Shown here: positions 1-40,529 of the stretch, one piece after another | Layout: every line of letters begins with the position of its first letter | Numbering within the stretch: position 1 is the stretch's first letter | IMG/VR virus record: IMGVR_UViG_3300010430_000170 | Span: 1 to 40,529 of that record | Reading direction: 5' to 3' (one strand) | From: a virus | DNA length: 40,529 bases | The notes under the pieces: generated by a model | What the model was told of the DNA's origin: nothing | The model's input: only the letters and a program-made list of their open reading frames with translations | The model's database searches: none | Made by a program: the position numbers and the translations under genes

Positions 1-27
1 CTCCTGAAGCGCGAGAAGAGTTCATAG
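1..27 (+). CDS. 3' end of an unseen upstream gene (partial)
   Basis: Frame 1 reads LLKREKSS and then a TAG stop two bases before the next start codon. The tight spacing matches the overlapping style of the following genes, so this is probably the end of an upstream rightward gene. Only eight residues are visible and no function can be given. It could be a chance open frame. Confidence 0.35.
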   Translation, partial: LLKREKSS

Positions 28-29
28 CG

Positions 30-443
30 ATGTTCAACCCGTACCCGGACAACCCGGAAGTTAAGGGCATGAGCGAGACGGCGGTGCAGAACCGTGTGCG
101 CATTCAGTTTTCTGAGGAGCTCGGCGGAGTACTGTTCAGAAACAACAAAGGTGTGGCCACACGAGATGACGGCATCCCAGTACGTTTCGGGCTTGCGAAT
201 GACTCGCAGAAAATGGGTAAAGCGTTACGTAGCGCCGACCTAATTGGTATCAAGCCGGTCCTAATTACGCAGACTATGGTAGGCAAGGTTATCGGCCAGT
301 TCGCTAGCGTCGAAGTGAAGCGCGGCGGCTGGAAGTATAAAGGCACAGAACATGAACAAGGACAGATGGCTTGGGCGAATATGGTGATGGCGAATGGCGG
401 CATCGCGTACTTCTCAAGCGGAGGGGAGAAATTTAATGGGTAA
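30..443 (+). CDS. VRR-NUC domain nuclease
   Basis: Small stand-alone VRR-NUC protein (137 aa), a PD-(D/E)XK-fold nuclease family common in phages beside helicase/primase genes and thought to process branched or damaged DNA. Visible family marks are RNNKG near residue 38, SADLIGI near 69, and the catalytic VEVKR near 97, followed by EQGQMAW and GGIAYF. The size is normal for the phage form. The start at 30 follows the upstream stop by two bases; an internal ATG at 69 is a less likely alternative. The 3' end overlaps the next start by 8 bases, so the genes are translationally coupled. It most likely acts with the primase-helicase at 1002-3383. Confidence 0.88.
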   Translation: MFNPYPDNPEVKGMSETAVQNRVRIQFSEELGGVLFRNNKGVATRDDGIPVRFGLANDSQKMGKALRSADLIGIKPVLITQTMVGKVIGQFASVEVKRGGWKYKGTEHEQGQMAWANMVMANGGIAYFSSGGEKFNG

Positions 444-699
444 CCCGACAGAAGCGGATAGGAGTTTTGCTCAACGTATATACAGCGAGGCTTTTTATTT
501 AGAAAATGAATCTTTTGACGTTAATAAAGCAGCCCAACTCATAGCCGCCCACGTCGCGGAAGAAGTGGAGAAGGCGATGCTTGTTCTAGGCAAGCACTCG
601 GCTATTCAGCATATAACAGGCCCTACGGTTGATATTGTTGCTTGGCAGGAGAAGCCGACTCCACCAAAAGAAAAAAAAGAGGTGAACGGAAATGACTAA
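436..699 (+). CDS. hypothetical small protein
   Basis: 87-aa protein not recognised. ATG at 436 is preferred over an in-frame ATG at 394 because a purine-rich ribosome binding site (GAGGGGAGA) lies just before it and the overlap with the nuclease gene falls to 8 bases. The middle (AAQLIAAHVAEEVEKAM) looks helical; a similar DHVAEEVAKANEW stretch occurs in the protein at 4987-5319. The C-terminus is Lys/Glu-rich. It sits between nuclease and primase-helicase, so a DNA-metabolism accessory role is possible but only inferred. Confidence 0.7.
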   Translation: MGNPTEADRSFAQRIYSEAFYLENESFDVNKAAQLIAAHVAEEVEKAMLVLGKHSAIQHITGPTVDIVAWQEKPTPPKEKKEVNGND

Positions 700-1009
700 C
701 GAAACCAATGCATTAGCAAATATCTTGATGGCGGCATTAGACTGCGCTCGAGTTATCGGCTACAATAAGATGACTCGCCGAGAGATCGCAGAGTATGCAG
801 GGCGAGCGCCTTCAGCTGTGTCCTTCAACGGCGGAGAGATGCCTGAAATCCGTGATGCGGTTATGGAACTGGCAGTAAAATTAGAAGACTTGGACGTTCT
901 AGCGCAAGGTCTGGCTCACCGCCACCCGATCGCTGTGGCCGCACCGGGAGAACTCAAACGTGAGGTCGTTCGCGAGCTTATGGACCAAACGGGAGTAGAA
1001 AATGTTTAA
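692..1009 (+). CDS. small HTH protein, TetR N-terminus-like
   Basis: 105-aa protein. Residues about 15-60 fit a helix-turn-helix with TetR-like spacing (ALDCARVIGYNKMTRREIA, then EYAGRAPSAVSF); the following NGGEMPEIRDAVM resembles the step from recognition helix to next helix in TetR proteins. There is no room for a ligand-binding domain. Such proteins recur next to phage replication genes and may bind DNA as regulators or accessories. The start overlaps the previous stop (ATGACTAA) and its own 3' end overlaps the primase gene by 8 bases. Confidence 0.65.
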   Translation: MTNETNALANILMAALDCARVIGYNKMTRREIAEYAGRAPSAVSFNGGEMPEIRDAVMELAVKLEDLDVLAQGLAHRHPIAVAAPGELKREVVRELMDQTGVENV

Positions 1010-3383
1010 ATCAAACCAGTTCATCTTAGCGAAACTCGTCCCAGACGCTTCGGGCAAGAACCTTAAAATGCCATGTAACGCTTCGGGGGACGTCATTAAC
1101 GCCCTCGACAGCCAGCACTGGATGTCTTACGAACAAGCGGCCGCTGTCGCTTCGACTCGGGAAGACCTCCGTATGGCCTTCGTGTTCACAGAAAAAGACC
1201 CGTATTTCTTTGTGGACATCGACCACTGTCTGATGCCAGACGGTCAGTCGTGGAGCCCTCTAGCCTATCAGCTGATCGACTTATTCCCGGGCGCTTACGT
1301 AGAGGTCAGCCAGTCTAACACAGGGTTGCACATTTTCGGTAGGTACCACGATGTTCCTGACCATGCGTGTAAGAATGTTAAATTAGGACTAGAGTTGTAC
1401 CATAAAGACCGGTTCGTAGTTCTCGGCGGTAACGCTCACGGTGACGTGGAGACGGACTGCACCGTAGCGCTGCGTGACGCGATCAATACGTACTTCCCTC
1501 CTAAAGACAAAAACGCTAAGGGCGAAGCTGAGTGGACGGTCGGCCCGTGTGAGGAGTGGAACGGCCCTGAAGACGATGACGAGCTGGTGCAGCTGGCCAT
1601 CTCTCGCAGAAGTCACAGTGAAATCTTTAACGGAGCTCGCGTTTCGTTCCAAGACCTCTGGGAGCGTAACGTCGATGCATTGGCGGGGGCTTGGCCTCAC
1701 GACCACAACGAATACGACGGTTCGAGTGCTGACATGTCTCTCGCTCAGCGCCTCGCGTTCTGGACTGGTAAAGACTGTGAGCGTATCCGCCGAATCATGG
1801 AGAAATCTGAGCTTAAACGAGACAAGTGGGAGCAGCGCCAGGATTACCTTCCGAGGACGATCATCAGCGCATGTAGCCTACAGACTCAAGTATATGCAGC
1901 TCGTGGCGATAACGAGGACGGCTCTAGTCGCAAGTTCGCTGGCGGGTGGGTCGAGCAAAAAGACATCCCTGAAGTATTCGACGGGTGTGCGTATGTGGTC
2001 GGGGAGCACGCAGCTGTTACGCCTGACGGCTTACGCCTGAAGCCAGAGCAGTTCCGTGTGATGTTTGGCGGCTATAAGTTCAACATCGACGACGGTAAAA
2101 CCACAAGATCTGCGTGGGAGGCGTTCACTGAGTGCCCAACGTGGCGACCGCCAGTAGCACACGCGGTATGTTTCCGCCCAGAGAACCCTGACTTCCTGAT
2201 CGAGGACGGCGGTGAAACTCTGGCTAACATCTACCGCCCCGTATTTAACGACGCTGAGCAAGGCGACGTGTCTAAGTTCCTTCAGCTGATCGAGATGATG
2301 TTCCCTGACGCAGGCGACCGAGCTGTGCTGCTGAACTACATGGCGGCATGTACTCAGTACATCGGTAATAAATTCCAGTGGGCTCCGCTCCTGCAGGGAC
2401 CTGAAGGTAACGGTAAGACGTTCATCACGAACTGCTTGATGGAAACGCTCGGTAAGAAGTACTGCCACGTTGTGAAAGCTTCGGATCTAGCGGGTAACGG
2501 CGCGAAGTTCAACGCTTGGCTGTTCGGTAAGTTATTTGTGGCTATCGAGGAGATCAAGGTCGGGAACAAGTCAGAGATGATGGAAGTCCTGAAGCCACTT
2601 ATCACGAACGAGAAGGAAGAGATCCAAGCCAAGGGTAAAGATCAGTTTACTGCTGATAACCGAGCGAACTTCATTCTGACCTCGAACTATATCGACGCGA
2701 TCAACCTGAAGGCGGACAGCAGGCGTTACGCCCCTCTCATGGCCGGCGCTCAGACGTTCAAGGCAATGATGGAAGCCGGCCTGACGCCGTCGTACTTCGC
2801 TGACCTATGGGACTGGGCTAAAGGTATCCGTAAGTACGAAGGTCAGACACCGGGCTTTAAGCTCATCGCATACTTCCTAGAGAACTTCGAGATCGACGAG
2901 AAGCTAAACCCTGCGACAGCGTGTGTTCGCGCCCCTCAGACATCGAAGCGTGACGAGTTTATTAAAGCGAGTACTGGTAGAGTCGAGCAGGAGATCATTG
3001 AGGCCATTTCTGCAGGTACTCCGGGCTTCAGGGGTGGATGGGTAAGCGCAAGTGCTTTAAACCAGCTCCTGATCGGTCTGAAGCTAAATACTCGCTACAG
3101 TCATGCCAAGCGTAAGCAGCTGATGTTCGAGCTTGGGTTTATTCCACACCCTGCTCTCCCAGATAACGGGCGCACGACACGTAAAGTAGCCCCGCACGGT
3201 GATCGTCCGAGGCTATATGTTAAGGAAGGTTCAGTGGAAGCCGATATGGCAGATCCAGCGCTGATTGCGGCAACGTATGAGAAAATACAGCTCGCAGAGG
3301 ACGGGGTTATTCCGACCCCGCCTTCGGAGGCGAAAGGCCAAGTAGTGCCATTACGTCCTGTTCCGGTGGCTCCTGCGGGTTAG
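1002..3383 (+). CDS. primase-helicase: AEP-like primase plus D5-type SF3 helicase
   Basis: 793-aa replication protein in two parts. The N-terminal part has archaeo-eukaryotic primase-like marks: VDID near residues 71-74 (metal-binding Asp pair), SNTGLHI near 105-111 and LELYHKDRFVVLGG near 130-143. The C-terminal part is a superfamily 3/D5 helicase: Walker A GPEGNGKT near 466, Walker B LFVAIEEIK near 511, and ANFILTSNY near 558 as motif C. It would unwind DNA and lay primers for the family A polymerase encoded at 38057-40318. The last 77 bases overlap tail-to-tail with the leftward gene at 3307. ATG 1002 overlaps the preceding stop and fits the operon. Confidence 0.9.
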   Translation: MFKSNQFILAKLVPDASGKNLKMPCNASGDVINALDSQHWMSYEQAAAVASTREDLRMAFVFTEKDPYFFVDIDHCLMPDGQSWSPLAYQLIDLFPGAYVEVSQSNTGLHIFGRYHDVPDHACKNVKLGLELYHKDRFVVLGGNAHGDVETDCTVALRDAINTYFPPKDKNAKGEAEWTVGPCEEWNGPEDDDELVQLAISRRSHSEIFNGARVSFQDLWERNVDALAGAWPHDHNEYDGSSADMSLAQRLAFWTGKDCERIRRIMEKSELKRDKWEQRQDYLPRTIISACSLQTQVYAARGDNEDGSSRKFAGGWVEQKDIPEVFDGCAYVVGEHAAVTPDGLRLKPEQFRVMFGGYKFNIDDGKTTRSAWEAFTECPTWRPPVAHAVCFRPENPDFLIEDGGETLANIYRPVFNDAEQGDVSKFLQLIEMMFPDAGDRAVLLNYMAACTQYIGNKFQWAPLLQGPEGNGKTFITNCLMETLGKKYCHVVKASDLAGNGAKFNAWLFGKLFVAIEEIKVGNKSEMMEVLKPLITNEKEEIQAKGKDQFTADNRANFILTSNYIDAINLKADSRRYAPLMAGAQTFKAMMEAGLTPSYFADLWDWAKGIRKYEGQTPGFKLIAYFLENFEIDEKLNPATACVRAPQTSKRDEFIKASTGRVEQEIIEAISAGTPGFRGGWVSASALNQLLIGLKLNTRYSHAKRKQLMFELGFIPHPALPDNGRTTRKVAPHGDRPRLYVKEGSVEADMADPALIAATYEKIQLAEDGVIPTPPSEAKGQVVPLRPVPVAPAG

Positions 3384-3957
3384 CCGCTTGACGCTTACGT
3401 GCAAGGGACGCTTCGGCGTCCTTTTTGCGGTTCTCTGGTTTCATGAGCCAGCGCTGACGGCGAATGCGGTTCTTAGCACGCTCAATCTCGGCGTAACTTA
3501 GCTCGCGAGGTGCGTGGTAGTCGAGCTCCTGTGGGATAACCATCAGCGCTTTCTCTGGCGCGAAGTGGTCTGTGATCCATCCATCAGCTCGTTTGTAATA
3601 CGCGCCGATTTCGTCTTGTATAAGGTCGTAGTTCATGTTTAGGTTCTTTCCTTTTAAGTAAAATTTTACGCCATGGTTCAGGCGCCAGTGTGTTGAGCTT
3701 TTCGTGATCCCCGGGTACTCGCGTTCCTCGATGCAGTACCCCGTGCCTGCGCTCAGACCCTCGAGATCAATTAGGTACTTGTGCCTATGCTCGATGATGT
3801 CCCAGTTACGTTTCATCATAGCACACATTTCATCGAAGTCTGGGTCTGACATCAGGTCGCCTCGATCAAGGCAGTAGTAAGCGTAACTAGCGCTCAGGAA
3901 GACCTGAACGCAGTTATAGAGCCCGACGAATACGTCTTTAGGTTCTTGCAGTGTCAC
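3307..3957 (-). CDS. LigA-related protein (NAD-dependent ligase Ia-like N-terminus)
   Basis: 216-aa protein, last gene of the leftward early operon. Residues about 22-50 (ASYAYYCLDRGDLMSDPDFD) match the pattern of the Ia domain of NAD-dependent DNA ligases (aYYxxDxPxxSDxeYD), which binds NMN. No adenylation KxDG motif follows, so it is not a full ligase. Phages carry such DNA-ligase-LigA-related proteins of uncertain role. The C-terminal third is strongly basic (AKNRIRRQRWLMKPENRKKD), as expected for nucleic-acid contact. The gene overlaps the primase-helicase antisense for 77 bp and the upstream gene by ATGA. Confidence 0.65.
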   Translation of the reverse strand: MTLQEPKDVFVGLYNCVQVFLSASYAYYCLDRGDLMSDPDFDEMCAMMKRNWDIIEHRHKYLIDLEGLSAGTGYCIEEREYPGITKSSTHWRLNHGVKFYLKGKNLNMNYDLIQDEIGAYYKRADGWITDHFAPEKALMVIPQELDYHAPRELSYAEIERAKNRIRRQRWLMKPENRKKDAEASLARKRQAANPQEPPEQDVMALLGLSPPKAGSE

Positions 3958-4250
3958 TCCACCCCCTCTGCGAACGTGCGGATCAGTTCGTCTTTAACGA
4001 ATGGTATGACGCTACGGTCTAGGTGAGCGCTGAAATCGTCGACTGACATCTCTTCTTGGCACTTGTGGTCTGTGAAGCCGAACGCTCGGGCGCCCAAAGC
4101 CACACGGTAATCGTACGCTCTGTCCTTGCCATTGCTGTAGTACGTCTTTACGACGCTCGGCTGGCTCAGGTCGAGCTGCTGTCTCGTGAGGGCATTGGTG
4201 TGCTCGTGTCGAGTATACCCGCCGAGTTTCTTAATCATCCAGTTCTTCAT
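3954..4250 (-). CDS. hypothetical protein
   Basis: 98-aa protein not recognised. It contains a run of aromatic and charged residues (KTYYSNGKDRAYDYRVALG) and a C-terminal helical stretch. It overlaps the upstream gene by 20 bases and the downstream one by 4 (ATGA), so it is translated as part of the leftward operon. No signal peptide or membrane segment is seen. Confidence 0.65.
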   Translation of the reverse strand: MKNWMIKKLGGYTRHEHTNALTRQQLDLSQPSVVKTYYSNGKDRAYDYRVALGARAFGFTDHKCQEEMSVDDFSAHLDRSVIPFVKDELIRTFAEGVE

Positions 4251-4596
4251 AAGGTACGGTCTCCGTTTTAATGTGAGTTAGTTTATCGCCGCGACGCTTG
4301 AAGTGGAAAACCTTTTTCCCTTTTACGTAGGTCGCTGCACGGTCGATAGTTTTAGGTATAATGTTTGCCCTCGAAAAGTTGTGCTTCACGAATAGTGGCT
4401 GGTCATCCGACAGCAGGTCTTCTAACACCTGCTCCCATGACGCCACGGGGGTGAATGCGCTATACTCCCGTGCCTCTGGGTGTACCTCACGGTACCAGTT
4501 ACGGCCGTCCCCCATGATGAACCGGGCCAGTATGTACTCCGCCTCCACGACCTCGAGGGTCGTGCGGCCGAATACTCGTTTCAGTGCTTTTATCAT
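4231..4596 (-). CDS. hypothetical protein
   Basis: 121-aa protein not recognised. ATG at 4596 is preferred over an in-frame ATG at 4623: AAGGGA lies about 7 bases before it and it begins four bases after the regulator gene's stop, whereas the upstream start would lie inside that gene. The protein is mixed charge, with a short basic patch (FHFKRRGDKL) near the C-terminus. No membrane segment or known motif is seen. Confidence 0.65.
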   Translation of the reverse strand: MIKALKRVFGRTTLEVVEAEYILARFIMGDGRNWYREVHPEAREYSAFTPVASWEQVLEDLLSDDQPLFVKHNFSRANIIPKTIDRAATYVKGKKVFHFKRRGDKLTHIKTETVPYEELDD

Positions 4597-4600
4597 TGCT

Positions 4601-4984
4601 TTATCCCTTATTTTTATTAGCAAAGGTTCTTGTTAAGTTGACGAGCTGTTTACGTGCAGCCGGGTCTTTAATCTGTTCGAACTCTCGAACGAGGACGCGG
4701 GCGTCAGAGCTGTCATAGAGCACATCTTCTGCGGTTTCATCGTTCTGGATCCCGTCGAAGAAGTAGCTCGCCGGCACCTTCAGGGTTTTACTTACCCTGT
4801 ATAGGCGTGACGCTGAGACTCGGTTCGTCCCGTTCTCGTACTTCTGCACTTGCTGATACGTGATCCCCAGAGCGCTTGCCAGCTTCTCCTGGCTCACTCC
4901 CGCCAGCATGCGGCGTTGCCTGATTCTCTGGCCTACGTGTATGTCGATTCGACTGTCTGGCTCTGTTTTCGTAATTTTGGGCAT
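4601..4984 (-). CDS. XRE/Cro-CI family transcriptional regulator, alphaproteobacterial type
   Basis: 127-aa regulator with a standard HTH_3 domain at residues about 16-72: VGQRIRQRR, then GVSQEKLASALGITYQQVQ, then KYENGTNRVSASRLYRVSKTL. The DIHVG start and QQVQKYENG/NRVSASRL wording is typical of a large alphaproteobacterial family, the best host clue here. The C-terminal tail is helical and charged, with no protease-type (LexA/CI) domain. As the only classical repressor-like protein in the leftward operon, it is the first candidate to bind the GTTCGTAACG sites at 10.4-11.8 kb, but that is inference. TAA to next start is a 4-base gap. Confidence 0.88.
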   Translation of the reverse strand: MPKITKTEPDSRIDIHVGQRIRQRRMLAGVSQEKLASALGITYQQVQKYENGTNRVSASRLYRVSKTLKVPASYFFDGIQNDETAEDVLYDSSDARVLVREFEQIKDPAARKQLVNLTRTFANKNKG

Positions 4985-4986
4985 TT

Positions 4987-5319
4987 CTACTCACTCCCTT
5001 CTGGTGTTGCCGGTAAAGGCCTCCAGCGGGTTGGAGGTGGGTCAATGACTCGACATCCTTGCATACACCATCCAACTATTGCGTGGTATCCAACAAACTG
5101 AATATCGGGTCTGTAGAGTAAGATATGACGCCCATCCTTAGGTGCCGTGCTTATATCCTGCCACTCATTCGCCTTCGCCACTTCCTCTGCAACGTGGTCG
5201 GCTAGGGTTTGAGGCACGTCCCTCATGAAGTTCTCTTTGTACTGCCAAACGCCATTCCTAGAAAGCCTCCAAATTGTGTCAGATAAATCCCTTTGCGCTT
5301 GTGTTGGTCTATGGTTCAT
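4987..5319 (-). CDS. DUF551-like phage protein
   Basis: 110-aa protein. The second half fits the DUF551-type pattern seen in many phages: WQDISTAPKDGRHILLYRP near residues 53-71, then a GYH/GW stretch, ending PTRWRPLPATPEG. The first half is helical (DLSDTIWRLSR; TLADHVAEEVAKANEW). The function of the family is unknown. It begins one base after the stop of the alanine-repeat gene and ends two bases before the regulator start. Confidence 0.7.
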   Translation of the reverse strand: MNHRPTQAQRDLSDTIWRLSRNGVWQYKENFMRDVPQTLADHVAEEVAKANEWQDISTAPKDGRHILLYRPDIQFVGYHAIVGWCMQGCRVIDPPPTRWRPLPATPEGSE

Positions 5320-5940
5320 CTATTCACCCTCCTTAATAACTCGCTCACCTGTACGGCAATATTCTTTTAAAAGCTCTGCTTGGTACGCCCTAGCAGCCCC
5401 CCTAGCAGCAGCCCTAGCAGCAGCCCTAGCAGCATACCAAGCAGTCCTAGCAGCATACCAAGCAGCATTCTCAGCAGCAGCCCAAGCAGCATCCCTAGTA
5501 GCATCCCTAGTAGCAGCCCTAGCAGCATACCAAGCAGCATACCAAGCAGCATCCCTAGTAGCAGCCCTAGCAGCATCCCTAGCAGCAGACCAAGCAGCAG
5601 ACCAAGCAGCATTCAACTCCTCATCAGTTGCCTCTCCATCTGCATGTCTACGAGCTACACGTAAAGCATTTTTGCTACGCTCATCTTCCATTAAATGCTC
5701 AACTTCTTCAGCACAATCCACAGCAAAATGTCGCCATAGGTAATGTGTTTCCTCTGGCGTTGATCTTAATGCCCACAACGCATCATTCAGTCCATTACTC
5801 TCAATAATCTGCCCGATAGTTATCGGCGTATGCTTACCGTATTTTCTAATGCCGCCTAGTGATTTGCAAAGCTTCTTCCATCCGTCTGTGCAAGGTTCGT
5901 GTTTTTTAATCTCTGCTAATGTAAATGTGATTTTGTCCAT
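5320..5940 (-). CDS. alanine-rich tetrapeptide-repeat protein
   Basis: 206-aa protein of a type found in many phages. Residues about 1-110 form a conserved N-terminus (PCTDGWKKL; HTPITIGQIIESNGLNDAL; LWRHFAVDCAEEVEHLMED; ATDEELNAAW). About 18-19 tandem tetrapeptides of form A-A-x-x follow (AAWS, AARD, ATRD, AAWY, AARA, AAEN), then AYQAELLKEYCRTGERV. The four-residue period predicts a long, mostly amphipathic helix with alternating Trp/Tyr and Arg/Asp on one face. At the DNA level this is a 12-bp-unit repeat (about 5385-5625), which creates spurious long frames on both strands. Function unknown. A damaged partial copy of its N-terminus lies just upstream at 5977-6063. Confidence 0.85.
   Translation of the reverse strand: MDKITFTLAEIKKHEPCTDGWKKLCKSLGGIRKYGKHTPITIGQIIESNGLNDALWALRSTPEETHYLWRHFAVDCAEEVEHLMEDERSKNALRVARRHADGEATDEELNAAWSAAWSAARDAARAATRDAAWYAAWYAARAATRDATRDAAWAAAENAAWYAARTAWYAARAAARAAARGAARAYQAELLKEYCRTGERVIKEGE
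5385..5625 (-). repeat. 12-bp-unit coding tandem repeat
   Basis: Degenerate tandem array of 12-bp units (variants of agcagccctagc and agcataccaagc on the plus strand) encoding the A-A-x-x tetrapeptides of the gene at 5320-5940. Units differ mainly in the two variable codons, which suggests expansion and contraction by slippage or unequal recombination under selection to stay in frame. Confidence 0.85.
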
Positions 5941-5968
5941 TTTATTCCTCCATGTATGTTATTTAGTG

Positions 5969-6265
5969 CTACAGATGCCCACAACGCAGCATCCAAACCA
6001 TTGCTTCCAATAACCTGTCCGATTGTAATGGGTGTGTCTTCACCGTACTTCCTAATGCAGCTTCTAAAGAGCTACCAAACACTTCGCTTATTTTCTTAGT
6101 CATCGTTTTCTCCCCATATTCTATGTGCTGTGGTAGCTCAGACCACCACTCTTCACCTTCGTATCGTTCTAACCTATAGAGATTACCCTCATCACTTAAA
6201 GCGACAATTTTCCCACCATCTGTTATCATGTTCACAAAAGTGATAGGTACCAGCTTGTTACTCAT
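5969..6265 (-). CDS. hypothetical protein with a frameshifted C-terminus
   Basis: 98-aa frame. The first ~55 residues (MSNKLVPITFVNMITDGGKI, then EGNLYRLERYEGEEWWSELP) look like an ordinary small soluble protein. From about residue 56 (MTKKISEVFGSSLEAAL) the frame enters DNA homologous to the N-terminus of the downstream alanine-repeat protein, but its last ~28 residues read that DNA out of frame. The gene is probably an intact short protein joined to a decayed duplicate; its true end may once have been near residue 53. Function unknown. Confidence 0.55.
   Translation of the reverse strand: MSNKLVPITFVNMITDGGKIVALSDEGNLYRLERYEGEEWWSELPQHIEYGEKTMTKKISEVFGSSLEAALGSTVKTHPLQSDRLLEAMVWMLRCGHL
5977..6063 (-). 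pseudogene. frameshifted partial copy of the alanine-repeat protein N-terminus
   Basis: Plus-strand 5977-6063 aligns without gaps to 5771-5857 at roughly three quarters identity. Read leftward in the homologous frame it encodes IRKYGEDTPITIGQVIGSNG followed by LDAALWA, against IRKYGKHTPITIGQIIESNG and LNDALWA in the intact gene. That frame has a stop just upstream and no start, and the current open frame uses another register. This is a tandem partial duplication inactivated by a frameshift. Confidence 0.75.
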
Positions 6266-6268
6266 TTC

Positions 6269-6496
6269 TTAAATCTCCATTACTAGGGTTTGTCTGTGCC
6301 CAAGAGAGCGGCCTTGCGAGGTGAAGTCTTCGCGCAGCAGTGTAGCTTTCTTGAGGTTCGGGTTCTCGAGCAGGATGCCTCGGGCTTGTGCCTTCGATAC
6401 CTTCACATAGATCGGCTTGCCCGTGCCCTGTCCGCGCACCAGGAATGTCTCGTGGCTTGAGAGTTGCTTGTTGATAGCGGCTAGTACTGTTTGCAT
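6269..6496 (-). CDS. hypothetical small basic protein
   Basis: 75-aa protein not recognised. It begins with ATG in a TAATG overlap with the upstream gene, so this frame is preferred over a longer competing one ending at 6258. The sequence is compact and basic (VRGQGTGKPIYVKVSKAQAR) with predicted beta content and no membrane segment. Confidence 0.65.
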   Translation of the reverse strand: MQTVLAAINKQLSSHETFLVRGQGTGKPIYVKVSKAQARGILLENPNLKKATLLREDFTSQGRSLGHRQTLVMEI

Positions 6497-6885
6497 TACT
6501 TCTCGACCTCCACTGTGTGGTCAAGCTGAACGTGACCGATTAGCTTGTCAGTGTCCGCGAAGTACACCTCGCAACCCTTGCCGTAGCAAAAGTGCGGCTT
6601 GAGGTCGTCGTCTTCGAACTCTCCCATTTCAGGGTATTTGGTTGAAGGCATGATAGTTTTAATATTCTCGCGAGTTTCGCCCAGTGCCACCCACTCAGTC
6701 TCTTCAGTGAACTCGACGAGGGCAGCATCTACCGCGATGTCTTTTAGGTTGTCAGCGGCTCTGCACAGCTCGTCAGCGACTTCAACAGGTAAGTTGGTCG
6801 TCTCGGCGTTCTGTATGATATTATTTAGCGCTAGAGCCATGCCTTCGATGTCCTCGTAGCGGATTGCAGTTACTGTGTGTCTCAT
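6496..6885 (-). CDS. C2H2 zinc-finger-containing small protein
   Basis: 129-aa protein. The C-terminal part has a textbook C2H2 finger: C100-x4-C105-x3-F-x5-L-x2-H118-x4-H123. The N-terminal ~60 residues are helical and acidic (IEGMALALNNII; ADELCRAADNLKDIAV). A single finger can bind DNA, RNA or protein; the acidic partner region argues against simple DNA binding. It overlaps its neighbours by TAATG and ATGA. Function unknown; the finger is seen directly, its role is inference. Confidence 0.72.
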   Translation of the reverse strand: MRHTVTAIRYEDIEGMALALNNIIQNAETTNLPVEVADELCRAADNLKDIAVDAALVEFTEETEWVALGETRENIKTIMPSTKYPEMGEFEDDDLKPHFCYGKGCEVYFADTDKLIGHVQLDHTVEVEK

Positions 6886-7139
6886 AGGGCTACCTCCTGA
6901 TTGTGCTCGTCGTATACAGTCTTACCTGCCATGAAGTGGTCGTGACATAGGTCATCGAATAGGAACGTCCCGACCTTTTCGTTTGCGTAGCGTAGTGCGC
7001 GGCGTTCGTCGATAGCCTCTTGCCCTAGCATCAGCGGCGTTGTGAGTTCGTCCGCCTTGTCTTGGATCTGTATGCCCTGCCCGCCCATCACGCTGATGAC
7101 TGCGTACTTGTTGCTTTCTGTAATTACTGTTTGTTGCAT
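6882..7139 (-). CDS. hypothetical protein
   Basis: 85-aa protein not recognised. It shows a hydrophobic beta-like start (NKYAVISVMGGQGIQIQD) followed by a charged helix (GQEAIDERRALRYANEKVG) and FLFDDLCHDHF. ATGA overlap with the downstream gene and TAATG overlap with the upstream one place it firmly in the operon. Confidence 0.65.
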   Translation of the reverse strand: MQQTVITESNKYAVISVMGGQGIQIQDKADELTTPLMLGQEAIDERRALRYANEKVGTFLFDDLCHDHFMAGKTVYDEHNQEVAL

Positions 7140-7543
7140 TAGTCTGTTACCTTTCTTATTAGGGTTGGTGCTTCATCGTCCTCATACCAGTGGTACCCAA
7201 TGACGTCGTCTTTAATTGCGTCTACGTACGGTGCGACCCAATCGAAAAAATGTACGTGTTCGTCATCGTAGGCTTTCAAGTCACAACGCATGAATACGCT
7301 TGTTGTCGTGCTTACAGAACTGTGCTCAAAACTCCTAATCACCTTCGGGTGGTGGCAGTCCGACGCGCAACGACCGATCCCTTCCCAACGCAAGCACCTG
7401 AAAAGTTCGTGCCTAGGCGCTTGGAAGTCCTCGGGCAGGTCTTGCCCTGTAAAGAAGTATCTTAGCGCGGCTTCCGTGTTCTGGTCTTTCTGCTTTAAAA
7501 ACACATCACCCTTAACCATGATTTCTGTATGCATGCCCATCAT
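7139..7543 (-). CDS. hypothetical protein
   Basis: 134-aa acidic protein not recognised. It has several Cys and His (LFRCLRWEGIGRCASDCHH, near residues 46-64) that could bind a metal, but the spacing fits no standard finger. The C-terminus is rich in aromatic and acidic residues (HVHFFDWVAPYVDAIKDD; YHWYEDDEAP). Two adjacent ATGs occur at the start; either could be used behind GAGGGG. Confidence 0.65.
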   Translation of the reverse strand: MMGMHTEIMVKGDVFLKQKDQNTEAALRYFFTGQDLPEDFQAPRHELFRCLRWEGIGRCASDCHHPKVIRSFEHSSVSTTTSVFMRCDLKAYDDEHVHFFDWVAPYVDAIKDDVIGYHWYEDDEAPTLIRKVTD

Positions 7544-7544
7544 T

Positions 7545-7748
7545 TTACCCCTCTACTCGGATTACTGTTACGCCTAGGCGCTTGCGGTTCGCTTGCCTCT
7601 TTCTGGCTGTTGGTGTGGTGTACCAAGCCACGGTTTCAGGCAATACCCCTAGGTGCTCGGCGCATTCCTGAGCGGTGCCCATAAATTCAAGATCATCACC
7701 ACGGTACACTGCGAACTCTTGCGGCTCAAACATATCCAGTTGCTTCAT
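7545..7748 (-). CDS. small phage protein of the YRGD...WY.TP type
   Basis: 67-aa protein: FAVYRGDDLEFMGTAQECAE, then HLGVLPETVAWYTTPTARKR, ending VTVIRVEG. This layout (a short beta strand, a helix-turn-helix-like middle and a C-terminal strand) recurs in small phage proteins, some of which are thought to bind nucleic acid. The function is unknown. It lies one base from the next gene and overlaps the upstream gene by 4 bases. Confidence 0.7.
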   Translation of the reverse strand: MKQLDMFEPQEFAVYRGDDLEFMGTAQECAEHLGVLPETVAWYTTPTARKRQANRKRLGVTVIRVEG

Positions 7749-7975
7749 CGGCCTACCCCTTCTATTGGCTTGTTTCTGTGTTTACGGATCACCTCAGCAA
7801 TTTCTTGCTCGTACTCCCCGCGTTCGATCAGTTCCTTAGCGGCTACCATTTCGAATACGTCCATGTGCCCGCCGCCTTGTGCGTTTAGGATGTCGTTAAT
7901 ACGGCTTGCCATATCAACGCCCGCGGCCGTGTCCCTAAAGTACTCAATGGCCTTGGCGTAGCTAATTCTTTTCAT
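7745..7975 (-). CDS. hypothetical protein
   Basis: 76-aa, probably all-helical soluble protein (AKAIEYFRDTAAGVDMASRI; ELIERGEYEQEIAEVIRKH). It is not recognised. It overlaps both neighbours by ATGA-type junctions. Confidence 0.65.
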   Translation of the reverse strand: MKRISYAKAIEYFRDTAAGVDMASRINDILNAQGGGHMDVFEMVAAKELIERGEYEQEIAEVIRKHRNKPIEGVGR

Positions 7976-8310
7976 GATACGAGCCTTTCAATTGCTTCGG
8001 ATATTGTTGTTTCGCTGCCAGACAGTTCCAAGTCGTTCGCCGCCGCGTACGCTTCAAAACCCGCCGTAATTTCTTCAGACGCTACGGCGCTTGGGTGAAG
8101 GATCGCGAGCGGGTCGCCCTTCGCCGTGCCTTGCCATATCCAGCCGTCACCCTCGAAGCGTTCGGCTTTCAAGCCCGCGTTACCGAGTAGCGCCGTTACA
8201 TACTCTTCGGCGGTTACACGGTTTTCATGCCCGTCAAAGTTGATGCCGTTGACCTCTAATAGGTTTTTTATATGTTCATTTTCGCAAGTTACGTTTAGTA
8301 CAATAATCAT
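7972..8310 (-). CDS. hypothetical protein
   Basis: 112-aa acidic protein not recognised. The N-terminus MIIVLNVTCENEHIKNLLE looks like a beta strand plus helix; the rest is mixed alpha/beta, with GDGWIWQG near residue 57. Its start forms a TAATG overlap with the 32-aa ORF upstream, inside the 27-bp repeat described at 8308-8334. Confidence 0.65.
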   Translation of the reverse strand: MIIVLNVTCENEHIKNLLEVNGINFDGHENRVTAEEYVTALLGNAGLKAERFEGDGWIWQGTAKGDPLAILHPSAVASEEITAGFEAYAAANDLELSGSETTISEAIERLVS

Positions 8311-8334
8311 TACTCAATCCCCCATGTTTGCCCG
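8308..8334. repeat. 27-bp direct repeat, copy 1 (gene-junction repeat)
   Basis: Plus-strand 8308-8334 equals 8962-8988 except for one base (8317 versus 8971). In both places it spans a TAATG stop-start junction and encodes GQTWG(I/L)E-stop on the minus strand. The copies are 654 bp apart and flank the genes at 8396-8662 and 8662-8964, so recombination between them could delete or insert that pair. Confidence 0.9.
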
Positions 8335-8408
8335 CGGGCAATAAATCCAAGTAAAGCAAGGCAAGGAACGCCTGCGCCTATCAGTACAGTCGTTTTTATT
8401 GTGTGCAT
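8310..8408 (-). CDS. 32-aa single-TM peptide
   Basis: Short ORF found by reading the gap: MHTIKTTVLIGAGVPCLALL, then GFIARGQTWGIE. Residues 7-24 form a plausible membrane segment. It overlaps the upstream gene by 13 bases and the downstream one by TAATG. Its last seven residues come from the 27-bp repeat shared with the end of the gene at 8964-9545, so it may be a membrane segment fused by recombination to a borrowed terminus rather than an old gene. Confidence 0.5.
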   Translation of the reverse strand: MHTIKTTVLIGAGVPCLALLGFIARGQTWGIE

Positions 8409-8662
8409 TGGTCAGAGTCCTTTTTTGTGTATTCGCCTGTTATGATAAAATTCTTTAATGTGTTTAATTCTTTAAAAGGCGTTAACCCTCCATAGCTTTT
8501 TGGCGTGCCAAGCTTATAAACCTCTTTACTTATCGGCCTCCCTGTTTCTAAATGTTCTGCAATAGCAGCGCGACATAATACACAATCGCCAGGGTATTTT
8601 TTGTGCTTTTCGTGCATATCCCACCTTGCACTATTGATAGTATTCATTGTGATTTTTTTCAT
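8396..8662 (-). CDS. hypothetical protein with CxxC
   Basis: 88-aa basic protein not recognised. It contains CVLCRAAIAEHLETGRP near residue 27, a single CxxC that might pair with downstream His or Cys, but no full zinc motif is visible. ATGA-type overlap with the HTH gene upstream. Base composition here (8.4-8.7 kb) is visibly more AT-rich than in flanking genes, in line with an inserted segment between the 27-bp repeats. Confidence 0.6.
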   Translation of the reverse strand: MKKITMNTINSARWDMHEKHKKYPGDCVLCRAAIAEHLETGRPISKEVYKLGTPKSYGGLTPFKELNTLKNFIITGEYTKKDSDQCTQ

Positions 8663-8964
8663 TATTTTAGCCTCTCCTGTTTTGATTTTCTATACTCGCG
8701 CATGCTGTCGCGGTGTTTATCTTTGTCGTAATACTGCGCGCTTCCGCCTCGCTCCTGACGCCTTGCTAGATTTTCAGCGTGTTTTGAAGGGTCTTGTATG
8801 AACTGCACGAGGCGACGGCTTACGTTGTACTCAGCCGCTAGGGCGCGCTGGCTCAGGTTGCCAACGTTCGCCCGTATTTCGTCGCGTTGCTGAGGTGTCA
8901 GCTTAACCCGCTTATCCGTACCCTCTGGTAGCGGCGTTTTATTCGTTTCGAATGCATACGGCAT
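8662..8964 (-). CDS. small HTH protein
   Basis: 100-aa protein with a simple helix-turn-helix at residues about 20-50: VKLTPQQRDEIRANVGNLSQ then RALAAEYNVSRRLVQFI, like the DNA-recognition part of resolvase/transposase-type HTHs. A very basic tail follows (ENLARRQERGGS, then QYYDKDKHRDSMREYRKSKQ), a pattern seen in many phages. It probably binds DNA; the target is unknown. It is a second candidate, after the XRE protein, for the 10-bp repeated sites upstream of this operon. Confidence 0.72.
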   Translation of the reverse strand: MPYAFETNKTPLPEGTDKRVKLTPQQRDEIRANVGNLSQRALAAEYNVSRRLVQFIQDPSKHAENLARRQERGGSAQYYDKDKHRDSMREYRKSKQERLK

Positions 8965-8988
8965 TACTCAAGCCCCCATGTTTGCCCG
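8962..8988. repeat. 27-bp direct repeat, copy 2 (gene-junction repeat)
   Basis: Partner of 8308-8334, with one mismatch. It covers the 3' end of the gene at 8964-9545 (GQTWGLE, stop) and the start of the HTH gene. Confidence 0.9.
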
Positions 8989-9545
8989 TCTGCGTAGATG
9001 GTCAGCGCGTCAAACTTCCCCGCCTCGGTGCTGTACTGATCCATCTGCTCTTCTGTGTATCGTTCGGTGTGGTCGTGAAAGCCCACACTATGGCCTTGGC
9101 GTGCGTAGAACAAATCCGAACCCAGCTGTCGCATCCACTCCGCCGTAAGCGTGTCGGGTAGCGTGATAGCTCTCAAAAATTCAGTACAATGCACCCACGC
9201 TTCATGTCGGGTCTGGTCGTTCGCGTCGGATACGCTTTTAGGCTGCCAGTGTTCTGGGGCGTCAGCGAATAGCGCCGTTTCAAGGTAACCCTTCACCATT
9301 TCGCTTACGTTATCCATCGTCCAGCCGTCGGGCTTGGGGTTAAAATCTTGCCCTAGTGGCGTTTCTGCTGCCAGTGTGGCTAGACGCTCGACGCGGTGCA
9401 CATGCCATTCAGGTTCGCCGTGCTCTGTAAATTCGTCAGAACTCAAGTCTTTCGCGATAAGGTGCGCCTCGAGGTGGTCAGTTGCTTCAAGGTCGGCTTT
9501 AAGCCATTGTGTACTCTTAACGTACGCTGTGTATGTATGTTTCAT
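8964..9545 (-). CDS. conserved phage protein, function unknown
   Basis: 193-aa protein. The C-terminal half matches a common small phage family: MVKGYLETALFADAPEHW near residues 83-100, then DLFYARQGHSVGFHDHTERY and a Tyr/Gly-rich end DALTIYADGQTWGLE. Related proteins usually read DFWLTRNGHGAGFWD at that place. The N-terminal part (TAYVKSTQWLKADLEATDHL) looks like an extra domain. No catalytic motif is evident. It starts 14 bases after the upstream gene. Confidence 0.72.
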   Translation of the reverse strand: MKHTYTAYVKSTQWLKADLEATDHLEAHLIAKDLSSDEFTEHGEPEWHVHRVERLATLAAETPLGQDFNPKPDGWTMDNVSEMVKGYLETALFADAPEHWQPKSVSDANDQTRHEAWVHCTEFLRAITLPDTLTAEWMRQLGSDLFYARQGHSVGFHDHTERYTEEQMDQYSTEAGKFDALTIYADGQTWGLE

Positions 9546-9559
9546 TTCTAATACTTTCT

Positions 9560-10378
9560 TTAAAATTTAGATCCTAGGGCGTCGATGTCAGCTTTAAAGC
9601 GTTCCATCAACTCGGGCAAACGTGCCCTCAGCGCTTTTGTAAGCTCCTCTTTAGGTGCGCATAGCTCTTCGTCCGTAGCGTCAGGCCAGATTGCCGTCCT
9701 TCGCGCGGCGTCAAGGTCTCTTTCTTTACCTTCGCCCCATGCCGTATGCACGGTCTTAAAGGTAACGCCACAGTTTTGCAGGGCGGCAAGGTACTGCTGC
9801 GCTTCCTGCTTAGAGGTGAAAGGGCATCCATACCAGCCACCAAGCTGGCCAAGGTAACCTTTAAAGGTGTAACGCGTTCCGTACGTTTTCGGGTCTTTCC
9901 CGTGCGCGTGCTCTTCTATCTCTAGGTTGTCGAAACTGCTTAGATCCATGAGGAACCGCACCAGGCCGTCTTCTAATACATGCGGCACTGGCACGCTATC
10001 AAAGAAGACCTGTGTCTTGTCGTAGAATGTATTCGGTTCGCCTTTACGTAGGCCGTTATAGTCCCTGTCGCCCGCGTAGTACACGGTGTTGCTTACGTAA
10101 CCCCAAGGGCCTTCGCTCGTTGTGAGGTGCCACTTGATGAGGTGCGCAAGCTCGGGGAAGTGCTCGGCGATTTCGGCATGGTTACAGCCGCAAGACTCTA
10201 TATGCGCCTCCCGCTCCGTGACACCTCGGTACGTCGTGCCCGTGATGGTAAACGTGTTGTGCCCGTTGCCGCGTTCGTCGTCATAGCGTACCTCTGCAAC
10301 GATTAAACGCTTGCGGCCGTTCTCTACAAAAGTCTTGCGGAACGTCTTTTTCTGGAGCTTCGTGATTACTGATTTCAT
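9560..10378 (-). CDS. conserved phage protein (CGC...HFPEL...KWHLT family)
   Basis: 272-aa protein recognisable by a block common in phage accessory regions: ESCGCNHAEIAEHFPELAHL near residues 80-100, IKWHLTTSEGPWGYVSNTVY near 101-120, and GDRDYNGLRKGE near 123-134. The family has no known activity that I can name. Cys/His density around CGC could bind metal. It is the largest gene of the leftward operon, placed early, and overlaps the upstream gene by ATGA. Confidence 0.75.
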   Translation of the reverse strand: MKSVITKLQKKTFRKTFVENGRKRLIVAEVRYDDERGNGHNTFTITGTTYRGVTEREAHIESCGCNHAEIAEHFPELAHLIKWHLTTSEGPWGYVSNTVYYAGDRDYNGLRKGEPNTFYDKTQVFFDSVPVPHVLEDGLVRFLMDLSSFDNLEIEEHAHGKDPKTYGTRYTFKGYLGQLGGWYGCPFTSKQEAQQYLAALQNCGVTFKTVHTAWGEGKERDLDAARRTAIWPDATDEELCAPKEELTKALRARLPELMERFKADIDALGSKF

Positions 10379-10581
10379 AGGTGTTTGCTTTCTTTAGTTA
10401 AGGTTTGCATAGGTTCGTAACGGATTTTAAACAGTTCCGCGCTCTGCACTGCGTTGTTGCGTGCTCTGATTTCCGCGCACTTGCGGGCGTCGAACTCGCT
10501 TTGATAGTAGTCATATTGCACGAGAACCCCTTTATGTGTCTGCTTGCGGGTCACCGTCATGAAATTAAATTTACGGCTCAT
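10375..10581 (-). CDS. hypothetical small protein
   Basis: 68-aa basic protein not recognised (MSRKFNFMTVTRKQTHKGV, then LVQYDYYQSEFDARKCAEIR). One copy of the 10-bp GTTCGTAACG motif (10413-10422) lies inside its 3' coding part, where it encodes RYEP. ATGA overlaps at both ends show it is translated with its neighbours. Confidence 0.65.
   Translation of the reverse strand: MSRKFNFMTVTRKQTHKGVLVQYDYYQSEFDARKCAEIRARNNAVQSAELFKIRYEPMQTLTKESKHL
10413..10422 (+). repeat. GTTCGTAACG motif, intragenic copy
   Basis: Perfect copy of the motif that is repeated in the control region, here within the coding sequence of the gene at 10375-10581, about 450 bp downstream of the leftward promoter. It could act as a roadblock or silencing site, or be chance. 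Confidence 0.6.
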
Positions 10582-10670
10582 TTGTTTAATACCTTTACTG
10601 CTACGAATAGAATTCGGATTATAGTTTCACCGCTGGCGCTATCGTCCTGAAGTACCAGCGCGTATACCAC
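10578..10670 (-). CDS. 30-aa peptide, GTG start (tentative)
   Basis: Short frame filling the gap: GTG then VYALVLQDDSASGETIIRIL, ending FVAVKVLNK, with a TGA that overlaps the next ATG (ATGA). AGGGG lies about 11 bases before the GTG, longer than usual. The coupling with the downstream gene is the main support. The C-terminal stretch is hydrophobic. Confidence 0.4.
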   Translation of the reverse strand: MVYALVLQDDSASGETIIRILFVAVKVLNK

Positions 10671-10671
10671 C

Positions 10672-10845
10672 TTAATAAGTCCCCTGTGTTGTGATTAATC
10701 CAATTACGCTGTAAACCACCAGTGCGGTAAAGCCTAGAACATATGCAGCGGTGGCGATTAGCTCGGCGCGTCTGTGCCGCATGTTACGCTCGGCAAGTAC
10801 TGCGGCGCGCCTTTCGTTCGACGGATTGTATTTGTATTCGTTCAT
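10672..10845 (-). CDS. 57-aa membrane peptide, first gene of the leftward operon
   Basis: Found by reading the gap: MNEYKYNPSNERRAAVLAER, then a basic NMRHRRAELI, then about 20 hydrophobic residues (ATAAYVLGFTALVVYSVIGL), ending ITTQGTY. AAGGAA lies 8 bases before the ATG. It is the first ORF downstream of the perfect sigma70 promoter at 10877-10905. One transmembrane helix with the basic side likely cytoplasmic. First-gene position suggests a very early function, such as membrane-level takeover or exclusion; that is inference. Confidence 0.72.
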   Translation of the reverse strand: MNEYKYNPSNERRAAVLAERNMRHRRAELIATAAYVLGFTALVVYSVIGLITTQGTY

Positions 10846-10876
10846 GTCTTCTATTCCTTATTTATTAACTATATTT

Positions 10877-10905
10877 ATTATAGGGTTCGTAACGGCTAAT
10901 GTCAA
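10877..10905 (-). promoter_or_regulatory. leftward early sigma70 promoter with operator in the spacer
   Basis: On the minus strand: TTGACA (10900-10905), exactly 17 bases, then TATAAT (10877-10882), a perfect consensus match in both hexamers. The spacer contains a perfect CGTTACGAAC (10885-10894). A protein on this site would block RNA polymerase, as in CI- or LacI-type operators. The promoter would drive the whole leftward operon (10845 down to 3307). Confidence 0.9.
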
Positions 10906-10938
10906 TATTTATTTACTATTTATTTACTATTTATTTAT
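10906..10938. repeat. three tandem AT-rich 11-mers
   Basis: Two exact copies of TATTTATTTAC (10906-10916, 10917-10927) and a third ending in T (10928-10938). The stretch is AT only except for the C in each unit and touches the -35 box of the leftward promoter. An AT-rich repeat beside iteron-like sites is the usual build of a DNA unwinding element at a replication origin. Confidence 0.8.
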
Positions 10939-11035
10939 GTTTTTCGGCATTAATTGAGAAACTGGCGGGGTTCGTAACGTCCGAACGTTCGGGGTTCGTA
11001 ACGGTTCGTAACGCTTCCGAAAATTTCCATAGAGC

Positions 11036-11100
11036 TTCGGGAAGCGAGTTCGTAACGCCCGAACAGCTTCGGAAGCGTTCGGGAAGCGAGTTCGTAACGC
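11036..11100 (+). repeat. 23-bp perfect direct repeat around two operator copies
   Basis: Positions 11036-11058 and 11078-11100 are identical, with a period of 42 bp (four helical turns); each ends with GTTCGTAACGC. Between and across them lies an inverted repeat, CCCGAAC at 11058-11064 and GTTCGGG at 11077-11083. The spacing places both operator copies on the same face of the helix. Confidence 0.85.
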
Positions 11101-11312
11101 GTGGAACACATTCTGCTTAATATTTAGGCATTTAATCCGTTACGAACTTTTAGGGATTCCTCTTTAGTTTCAAGAGTTTCCAAGATTTCTGGGCATCGGA
11201 CACGGCTGGGCAGGCACGTTGTTCTGCTTTAAGTATCAGTGGGTTAAGGATGTTTCACGGAAGTATGCCCGCTCAAGTCTCCTATTCCACCTCGCTGATA
11301 CCAGTGTCTGTG

Positions 11313-11360
11313 CGTTACGAACGGACGTCGCTCAGTACCAGAGTTCGTACCGTTACGAAC
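11313..11360. repeat. operator-like motif copies inside the long inverted repeat
   Basis: CGTTACGAAC is perfect at 11313-11322 and 11351-11360. The second is preceded by GTTCGTAC at 11343, making an 18-bp imperfect palindrome (11343-11360). Confidence 0.8.
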
Positions 11361-11370
11361 CGCTACATAC

Positions 11371-11418
11371 CTCTCTATTCTCCTCTCCCCAACCCAGTAT
11401 AGAGAGGAGAGTATAGAG
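11371..11418 (+). other. nested pyrimidine/purine hairpin
   Basis: Bases 11371-11387 pair with 11402-11418 over 17 positions with one mismatch and one G.U; the loop is 14 bases (11388-11401). The left arm is almost pure pyrimidine and the right arm purine. There is no T-run after it, so it is not a standard terminator. It sits within the long inverted repeat at 11167-11507. Confidence 0.7.
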
Positions 11419-11553
11419 AAAGGGGCAGTTTTATTTGTGATTTCAACAGCTTAAGCGTGCCTGCCCAGCCGTGTCCGGTGTCCGGAATATCTGGAAGCTA
11501 CTGAAATCATTACGCTTTTAAAAAAGTTCGTATCAAATCGCGTTTTCCGCCAA

Positions 11554-11573
11554 GTTCGTAACGGTTCGTAACG
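11554..11573 (+). repeat. tandem pair of operator-like motifs
   Basis: Two perfect abutting copies of GTTCGTAACG (11554 and 11564), the same head-to-tail arrangement as at 10994-11013. A degraded copy, GTTCGTATCA, lies at 11526. Confidence 0.8.
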
Positions 11574-11619
11574 TTCCGAAACGCCTTGCCACATCGCGGG
11601 ACATCACGTAAAACATGAG

Positions 11620-11747
11620 CGAAGCGAATTCGTTTCGAGCGAGACGGGCAGGGGGTCTACGAAAGGCACTTTCGGGGGCGCCCGGGGCGGCCGCTGGGTG
11701 GGGTCACCCCCGTATACCGCGAGCCACTTTTTGGAGCCGTTACGAAC
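11620..11747. other. GC-rich palindrome-dense stretch, non-coding
   Basis: Starts with an 18-bp near-palindrome centred on GAATTC (11620-11637). It then has GAAAG/CTTTC, GGGCGCCC, GCGGCCGC and GGGGTCACCCC palindromes in succession. An open frame from 11615 to 11836 has biased, repetitive residues and no ribosome binding site, so I treat the stretch as non-coding. Its place shortly upstream of the terminase genes would suit a packaging or replication site, but nothing shows that directly. A reverse-orientation operator copy lies at 11738-11747. Confidence 0.4.
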
Positions 11748-11773
11748 TCCGGACAGCCCCGACCGTTACGAAC
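11738..11773 (-). repeat. operator-like motif pair upstream of the rightward promoter
   Basis: Perfect CGTTACGAAC at 11738-11747 and 11764-11773. The second ends 11 bases before the -35 box of the promoter at 11785, a position from which a bound protein could repress or activate. Confidence 0.8.
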
Positions 11774-11784
11774 CGAAGGCGGCC

Positions 11785-11813
11785 CTTGACACCCTTGCCC
11801 GGCACCCGTACAC
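11785..11813 (+). promoter_or_regulatory. rightward sigma70 promoter for the 66-aa protein
   Basis: TTGACA (11785-11790), 17-base spacer, TACACT (11808-11813). The spacer is GC-rich. Transcription would start near 11820, giving a short leader with AAAGGA before the ATG at 11850. Two 10-bp motifs lie just upstream (11738 and 11764). Confidence 0.78.
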
Positions 11814-11849
11814 TGACCGTATCTATAAACCCATGAAAGGAATGAGCAC

Positions 11850-12050
11850 ATGGAACCGATTTACGAACCGAGCGATATTATGCAGTATTTTAAATGGGAG
11901 CACCTCCCGGAGCGCCTGCAGGCGATCAGTAAGCCGTTCGGAGAATTAGCCGAGCGACTAGATAGAGACCTGAAACCTGGCGCTGAGAAGAGTGTGGCCT
12001 TACGTAAGCTCCTTGAGTCAAAAGACGCTGCCGTACGTGCGGCACTTTAG
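11850..12050 (+). CDS. 66-aa helical protein, possible Acb2/Tad1-hairpin-like
   Basis: MEPIYEPSDIMQYFKWEHLP, then ERLQAISKPFGELAERL, then EKSVALRKLLESKDAAVRAA. This belongs to a widespread phage family (YFxYxHLPxxLQ; SxPFxxLA; ALRKLLEAKDAAVRA) predicted to fold as a helical hairpin. From memory its pattern is close to the Acb2/Tad1 hairpin (DUF7681-type) proteins, whose characterised members sequester cyclic-nucleotide or gcADPR signals of CBASS and Thoeris defence; I cannot confirm membership. AAAGGA sits 8 bases before the ATG. It is a single-gene unit with its own promoter and operators, upstream of the late genes, as expected for an early anti-host protein. Confidence 0.7.
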   Translation: MEPIYEPSDIMQYFKWEHLPERLQAISKPFGELAERLDRDLKPGAEKSVALRKLLESKDAAVRAAL

Positions 12051-12053
12051 TAC

Positions 12054-12082
12054 TTGACACGATGGTCTGTAAGGACTATAGT
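12054..12082 (+). promoter_or_regulatory. rightward sigma70 promoter for the RNA region
   Basis: TTGACA (12054-12059), 17-base spacer, TATAGT (12077-12082): eleven of twelve consensus bases. It begins four bases after the stop of the 66-aa gene and has no 10-bp operator nearby, so it may be constitutive. Transcription would start near 12089 and run through the tRNA to the terminator at 12742-12766. Confidence 0.88.
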
Positions 12083-12088
12083 ACAGAC

Positions 12089-12247
12089 TGGTGCTTCCAC
12101 TGACTCCCATGTCGGGTGAAGTACTACCTGGTGTTAGCCGACCACACGGGCTACAGAAATTAGATGACGGTCATACTGTAAATAACCGAAGAGATCTTCG
12201 CCGGGGGTGTACGAGTCTAGACACCAACGCCTCCGACCGAGGATACA
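12089..12247 (+). ncRNA. leader part of the structured non-coding transcript
   Basis: No credible gene: frames here are short and lack ribosome binding sites. Hairpins can be drawn: gtgcttccac with gtgaagtac around 12091-12123, TAGCC with GGCTA around 12135-12153, and GGTGT with ACACC around 12206-12225. I did not recognise the RNA; no tRNA T-loop pattern occurs in this part. Confidence 0.4.
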
Positions 12248-12357
12248 GAATTTTTAAAGAGGGTGCTCCTAAGCGTCTGATATAAGCGCAGGAGGGACTA
12301 GATTCAGACAATTCTAGATGATATGCTCGCCAATCCTGCCACCCTCTTTAAGAATTT
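12248..12357 (+). ncRNA. cloverleaf-like RNA with an 18-bp closing helix
   Basis: 12248-12265 pairs with 12340-12357 without interruption (18 bp, two G.U). Inside are a D-arm-like hairpin (CTCCT 12266-12270 with AGGAG 12290-12294, plus GCG/CGC) and an anticodon-arm-like hairpin (CTAGA 12298-12302 with TCTAG 12313-12317, 10-base loop). There is no T-arm and no CCA, so it is not a tRNA. The overall form is a multibranch tRNA-like fold 110 bases long. Function unknown. Confidence 0.55.
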
Positions 12358-12360
12358 TAT

Positions 12361-12419
12361 ATGGGGCTCCTGGAGGAGGTAGTGCGCATAGTGGGGTTCG
12401 ATCCCCTAACCCTGTACCA
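12361..12419 (+). other. 59-nt tRNA-like element with T-arm and CCA
   Basis: The 3' part is exactly tRNA-like: T-stem TGGGG (12386 region), T-loop TTCGATC, T-stem CCCTA, acceptor strand ACCCTGT, A, CCA ending at 12419. No normal 5' half exists. The best local partner for the acceptor is ATGGGGC at 12361-12367 (three G-C, one A-U, two G.U, one mismatch), leaving only about 24 bases between, enough for one hairpin (CTCC/GGAG). Alternatively AGAGGGT at 12258 pairs with six of seven acceptor bases, making the whole 12258-12419 one interrupted tRNA. It may be a minimal tRNA mimic or a tRNA relic. Confidence 0.45.
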
Positions 12420-12424
12420 ATTAA

Positions 12425-12500
12425 CGCAGAGTGGAGCAGTGGTCAGCTCGTTTGGTTCATACCCAGAAGGCCGGTGGTTCGAATCCGCCCTCTGCAACCA
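12425..12500 (+). tRNA. initiator-type tRNA-Met (CAU), CCA encoded
   Basis: A complete 76-nt cloverleaf: acceptor CGCAGAG/CTCTGCA, TG, D-stem GAGC/GCTC, anticodon stem TTTGG/CCAGA with loop TTCATAC, variable AGGCC, T-stem GGTGG/CCGCC with loop TTCGAAT, then A and CCA. Initiator marks are the unpaired C1xA72 at the acceptor end and A11-U24 in the D-stem. The anticodon stem has two of the three usual G-C pairs (G30-C40, G31-C39; the third position is U-A). It would be charged with Met, formylated and used for initiation. It begins five bases after the preceding CCA. Confidence 0.93.
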
Positions 12501-12741
12501 GGTTCGTTCTAGCCCGCCCGGTCTCTACGGCGACTGGGTACGCTAAAACAACACATGCAGTTAGTCCTGGGGGATCTGCCTAAACTCAAGCCCGGGGACA
12601 GCTTACGCAGGGACCAAGAGTCGCGAGTACACGTAGCTACTGGAAAACGCGGTGCCCGATCGCCACGCGCAACGATCACGGTAAGGAAGTGCAAATCTTC
12701 GACCCCTGCACCACTTTCAGCAGAGATGAACTGGAAACGGG
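12501..12741 (+). ncRNA. structured downstream part of the non-coding transcript
   Basis: No gene is supported. A 7-bp hairpin lies at 12517-12538 (CCCGGTC/GACTGGG). GTGCA/TGCAC pairs at 12689-12711 around a TTCGACC sequence followed by TGCACCA, which resembles a tRNA 3' end, and GCAGGGA at 12607 could pair with CCCCTGC at 12703-12709. The distance (107 nt) and the missing T-stem speak against a functional tRNA, so I annotate only structured RNA of unknown role, possibly containing a tRNA relic. Confidence 0.35.
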
Positions 12742-12766
12742 CCCCTTGCAATCGCAGGGGGTTTTT
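12742..12766 (+). terminator. Rho-independent terminator of the RNA region
   Basis: CCCCTTGC (12742-12749), loop AATC, GCAGGGGG (12754-12761), then five T. The 8-bp stem has one G.U pair. It ends the transcript from 12054 just before the terminase operon. Confidence 0.88.
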
Positions 12767-12774
12767 CGTATACT
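12746..12774 (+). promoter_or_regulatory. late promoter overlapping the terminator (weak -35)
   Basis: TATACT (12769-12774) matches the -10 box in five of six bases. TTGCAA, a partial -35, lies 17 bases upstream at 12746-12751, inside the terminator stem. A start about seven bases after the -10 falls on or next to the ATG at 12781, so the mRNA would have no leader. It would drive the packaging and structural genes. Confidence 0.6.
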
Positions 12775-12780
12775 GAGAAT

Positions 12781-13140
12781 ATGAGCAATGTACCGATGCC
12801 ACCGAACCCGTTAGCGCCGGAGCCGTCAGAGGTTACCGATTACGCAGAGATGACGGAAGACGATGTGAGGGAGATGGCCCGAAAGCTATCGCCTCGTATT
12901 TTGAACGAACTCTCGAACATAGCGATGGGTAGAGTAAAAGACGCGTCACCGTCCGTGCGCGTAGCAGCAGCGAAAGAAATTCTAGATCGTGGCCTAGGTA
13001 AGGCGGCTCAGTTTGTAGAGGTGTCCACGTCCATGTCTCAGATTGTCTCTCAGCTGCAGCAGATCCAGACAGTCGAATCGACAGCTGAAGAGGTTGTAGA
13101 GGTTCTACCTGCACCGAAACCTGGAGGAGGACTATTTTAA
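12781..13140 (+). CDS. terS: terminase small subunit
   Basis: 119-aa protein directly before the large terminase, in the usual place and size. Proline-rich N-terminus, acidic helix (EMTEDDVREMARKLSPRIL), then a helical stretch typical of many phage TerS proteins (DASPSVRVAAAKEILDRGLG) and a C-terminal Gln-rich helix. It recognises the packaging site on phage DNA and loads TerL. The upstream sequence has no Shine-Dalgarno and the -10 box ends six bases before the ATG, so leaderless initiation is likely unless a longer transcript reads through. Its stop overlaps the TerL start (TAATG). Confidence 0.75.
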   Translation: MSNVPMPPNPLAPEPSEVTDYAEMTEDDVREMARKLSPRILNELSNIAMGRVKDASPSVRVAAAKEILDRGLGKAAQFVEVSTSMSQIVSQLQQIQTVESTAEEVVEVLPAPKPGGGLF

Positions 13141-14684
13141 TGGCACAGGACGCGAACCAGATGATTGCTGACTTTCTGCACTCCTGCAGAAACGACCCCT
13201 TAAAATACGTACTGGGCGCGTTCCCATGGAATACGGAGCCGTCGATTCAGGTAGCGGAACTCCACCCGAAGTATCGAGAGCGCTTTCCGAACGTAAAGTA
13301 TGGCCCGGATCTGTGGCAATGTGAATATCTCGAACAGCTCGGTGAACAGATTAAAGCAAACGAATTTAACGGCCGGGACGCAGTGAAACCGATCCGGTTC
13401 TCCACCGTCTCAGGTCACGGTATTGGTAAGTCCACGATCAGCGCGTGGCTCGTAAAGTTTATTTTAGATACACGCCCGATGTCTGTCGGGACCGTCACAG
13501 CGAACACAGCGCCCCAGCTGCGTACGAAGACATGGGCTGAGGTCGGTAAGTGGCACAACATGAGTTTGACGAAAGACTGGTTTAAATACTCGAACTCCAC
13601 CAGCGTAATGTCGCTCGTCCACAGTGACCCGGAACTGAAAGAGAAATGGAAGTGTTTCGCACAGACCTGTGACCCTACGAACTCTGAGGCGTTTGCTGGA
13701 CAGCACAGTAGCGCGACGTCGTTCTATATCTTTGACGAGGCCTCTAAGATCGACCAGAAACTATTCGAAGTACGCGAGGGTGGCCTGATCGGTGGAGAAC
13801 CGATGGTATTCGACTTCGGTAACGGTACGAGAAACACCGGCCGCTTCTACGAAAACTGCGTCGGGAAGTACTCGGATTTGTATACAGTATTCCAGATTGA
13901 TTCACGCCAGGCGCAGCGTGTAAATAAAGCTAAGGTCGAAGAGGACATTAAAGTCTACGGGGCGGACAGTGACTACGTCCGCGTACGTTGGAGAGGCCTA
14001 TTCCCAGCTCAGTCGACAAACCAGTTTATAAGCGCCTCTGCCGTGCGAGAAGCAAGCGAGCGAGAGGCTATTACAGATCACCGAACCGATCCGCTCATTA
14101 TCGGTGTTGACGTGGCCCGCAGTATGTCGGGGGACGAGACGATCATTTATCCTCGCATCGGTTATGATTGTCGCTCATTCGCCCCTCGACGCTACAGGGG
14201 ACTCAATTCGATTCAGATTGCGGATAAGGTCTCTGACATGGTCAGGGAATTCCAACACATCAATAAACGCTGCTCAGCGATCTTTGTGGATATGGGCGGT
14301 GGCTATGGTGGCGGTGTGTATGACCAGCTGCAGAAAATGGGCCTCAACCCGACAGGCGTCCACCCGGGCCGTACTGCGTTTAACGACGTTACGTACTCTC
14401 TCCGTATCGACGAGTGCTGGGGCGGGGTTAAAGATAATATCCAGCACCTACTGTTGCCGCACGGCACCACTAAGGACGGAGCTGAGCTTTTCGACCAGTT
14501 GACACAGCGCGAATATGGGCATACACTGAAAGAACAGGTACGGCTGGAGCCGAAAGAACAGTTTGCAGATCGAATTGGCCAGTCACCCGACATCACAGAT
14601 GCTTTGGCAATGACGTTTGGTAGACCGGTACACGATGACGCTAGCGACGGGCCCGCCTTCGTATACATAGAAGGAGATTTTTAA
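13140..14684 (+). CDS. terL: terminase large subunit
   Basis: 514-aa DNA-packaging motor and nuclease. ATPase: Walker A GHGIGKS near residues 92-98, Walker B FYIFDEAS near 194-201. RNase H-like nuclease: first Asp in IIGVDVARS near 322, second in AIFVDMGGGYGGG near 382, third in DITDALAM near 484. Length and motif order are normal. It docks on the portal at 14963-16615. GGAGGAGG lies 8 bases before the ATG. Confidence 0.95.
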   Translation: MAQDANQMIADFLHSCRNDPLKYVLGAFPWNTEPSIQVAELHPKYRERFPNVKYGPDLWQCEYLEQLGEQIKANEFNGRDAVKPIRFSTVSGHGIGKSTISAWLVKFILDTRPMSVGTVTANTAPQLRTKTWAEVGKWHNMSLTKDWFKYSNSTSVMSLVHSDPELKEKWKCFAQTCDPTNSEAFAGQHSSATSFYIFDEASKIDQKLFEVREGGLIGGEPMVFDFGNGTRNTGRFYENCVGKYSDLYTVFQIDSRQAQRVNKAKVEEDIKVYGADSDYVRVRWRGLFPAQSTNQFISASAVREASEREAITDHRTDPLIIGVDVARSMSGDETIIYPRIGYDCRSFAPRRYRGLNSIQIADKVSDMVREFQHINKRCSAIFVDMGGGYGGGVYDQLQKMGLNPTGVHPGRTAFNDVTYSLRIDECWGGVKDNIQHLLLPHGTTKDGAELFDQLTQREYGHTLKEQVRLEPKEQFADRIGQSPDITDALAMTFGRPVHDDASDGPAFVYIEGDF

Positions 14685-14959
14685 TGTCAGACCCAGCAAC
14701 AGCAGCGATCATCGCAGCCTCAGTCATCAGCGCCGGTTCAGCAGTAGCCATCGCTACACGAGACCCAGTTCAGCCAGCTCTACAGCAAGCAGTCACGCGA
14801 GACCCGACAGTCGCGCAGCGCTCCACAGAAGACCGCGCGCGCCGCCGAGCCATAGCCTCTGCCGGCCGACAGTCTACGATCCTCACGTCTCAGTCAGGAT
14901 TATCCGGAGCCGGGACACAGGCTGGCGGTACTGCACTTAAATCTATCTTGGGGAGCTAA
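14684..14959 (+). CDS. small virion-associated protein between terminase and portal
   Basis: 91-aa Ala/Ser/Gly-rich protein with a hydrophobic start (PATAAIIAASVISAGSAVAI), a basic middle and a GLSGAGTQAGG tail. Small proteins with this start and a TILTS motif are regular neighbours of portal genes in podovirus-type genomes; they are probably minor head or ejected proteins, function unproven. TAATG overlap with TerL. Confidence 0.7.
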   Translation: MSDPATAAIIAASVISAGSAVAIATRDPVQPALQQAVTRDPTVAQRSTEDRARRRAIASAGRQSTILTSQSGLSGAGTQAGGTALKSILGS

Positions 14960-14962
14960 ACA

Positions 14963-16615
14963 GTGACAGACGGAATCCACAGCCGCATTAAGGGATGCGA
15001 GTCGCTGAAGAAAGAGCTGGACCTAGAGCGTAATTATTTCGATGACTACGCTCAAGAGCTTGCCCTATCTATTGACCCCCGACGCGGAGATTTCTTTGAG
15101 TCAGATTCGAAGGAACGCGGGCGTCGTAAAGATCAGAAATTTATTAACAACACGGTTTTAAAAGCCCGACGCATTTGCGTCAGCGGCATGATCGCGGGTA
15201 CGTCAAGCCCGTCTAAACCGTGGTTTAAGCTCGAGACTGTCGACCGTCAGCTGATGCGTTCGGGTAACGTGCGCGAGTGGGCTCACGAGGTGGAGAACAC
15301 GGTTAAGACGATCCTGAACGAGAGTAAGTTCTACAGAGCGATTAATAAGTTCCTGACGGAGCTCACGACGTTCAGTACCGCTGTTGTGGTTCAGGAGGAC
15401 GATTTCGACAGCGTGGTGCGGTTTAAAGTGCCTACGTGGGGTACGTTCTGGCTTGGCTACGATCACCGCGATAACCTCTCGGTGTTTATCCTAGAGACTA
15501 AAATGTTTGCACGGCAGCTTGCCGGCGAGTTCGGTAAAGAAAACTTGCCGGATGAGATCCAGAAAGAGATCGACAACGGGAGCTCGGAAGCACGACACGC
15601 GGTGACGCAGTGTATCGAGCTGAACCCGGACTTCGACGAAGACAAGTTGGAGTCTCGCTTTAAGCGGTACCGTTCGATTAAGTACCTATCTAAGCATACG
15701 AGCCACCCGCCGCTATCAGAGCGAGGGTTTGACCAGATGCCAGCGTTTGCTGTGCGATGGGAGACAGTAGGTGAGGAAGCTTATGGTACGGGTGGGCCAG
15801 GAATGGTTGCACTGGGCGATAACAACGGTCTGCAGGAGCAGGAGCGCATTAAGGCGAAAGGTGTGGCTAGAACAGTTAGCCCGCTACTGAAAGGCCCTCC
15901 TGGCTTGAAGAATTTGAATAACAAAAACCTGACGTCTGGCCTGATCGCATACGACGATAACGCGAACCGTGAAGGCCTTCAGCCGGTATTCACAGTAGAC
16001 CAGCGACTGGGTGAGCTACGCGAGGATATGGCCGCGACTGAGCGCCGTATTGACGAAGCGTTCTTCGTGGACTTATTCCAGACGATCTCGTCTCTCGAGG
16101 GTATTCAGCCGCGTAACGAGCTGGAGCTGACGTCTCGAAATCAGGAGAGTCTAACAGTACTCGGCCCAGTGCTTGAGGCGATCCAGACAGACCTGCTGAC
16201 AGGCGTATTGCAACGTATTTACAACCGTGCTGACGAGGCGGGGCTCCTACCTCCGCTTCCTCCTGAGCTCGAGGGTGGCTCTCTTGAAATCCGTTTCATC
16301 GGCTCCCTCGCTCAGGCACAGCGTTCTTCAGACGCAGCGAACATCATCGACTTCGCGAACGTAGTAGGCGCTCTTGTAGGCGCTGGGTTCGAGGCGGCGA
16401 AAGACAAGCTAGACGTCGACGCCACGATCGACAATTACAGCCAGTTTACAGGCGTAGTGCCGGATGTTGTGGTAAGTTCTGAGGAGGCGCAGCAAACACG
16501 CGAGGGGCGCGCACAGCTCCAAGCAGGAGCGGCGCAGCTAGAAGCACAAAACCAGCAAGCTAGCGCGAACGTACAGAACGCGTCAGCTGCTAAAATGGTG
16601 AATGAGATCGAGTAA
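14963..16615 (+). CDS. portal / head-to-tail connecting protein
   Basis: 550-aa portal of the podovirus head-tail connector family. It forms the dodecameric ring at one capsid vertex and the docking point for terminase and tail. Supporting sequence: RNYFDDYAQELALSIDPR near residue 24, FINNTVLKARRICVSGMIAG near 60, SSPSKPWFKL near 82, DEAFFVDLFQTI near 363, and a long Gln/Ala-rich helical C-terminus. The start is GTG at 14963 behind GGGGAG. Length fits the family. Confidence 0.9.
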   Translation: MTDGIHSRIKGCESLKKELDLERNYFDDYAQELALSIDPRRGDFFESDSKERGRRKDQKFINNTVLKARRICVSGMIAGTSSPSKPWFKLETVDRQLMRSGNVREWAHEVENTVKTILNESKFYRAINKFLTELTTFSTAVVVQEDDFDSVVRFKVPTWGTFWLGYDHRDNLSVFILETKMFARQLAGEFGKENLPDEIQKEIDNGSSEARHAVTQCIELNPDFDEDKLESRFKRYRSIKYLSKHTSHPPLSERGFDQMPAFAVRWETVGEEAYGTGGPGMVALGDNNGLQEQERIKAKGVARTVSPLLKGPPGLKNLNNKNLTSGLIAYDDNANREGLQPVFTVDQRLGELREDMAATERRIDEAFFVDLFQTISSLEGIQPRNELELTSRNQESLTVLGPVLEAIQTDLLTGVLQRIYNRADEAGLLPPLPPELEGGSLEIRFIGSLAQAQRSSDAANIIDFANVVGALVGAGFEAAKDKLDVDATIDNYSQFTGVVPDVVVSSEEAQQTREGRAQLQAGAAQLEAQNQQASANVQNASAAKMVNEIE

Positions 16616-16941
16616 TGATAGACATTGAGCTAATCGCGGGTACGGAAGAGGGCAGGCGGTTTTTATACGAACTGGTCGCCCAGCACGACGGGTTTGCGGA
16701 CGCATACGTACGCGGGAACTCGGTCGAAGACAACATTTTTCTCGCAGGGAGTAAAGCAGTGGTGACGCCTCTGGTAAAGCAACTGTTGCAAAAACCTGCG
16801 ATTCTGAATACAATGATAGTAGAACATGCTGAAAGGGAGACTAATGAGCGAATCAAACGACAGCACAAACAACACAGAGATGACAACAGCGTCGAGCACC
16901 GAGACCGAGACGACTTCGGAGAATACGGAAGCGACGACTGA
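16615..16941 (+). CDS. Bbp19-like protein
   Basis: 108-aa protein. Residues 10-65 follow the Bbp19 family layout: EEGRRFLYELVAQHDGF, then SVEDNIFLAGSKAVVTPLVK; in BPP-1 and relatives this small protein lies between portal and scaffold genes. The start overlaps the portal stop (TAATG). The last 32 residues overlap the scaffold gene by 98 bases in another frame and are very hydrophilic (KRQHKQHRDDNSVEHRDRDD), so one stretch of DNA codes for two low-complexity protein ends. Confidence 0.7.
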   Translation: MIDIELIAGTEEGRRFLYELVAQHDGFADAYVRGNSVEDNIFLAGSKAVVTPLVKQLLQKPAILNTMIVEHAERETNERIKRQHKQHRDDNSVEHRDRDDFGEYGSDD

Positions 16942-17560
16942 GCTAACGGCAGCTGAGGAGAGTGGGGATGCGACGTCCACTACCGAAGGCGAGAAAACCG
17001 AAGAAACCGCTGACAAAAAGCCCGACGAAGGCAAAGCGGACGACAAAGATTCGGAAGCCGAAAAAGGCGATGACGATAAGAAGTCTGATGACAAGAAAGA
17101 CGCTGAACCGTTTACTCTAGACATCGATGAGAACAAAGTCAATGCCGAGCAAGCTAAGTCATTCGAAGAATTTGCTAACAAAATGGGCGCCTCTAAAGAG
17201 GACGCTCAACAGTTCTTAGACAATCACCTAGCAACGCAACAGAAAGCTCATGAAGAGCTCGTAAGCGGCTGGGCTGATGAGTCTAAAAAAGATTCAGAGT
17301 TTGGCGGGGAGAAGTACGGGGAAAACGTCGCTACCGCTAAAAAAGCTCTAAATAAATACGGAACGGACGAGTTGAAAACTCTCATGGACGCAACCGGTAT
17401 CGGTAGCCACCCAGAAGTTATCCGCGTGTTCTCTCGTATCGGTAAAGCAATGTCCGACGACAGCGTAGTTACCGGCAGTGGCGAGGCTACTAAAGCGCAA
17501 AATCTTTTAGATAAGCGCTATGATAGTCCTGGCATGGCGCAATTCAAAACAAAACAATAA
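16844..17560 (+). CDS. capsid scaffolding protein
   Basis: 238-aa acidic protein before the major capsid gene. The N-terminal ~85 residues are Thr/Glu/Asp/Lys-rich and probably disordered; the rest is helical, with WADESKKDSEFGGEKYGENV and DATGIGSHPEVIRVFSRIG, the pattern of podovirus scaffolds. It would template procapsid assembly and then leave or be degraded. ATG 16844 is chosen over in-frame 16826 because AGGGAGA precedes it at good distance. Confidence 0.85.
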   Translation: MSESNDSTNNTEMTTASSTETETTSENTEATTELTAAEESGDATSTTEGEKTEETADKKPDEGKADDKDSEAEKGDDDKKSDDKKDAEPFTLDIDENKVNAEQAKSFEEFANKMGASKEDAQQFLDNHLATQQKAHEELVSGWADESKKDSEFGGEKYGENVATAKKALNKYGTDELKTLMDATGIGSHPEVIRVFSRIGKAMSDDSVVTGSGEATKAQNLLDKRYDSPGMAQFKTKQ

Positions 17561-17572
17561 GGGAGTGGTGTT

Positions 17573-18574
17573 ATGGCGACACTAACTAACCAGAATCTCA
17601 CCCTGCTGGATCTTGCAAAGCGTACCGACCCTGATGGGACGCACGCGGACGTTATCGAGATCCTGAACGAGGACAATGAGATTCTTCAGGACATCGTGTT
17701 CACACAAGGTAACCTGGATACAGGCCACCGTACGACTATCCGTACAGGTCTTCCAGAGCCGACGTGGCGCGTGATTGGTAAAGGTGTACAACCTACCAAA
17801 ACTAAAACTGCTCAGATTGACTTCACGACAGGTATGCTCGAGAACTTCTCTGAGGTTGATGTAGAGCTTCTGAAGCTTCAGAAGGACGCTGCTATGTTCC
17901 GTAACCGCGAGGACGCGGGTATTGCACAAGGCATGCTTCACAAGATTGCCGAGACTCTGTTCTACGGTAACGAAGACATCAACACGGAAGAGTTCACAGG
18001 CCTTTCGTACTACTACTCAGACACGAGCGCTGACAGCGGTGATAACATCATCGACGGTGGCGGTACGGGTTCTGACAACGCTAGTATCTGGCTTGTTGGC
18101 TGGTCTGATAAGACTATCCACGGTATCGTACCTAAGAACGCACAAGCTGGTCTCGAGATCATGGATCTTGGCGACCGCGTTTCTGAGGAAGCCGGTGGTG
18201 CAGGCACCCGCCTACATGTGATGACTTCTAAGCTTCACATGAAAGCAGGTCTTGCGGTAGAAGACTGGCGTTATGGTGTTCGTATTGCGAACATTGACCG
18301 TTCAGAGCTATCTGGCGACATCAGCACCGGTGCTGACCTAGCCGACCTAATGTTCTCAGCGCTTGAGCGTCTTCCATCGACTCAGGGTGTACGCCCAGTG
18401 TTCTACATGGACCGCAAACTGCGTGAGATCCTCCGCAAGCAGCTATCTGCTAAGACTGCACAAAGTACATTAGAAACTCGCGACGTGGGAGGTACTCGTA
18501 CCTCTATGTTCAACGGCGACTTCCCGGTACGTGTAGTTGACGCGCTAGCTGTTGACGAAGCTCAAGTAACATAA
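17573..18574 (+). CDS. major capsid protein, GP7-like (BPP-1 type)
   Basis: 333-aa HK97-fold capsid protein. The start (MATLTNQNLTLLDLAKRTDP) and the block NEDNEILQDIVFTQGN, then TIRTGLPEPTWRVIGKGVQP, are typical of GP7-like capsid proteins of BPP-1 and P22-like podoviruses. It assembles the icosahedral shell with the cement protein encoded next. AAGGGAG lies before the ATG. No protease gene is seen nearby, consistent with capsids that mature without cleavage. Confidence 0.92.
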   Translation: MATLTNQNLTLLDLAKRTDPDGTHADVIEILNEDNEILQDIVFTQGNLDTGHRTTIRTGLPEPTWRVIGKGVQPTKTKTAQIDFTTGMLENFSEVDVELLKLQKDAAMFRNREDAGIAQGMLHKIAETLFYGNEDINTEEFTGLSYYYSDTSADSGDNIIDGGGTGSDNASIWLVGWSDKTIHGIVPKNAQAGLEIMDLGDRVSEEAGGAGTRLHVMTSKLHMKAGLAVEDWRYGVRIANIDRSELSGDISTGADLADLMFSALERLPSTQGVRPVFYMDRKLREILRKQLSAKTAQSTLETRDVGGTRTSMFNGDFPVRVVDALAVDEAQVT

Positions 18575-18591
18575 TAGGAAGGAAGTGACCT

Positions 18592-19041
18592 ATGATTAAA
18601 GATGCTAACAACACGTTCGCTGACGGCGTTGCCACTGGTAACATCGGTACGAACCTAGTTGGCGATGTGATGGACCTCGAGCAGGTTCGTGACATCGGTG
18701 CTGGTAAGCCAGTGTACCTAACAGTGCACGCTGTGGAAGACATCACAGCTGGCGCCGGCGGTACGTACCAAGTCGTACTAACTTCTGCAGACGACGCAGC
18801 TCTGACTACCAACCCGGTAAATCACCTGACGTCTGCTGAGCTAGACGCTGCTGCGACTATCGCTGCAGGTACAGCAATCCTCAAGGTAGCTCTTCCAATG
18901 GAAGACCCTGAGTACAAACAATATGTCGGTATCCGTGAGATCGTTGGTACAGCGAACACGACTGCCGGTTCAATTGACGCATTCCTAACCCTTGATGCAC
19001 GCAGCTACAAAGCGTACCCTCAAGGCAAGCGATTCGTCTAA
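18592..19041 (+). CDS. Bbp16-like capsid cement protein
   Basis: 149-aa, beta-rich protein directly after the capsid gene. The start with DLEQVRDIGAGKPVYLTVHA, an internal TYQVVLTSADDAAL and the end YVGIREIVGTANTTAGSIDA correspond to the Bbp16 family that decorates BPP-1-type capsids as trimers or dimers. It stabilises the shell. A ribosome binding site (AGGAAGG) precedes the ATG. Confidence 0.8.
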   Translation: MIKDANNTFADGVATGNIGTNLVGDVMDLEQVRDIGAGKPVYLTVHAVEDITAGAGGTYQVVLTSADDAALTTNPVNHLTSAELDAAATIAAGTAILKVALPMEDPEYKQYVGIREIVGTANTTAGSIDAFLTLDARSYKAYPQGKRFV

Positions 19042-19060
19042 CTGATATGGAGAAATAACG

Positions 19061-19483
19061 ATGAAAGTACGACTACAACGTAACTTCTTCGCTCCTAACG
19101 GAATCATCTACCGTGCTGTCAAAGGCGGCACGGTGGACATTCCTAATGAGCTGAAAGATGTCCTACCTTCAACTGCGCGAGGCGTTGACGGTAAACTAAT
19201 TAAAGACGGTAGCACAACTGTGACTAAGAAGGCTGCGAAAGCGCAGATCGAACAAGTTGCGGAAACTAAGGCCCCTGTACAGGAAGAGCCTAAGTTTAAC
19301 CGTGCTGAAGCTATGCAAGAAGCTAAAGACCTCGGTCTCAAGCCAGCCGGCAACATTTCAAACGTAGCGTTGAAAGAGCTTCTGGAAGCTGCTAAAACTG
19401 CGGAAACGGAAGAGACTGCAGAAACGGAAACTGAAACCGAAGAAGAAGCGGCGCCAAGCGCAGCTGACCTTCTGCAGAAGTAA
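19061..19483 (+). CDS. hypothetical virion-region protein with LEM/SAP-like helix pair
   Basis: 140-aa protein. The first 50 residues are beta-like (MKVRLQRNFFAPNGIIYRAV). A helical pair follows near residues 87-112 (RAEAMQEAKDLGLKPAGNI, then LKELLEAAK), in the style of HeH/SAP-type motifs of small phage head proteins, then an acidic Glu/Thr tail. Role unknown; its place suggests head completion. Confidence 0.65.
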   Translation: MKVRLQRNFFAPNGIIYRAVKGGTVDIPNELKDVLPSTARGVDGKLIKDGSTTVTKKAAKAQIEQVAETKAPVQEEPKFNRAEAMQEAKDLGLKPAGNISNVALKELLEAAKTAETEETAETETETEEEAAPSAADLLQK

Positions 19484-19507
19484 CCTAAAGAACGAAAGGA
19501 GCCCGGC

Positions 19508-20107
19508 ATGGCAAAGATCACATCCCCAGTAGAAGCTGCGAGAAGTGCGCTTGCTATATCGGGTTCCCGTTCTTCTAATATCGAGAGCTTAACGGAATCG
19601 ACGCCGCACGCAGCGCAAGCGAGATTGTGGTATGATACGTCCCGCCTAGAAGTCCTAGGCAGTCACGACTGGACGTTCGCCCGTAAAATTCAAGCTCTAT
19701 CGCTAGCTTCAGCCGACCCGATTGACGAGTACGCGTTCAGGTACGTACTACCGAACGACCATCTCCAGACGCACCGAATCATGAACCCGCAGGGGCTTCA
19801 GCTCCCACCGTCTGAGAGCCTTCGTCAGACAATTGACGGTCAGGCCACCATTCTTACTAATATCGACCAAGCCCGCCTGTACTACACTGCAGACATCGAG
19901 GATCTTAACCTGTACCCACCTTTAGTGCTTTCAGCATGGATCCAACTGTACGCGTCGTACATCTCGGCATCGACCAACGAAAAAGGTGCGCGTAGCGCTA
20001 ACCTACTAAAGCAGTACGAGCGTGTTCTAGCGACCGCCCAAGCCCAAGACGCGAACCAAGATACATCACCAGAGCAGCAAGAGCCTAGCTGGATTTCAGG
20101 GAGGTAA
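19508..20107 (+). CDS. tail tubular protein A (gp11-like adaptor)
   Basis: 199-aa protein in the TTA position before TTB. Features: SPVEAARSALAISGSRS at the start, ARLWYDTSRLEVLGSHDWTF near residues 38-57, FRYVLPNDHLQTHRI near 77-91, and YYTADIEDLNLYPPLVLSAW near 125-145, all typical of podovirus head-tail adaptors. It binds below the portal and joins it to the nozzle protein. The gap to TTB is two bases. Confidence 0.88.
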   Translation: MAKITSPVEAARSALAISGSRSSNIESLTESTPHAAQARLWYDTSRLEVLGSHDWTFARKIQALSLASADPIDEYAFRYVLPNDHLQTHRIMNPQGLQLPPSESLRQTIDGQATILTNIDQARLYYTADIEDLNLYPPLVLSAWIQLYASYISASTNEKGARSANLLKQYERVLATAQAQDANQDTSPEQQEPSWISGR

Positions 20108-20109
20108 AT

Positions 20110-22938
20110 ATGCCTAAGTTCGACCAACTCGCACTATCTAAAGGGGAGGTGAGTCCCGAGCTTGCCGGACGCGTAGACCAAACGCTGTACTACACGGCTC
20201 TGAAAAAAGCCCGTAACGTAGTCGTGAACCAATTAGGGGGCGCGTCATACCGTTTCGGCCTTCGAGGTATCGCAGGCACGAAAGACCACTCCACCCGCTG
20301 TAGACTTGTCGAATTTGTGTTTGGGTCCACAGACACCCACTTGCTCGAGTTTGGCGTAGGGTACATCCGCGTGTACCGAGAGGACGCGTTAGTAACTGAG
20401 GCCGCTCAGAACATCACAGGTGTCACCCAAGCCGACCCAGGAGTCGTGACTGTCGTGGGGCACGGGCTTACGACAGGGGATGAAGTTTTCGTCAGCGGCG
20501 TAGGCGGCATGACAGAGATTAACAACCGCCACTTCACAGCGGAGGTGCTGACCGCTAATACCTTTGAGCTGAGAAGTCAAGTCGATTCGTCAGACAATAT
20601 CGACACTACGGCGTACGGGACGTACACTTCAGGCGGCACGATTGCCAAGATCTATGAGATTGAAACACCGTTCACGCTGGACGAGCTAAGACTCTTGAAG
20701 TTCTCTCAGTCGTTCGATGTCCTGTTCATGACAGTGAGCACCCACCAGCGCTACAAGCTGGTGCGCTCGGGGCTAGCGAACTGGGCTTTAGAGGCGGTGA
20801 CGTCTCAACCGGACCAGAACCCCCCAGAGGACGTACAGGTTACGGTAAACGGCGCCACTGGGTCCACGACGTACAAGTACGCAGTGACGGCAGTATCGGA
20901 TGCCAGTAATGAGGAGAGCCTCACCGCACTCTCAGCGGGTACGTCGTATACCATCACGAATATCACTCAAGCCGACCCCGCTGTTGTGACTTTTTCAGCC
21001 ACCCCAACCGGCCTAGAGACAGGTAACGAGATTGAGATCTCCGGTGTGCTAGGGATGACGGAGGTGAACGACCGCAGGTTTAGGGTTCTCGAGAAAACTG
21101 CGACTACTTTCGAGCTCCAAGGAATCGACAGTACCGACTTTACGGCATACAGCTCTGCAGGCACCGCGAAACCAGCCTTTGATTTTGTAACTAACGGTAA
21201 CGCTACCTTGTCAACGACCGACAACAATACGGTGTCTTGGGCCGGGGTAGCAGGCGCACTACGATACGTAGTATACCGAGAGCGGAACGGTATCTTTGGG
21301 CTTATCGGAGAGACTCAAAACACGAGTTTTACAGATGAAGGCGCCGAGGTGCCTAACGTGGCGGAAGACGCGCCTTTCTTCAGAGACCCGTTCGCTACGG
21401 AAGGTAACTGGCCGACAGCTCTCGGCGAGCACCAGCAACGTACGCTTTACGGAGGTACGGATAACGCCCCGGCCGCGTTTGACGCCTCTCAAGTCGGAGC
21501 CTTTGATAACTTCAACCGCTCGTTGAACATCAAGCAATCAGACGCCTTCACGGCAACTATTGATGGCCGCTCGAACGCCCAGATCCGGCATTTCGTGTCT
21601 CTAACTAATTTAATCGTTCTGACCAACGCCTCGATTAAGATGGTAGCGACAGGGGATAACCCGTTCGCATTCGACACCCTGTCGATCAACGGTCAGGAGA
21701 AATTCGGCGCCTCACACCTACGCCCTCTTGTAGTCGGACAGCGCGTACTGTTTGAGCAAGAGAACGGGGAGCGCATTCACGCAGGCCGTTTTGAATTTAC
21801 CGCAGACGGGGTCGTACTGCAGGATATTTCGCTGCTGTCGAAACACTTTTTGAAAGACGACCGAATTCTGGAGTGGGCGTACAACCCGTTCCCAGACCCG
21901 ATCGTTTACGCGGTTACTGAGAAAGGTAAAGTGCTGACGTTGACGTACAACCCAGAAGAGCAAGCCCAAGTTACCGGGTGGACCCAGTGGGACACGCAGG
22001 GTTCTTTCGAGAGTGCAGCGTCTATCAGACCAGTAGCTAACGAGCGAGCGCAAGCGACATACTTTGTGATTAAACGCACGATCGACGGCAAGACCGTCCG
22101 TTACGTGGAGAAGTACGAACCTCAGATCATCACGGATGTGCGTGACGCGTTCCACGTAGACTTAGGGGCTACTTTCGAAGACAGCAGGGACATCGAGAGT
22201 TTCACGAAGGCCAACCCTACCGTAGTCACATCGACGGCGCATGGGTGGACCGACGGCGACTTTATCGACATTGACGAAGTCCTATGGCAAGGCACGATTG
22301 ACGAGAAGGGCACCTTGCAAGTGCCTGATGACCTGAACGGGCGCCGGTATACGATCGAAAACTCTACAGCTAATACGTTCGAGCTTCGTAAAATCGACGG
22401 TGATCTAGGGCTCGTAGACGGAACTGACTTCGCGGATTACTTAGGAGAGGGTAAAGCCCGCAGAGCAGTTACGAGTATCTCAGGCCTCCACCAACTGCCG
22501 AGCACTGCGGTTATCGCCCTCTTGAACGGTAACGTCCACCGTAACCTCCAGATTAACTCAGAGGGCGAGCTAGAGCTGCCTGAGCGGGCTTCGAGAGCCC
22601 ATCTAGGACTGCAGTACATCGGTGAGATGCAGACGCTCCCAGCGAATAACCCTGCCTCACGCACGGAAAGTGTCCTGGGCGAGCAGAAGAGCGTAGCGTC
22701 AGTGTCCTTCCAAGTGCTCGAGTCACGAGGTATGCTATTTGGTCCTGACGAGCAAGGCTTAACCGAGTGGGCTCAACGCTCAGACGAGAAGGTAGGGGAG
22801 GCTACGAGCCTACGTACAGGCGTGGTTAGAGTGACTATCGACCGCGACTGGAACCTAGACGGCTCGGTCCTTGCCCGAATGGTAGATCCTCTCCCGGCAC
22901 ATGTCCTACGCATTGGCGTAGAGGCCGAGGTAGCTTAA
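20110..22938 (+). CDS. tail tubular protein B / nozzle with three FCCH-like insertions
   Basis: 942-aa tail nozzle protein. The N-terminus (FDQLALSKGEVSPELAGRVD, then YYTALKKARNVVVNQLGGAS) is diagnostic for podovirus gp12/TTB. Three domains resembling the E1 FCCH fold are inserted: near residues 100-178 (VTQADPGVVTVVGHGLTTGD), 280-355 (ITQADPAVVTFSATPTGLET) and 692-782 (FTKANPTVVTSTAHGWTDGD), each ending in ...NTFEL or TTFEL. A fibronectin-like stretch lies near 240-282 and 355-410. The insertions make it longer than T7 gp12 and probably decorate the outer face of the tail. Confidence 0.9.
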   Translation: MPKFDQLALSKGEVSPELAGRVDQTLYYTALKKARNVVVNQLGGASYRFGLRGIAGTKDHSTRCRLVEFVFGSTDTHLLEFGVGYIRVYREDALVTEAAQNITGVTQADPGVVTVVGHGLTTGDEVFVSGVGGMTEINNRHFTAEVLTANTFELRSQVDSSDNIDTTAYGTYTSGGTIAKIYEIETPFTLDELRLLKFSQSFDVLFMTVSTHQRYKLVRSGLANWALEAVTSQPDQNPPEDVQVTVNGATGSTTYKYAVTAVSDASNEESLTALSAGTSYTITNITQADPAVVTFSATPTGLETGNEIEISGVLGMTEVNDRRFRVLEKTATTFELQGIDSTDFTAYSSAGTAKPAFDFVTNGNATLSTTDNNTVSWAGVAGALRYVVYRERNGIFGLIGETQNTSFTDEGAEVPNVAEDAPFFRDPFATEGNWPTALGEHQQRTLYGGTDNAPAAFDASQVGAFDNFNRSLNIKQSDAFTATIDGRSNAQIRHFVSLTNLIVLTNASIKMVATGDNPFAFDTLSINGQEKFGASHLRPLVVGQRVLFEQENGERIHAGRFEFTADGVVLQDISLLSKHFLKDDRILEWAYNPFPDPIVYAVTEKGKVLTLTYNPEEQAQVTGWTQWDTQGSFESAASIRPVANERAQATYFVIKRTIDGKTVRYVEKYEPQIITDVRDAFHVDLGATFEDSRDIESFTKANPTVVTSTAHGWTDGDFIDIDEVLWQGTIDEKGTLQVPDDLNGRRYTIENSTANTFELRKIDGDLGLVDGTDFADYLGEGKARRAVTSISGLHQLPSTAVIALLNGNVHRNLQINSEGELELPERASRAHLGLQYIGEMQTLPANNPASRTESVLGEQKSVASVSFQVLESRGMLFGPDEQGLTEWAQRSDEKVGEATSLRTGVVRVTIDRDWNLDGSVLARMVDPLPAHVLRIGVEAEVA

Positions 22939-23351
22939 TGCAGTTGGTATCTGTCACCGTAGAGCAGGCACGCGAAGCGATGGGCGGAAAAACCCCGCGA
23001 GCATGGACTACAGGCACGATCAAGGACACATCTTTCGATATTGTGGGTATAGCCGACGGGGATAGGCTGGTTTCAGTCTGGGGGCTCACCCCGCTTTCAG
23101 AGGTTACGAACTCCGCGTGGGCGTGGGGTTTCCTGCTAGACGACACGTACCGAATTAAAGACAGCTACCGCATGTGGGGCGAGTACCTCCAATGTAAGTC
23201 GTTTAACTACCGTGTCATAGCTACGGTACGTAGAGACGAGGCGACAGCGGTGCGTTTTGCCAAGCGCATCGGCTTTAAAGTAGACGAAGAGCTCGAAAAG
23301 ATGTACGATAATACTAACCACTGTATCATGAGGTATCGACATGGCGGATAA
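22938..23351 (+). CDS. T7 gp13-like / GNAT-fold internal virion protein
   Basis: 137-aa protein of the DUF2833/gp13 type, a GNAT-like fold in the internal virion protein A position. FDIVGIADGDRLVSVWGLTP near residue 33, a WAWGFLLDDTYRIKDSYRMW block near 61-80, and IATVRRDEATAVRFAKRIGF near 94-113 correspond to the acetyltransferase-like core. In T7 the equivalent is needed for proper virion assembly. TAATG overlap with TTB; its end overlaps the next gene by 11 bases. Confidence 0.8.
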   Translation: MQLVSVTVEQAREAMGGKTPRAWTTGTIKDTSFDIVGIADGDRLVSVWGLTPLSEVTNSAWAWGFLLDDTYRIKDSYRMWGEYLQCKSFNYRVIATVRRDEATAVRFAKRIGFKVDEELEKMYDNTNHCIMRYRHGG

Positions 23352-23892
23352 CAAAGCACTGACGGAATTAACGAAACTCCAGCGCCTAGAACTTGGCGCA
23401 GTTGGTCTTCGTGCGGCGGGTTCCCTAACAGAAACAGGCGCGGAGTTGAGCAGTTCTCTCGTTAGCGCAAGTCTCCAACGATCTAACGCCGACCTACTTA
23501 CGGGTTCCGCAGAGGCGGCTCGAGAAGCAGGGCGTTTCGATGTCGACCAGATCCGGCGCAGCACAGCGAAGTTGGTCGCAGCACAGCGCACCGGCTTGGC
23601 AGCGCGAGGAATTGTGATTGACCAGGACTCTGCTTTAGACCTAGTTGTTCAGACGGAAGGCTTCGGCGCCGTAGATGCTATCACCGCTTTGAATAACGCT
23701 GAGATACAGGCAGTAAACGCATTGAACGAAGCTGAGGTACGCCGTGCAGCGGCGGAGAATCAAGAAGAGATTGCTCGCCTGTCAGCGATTTCGTCAGCCG
23801 CAGGTACCGTAGCGTCAGCAGGCGTTAGCGCCCAGACCGTCCTAGGCGGCGGCTCTCTGGTAAACCCTAAGTTTAACCGAAAGGTGACATAA
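23341..23892 (+). CDS. internal virion protein (gp14-like)
   Basis: 183-aa helical, Ala-rich protein in the position of T7 gp14. It has long amphipathic helices (LGAVGLRAAGSLTETGAELS; NNAEIQAVNALNEAEVRRAA), the pattern RTGLAARGIVIDQDSALDLV seen in such proteins, and a small Ala/Ser/Gly hydrophobic stretch near residues 150-170. It is probably ejected and inserted in the outer membrane during infection. Confidence 0.78.
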   Translation: MADNKALTELTKLQRLELGAVGLRAAGSLTETGAELSSSLVSASLQRSNADLLTGSAEAAREAGRFDVDQIRRSTAKLVAAQRTGLAARGIVIDQDSALDLVVQTEGFGAVDAITALNNAEIQAVNALNEAEVRRAAAENQEEIARLSAISSAAGTVASAGVSAQTVLGGGSLVNPKFNRKVT

Positions 23893-23893
23893 G

Positions 23894-25711
23894 ATGGCGA
23901 CTATCCCACTATCAAGCGGCCCTCAAGTAAGACCAGGAGCAAGCCCTCAAACCGTTTCTCAAGTCACAGGTACTGAGTCGGCGGTTACGGGCGCTCGTCA
24001 GCTTACTCAGATCGGCGGCTTAGTCGAAGAGCTGGCTAAACAGGAAGCACAGGCTATCGAAACACGCGACCGCGTGCAGATGGAAACCGACCTTGCTAAT
24101 TTCGAAGTAGAGTCCCTTCAGCGCTCTGCCCAGTTAGCGATCGAGGGCACCGGCGAAGAGGGCCACGTCAAAGGTGTGATGAACGACTTTGAAGAGCGTA
24201 AGCTTACGTTCCTAGAGACCCAACCAGAATACCTGCGGTCCGAAGCTCAGCTTAAACTATTGCAGCCGCAGACGGTAGTGGCGAAGAACGCCTTAGCGAC
24301 TCAGAACCGCCAATACCAACGAGAGTTAACGACTAACTCTGCAGACTTCCGCAATAACGTGGTAAACACCGTGCGTTTCGGTACCACGAGCGAAGAGATC
24401 GCTATGCAAAAGGTTGAAGCCTTCGTGAACGAGTTACCTGAAGGCTTGCAAGAAGCCGAGCTCGAAGCAGGTCGAGAAGCAGTACGTCGCGCCACGCTTG
24501 CCCGTCAAGTAGAAGACGACCCGACCGCTGCGATTGAAGCGGTCCGAGCGGGGTCTTACAATGATGTAGAGCCAGGTTTTGTAGAAGCCCGTTTTGGTGA
24601 AGCGAACCGCGCGCTTTCAAGTCAAAAGACGGAGAGCGAGCGTCTCGTAAAGCAGGCCTACGACAACAGGTGGACTGACCCAGTCCTAGCCGCGCAGTCG
24701 TCCTTGGCCGCTGAAGGCGTAGAGAACCCTACCCCCGATGACTTACAGCGTGCTCAGGCAGACCTGAACATCCCTAAGTCGCGCCGTTCAGTACTCACGA
24801 AGAACGCCGCGCAGGAGATCGCTAACCAGCTGGCAAGCGTGACTACCGTCGAGGAGTTTTTCATACGCCGGGCAGAGCTTACGGCCGAAGCAGAGCAGTT
24901 AGGTGCAACACCAAGTAAAGTCGCGGCAGACGTACGTAAACTTGCCGATATGCCGATGGCGCTATCCGTAGTGATGGACGCGGGCACTCCTCAACCGGGA
25001 GAGTCTCGAGAAGCCGCTCGCCTGCGTGTAGACCCTACGTTTATGGCTAACGCCCTTCAGATCGTACAGAACCCGAAAGCTGGCGAAGACGCACGCCGTA
25101 ATATCGCTAGAACCTATGGCCAAGCAGAAGTTCAAGAGGTCGAAGCCGCGGTGTGGGACGAGTACGGTGACCAGATCCGCGCCATGCACCGCTCAGGCGT
25201 GCCGGTGGAAGACATTAGCGACTTTCAGCAAACGATGGTAGACATCGCGTCTATCACGTACGACGAGCACCGTACCGTACACAACAGCAAGAGGCGGGCC
25301 CGCAACATGACGGCAGGCTCTATTCGAGGCGGCCATCTAGGCACCACGATTCGCGCTGACGGCAACGATGGGTATATCTTGCCCGACAACATCGCCCTTC
25401 AACTATCTAACCGAGACATGCAGAAAATTCGTATTAACCTGATGCGAGACATTAACGTATTTGTGCCTGAGTCGTTTGCCACTCGAGAATTGGGCGTCCG
25501 AGACCTCGTACATAATAGCGGTTGGACGATGGCAGGCCACGATGCGTTGACGTTACGTAACGCAGGGCAACCCGTGTACCTAGACAACGGCGACGGCACG
25601 ATGTCCCCGATTACCCTCACGTATGACCAGCTATCGGAAGTGGGTAATATCGAAGGTCGAGAAGCCCGAGGTAAAGCAATTGCAGAAATGATCCAAGGTG
25701 AGAGCGAGTAA
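23894..25711 (+). CDS. internal virion protein, large helical
   Basis: 605-aa, highly helical and charged protein (for example IGGLVEELAKQEAQAIETRD near residue 41; many Glu/Arg heptad-like stretches up to about 450). It follows the gp14-like gene, so it corresponds to the T7 gp15 position. It probably forms part of the inner core and trans-envelope channel. No catalytic motif was recognised. It begins one base after the gp14-like stop and shares TAATG with the next gene. Confidence 0.78.
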   Translation: MATIPLSSGPQVRPGASPQTVSQVTGTESAVTGARQLTQIGGLVEELAKQEAQAIETRDRVQMETDLANFEVESLQRSAQLAIEGTGEEGHVKGVMNDFEERKLTFLETQPEYLRSEAQLKLLQPQTVVAKNALATQNRQYQRELTTNSADFRNNVVNTVRFGTTSEEIAMQKVEAFVNELPEGLQEAELEAGREAVRRATLARQVEDDPTAAIEAVRAGSYNDVEPGFVEARFGEANRALSSQKTESERLVKQAYDNRWTDPVLAAQSSLAAEGVENPTPDDLQRAQADLNIPKSRRSVLTKNAAQEIANQLASVTTVEEFFIRRAELTAEAEQLGATPSKVAADVRKLADMPMALSVVMDAGTPQPGESREAARLRVDPTFMANALQIVQNPKAGEDARRNIARTYGQAEVQEVEAAVWDEYGDQIRAMHRSGVPVEDISDFQQTMVDIASITYDEHRTVHNSKRRARNMTAGSIRGGHLGTTIRADGNDGYILPDNIALQLSNRDMQKIRINLMRDINVFVPESFATRELGVRDLVHNSGWTMAGHDALTLRNAGQPVYLDNGDGTMSPITLTYDQLSEVGNIEGREARGKAIAEMIQGESE

Positions 25712-27537
25712 TGTCAATTGGATTTGCGTTTTCTAATGTAGGCCGTAAGGAGAGTTCAGCGGCGGTAGTCCGTCGAGGTACCGAAGTACGCCCCTCAGTA
25801 GGCACCGCGCTGACCAGCGGTTTTTCAGCAGGGTACGGAGGTGAAGGCTCTTTCGTAGAGGACTTGCAGGCATACCAAGTAAACACTCAGTTAGGCCGCG
25901 AAACTACGTTTTTCCAAGAAGCAGCAAACTTTGTGGCTTCACCGTTCACCGACGACCCGATCGAGTCCCCAAAGATCTCACAGGACGAGTATGAGCAGAG
26001 CATGTACTTCCGGGACGACCTTGAGTATAAAGACGGCATGACGGAAGAGGCCGCGCGTATCCGAGCTGAGAACTTCGATGCTCGGCGCCAGAGACAACAA
26101 ATTTTCGACCAGAGTGGCCGCGTAGGCAAAACACTGTATTTCACGTCCGCGCTAGCGGGCGGCATGGCAGACGTTAAAGGCGTAGTTGCCGGGATTGCCG
26201 CCGGTGCTGCAGTCGGGTCCGTCGTGCCGGGGGCGGGAACTGGTGCAGGCGCAGTGACCGGTGGCGGACTTAAAGTCACGCGGGGGGCCATGACGGCCGT
26301 ACGCGCTTCTCGAGCTGCTCGCGTAGCCGGAGTAGTCGCAGGGGAGTCAGCGCTAGCGACGATCCCCTCTGTGGTTTCAGGGGTGCAAAACGAGGCGGCT
26401 CTCGACACTGAGTATGACATCAGCAACGCTTTCCTAGACCTAGGGGCGTCTGCGCTTTTCTCAGTAGGGTTCCACGCAGGTACTCGCGGCCTCTCGAAAG
26501 CGTATGACCGCTTCACCGGCCTGTCTGATAAAGAAGCGGTAGCTAATATGATGGCGACGCAGATTATGGCAGGTGAGCGCATGGACGCGAAAGCGATCAT
26601 GGACATGCAGATGGCTGACCGCGTACAGCGGTTCTCTACAGTCGATCGAGTAGAGACAGCACCTACTGTCAAAAAACGTGCTGACGGCACTCACGAGGCG
26701 TTCTACGCGGATGACGAGGGTGTTATGGCCGGAGTTAGGGGTCGAGGTAAGAGTTTTGAAGAAGCGGTCAGCGACTTAGAGGCGCTCTTTACTACACGCC
26801 TCAATGAGGCCGCAGGGCAACTTGAGTTGAAGCCAGAACGCCTTGAAGCTTTGAAGCAAGCCCAAGACGACCGCGTAGCTGCAGACACGTTCGACGCGGA
26901 TAAATTCATCGAGGATAACGCCGAGAACCTAGGCGTCCCGATCGAGCGTATCCGAGAGACTGAAGCCAAGCTCAAAGACGCGCAGACTCAGTTGAAGCAA
27001 GCGCAAGCGGCGTTCGATGAAAGGCCTACCAGCGCTAAACGTAAAGCAGACCTTTCTAACGCTAAGCGTAAAGAGACTCGCGCTCGCCAAGAAGCTGAGC
27101 AAGTTCGCGAGGAAGCGACGAGCCGTGCAAAGCCGGTAGCAGACCAAGAGCAAGTTAAACTCGATGACCAAGCCAACGCGTCCCATGGTGTGGTTAGGCA
27201 AATGCAATCTGACGAAGCGCTCCCAGCTTTCGAGCGCTACATACGTGACCAGATGGAGAACCCAGTTCTGGCAGACCGTACGACAGACCCGTATTTAGAG
27301 CAGGTAAGCCTTGAAGAGATCACCCAGCAAGCCGCCCTTGCTACGCGAGGTCCACTCGAGCAGGACTTATTCTCCGATGCCGCAAAGGCCCGCTCCGATG
27401 TAGAAACGCAGCTGGAGAACGGGACGATGCTGCCTGAAACGAAGCAAGTTGTGGGCGAAGCGCTTAAAGAGATTGACAACGCTAAGGTACGCTCTGTAGA
27501 GTTAATGAAGTTCTTGAAGTGTAGAGGAGGCAGTTAA
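25711..27537 (+). CDS. internal virion protein with Gly-rich hydrophobic domain
   Basis: 608-aa protein. Residues about 146-190 are a Gly/Ala-rich hydrophobic segment (GVVAGIAAGAAVGSVVPGAG, then TGAGAVTGGG) that could insert in membrane. Residues about 412-475 form a strongly charged coiled coil (ETEAKLKDAQTQLKQAQAAF; KRKETRARQEAEQVREEATS). No transglycosylase motif was seen. The layout fits an ejected protein of the gp15/gp16 type; its coupling (TAATG on both sides) shows it belongs to the ejection cluster. Confidence 0.75.
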   Translation: MSIGFAFSNVGRKESSAAVVRRGTEVRPSVGTALTSGFSAGYGGEGSFVEDLQAYQVNTQLGRETTFFQEAANFVASPFTDDPIESPKISQDEYEQSMYFRDDLEYKDGMTEEAARIRAENFDARRQRQQIFDQSGRVGKTLYFTSALAGGMADVKGVVAGIAAGAAVGSVVPGAGTGAGAVTGGGLKVTRGAMTAVRASRAARVAGVVAGESALATIPSVVSGVQNEAALDTEYDISNAFLDLGASALFSVGFHAGTRGLSKAYDRFTGLSDKEAVANMMATQIMAGERMDAKAIMDMQMADRVQRFSTVDRVETAPTVKKRADGTHEAFYADDEGVMAGVRGRGKSFEEAVSDLEALFTTRLNEAAGQLELKPERLEALKQAQDDRVAADTFDADKFIEDNAENLGVPIERIRETEAKLKDAQTQLKQAQAAFDERPTSAKRKADLSNAKRKETRARQEAEQVREEATSRAKPVADQEQVKLDDQANASHGVVRQMQSDEALPAFERYIRDQMENPVLADRTTDPYLEQVSLEEITQQAALATRGPLEQDLFSDAAKARSDVETQLENGTMLPETKQVVGEALKEIDNAKVRSVELMKFLKCRGGS

Positions 27538-29981
27538 TGGCAGACGACGTATGTTCAGTTAATCTATTTCAAGCGATGGACGCCCTAGACGCGGGCGACA
27601 CAAAAAAGATGGTAGCTGAGATCGAGAAAGAGGCTACTCGCCGTGCTGAAGAATTCCCTAATAAGACCCGAGCTGAACACTATACGGACATCGTAAACGA
27701 AGTGTCTGCGGAAGAAGCCCTACGCGCTGCCCGATCTGAACTAGCCCTGCAGAAGACTCTCGAAGCTATAGAGAACCTTACCCGACAGTTCAACAGTTTT
27801 GTGGATGACGCCGGCATGGAACCACGTCGAGCGCTGACTGAGACTATCGCGTCAGTAGGTAACGACGTCCAAAACCACATACAGGTGATGCAATCTGCAT
27901 TTTCCAAGAGCCTAGAGCAAGCTGGTGTCGAACAATACTACGTCCGCCTTCGTAAAGACCGCGACGAGTCCCTGAAGGTTCTTGAAGAGATCCGGCAGTT
28001 GAACATGCGTAAAGGGACGCCCGGCGTCACCGGGTCGAAAGACGCTCAGCAGGTTGCTAAAATTTACCAAACACAAATTGATTCTATGCGCGCTGTCCAG
28101 AAAACTCTGGGCATCCGCGTTGACGATCTGGAAGGCCGTATGCTACGTCAAGCATGGTACCCAGAGAGTCTTGCAAGGTTCGGCGGCGTCGACGAGTTCG
28201 TTACTGCCATGCTACCTCGTATCGACCGCCGTCGAACACTCGATGATGCGAAAGCGTCAGACAAAGAGGTAGCTACCTATTTAAAAGCGTTCTGGGAGGA
28301 GCGAATTCGTGGTTTAGACGACGAGGTTCCACTAGACGCAAGATCTATCGTGAAAGAGCGCGACACGTTTGCAGCAACGCAACTCGCCCGACGACAGATC
28401 CACTTCAAAACTGCAGACGATACCCTCTTCGTATTGGAGAACTTCGGCGAGGGTAACCTAACAGGTGCGCTATTCTCAGCGGTAGGTCGAGCTGCACTGA
28501 AGACGCGAGTTACTGAACTCTTCGGAGTGAACCCTCGCAACACGGTCGAGCACATCAAACGTACGGCTAAGAAGCAGATGACTGACGCTGAGGCCCTGCG
28601 CGTTGACAACCCGACAGGTACGGACCTTCTAGGAGGCGCCCATGTCGACACGATGATGGACATTATCGACGGGTCTATCGACATCAAAGCCAGTTCCCCG
28701 AATGTAAAACTGTGGTCCCACATGCTCAGCAACGTAACACGCTTTACACTCTTGCAGAAAGTACTCACCGCCTCCTTGCCCGATCTATCCACGGTTGACG
28801 CCGCTAATGCCCGTATCGGTGGGTCGGTCTCTAAAAACATTTCAGCCCGCATGGACTTCGTGATGGGCGGTTATAGTGATAAACAGAAACGGCTGATTTC
28901 GTCGGCGGCGGAAACAGCTCACGCATACAACGTGGGCGCCATGACGCAGTATGTCGCCCCCCAGTCACTCCTAGGTAAAGCGACGAACGTATCGACGTAC
29001 CTCAGCAATAAGACCATGACGTACTCCGGCATTAACGCTTGGACACGATGGCAGAAAGGCTCGGCCTATGTGATGATGTCGTCGGTGCTCTCTCGCCAAC
29101 TTGACTCAGCGTGGGGTGACCTTGACGGCGGCTTACGTAACGCCATGACCCGTGGGGGTATCTTAGAAGCGGAATGGGACAAGATACGCGGTATGGAGAA
29201 CGTAGTCTTCAAGGACAGCCAGCACTCAATGATCGACGTAGAGCTGGTCGCTAAGGCAGACCCAGCACTGTCTAAACGCCTAGAGGCGACCCTAGTGAAT
29301 TTCACGAACGATGCGGTCCCTACGCCAGGAGTGAAAGAACGCGCTATCTTAACGCAAGGCACTGACGCCGGTACGATATACGGAGCCCTCGTACGTACAG
29401 TCGGGTCTCTCATGGGGTACCCAGTGTCGTACATGACGCGAGCTATGGGCCGTGAGTTTGAACGGGGCGGTGCTAAAGGCCGCATCGGGATTACCCGCAT
29501 GGCTGCCACGGGAGTGTTCTTCGGGTACCTGTCTACGATGCTTACGGACCGTGCAAACGGCCGTACCCGAGATTACCTGTCCGACGACCCCGCGATTCAG
29601 TCGCAGATGTTCCTAGAGGCCGTGATCCGCTCAGGTGTCGGGGGTGTTATGAGCAGTGTGGTCATTGACGCATTGAGATTCGGTAACCCAGCCAGTAATG
29701 TGTTGGCCGGCGCGCCTGCTGCCGTACTCGACCGGACTCTGAACGGGTTGCTGTACTCCGGTAAGTACGCGATTGCTGGGGAGACCGATAAAGCCGCAGC
29801 TTCACTCGTGAAGACCGTACGGAACCTAGTACCGTTCGCGAGCCTGCCGTACACGAAACCAATCGTGGACACGTTTGTGTACCACCCACTACTGGAAATG
29901 ACTGACCCGGCGGCGCTGTCACGAATGGAGCGCGATTGGGAGCGTAAAACCGGAGGCTCGTACTTTACAATGGACTTCTAG
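27537..29981 (+). CDS. largest internal virion protein (gp16-position)
   Basis: 814-aa protein ending the ejection cluster. Long helices occupy residues 10-140 and later there is a hydrophobic region near 645-720 (LVRTVGSLMGYPVSYMTRAM; AATGVFFGYLSTML; GVGGVMSSVVIDALRFG). It holds the place of T7 gp16 but no lysozyme-like Glu motif is recognised. It probably crosses the inner membrane during DNA entry. GAGGAGG precedes the ATG. Confidence 0.75.
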   Translation: MADDVCSVNLFQAMDALDAGDTKKMVAEIEKEATRRAEEFPNKTRAEHYTDIVNEVSAEEALRAARSELALQKTLEAIENLTRQFNSFVDDAGMEPRRALTETIASVGNDVQNHIQVMQSAFSKSLEQAGVEQYYVRLRKDRDESLKVLEEIRQLNMRKGTPGVTGSKDAQQVAKIYQTQIDSMRAVQKTLGIRVDDLEGRMLRQAWYPESLARFGGVDEFVTAMLPRIDRRRTLDDAKASDKEVATYLKAFWEERIRGLDDEVPLDARSIVKERDTFAATQLARRQIHFKTADDTLFVLENFGEGNLTGALFSAVGRAALKTRVTELFGVNPRNTVEHIKRTAKKQMTDAEALRVDNPTGTDLLGGAHVDTMMDIIDGSIDIKASSPNVKLWSHMLSNVTRFTLLQKVLTASLPDLSTVDAANARIGGSVSKNISARMDFVMGGYSDKQKRLISSAAETAHAYNVGAMTQYVAPQSLLGKATNVSTYLSNKTMTYSGINAWTRWQKGSAYVMMSSVLSRQLDSAWGDLDGGLRNAMTRGGILEAEWDKIRGMENVVFKDSQHSMIDVELVAKADPALSKRLEATLVNFTNDAVPTPGVKERAILTQGTDAGTIYGALVRTVGSLMGYPVSYMTRAMGREFERGGAKGRIGITRMAATGVFFGYLSTMLTDRANGRTRDYLSDDPAIQSQMFLEAVIRSGVGGVMSSVVIDALRFGNPASNVLAGAPAAVLDRTLNGLLYSGKYAIAGETDKAAASLVKTVRNLVPFASLPYTKPIVDTFVYHPLLEMTDPAALSRMERDWERKTGGSYFTMDF

Positions 29982-30026
29982 CGCACAGGAACGTATACTA
30001 GAAATTAAACATCGGGAGTAGAAAAA

Positions 30027-31955
30027 GTGACAGTTTCATCTGAAGTAGCAAAAGTCGACGGTAACGGTAACGGAGCAGCTACCCGTTTCCCTACTGCCCC
30101 AATGACAATTTTCGCAGAAGAAGATCTGAATGTGACTTTCGTCGACGCCCTCGGTGTGGAGACTCCAGTTACTCTCGGCACAGGCCCGACCAATTTCGCC
30201 GTAAGTGGAACTCTGACGGGTGACACGCCTGCAACAGTGGAAGTAGTTTATCCTGCCGATGAAGTCACGCCGATGGCGTCAGGCGAAAAAATCGTTATTA
30301 AACGAGAGTTAGATTTCACCCAAGACGTAGCTTTAGAAAACCAAGGCGGGTACCTCCCTAAAACTCAAGAAGGCGCCCTAGACCGCTCTGCGATGCGCGA
30401 CCTTCAGCTTAAAGAAGGACTCGACCGAGCGATTAAAGTATCTATCGGTAGCGACCAGACATCTGACGAACTCTTGCAGAGTATTTTCGACGCTGAAGAG
30501 AACGCAAATAACAGCGCGGCAGCTGCAGCGACTAGCGAGTCTAACGCTTCTGACAGTGAGGACCAGGCGCTCGTTTACCGCAATGAAGCAGAGGTGTTCC
30601 GTGACGAAGCGCAAGCTGCGGTCGGCGGTGTGAAAGTCTCTGCGGACGACACTACCGCGGGCAACCTAGAGGATAAAATCGTAGCGGGAACGGGCATCCA
30701 GTTACAGACGTTAAATGGCGGCGCGAATGAGACGCGCGAGATAAGCCTCAGCGCAGACCCTTGGGACTTTTACGATCAGTCAAATGACGTGGCGTGGGCG
30801 CTACAATACAGCACTTCTGCCATGACAAGTACTAGCTCAAAGGTTCAGGCAGTCAAGCTTACAGACACCCTAGCGATCCTCGCCCACTACGACACTTCGA
30901 ACGACGAGATTTGGTGTACCGCAGTGTCTCGCACAGGTGAAACTTTAGCGTACGGCGCGGTTACTCAATGCCTCGTTGCCACAAACTCGTTCAGAAACGA
31001 AGACGGTGGGATTAAAGTGACCAAGGTTCGCGACGACGCGTTCATGGTCTCAGTACTGAATAATGGTACCAACGACATTGAGTCAGTAGTGTGTTCTGTA
31101 TCGGGTACGACCATCACTGCAGGGTTCCAGCAAGCGATTGCTATCGCGTCGTACAATGCCACAGCTCTCGACATAGACTACATCTCGGACGACCTCGTAG
31201 CCATGGGGTACATCCGCGGGGACACGACGAACAAAGCGGTTGCACGAACGGTAAGCGTGTCCGCCACCGTGATGACTTTCAACGCTACGACAGATATATA
31301 CGTTTCAGGCGCGATAAATACTGGAGGGTTCCTTCAGCTCAAGATGGCAGACGCGACCAACGGCGTAATGTTCTTCATGCAGAATACGACGAAAGTCAAT
31401 TTCGCGGGCATCTCTATTAGCGGGACAGCCGTTGTCGCTGAGGCAGGCGATACTGCTATCATTAACGCGGACACTGGCCTAACTGACGACCCTGCTCTCG
31501 CAATGGTGGACGAGCAGTCGGGCATCGTGAGCGCCTTATGTTCTCTTGGTGACGGCGGGGTCATAACCCCACTTGCGGCGGTCGTGCCGGTGGTGTACGC
31601 CGCGCGAACTGCGTACTTGGCAGGTGAGATTTCTGTATACGGAACATTTTCAGAGAAGAACATTAATCCTATGATGGCGAAACTCGGGAGCAAGTACTGC
31701 ATCAAGGTTTTCCAACATTGGTTCGAGGGTGCTACCGAAAACGTGGCGTACTTACGGTACGGACTCTTCGAAGTTCTCGACGGTGGCGGGTTGAAGCTAT
31801 TTAAGACATTTAGGCTTGATGCAAGCTTGAAGCTTCAGAATACGGATTTCTATACAGCATTTACGGTCAACATGGGCGACAACCACAGCCTGGTCGGCAT
31901 CGTGAATAGTACTTCCGAGGAAACGTGGGCTACATTACTCCATAACGGTCAATAG
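30027..31955 (+). CDS. tail fibre with T7 gp17-type N-terminus
   Basis: 642-aa fibre. Residues 1-150 match the Phage_T7_tail attachment domain: TRFPTAPMTIFAEEDLNVTF, VVYPADEVTP, GEKIVIKRELDFTQDVALEN, NQGGYLPKTQEGALDRSAM. An Ala/Ser/Asn/Glu coiled coil follows (about 150-200), then a beta-rich distal part (200-642) with no recognised enzyme motif, probably the receptor binder. The start is GTG behind GGGAG. No variable repeat or reverse transcriptase accompanies it. Confidence 0.88.
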   Translation: MTVSSEVAKVDGNGNGAATRFPTAPMTIFAEEDLNVTFVDALGVETPVTLGTGPTNFAVSGTLTGDTPATVEVVYPADEVTPMASGEKIVIKRELDFTQDVALENQGGYLPKTQEGALDRSAMRDLQLKEGLDRAIKVSIGSDQTSDELLQSIFDAEENANNSAAAAATSESNASDSEDQALVYRNEAEVFRDEAQAAVGGVKVSADDTTAGNLEDKIVAGTGIQLQTLNGGANETREISLSADPWDFYDQSNDVAWALQYSTSAMTSTSSKVQAVKLTDTLAILAHYDTSNDEIWCTAVSRTGETLAYGAVTQCLVATNSFRNEDGGIKVTKVRDDAFMVSVLNNGTNDIESVVCSVSGTTITAGFQQAIAIASYNATALDIDYISDDLVAMGYIRGDTTNKAVARTVSVSATVMTFNATTDIYVSGAINTGGFLQLKMADATNGVMFFMQNTTKVNFAGISISGTAVVAEAGDTAIINADTGLTDDPALAMVDEQSGIVSALCSLGDGGVITPLAAVVPVVYAARTAYLAGEISVYGTFSEKNINPMMAKLGSKYCIKVFQHWFEGATENVAYLRYGLFEVLDGGGLKLFKTFRLDASLKLQNTDFYTAFTVNMGDNHSLVGIVNSTSEETWATLLHNGQ

Positions 31956-31969
31956 AGAGGAAAAATAAC

Positions 31970-32317
31970 ATGGCAACGTGGGACGATAACACTCAAGAAG
32001 GCGATAAGTCAAAAGGCGTCCGCCACCACAGTGTAGGTGTGAATTCTGGCGACACGGACTCGGACGTGCTCGACCTTAACCCTCGAGCTGAAGTAACCCT
32101 CGTAGGCGACATCGTGGCCTCAGAGTCGCTAAGCATTGAGCTATGTACCGACCGAGCGCGCACGAACTTCGTAGCGGCTACACTTCAGGATGGTACGATT
32201 AAGACAATCGACACGAACTCTCAGACACTCACCTTGGCTAAAGGGTTCACTGGTTTGAAAATCACAGGTGCCTCGCAAGCCGGGACTTCTACAGTAGACG
32301 TAACGCAGGTGTTCTAA
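31970..32317 (+). CDS. small beta-rich tail protein A
   Basis: 115-aa protein, predicted beta-sandwich: DNTQEGDKSKGVRHHSVGVN, SDVLDLNPRAEVTLVGDIVA, KGFTGLKITGASQAGTSTVD. It resembles the protein at 33214-33564 in length, in the LALDPLAEVSF/LDLNPRAEVTL block and in the final GLKITGA/GIKFTGAVTAQ block, so the two are probably diverged duplicates. Likely a tail accessory or fibre-tip component. Confidence 0.65.
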   Translation: MATWDDNTQEGDKSKGVRHHSVGVNSGDTDSDVLDLNPRAEVTLVGDIVASESLSIELCTDRARTNFVAATLQDGTIKTIDTNSQTLTLAKGFTGLKITGASQAGTSTVDVTQVF

Positions 32318-32318
32318 G

Positions 32319-33017
32319 ATGACCGAGGGAGCATTTCGAGAAGCAATACGCGGCGCGTTTCCAGACGAGCCGGCGGTCAGCGGGGGCGGCGCTCCAGTAC
32401 TCGAGAGCTTCAGCAGTGCCGGGGCCGCGGGTGCTACTTCAGTACTGTGCCCAGCGCCTTCAGGGATCGAAGCGGGTGACATCCTCGTAGCGTACCACTA
32501 CATGGACGCTACTGAAACAATCGTGGACCCTGCGGGCTGGACGCCTTTCAACGGGGCTGCGAACTCCGGCCACTCTTCCCGTCTGTACTATAAGACAGCG
32601 GATGCGTCAGACGAGGTTGCTGTAAATTATTCTTGGGCGAGTACGTCCAGCGAAGACCGCGCAGTTGTAATGGCTCGCCTAAGCGGGGCTACGCAGCCTG
32701 CCACAGAAGAGGAGCTACTGGGGACTACGAACGGGTCTGCTGACCTAGTCACGACGCTAACCCCAAGCCAGGCTAACTCCATCGCGATAACTTTCGGTTC
32801 TCATGACGATACCGCCAATAACTGGGACAAGCGCCCTGACGACACGGGTTGGACTACAATCGTAGAGCAGACGTCTCGCACCGGAACGTCATCGGGAGCA
32901 GTTCGAGGCGGGTTCTGGAACATGGACGACGTATCAGACCAGCAAACAGCAACGTACTCTGTGGACAATATCGAAGAAGCCCGTTACGGCATGGCGATGT
33001 TCGCACCAACGGCGTAA
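32319..33017 (+). CDS. beta-rich tail or adhesin-like protein
   Basis: 232-aa protein. After a short helical start, residues 28-230 form a predicted beta-sandwich seen in phage adhesins and bacterial surface proteins: PSGIEAGDILVAYHYMDATE, DPAGWTPFNGAANSG, and SIAITFGSHDD. Probably exposed on the tail and involved in surface binding. One base separates it from the previous stop. Confidence 0.65.
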   Translation: MTEGAFREAIRGAFPDEPAVSGGGAPVLESFSSAGAAGATSVLCPAPSGIEAGDILVAYHYMDATETIVDPAGWTPFNGAANSGHSSRLYYKTADASDEVAVNYSWASTSSEDRAVVMARLSGATQPATEEELLGTTNGSADLVTTLTPSQANSIAITFGSHDDTANNWDKRPDDTGWTTIVEQTSRTGTSSGAVRGGFWNMDDVSDQQTATYSVDNIEEARYGMAMFAPTA

Positions 33018-33026
33018 GGAGGATGC

Positions 33027-33221
33027 ATGGAGGAACTTAAAGCGAAATTAGCCGACCAGATCAAGCAGACGCAAGGCGCGGACTGCGAGATTTCTTTCGA
33101 GGAAAAGAACGGTTTTCTAGTCTGCACCGGAGTGCACTACATTGAGCTTGAAGGAGAGCGAGTTGGACAACCCGCCTCTGTAAGTGCTAAACTACCCGTA
33201 GAGGAGAACATCAATGGCTGA
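33027..33221 (+). CDS. hypothetical small protein
   Basis: 64-aa protein not recognised. It has a helical start (MEELKAKLADQIKQTQGADC) followed by strands (EISFEEKNGFLVCTGVHYIE). Its end overlaps the next gene by 8 bases. Probably a small tail accessory or chaperone. Confidence 0.6.
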   Translation: MEELKAKLADQIKQTQGADCEISFEEKNGFLVCTGVHYIELEGERVGQPASVSAKLPVEENING

Positions 33222-33564
33222 TGCAGTTTGGACTAGACCAGAGACATTTACGAAACGGTCGCGCATTGCGACTGCGGTAGTGAACTCTACGGACCGGGAT
33301 ACGGCGCTCCTCGCTCTCGACCCTCTCGCTGAAGTAAGTTTCACCGTGGACTTAGCAAACGGGGAGTCCCTACGGTACCAACTAGCGGTCGGAGAAAACG
33401 GGGCGGGCTTAGTGCCAGTATTCGTGGACGGCTTTGAAGTAGAGATTAATACCGATTTTAACGATACGCTCCTCGGCCCGGCTACTGGGATTAAATTCAC
33501 AGGTGCGGTAACCGCTCAGGACACGACGATCACGGTACTTGAAACGCTACGGAGGGGCTGCTAA
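33214..33564 (+). CDS. small beta-rich tail protein B
   Basis: 116-aa protein, probable paralogue of the one at 31970-32317 (shared LALDPLAEVSF-type and GIKFTGAVTAQ-type blocks). Its GESLRYQLAVGENGAGLVPV middle differs. Likely a beta-sandwich tail accessory. It overlaps both neighbours (8 bases before; TAATG after). Confidence 0.62.
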   Translation: MADAVWTRPETFTKRSRIATAVVNSTDRDTALLALDPLAEVSFTVDLANGESLRYQLAVGENGAGLVPVFVDGFEVEINTDFNDTLLGPATGIKFTGAVTAQDTTITVLETLRRGC

Positions 33565-34526
33565 TGGCTATCCCTAACGGCGGGAGAGACGCCGCGACAC
33601 GGCAGAGCGTACTACTCGGGAGTTCAACAGGCTGGCTGAAGGGTGGAGAGTTGTCTGCAAACGCGGACACCACAAAGTTCGACTATGCGGCCGGCAAAGG
33701 AATAATTGTGGATAGCTCCGACCCGGATAACCCTACGCGAACCGAAGTTACGTGGGACGCCGGCACTGCGATCACGCCTGCTTTCTTGAACACTGCGGCA
33801 GCTACCTTCCTCCTGATCGACATCGACGGGAACCTGGTGCAGCAAGCCACTTTTCCGGAGAGTCCCGAGACTAGGAATAACATACAGATCGGCGCGGTCG
33901 TTCATGCGGGCGGCGTAGTGACGGGCTTCTCGGACGGGATCTCCACCCCGGTACAGAACGTGGCGGTGTCCTTGAACGGACTGATGGTCGCAATCGGCGC
34001 CTTGAACGCATCGGGGAACGAGTATTCCGGAGACCCTGCCGGCAACCTGAGCCTACAGAAGAGCGCAGGCAAAATGTTTTACATCGGAGCAAACGGTAAA
34101 CTGAACCCCGCAGACCCCAACCGGTACATCACGCCGGTTACTACGGCCGACCCCATGCTACTGTCGTGGAAAGACGGAGCGGGGAGTTTCGGCATCGATT
34201 TCGATACCGTAGTGCAGGCAGGGGTATATGATGACGGTACGGGCGGCGTAAGCGGGCCGACGGGGGTTTTAAATATGAACTTCTGGACAAATCACAGGTT
34301 GTATTACAGTCCGGACGGGAACGTAACGGTGCTTGAGTATGGCCAAGTAGCGTACAACAGCGATACTGCTGCGATAGCAGGTATGTCCTCCGAGATGCCC
34401 GAGTTAAACCCTACGTTCTCGGAGGTCCCGTTCCGTGCGGTTCTTACGATGCGGGGCGGAGCGTCCGATTTGTCAGACCCTGGCGACGCTATTTTCACTC
34501 AATTAAATAAGTACGGGATCTTGTGA
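33564..34526 (+). CDS. tail protein, probable fibre or spike component
   Basis: 320-aa protein. The N-terminal half (SVLLGSSTGWLKGGELSANA; FDYAAGKGIIVDSSDPDNPT; EVTWDAGTAITPAFLNTAAA) is seen in tail proteins of several phages. The C-terminal part is Gly/Asp-rich beta, ending EVPFRAVLTMRGGASDLSDP. No hydrolase motif was recognised. Its place in the fibre cluster supports a host-attachment role. Confidence 0.68.
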   Translation: MAIPNGGRDAATRQSVLLGSSTGWLKGGELSANADTTKFDYAAGKGIIVDSSDPDNPTRTEVTWDAGTAITPAFLNTAAATFLLIDIDGNLVQQATFPESPETRNNIQIGAVVHAGGVVTGFSDGISTPVQNVAVSLNGLMVAIGALNASGNEYSGDPAGNLSLQKSAGKMFYIGANGKLNPADPNRYITPVTTADPMLLSWKDGAGSFGIDFDTVVQAGVYDDGTGGVSGPTGVLNMNFWTNHRLYYSPDGNVTVLEYGQVAYNSDTAAIAGMSSEMPELNPTFSEVPFRAVLTMRGGASDLSDPGDAIFTQLNKYGIL

Positions 34527-34768
34527 TGAGCTTAGACTACATGACCACCTCGATCAGGCATTGCTTCTCTATCGGGATGTGCGTGACTTTAGCCAATTCG
34601 AAGGTACTCTTCAGGCTGTTGGATAACACTGGGTCAGAGGTATTTAAAGTAACGGCCGAGGGTCGCGTAACTACCAACCGCCTAAACTTAGCTGACCTCC
34701 CTACGAGTGCGGCTGGCCTAGCTGCAGGTGACGTATGGAATGACGGCGGTACGCTAAAAATTAAATAA
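34526..34768 (+). CDS. hypothetical small tail-region protein
   Basis: 80-aa protein. The ATG at 34526 in a TGATG overlap is preferred over the GTG three bases earlier. The end (LADLPTSAAGLAAGDVWNDG, then GTLKIK) is the common LPTS..GL..GDVWNDGGTLKI motif found at the C-terminus of many small phage proteins near tail fibres. Function unknown. Confidence 0.68.
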   Translation: MSLDYMTTSIRHCFSIGMCVTLANSKVLFRLLDNTGSEVFKVTAEGRVTTNRLNLADLPTSAAGLAAGDVWNDGGTLKIK

Positions 34769-34778
34769 GGAGCTCATC

Positions 34779-35192
34779 ATGGAAGCACTACGCAAATTTT
34801 TACTCTGGATACCCTACCCGAAACGTACGTTCAGTAAGCTCTGGTTCGGTACGGGCGGGGCGTTCCTGTTCTTCTATATCCTGTCAGAAACTGCCTCAGT
34901 CAAGACGATTGTCCATGAGAAAGTCCACATTCTGCAGCAGTGGCTCTGTTTCGGCGCAGCGTATGCGGTCGGGCTACACCTTGCCCTAGCTATGTTCTCC
35001 TGGTACCTCATTTACGGGGCTGAGATCGCCGCACGTTTCTTTGTGTTCAAGTTTATCACCCACCGTCACTGGGGGTGGAAGAAAGCACTCTACGTCGCTT
35101 ACAAGCGCTGCTGGCACGAGCGCATGGCGAGGTGGGTCGCTGGGCAAGCGGAAAAAGACTGGGCGTTTCATTTCGACGGCCGGTACGTATAA
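34779..35192 (+). CDS. membrane protein with zincin-like HExxH
   Basis: 137-aa protein with hydrophobic segments near residues 24-37 (GTGGAFLFFYIL) and 58-80. Between them lies VHEKVHILQQW with HEKVH at 46-50. A Glu at 82 (YGAEIAARFF) is at a distance seen for the third zinc ligand in gluzincins, and related small phage proteins read HExVHxxQ...E.EA. This suggests a membrane-tethered metallopeptidase fold. It opens the lysis cassette, so cleavage of an envelope protein is conceivable; activity is inference. GGAGC lies before the ATG. Confidence 0.6.
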   Translation: MEALRKFLLWIPYPKRTFSKLWFGTGGAFLFFYILSETASVKTIVHEKVHILQQWLCFGAAYAVGLHLALAMFSWYLIYGAEIAARFFVFKFITHRHWGWKKALYVAYKRCWHERMARWVAGQAEKDWAFHFDGRYV

Positions 35193-35214
35193 TGTAATAT
35201 AAGGAGAGCATGGC

Positions 35215-35463
35215 ATGGCAGACGACAGACTCGATTTACTGAAAGAGTTTATGCAAACTCAGTTCGATCAGATGCACGATAAGATCGACAAGGTCGCTGA
35301 GTCCTCATCAGCAAACACCCAGAAAATTAACGAAATTGTGGCTTTTAAGAACAAGGCTGTGGGCGCGTGGTTGGCGATCACCGGTTCAGTAGGTTTCTTC
35401 GCGGCGCACGCTAATCAACTATTCTCGGCCGTCATGGCAGTCGTAACAGGAGGGCACCGCTAA
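35215..35463 (+). CDS. XhlA-like single-TM protein (holin-associated)
   Basis: 82-aa protein: N-terminal coiled-coil region (LLKEFMQTQFDQMHDKIDKV, then AESSSANTQKINEIV), then one hydrophobic segment (AWLAITGSVGFFAAHANQLF). This is the build of XhlA/haemolysin-type phage lysis proteins. It probably anchors in the inner membrane and assists the holin. AAGGAGAG precedes two nearby ATGs (35210, 35215); the second is in frame. TAATG overlap with the next gene. Confidence 0.65.
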   Translation: MADDRLDLLKEFMQTQFDQMHDKIDKVAESSSANTQKINEIVAFKNKAVGAWLAITGSVGFFAAHANQLFSAVMAVVTGGHR

Positions 35464-35864
35464 TGAAACTCGTAACACTACAGCGCTCGTTCGCTTCAGA
35501 TAAAGTAACTATGGGCGCACTGCAGATCCTAGGCGTAGACCACCCGCCGATCTTTACTTTAGAAAATCCTTGGAAAGGTAACCAGCGTAACGTCTCGTGC
35601 ATCCCTGCCGGGGTCTACGAGTGCGTGAAGCACTACGGGAAGAAATACCATGACGTATGGCGCCTAGAGAACGTGGAGAACAGGTCTTACATTCTAATCC
35701 ACGCGGGTAATACGGCAAAACACACTGAGGGGTGTATTCTGGTAGGACTGGCCGCGGGGGAGCTGAACGGAGACCCGGCAGTGCTGAAGAGTCGTCCGGC
35801 CGTAGCGCTGCTGCAAGAGATCTTTGGGGACGAACCGTTCACCTTAGAAATAAAAGATAGATAG
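35463..35864 (+). CDS. DUF5675 protein, YkuD-like putative lysis enzyme
   Basis: 133-aa protein of the DUF5675 family: TLENPWKGNQRNVSCIPAGV near residues 32-51, YECVKHYGKKYHDVWRLENV near 52-71, and ILIHAGNTAKHTEGCILVG near 77-95. The HxGN...T.GCI arrangement resembles the His-Cys active site of L,D-transpeptidase (YkuD) folds, so a peptidoglycan-active role is plausible. No other endolysin candidate lies in the cassette, which supports it as the lysis enzyme. No signal peptide, so release would depend on the holin. Confidence 0.75.
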   Translation: MKLVTLQRSFASDKVTMGALQILGVDHPPIFTLENPWKGNQRNVSCIPAGVYECVKHYGKKYHDVWRLENVENRSYILIHAGNTAKHTEGCILVGLAAGELNGDPAVLKSRPAVALLQEIFGDEPFTLEIKDR

Positions 35865-35875
35865 GAGATGGTAAA

Positions 35876-36274
35876 ATGCTTGGACTTGGTATTACGGCGC
35901 TCACGGGAATCGTTTCTGCGCTTTCCGGCAAGAGTAAGAACATTGCTGAACTCGCTGGCGTTGATGAAGGAACTGTGGGTAGCGTACTGGGTGCTATTCA
36001 GGCCTACACGACGAAAGACGAGCGCTTGCAGAAGCAGCTTAACGACTTCGTCGAAGGTGCTCGCGATCATGATAAAGCGACGTTTGACAAGAACGATAAA
36101 TTCAGTAACCGACTGAGGTCGAGCGTACGCCCACTTGTGACTTTCGCCGCAATGAGCTGGTACTTGTACGCCCGTACTCAGGGTATCGAACTGACGCAAG
36201 AGGACTACGCCATTATTGGTGGGGTCTTAGCTTTCTGGTTTGGGTTCCGGCCGTTCGAGAAACGTCGCAAATAG
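35876..36274 (+). CDS. three-helix holin, GTA type
   Basis: 132-aa protein matching the Holin_3TM family known from alphaproteobacterial prophages and gene-transfer agents: GLGITALTGIVSALSGKS at the start, a hydrophilic middle, SNRLRSSVRPLVTFAAMSWY near residues 76-95, and DYAIIGGVLAFWFGFRPFEK near 110-129. It permeabilises the inner membrane at the end of infection. It is the last gene of the rightward late operon; GGAGATGG precedes the ATG. Confidence 0.8.
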   Translation: MLGLGITALTGIVSALSGKSKNIAELAGVDEGTVGSVLGAIQAYTTKDERLQKQLNDFVEGARDHDKATFDKNDKFSNRLRSSVRPLVTFAAMSWYLYARTQGIELTQEDYAIIGGVLAFWFGFRPFEKRRK

Positions 36275-36316
36275 AAAAACCTCGGTTCGAACCTACCGGT
36301 GCAATATCCGTAGCCA

Positions 36317-36514
36317 TTACTCTTCAGCCTCCGCTGTCTTGCCGTCTACGGACATCCGCACATACCCTTTAGCGAACCGGGTCTCCCCGCGCGTATAATT
36401 AAATTGCTTCTCGCAGTTCGGGCAGTCCACAATTTCAGGCTTCCCCGTAACGTATTGAACTAAAAGTTGCTGGTTTTCGCAGTTTGGGCATGTCATTTCT
36501 TTTGTGTTGCTCAT
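36317..36514 (-). CDS. small zinc-ribbon protein
   Basis: 65-aa protein with two CxxC knuckles (MTCPNCENQQ near residue 7 and IVDCPNCEKQF near 33), the standard zinc ribbon; likely binds nucleic acid or protein. AAGAAGGG stands before the ATG. It overlaps the 3' end of the coiled-coil gene by 80 bases in another frame, unusually long for this genome. Last gene of the right-hand leftward unit. Confidence 0.7.
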   Translation of the reverse strand: MSNTKEMTCPNCENQQLLVQYVTGKPEIVDCPNCEKQFNYTRGETRFAKGYVRMSVDGKTAEAEE

Positions 36515-36938
36515 GGGTTTTCCCTTCTTGTTGTTGATTTTCGAACAGGATCTCCTTCTTAGACCGCTGGAGTATGTTCTCGACGTTCAGGCGCCCTACT
36601 TCAGCGTTTGTCTGCTCGAGTGCTCTGAAAGCGTGGTCAGACGTTCTACGAGCCACGTCTCGCTCTAAGACAGCCTGGTCTAAAGCACCGTCGGCTTCTG
36701 TAAGGCAACGGTTGAGCTGGTCGTTTTCGCCTTTCAACATCGTGAGCTGGTACTTAAGTAACCTGATTTCACGGTCACGGCGTGCAGCCTTGTTGTTTGC
36801 GTTCAGCGCCGAGCGTGCAAGCTGGATCTTAGTCCGGCCTTTCATAAACGCCTCCGCCTGTTCTTCCGTGACAGGGCCCGGTTCAGCTAACTCCTCCGGC
36901 ATCAGGTCCGCCAGTCTTTTATTTAAGTTATCAACCAT
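36435..36938 (-). CDS. coiled-coil protein, unknown function
   Basis: 167-aa charged helical protein with a probable coiled coil over residues about 50-130 (REIRLLKYQLTMLKGENDQL; DGALDQAVLERDVARRTSD). AGAGGA lies 8 bases before the ATG. The hydrophilic C-terminal 26 residues overlap the zinc-ribbon gene. No family recognised. Confidence 0.68.
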   Translation of the reverse strand: MVDNLNKRLADLMPEELAEPGPVTEEQAEAFMKGRTKIQLARSALNANNKAARRDREIRLLKYQLTMLKGENDQLNRCLTEADGALDQAVLERDVARRTSDHAFRALEQTNAEVGRLNVENILQRSKKEILFENQQQEGKTHEQHKRNDMPKLRKPATFSSIRYGEA

Positions 36939-36943
36939 GTGAT

Positions 36944-37117
36944 TTATCCTCTCGTGCTGGGCGGGTCGAGCACTTCAAGCTCTGGTTTTGGGCAAGATGC
37001 CGCGGCCATAGCCGCCCAGTCGTTTAGTTTTTGTTTAAGTGTAAGGTTGTCGTAAGCAAAAAACCCTGCTAGGAAAATCACCCCAATAAGTACGTAGGTT
37101 TTCTGATTTTCTGTCAT
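36944..37117 (-). CDS. 57-aa single-TM protein
   Basis: Found by reading the gap: MTENQKTYVLIGVIFLAGFF, then AYDNLTLKQKLNDWAAM, then AAASCPKPELEVLDPPS. It has one membrane segment (residues 8-21) and a soluble tail with one Cys followed by a Pro-rich end. The start overlaps the upstream gene by ATGA. An i-spanin-like role is possible but there is no partner o-spanin visible, so this is only a thought. Confidence 0.6.
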   Translation of the reverse strand: MTENQKTYVLIGVIFLAGFFAYDNLTLKQKLNDWAAMAAASCPKPELEVLDPPSTRG

Positions 37118-37341
37118 ACCACTTCCTCCGGTATAGACCAGCGGCGGTTACCGGGGTCAGCTTTCGCGGCTTCAGCGTTCGGTTTCTTCACTTCCCCAGA
37201 CGTTTGCTGCAGAAGCGACCCGACCATCCACGTAGGTACCTCCACAGTGGTCTCACGGTCTTCTACCGATCGTTGCACAAGACGTTCCAGATCTATGCGA
37301 TCCGAAGCGTCCAGTTTCTTAAAGTTATGTAGTAGTGGCAT
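37114..37341 (-). CDS. hypothetical protein
   Basis: 75-aa charged protein not recognised (DASDRIDLERLVQRSVEDRE; VEVPTWMVGSLLQQTSG; RRWSIPEEVV). Probably helical and soluble. It starts two bases after the 39-aa membrane peptide's stop. Confidence 0.62.
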   Translation of the reverse strand: MPLLHNFKKLDASDRIDLERLVQRSVEDRETTVEVPTWMVGSLLQQTSGEVKKPNAEAAKADPGNRRWSIPEEVV

Positions 37342-37343
37342 GG

Positions 37344-37463
37344 TTAACCTCCCATCAGTTTAAGTATAGTCGCCGTAGTGAACCCGCCGACCACCGCACC
37401 GGCCGCTGCGTACCCGAGGGCCCGGCGCATTAAATGATTGAATACGCGGCACTGGCGGTCCAT
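37344..37463 (-). CDS. 39-aa Gly/Ala-rich membrane peptide
   Basis: Short ORF in the gap: MDRQCRVFNHLMRRALGYAA, then AGAVVGGFTTATILKLMGG. The C-terminal half is a plausible Gly-zipper membrane helix after a basic N-terminus. The start forms TAATG with the upstream gene and the next gene begins two bases later. Confidence 0.55.
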   Translation of the reverse strand: MDRQCRVFNHLMRRALGYAAAGAVVGGFTTATILKLMGG

Positions 37464-37720
37464 TACTTCACCTTCCCGATTGCAGCTTGGTAGAGGTCTT
37501 CGAACTGCTCGTTCAGATGTCGGATTTCCGGCATGTTGCCCTTCTCCATCGCTGCGATAACCTTACGGGCGACCGTCGGGTTGACTTCGTGCTGCTCGTT
37601 CAGGACGTCAAGGATGTCCTTCAGCTCAGCCCGCCCCTCTTCGATGCTGCGGTTCACGCTCAGCGCCTGCTTGAAGTACTCTTTTACTTTCTGTTTATCG
37701 TGGTCTGATTGAATGTGCAT
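37463..37720 (-). CDS. small helical protein
   Basis: 85-aa charged, helical protein (DHDKQKVKEYFKQALSVNRS; AELKDILDVLNEQHEVNPTV; RHLNEQFEDLYQAAIGKVK). The repeated pattern ending in F..LY recalls small dsDNA-binding helical proteins of T4-like phages, but I cannot confirm homology. Placed two genes before the polymerase's 3' end, a DNA-related role is plausible. Confidence 0.62.
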   Translation of the reverse strand: MHIQSDHDKQKVKEYFKQALSVNRSIEEGRAELKDILDVLNEQHEVNPTVARKVIAAMEKGNMPEIRHLNEQFEDLYQAAIGKVK

Positions 37721-37761
37721 TTTAGCTTCTTTCTTTTAGTTGTTTACTTAGTTTAGCGACC

Positions 37762-38046
37762 TTATGCGCCAGGAATAAACCCGAACTTCGTGTAGCGTTG
37801 CTTCAGCCCTCGGTACATGCCGCGCGCACTCTGGGTAGAATTAATGTGATTTTCCACATTGCGGATACCGTTATCGAGGACTTTATCGGCTTTCTGTCCC
37901 AATCGGTGGCCCGGGATTACCATCTTGCGCTGCGGGTAGTATCGTTGCCCTTTCGGGATGACGATCAGGTTACGCTCTGGCCACCCCTCGTGTTTAGCCA
38001 TCATTTCAGCCGCTTTACGTAGTGCTCTTGCTTTTTTACCGTTCAT
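37762..38046 (-). CDS. small very basic protein
   Basis: 94-aa, strongly basic protein (MNGKKARALRKAAEMMAKHE; IPKGQRYYPQRKMVIPGHRL; GMYRGLKQRYTKFGFIPG), likely nucleic-acid-binding. ATG 38046 is preferred over in-frame 38088, which lies inside the polymerase gene, because GTAGGAGA precedes it. It directly follows the polymerase gene. Confidence 0.65.
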   Translation of the reverse strand: MNGKKARALRKAAEMMAKHEGWPERNLIVIPKGQRYYPQRKMVIPGHRLGQKADKVLDNGIRNVENHINSTQSARGMYRGLKQRYTKFGFIPGA

Positions 38047-38056
38047 TATTTTTCTC

Positions 38057-40318
38057 CTACTTTCTGAACCGTTTTCCACGCCAGCCACCGCTTGCCCTAA
38101 TCGGCCACCCTCGGGCCCACTCAGGTAATTCAGCAGCTACGCGCTCCATCTCTGCTACACTTCCCCAACCTTCGGGAACGTGTGTAGCGAGTTCGTCGTG
38201 GACCCGTAGTCTGATCTTGTAACCCATGTCATTGAGTCTCACCGCGGCGTGCACCATTATATCTCTGGCGACGCCTTGGACTACGTTCTCGAAAAGACGA
38301 CCACCGTACGTATCCAGTACGACCCATCCCTTCGGGCCCATTTTAGGGTTGGTATTCCAGCCCCAAAACTTTATTTTATAAGATCCCCTCTCAGCGTCCC
38401 AAGTCAGGAACGGCTTATGGTATGTGATTTTACGACCGCTCGGTAGAACACAGTAGACGTTCTCTCCGTGCTTGACGTACCCGACACCGTTCTTCCATGG
38501 CTGGTAGACGCCCGGGTTCATCATGGCTTGAATGAACGTACCCTCAAGACCGTACAACTCGTACGTGCGGTTCTCGCCATACCCTCTCGTCTGGCCGCCC
38601 CATGCCTCTACGATGTTTGGCGAAGCGTCTCTCCAAGCGAGGATCTTTTGTTTAATTTCATAATCGTTGTCGAACAGTTTGTCTGCCCCGAACTGCTTCC
38701 ACGCACCCAGCCAGCCCTGGTAGCCTGATGCCAGCTCACCGACCTTACCGAGCTTCCTACGATCCGGGTGGTGGTTGCCGGTGTCGGCCTTATACTGCAG
38801 GTACGCCTCGTACGGAGTGCCAGTCAGTTTACTCGCTGACAGCAGGTAGATGTCCCGCTTCTGCCTGAACGCCTCGATACGCCACGTCTCGTCAGCGAGG
38901 CAGGCGGCTACTACGGCTTCAATAGACGAGTAATCCGAACAGATGAAGTCGTGGCCCGGTGCGCTCATGATGAACCCACGTAGGCAGCCCGGCAGTACTT
39001 TACTGATGTCTCCGAAGTACTGACCTACCGTACCGTCTTTAATTGTCTGGATCGCGAATTCCATAGCCTCGTCGCCCCACTCCTCAGTTGAGCTGAAGCT
39101 GGCGTCTGCCTTACAGTGGGGGCAGCGGTGGATCTCTGTGGAGAAGAACACCCCGCAATCGCATCGCTTCACGTCAGGCCCGCTGTTAGGCATGTTCTGC
39201 AACTGTACGCCTCTGCTGGAATCGCGGCCGGTACGAGCGCCCCAGTACTGGAACTGATCGTGTAGACGGCCGACTTTCGTACACTGGTTCTTCATAGAGT
39301 ACACTTTTTTAACTGACGCAGACCCAAGCTCTTGCTTGATCTCGAGGACCTTACGGCATACGTCCGGCAAGGTACCTGAACCGAGCATTGCCGTAACGCT
39401 TGGCTCGTTGACGCTACTTGTGGCTACACCGTGCCCATTAAGCCATCTGACTAACGCCACGTTCTGGCTTACGGAGTTGATCTCACCGCCTGTCAGCTCG
39501 CGTAGTTTGGCCGCCCCTCGCTCTTGCGCTATGCCGAGCAGGTACATGCTGGCGTCAATCGCTTCTACGTCGAGGTATACGCCCATGCGGTTGCACTCCT
39601 GGTCTACTTCCCAGTACTTCTGCTCGAACGGGTCGAGATCCGGTACTTTAGCAGACAGGGCGGCTTCAGCTGCAATATCCTGTACGCAGTAGTCTTTCAT
39701 CGCTTGCCCTTTAGGATCGGCTTCGATGAAGTGTCGTGCCATCGGCTTATTCTTAGTTGGTTTGCGAGGCATGCAGAAGTGCCTGATTAACTTCTTGCCC
39801 TCAGCATCTTTAAGAGCTGTACCGCCTGCAGCTTTCACTGCGTTGTCTAGGTTCGGCGGTAAGCAGAACGCTCGGCTCTTTGCGGCAGCGCATCGTAACT
39901 GAGCTGGGTTCAGTAACGGCCACCCGTACTTTCTAGTACACACGAAATTCCATATACGTTCTTCGAATGTGGAGTTGAACGCCTCGACGAGTAACCCTTT
40001 CTGCAGGTGCTCGAAGAGATCTGTTGGGTTCGGAAGGTCTGGCGTCCAGAGACGAGGCCCTTTGCCATCTTTCAGGTCATAAGCCAACATGAGGACATCT
40101 GTGGACTCATGTTCTGCGTACACCTGAACGCCGACTTCCGTTAGACCGCCGAAACGGCCTGCGTTTTGCCACTTGGCCCCCGTCCACGTATAGCCCGCTT
40201 CGCTATACGTTTCGAAGTCCATGTCGGCAAGGACGGTACTTCCCCCCATCCCCGCATTCAGGCGGGTCCCGTAGGGCAGCTCTGTCGCATCTTGCGGAGG
40301 TGGAGGAGGTACCATCAT
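38057..40318 (-). CDS. family A DNA polymerase with 3'-5' exonuclease and zinc-knuckle insertion
   Basis: 753-aa replicative polymerase. Exonuclease domain: LADMDFETYS near residues 30-39 (first Asp/Glu), FNSTFEERIW near 112, YCVQDIAAEA near 210. Polymerase: motif A ICSDYSSIEAVV near 459-470, motif B region RRKLGKVGELASGYQGWLGA near 517-536, motif C LRVHDELATHVPEG near 703-716. An insertion near 385-405 has four Cys (CDCGVFF and HRCPHC) forming a zinc knuckle between thumb and palm. Length is normal for phage PolA without 5' nuclease. The start at 40318 is just after the upstream stop. Confidence 0.93.
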   Translation of the reverse strand: MMVPPPPPQDATELPYGTRLNAGMGGSTVLADMDFETYSEAGYTWTGAKWQNAGRFGGLTEVGVQVYAEHESTDVLMLAYDLKDGKGPRLWTPDLPNPTDLFEHLQKGLLVEAFNSTFEERIWNFVCTRKYGWPLLNPAQLRCAAAKSRAFCLPPNLDNAVKAAGGTALKDAEGKKLIRHFCMPRKPTKNKPMARHFIEADPKGQAMKDYCVQDIAAEAALSAKVPDLDPFEQKYWEVDQECNRMGVYLDVEAIDASMYLLGIAQERGAAKLRELTGGEINSVSQNVALVRWLNGHGVATSSVNEPSVTAMLGSGTLPDVCRKVLEIKQELGSASVKKVYSMKNQCTKVGRLHDQFQYWGARTGRDSSRGVQLQNMPNSGPDVKRCDCGVFFSTEIHRCPHCKADASFSSTEEWGDEAMEFAIQTIKDGTVGQYFGDISKVLPGCLRGFIMSAPGHDFICSDYSSIEAVVAACLADETWRIEAFRQKRDIYLLSASKLTGTPYEAYLQYKADTGNHHPDRRKLGKVGELASGYQGWLGAWKQFGADKLFDNDYEIKQKILAWRDASPNIVEAWGGQTRGYGENRTYELYGLEGTFIQAMMNPGVYQPWKNGVGYVKHGENVYCVLPSGRKITYHKPFLTWDAERGSYKIKFWGWNTNPKMGPKGWVVLDTYGGRLFENVVQGVARDIMVHAAVRLNDMGYKIRLRVHDELATHVPEGWGSVAEMERVAAELPEWARGWPIRASGGWRGKRFRK

Positions 40319-40321
40319 CGC

Positions 40322-40529
40322 TTAGCCCGCCACGTAGCCGTGTTGGACTAGCTGCTCATGTGTCCAACCTGCAGCCGTGAAGCTTTCGTACGGTTGGCCA
40401 CTAGCCTTGGCGGTCATGACAGGGCCTGCAGGAACAGGAGCTGCCGCTGGAGCCGCTGCCGGTACTGCTGGCGCTAACACTTCAGGAGCAGGCTGCACTG
40501 CCGGAACAGGAGCCACCGCTGGAGCTGCC
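40322..40529 (-). CDS. C-terminal part of a Pro/Ala-rich protein (partial)
   Basis: The open frame runs off the right edge, so only the last ~68 residues are seen: a Pro/Ala/Val linker (PAVQPAPEVLAPAVP, AAAPAAAPVPAGPV) and a conserved end, MTAKASGQPYESFTAAGWTH then EQLVQHGYVAG. The GWTxEQLVQHGY ending is common in phage proteins encoded beside PolA genes, including ssDNA-binding-like (DUF2815-type) proteins. A single-strand DNA-binding role is likely from position but not shown. Confidence 0.6.
   Translation of the reverse strand, partial: AAPAVAPVPAVQPAPEVLAPAVPAAAPAAAPVPAGPVMTAKASGQPYESFTAAGWTHEQLVQHGYVAG

Follow-up and report, generated by a model that had tools for sequence, protein, structure and literature searches.

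Why phages carry tRNA genes is an old question. The presence of an initiator tRNA is inexplicable by codon supply, and such a gene is therefore a clean case for the proposed replacement of tRNAs destroyed by host defence. VapC toxins cut between the anticodon stem and the anticodon loop (PMC8522696), and in other phage tRNAs the anticodon loop is altered where nucleases cut (van den Berg et al. 2023, PMC10264068). Although the first-pass annotation of the locus described here called initiator tRNAs rare among phage tRNAs, this is an overstatement: two pattern scans of IMG/VR for initiator-type tRNAs returned at least 120 matches each, 90 phage records match the tRNA of our contig, and a single tRNA-fMet gene has been published for phiLM21-like prophages (PMC12429752). 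By sequence comparison, a phage-encoded initiator tRNA is of a kind already known, and what appears to be new here is the combination of a U29-A41 pair with U32 and C38.

An initiator-type tRNA gene upstream of the terminase genes

The window, by which we mean the whole 40,529-base stretch analysed (IMGVR_UViG_3300010430_000170), is a 40.5-kb podovirus-like contig from a virus record. It belongs to an epsilon15/Pseudomonas-AF-like phage with genes for terminase, a head-tail adaptor, the major head protein, tail proteins, DNA polymerase, and primase. ARAGORN and Rfam find a single tRNA in it, a 76-nt gene with encoded CCA at 12425-12500 on the + strand, which ARAGORN calls tRNA-Met(cat) and which the Rfam tRNA model matches with 58.4 bits (E 3e-10), no other family scoring above threshold. 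Throughout the gene, position n in standard tRNA numbering lies at 12424 + n. Read directly, the acceptor arm has a C1xA72 mismatch followed by G2-C71, C3-G70, and A4-U69 and ends in A73 and the encoded CCA, the D stem contains the purine-pyrimidine pair A11-U24, and the cloverleaf is intact with its CAU anticodon at 12458-12460. Both programs and the direct reading thus bear out the intact tRNA with initiator marks that had been proposed, the initiator identity being supported by the marks themselves. Because of C1xA72 and A11-U24, we reject an elongator Met or Ile2(CAU) identity. The formylation determinants besides the 1-72 mismatch comprise A73, G2-C71, C3-G70, and G4-C69 (listed in PMC9976931); three of these four minor determinants are present (A73, G2-C71, and C3-G70), and position 4-69 is A-U in place of G-C. 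Judged from its sequence, the gene very probably encodes a working initiator tRNA. An attP remnant of a host tRNA is unlikely: the gene is complete, encodes CCA, and sits mid-contig between phage genes. The proteins scanned, which cover part of the ORFs, include no integrase.

The gene is housed in a gene-free leader. Directly 5' of this leader is a small gene of unknown function (phrog_1761; 11850-12050, + strand), and downstream of the leader lie the terminase genes, with the small subunit at 12781-13140 (+ strand; a weak match to phrog_2538) and the large subunit at 13140-14684 (+ strand; about 39% identical to Vibrio and Pseudomonas phages). A promoter-like site, TTGACA-17-TATAGT, precedes the tRNA at 12054-12082 (+ strand; a consensus match at 11 of 12 positions), and a terminator-like hairpin, CCCCTTGC-AATC-GCAGGGGG followed by five T, folds after it at 12742-12766 (+ strand). 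A consensus scan for terminators does not list this hairpin, and both elements are putative, as sequence matches.

Upstream of the leader, the decamer GTTCGTAACG occurs in 14 exact copies in both orientations (0.1 expected by chance) within 10413-11773, a stretch that is mostly non-coding, and one copy falls in the spacer of a promoter whose hexamers match the consensus at 12/12 positions (10905-10877, - strand). This cluster is possibly an operator or iteron cluster. The window also encodes a Cro/CI-like HTH protein at 4601-4984. A 51-nt inverted repeat, 80% complementary with arms 237 nt apart, spans 11168-11506, and the nearby segments 11000-11149 (z = -5.0) and 11300-11449 (z = -3.8) fold far better than shuffled sequences. 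In the structural region, two adjacent large genes at 23894-27534 (605 and 608 aa) have no PHROG match.

The anticodon stem

The anticodon stem of the window tRNA is formed by U27-A43, U28.G42, U29-A41, G30-C40, and G31-C39. As first annotated, of the three G-C pairs of an initiator (29-41, 30-40, and 31-39) it keeps two; the replacement lies at the first of them, where U29 (12453) pairs with A41 (12465; + strand). The loss of this pair had been considered notable. As such it is not: 106 of 398 Pseudomonadota genomes match a non-3GC pattern, all of them A29-U41 among the matches listed, so three G-C pairs are not universal and thus not strictly defining, and two of three are ordinary in bacteria. 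What stands out is the form of the replacement, as U29-A41 was found here only in viruses. It occurs in 27 of 173 unique viral sequences among the matches listed, a fraction biased because one of the two scans was restricted to non-3GC forms, and in 0 of 632 bacterial genomes from three phyla (0/398, 0/119, and 0/115). Positive controls, which cover Pseudomonadota and Bacillota and hence two of the three phyla (phylum labels being those of the seed genomes), matched 62 of 100 Pseudomonadota genomes for the 3GC form and 41 of 61 Bacillota genomes for the A38 form.

Such a stem could mean that the modified initiator changes start behaviour, for example through weaker P-site discrimination by U29-A41 together with the altered 32-38 positions, to the benefit of some phage messages. 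In E. coli the three G-C pairs are important for initiation, and a triple mutant with U29-A41, C30-G40, and A31-U39 has no activity (PMC10486304); this favours the idea, as does the absence of U29-A41 from the bacterial genomes searched. However, the window tRNA retains G30-C40 and G31-C39, and the AU/GC/GC arrangement is native to many Pseudomonadota, so that losing one G-C pair need not disturb normal initiation. We consider altered start behaviour quite unlikely.

The leader and the placement of related genes

The tRNA is unchanged in a near-identical contig, and its closest other copy among the matches listed, 89.5% identical, lies on an unrelated contig, L003. The anticodon loop and U29-A41 are identical in the two, and they differ by two compensated pairs (27-43 and 49-65) and by one-sided changes that preserve pairing. 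These differences, in two sequences only, fit a maintained cloverleaf, as selection would leave. They bear on the idea that the gene is a relic or hitchhiker from a tRNA array in decay and now serves no purpose, an idea prompted by tRNA-like fragments on either side of it. Five bases 5' of the gene, at 12393-12419 (+ strand), a tRNA-like 3' end with T arm, acceptor strand, and CCA was recognized by eye; it lacks an Rfam tRNA match and is found by ARAGORN at its loosest setting only, and it is probably the remnant of a second tRNA. A weaker candidate, also seen by eye, is a possible second tRNA remnant at 12607-12713 (+ strand; GCAGGG ... CCCTGCACCA). The terminase relatives in two alignments, which have no tRNA-Met at this place, point in the same direction; in HU1, tRNA-Thr/Asn lies upstream of the terminase. 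A relic is nevertheless very unlikely, given the intact cloverleaf, the compensated changes relative to L003, and the preserved CCA and identity elements. A search for further tRNAs hidden in the leader gave nothing convincing with relaxed ARAGORN thresholds and Rfam E values up to 10.

The leader upstream of the tRNA (12085-12424) is more stably folded than shuffled sequences (z = -2.9), mostly via one long hairpin with 23-nt arms that are 87% complementary (12243-12362, + strand), of which 12247-12360 folds with z = -4.0. The tRNA might accordingly form a domain within a larger, structured RNA of the phage, similar to the tRNAs reported inside the linker of some GOLLD RNAs (PMC12286853), and its L003 relative likewise sits in a very structured stretch (z = -5.75). 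Against this reading, no GOLLD or ROOL covariance-model match appears at E values up to 10, the downstream segment 12501-12740 folds no better than shuffles, and the leader has no homologs in 246 related or tRNA-bearing loci and no match in phages outside the tRNA itself. We regard it as extremely improbable. The L003 stretch, 6990-7500 of that contig, and a second one at 8115-8392 are non-coding and lie around and between phage tRNAs; the former has the tRNA as its sole Rfam match above threshold, and the L003 leader has no homologs in plasmids. The two stretches may represent an undescribed phage RNA.

In the phages inspected, the initiator tRNA is often near the terminase or the early-late junction (DoCa5, Elanor, R6L, LoVEphage, and phiLM21), and in CBW1004C-Prop1 it lies downstream of antiterminator Q. 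Many contigs among the matches listed have no second tRNA within the stretch examined. Of 145 genes close to viral initiator tRNAs, 6 encode the terminase large subunit (phrog_2), a family absent from the 25 listed for 139 distant genes, and a Pfam near-vs-far neighbour scan shows a weak trend. This placement near late genes is at most suggestive of supply for late translation. The initiator-type matches of Xanthomonas phage DoCa5, Elanor, and Erythrobacter phage R6L fall in the gap directly after the terminase gene and are not annotated as tRNA.

The anticodon loop and possible escape from tRNA cleavage

The most unusual feature of the window tRNA, above U29-A41, is C38 with U32. Its anticodon loop, UUCAUAC (12456-12462, + strand), has U32 (12456) and C38 (12462) instead of the C32 and A38 of the bacterial initiator tRNAs listed. 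Among the matches listed, A38 is missing from 27 of the 173 unique initiator-type sequences of viruses (18 C, 7 U, and 2 G), mostly with U32, and from 21 of the 134 in which 1:72 is a true mismatch. Neither the 398 Pseudomonadota nor the 61 Bacillota genomes yielded a non-A38 form (0/459 in total), the viral sample spanning all hosts and the bacterial control for this position two phyla, and about a tenth of the Pseudomonadota genomes matched neither control pattern. Comparing the 134 viral sequences with the 398 genomes by Fisher's test gives p = 8e-14, a value that overstates certainty because the sequences are related, sequences are set against genomes, the controls have gaps, and the two sets cover different host ranges.

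VapC nucleases that target initiator tRNA cut the bond next to position 38, so the change lies at the cut junction, with C38 here and no non-A38 form in the 459 bacterial genomes searched. The replacement of a cleaved host tRNA, one of the roles first suggested for this gene, thereby appears to gain specific support, as position 38 is altered here and in about 16% of the viral sequences among the matches listed. In the sequence of events that we propose, transcription of the leader, upstream of the terminase and structural genes, would yield the tRNA, which host enzymes would process and host MetRS would charge before it is formylated. It would start translation while late genes are made, topping up the initiator pool. 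More tentatively, the U32/C38 loop might reduce VapC-type cleavage and allow initiation to continue if the host triggers the nuclease; the tRNA is likely cut less because, in its loop, the base adjoining the cut bond is not that of the bacterial form. That C38 confers resistance to an initiator-cutting VapC is our guess. For the joint statement, a working initiator that is used in late expression and is also probably less VapC-sensitive, we see even chances.

An alternative account is that the tRNA only raises the initiator dose for late translation, in which case the changes in loop and stem would be tolerated drift and play no part in nuclease escape. The bacterial-type loop CTCATAA is kept in 145 of the 173 viral sequences among the matches listed, and the frequent position of the gene near terminase or late genes is consistent with dose as well. 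Since 84% of the viral initiator tRNAs among the matches listed keep A38, the change is not needed for a general role. However, the same U32/C38 recurs in viruses whose tRNAs have different acceptor and T arms and in none of the 459 bacterial genomes, and we hold dose alone to be a serious but somewhat doubtful explanation. Returning to nuclease escape, a broader form of it is possible, if still short of probable: in many phage lineages, changes at 32/38 (often with 29-41) that are unseen in bacterial chromosomes would confer resistance to anti-phage VapC-type toxins, the window tRNA being one of them. A cut-junction change present in viruses and in none of the bacterial genomes searched yields a single-base prediction that is directly testable.

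With the E. coli-type initiator tRNA(fMet) (metZWV/metY) the window tRNA shares C1xA72, A11-U24, CAU, A73, G30-C40, and G31-C39, and it is 78% identical to what we take to be the E. coli tRNA-fMet sequence. Unlike that type, it has U29-A41 rather than G29-C41, U32/C38 rather than C32/A38, and A4-U69 rather than G4-C69, and its D loop is one base shorter. The phiLM21-like prophages, Pseudomonas phage D3, and Vibrio phages (tRNA-Met matches) likewise carry single or clustered initiator-type tRNAs, often near late genes; within the phage tRNA-fMet set, position 38 is changed in the 27 of 173 noted above among the matches listed, and the window tRNA adds U29-A41. In the phage tRNAs of PMC10264068, too, a base is altered at or beside the site that a host anticodon nuclease cuts. 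Where a Shigella host carries VapC-LT2, however, its phages generally avoid encoding tRNA-fMet (PMC10264068), which would count against nuclease escape, whereas the phage studied here encodes an initiator tRNA that carries the change.
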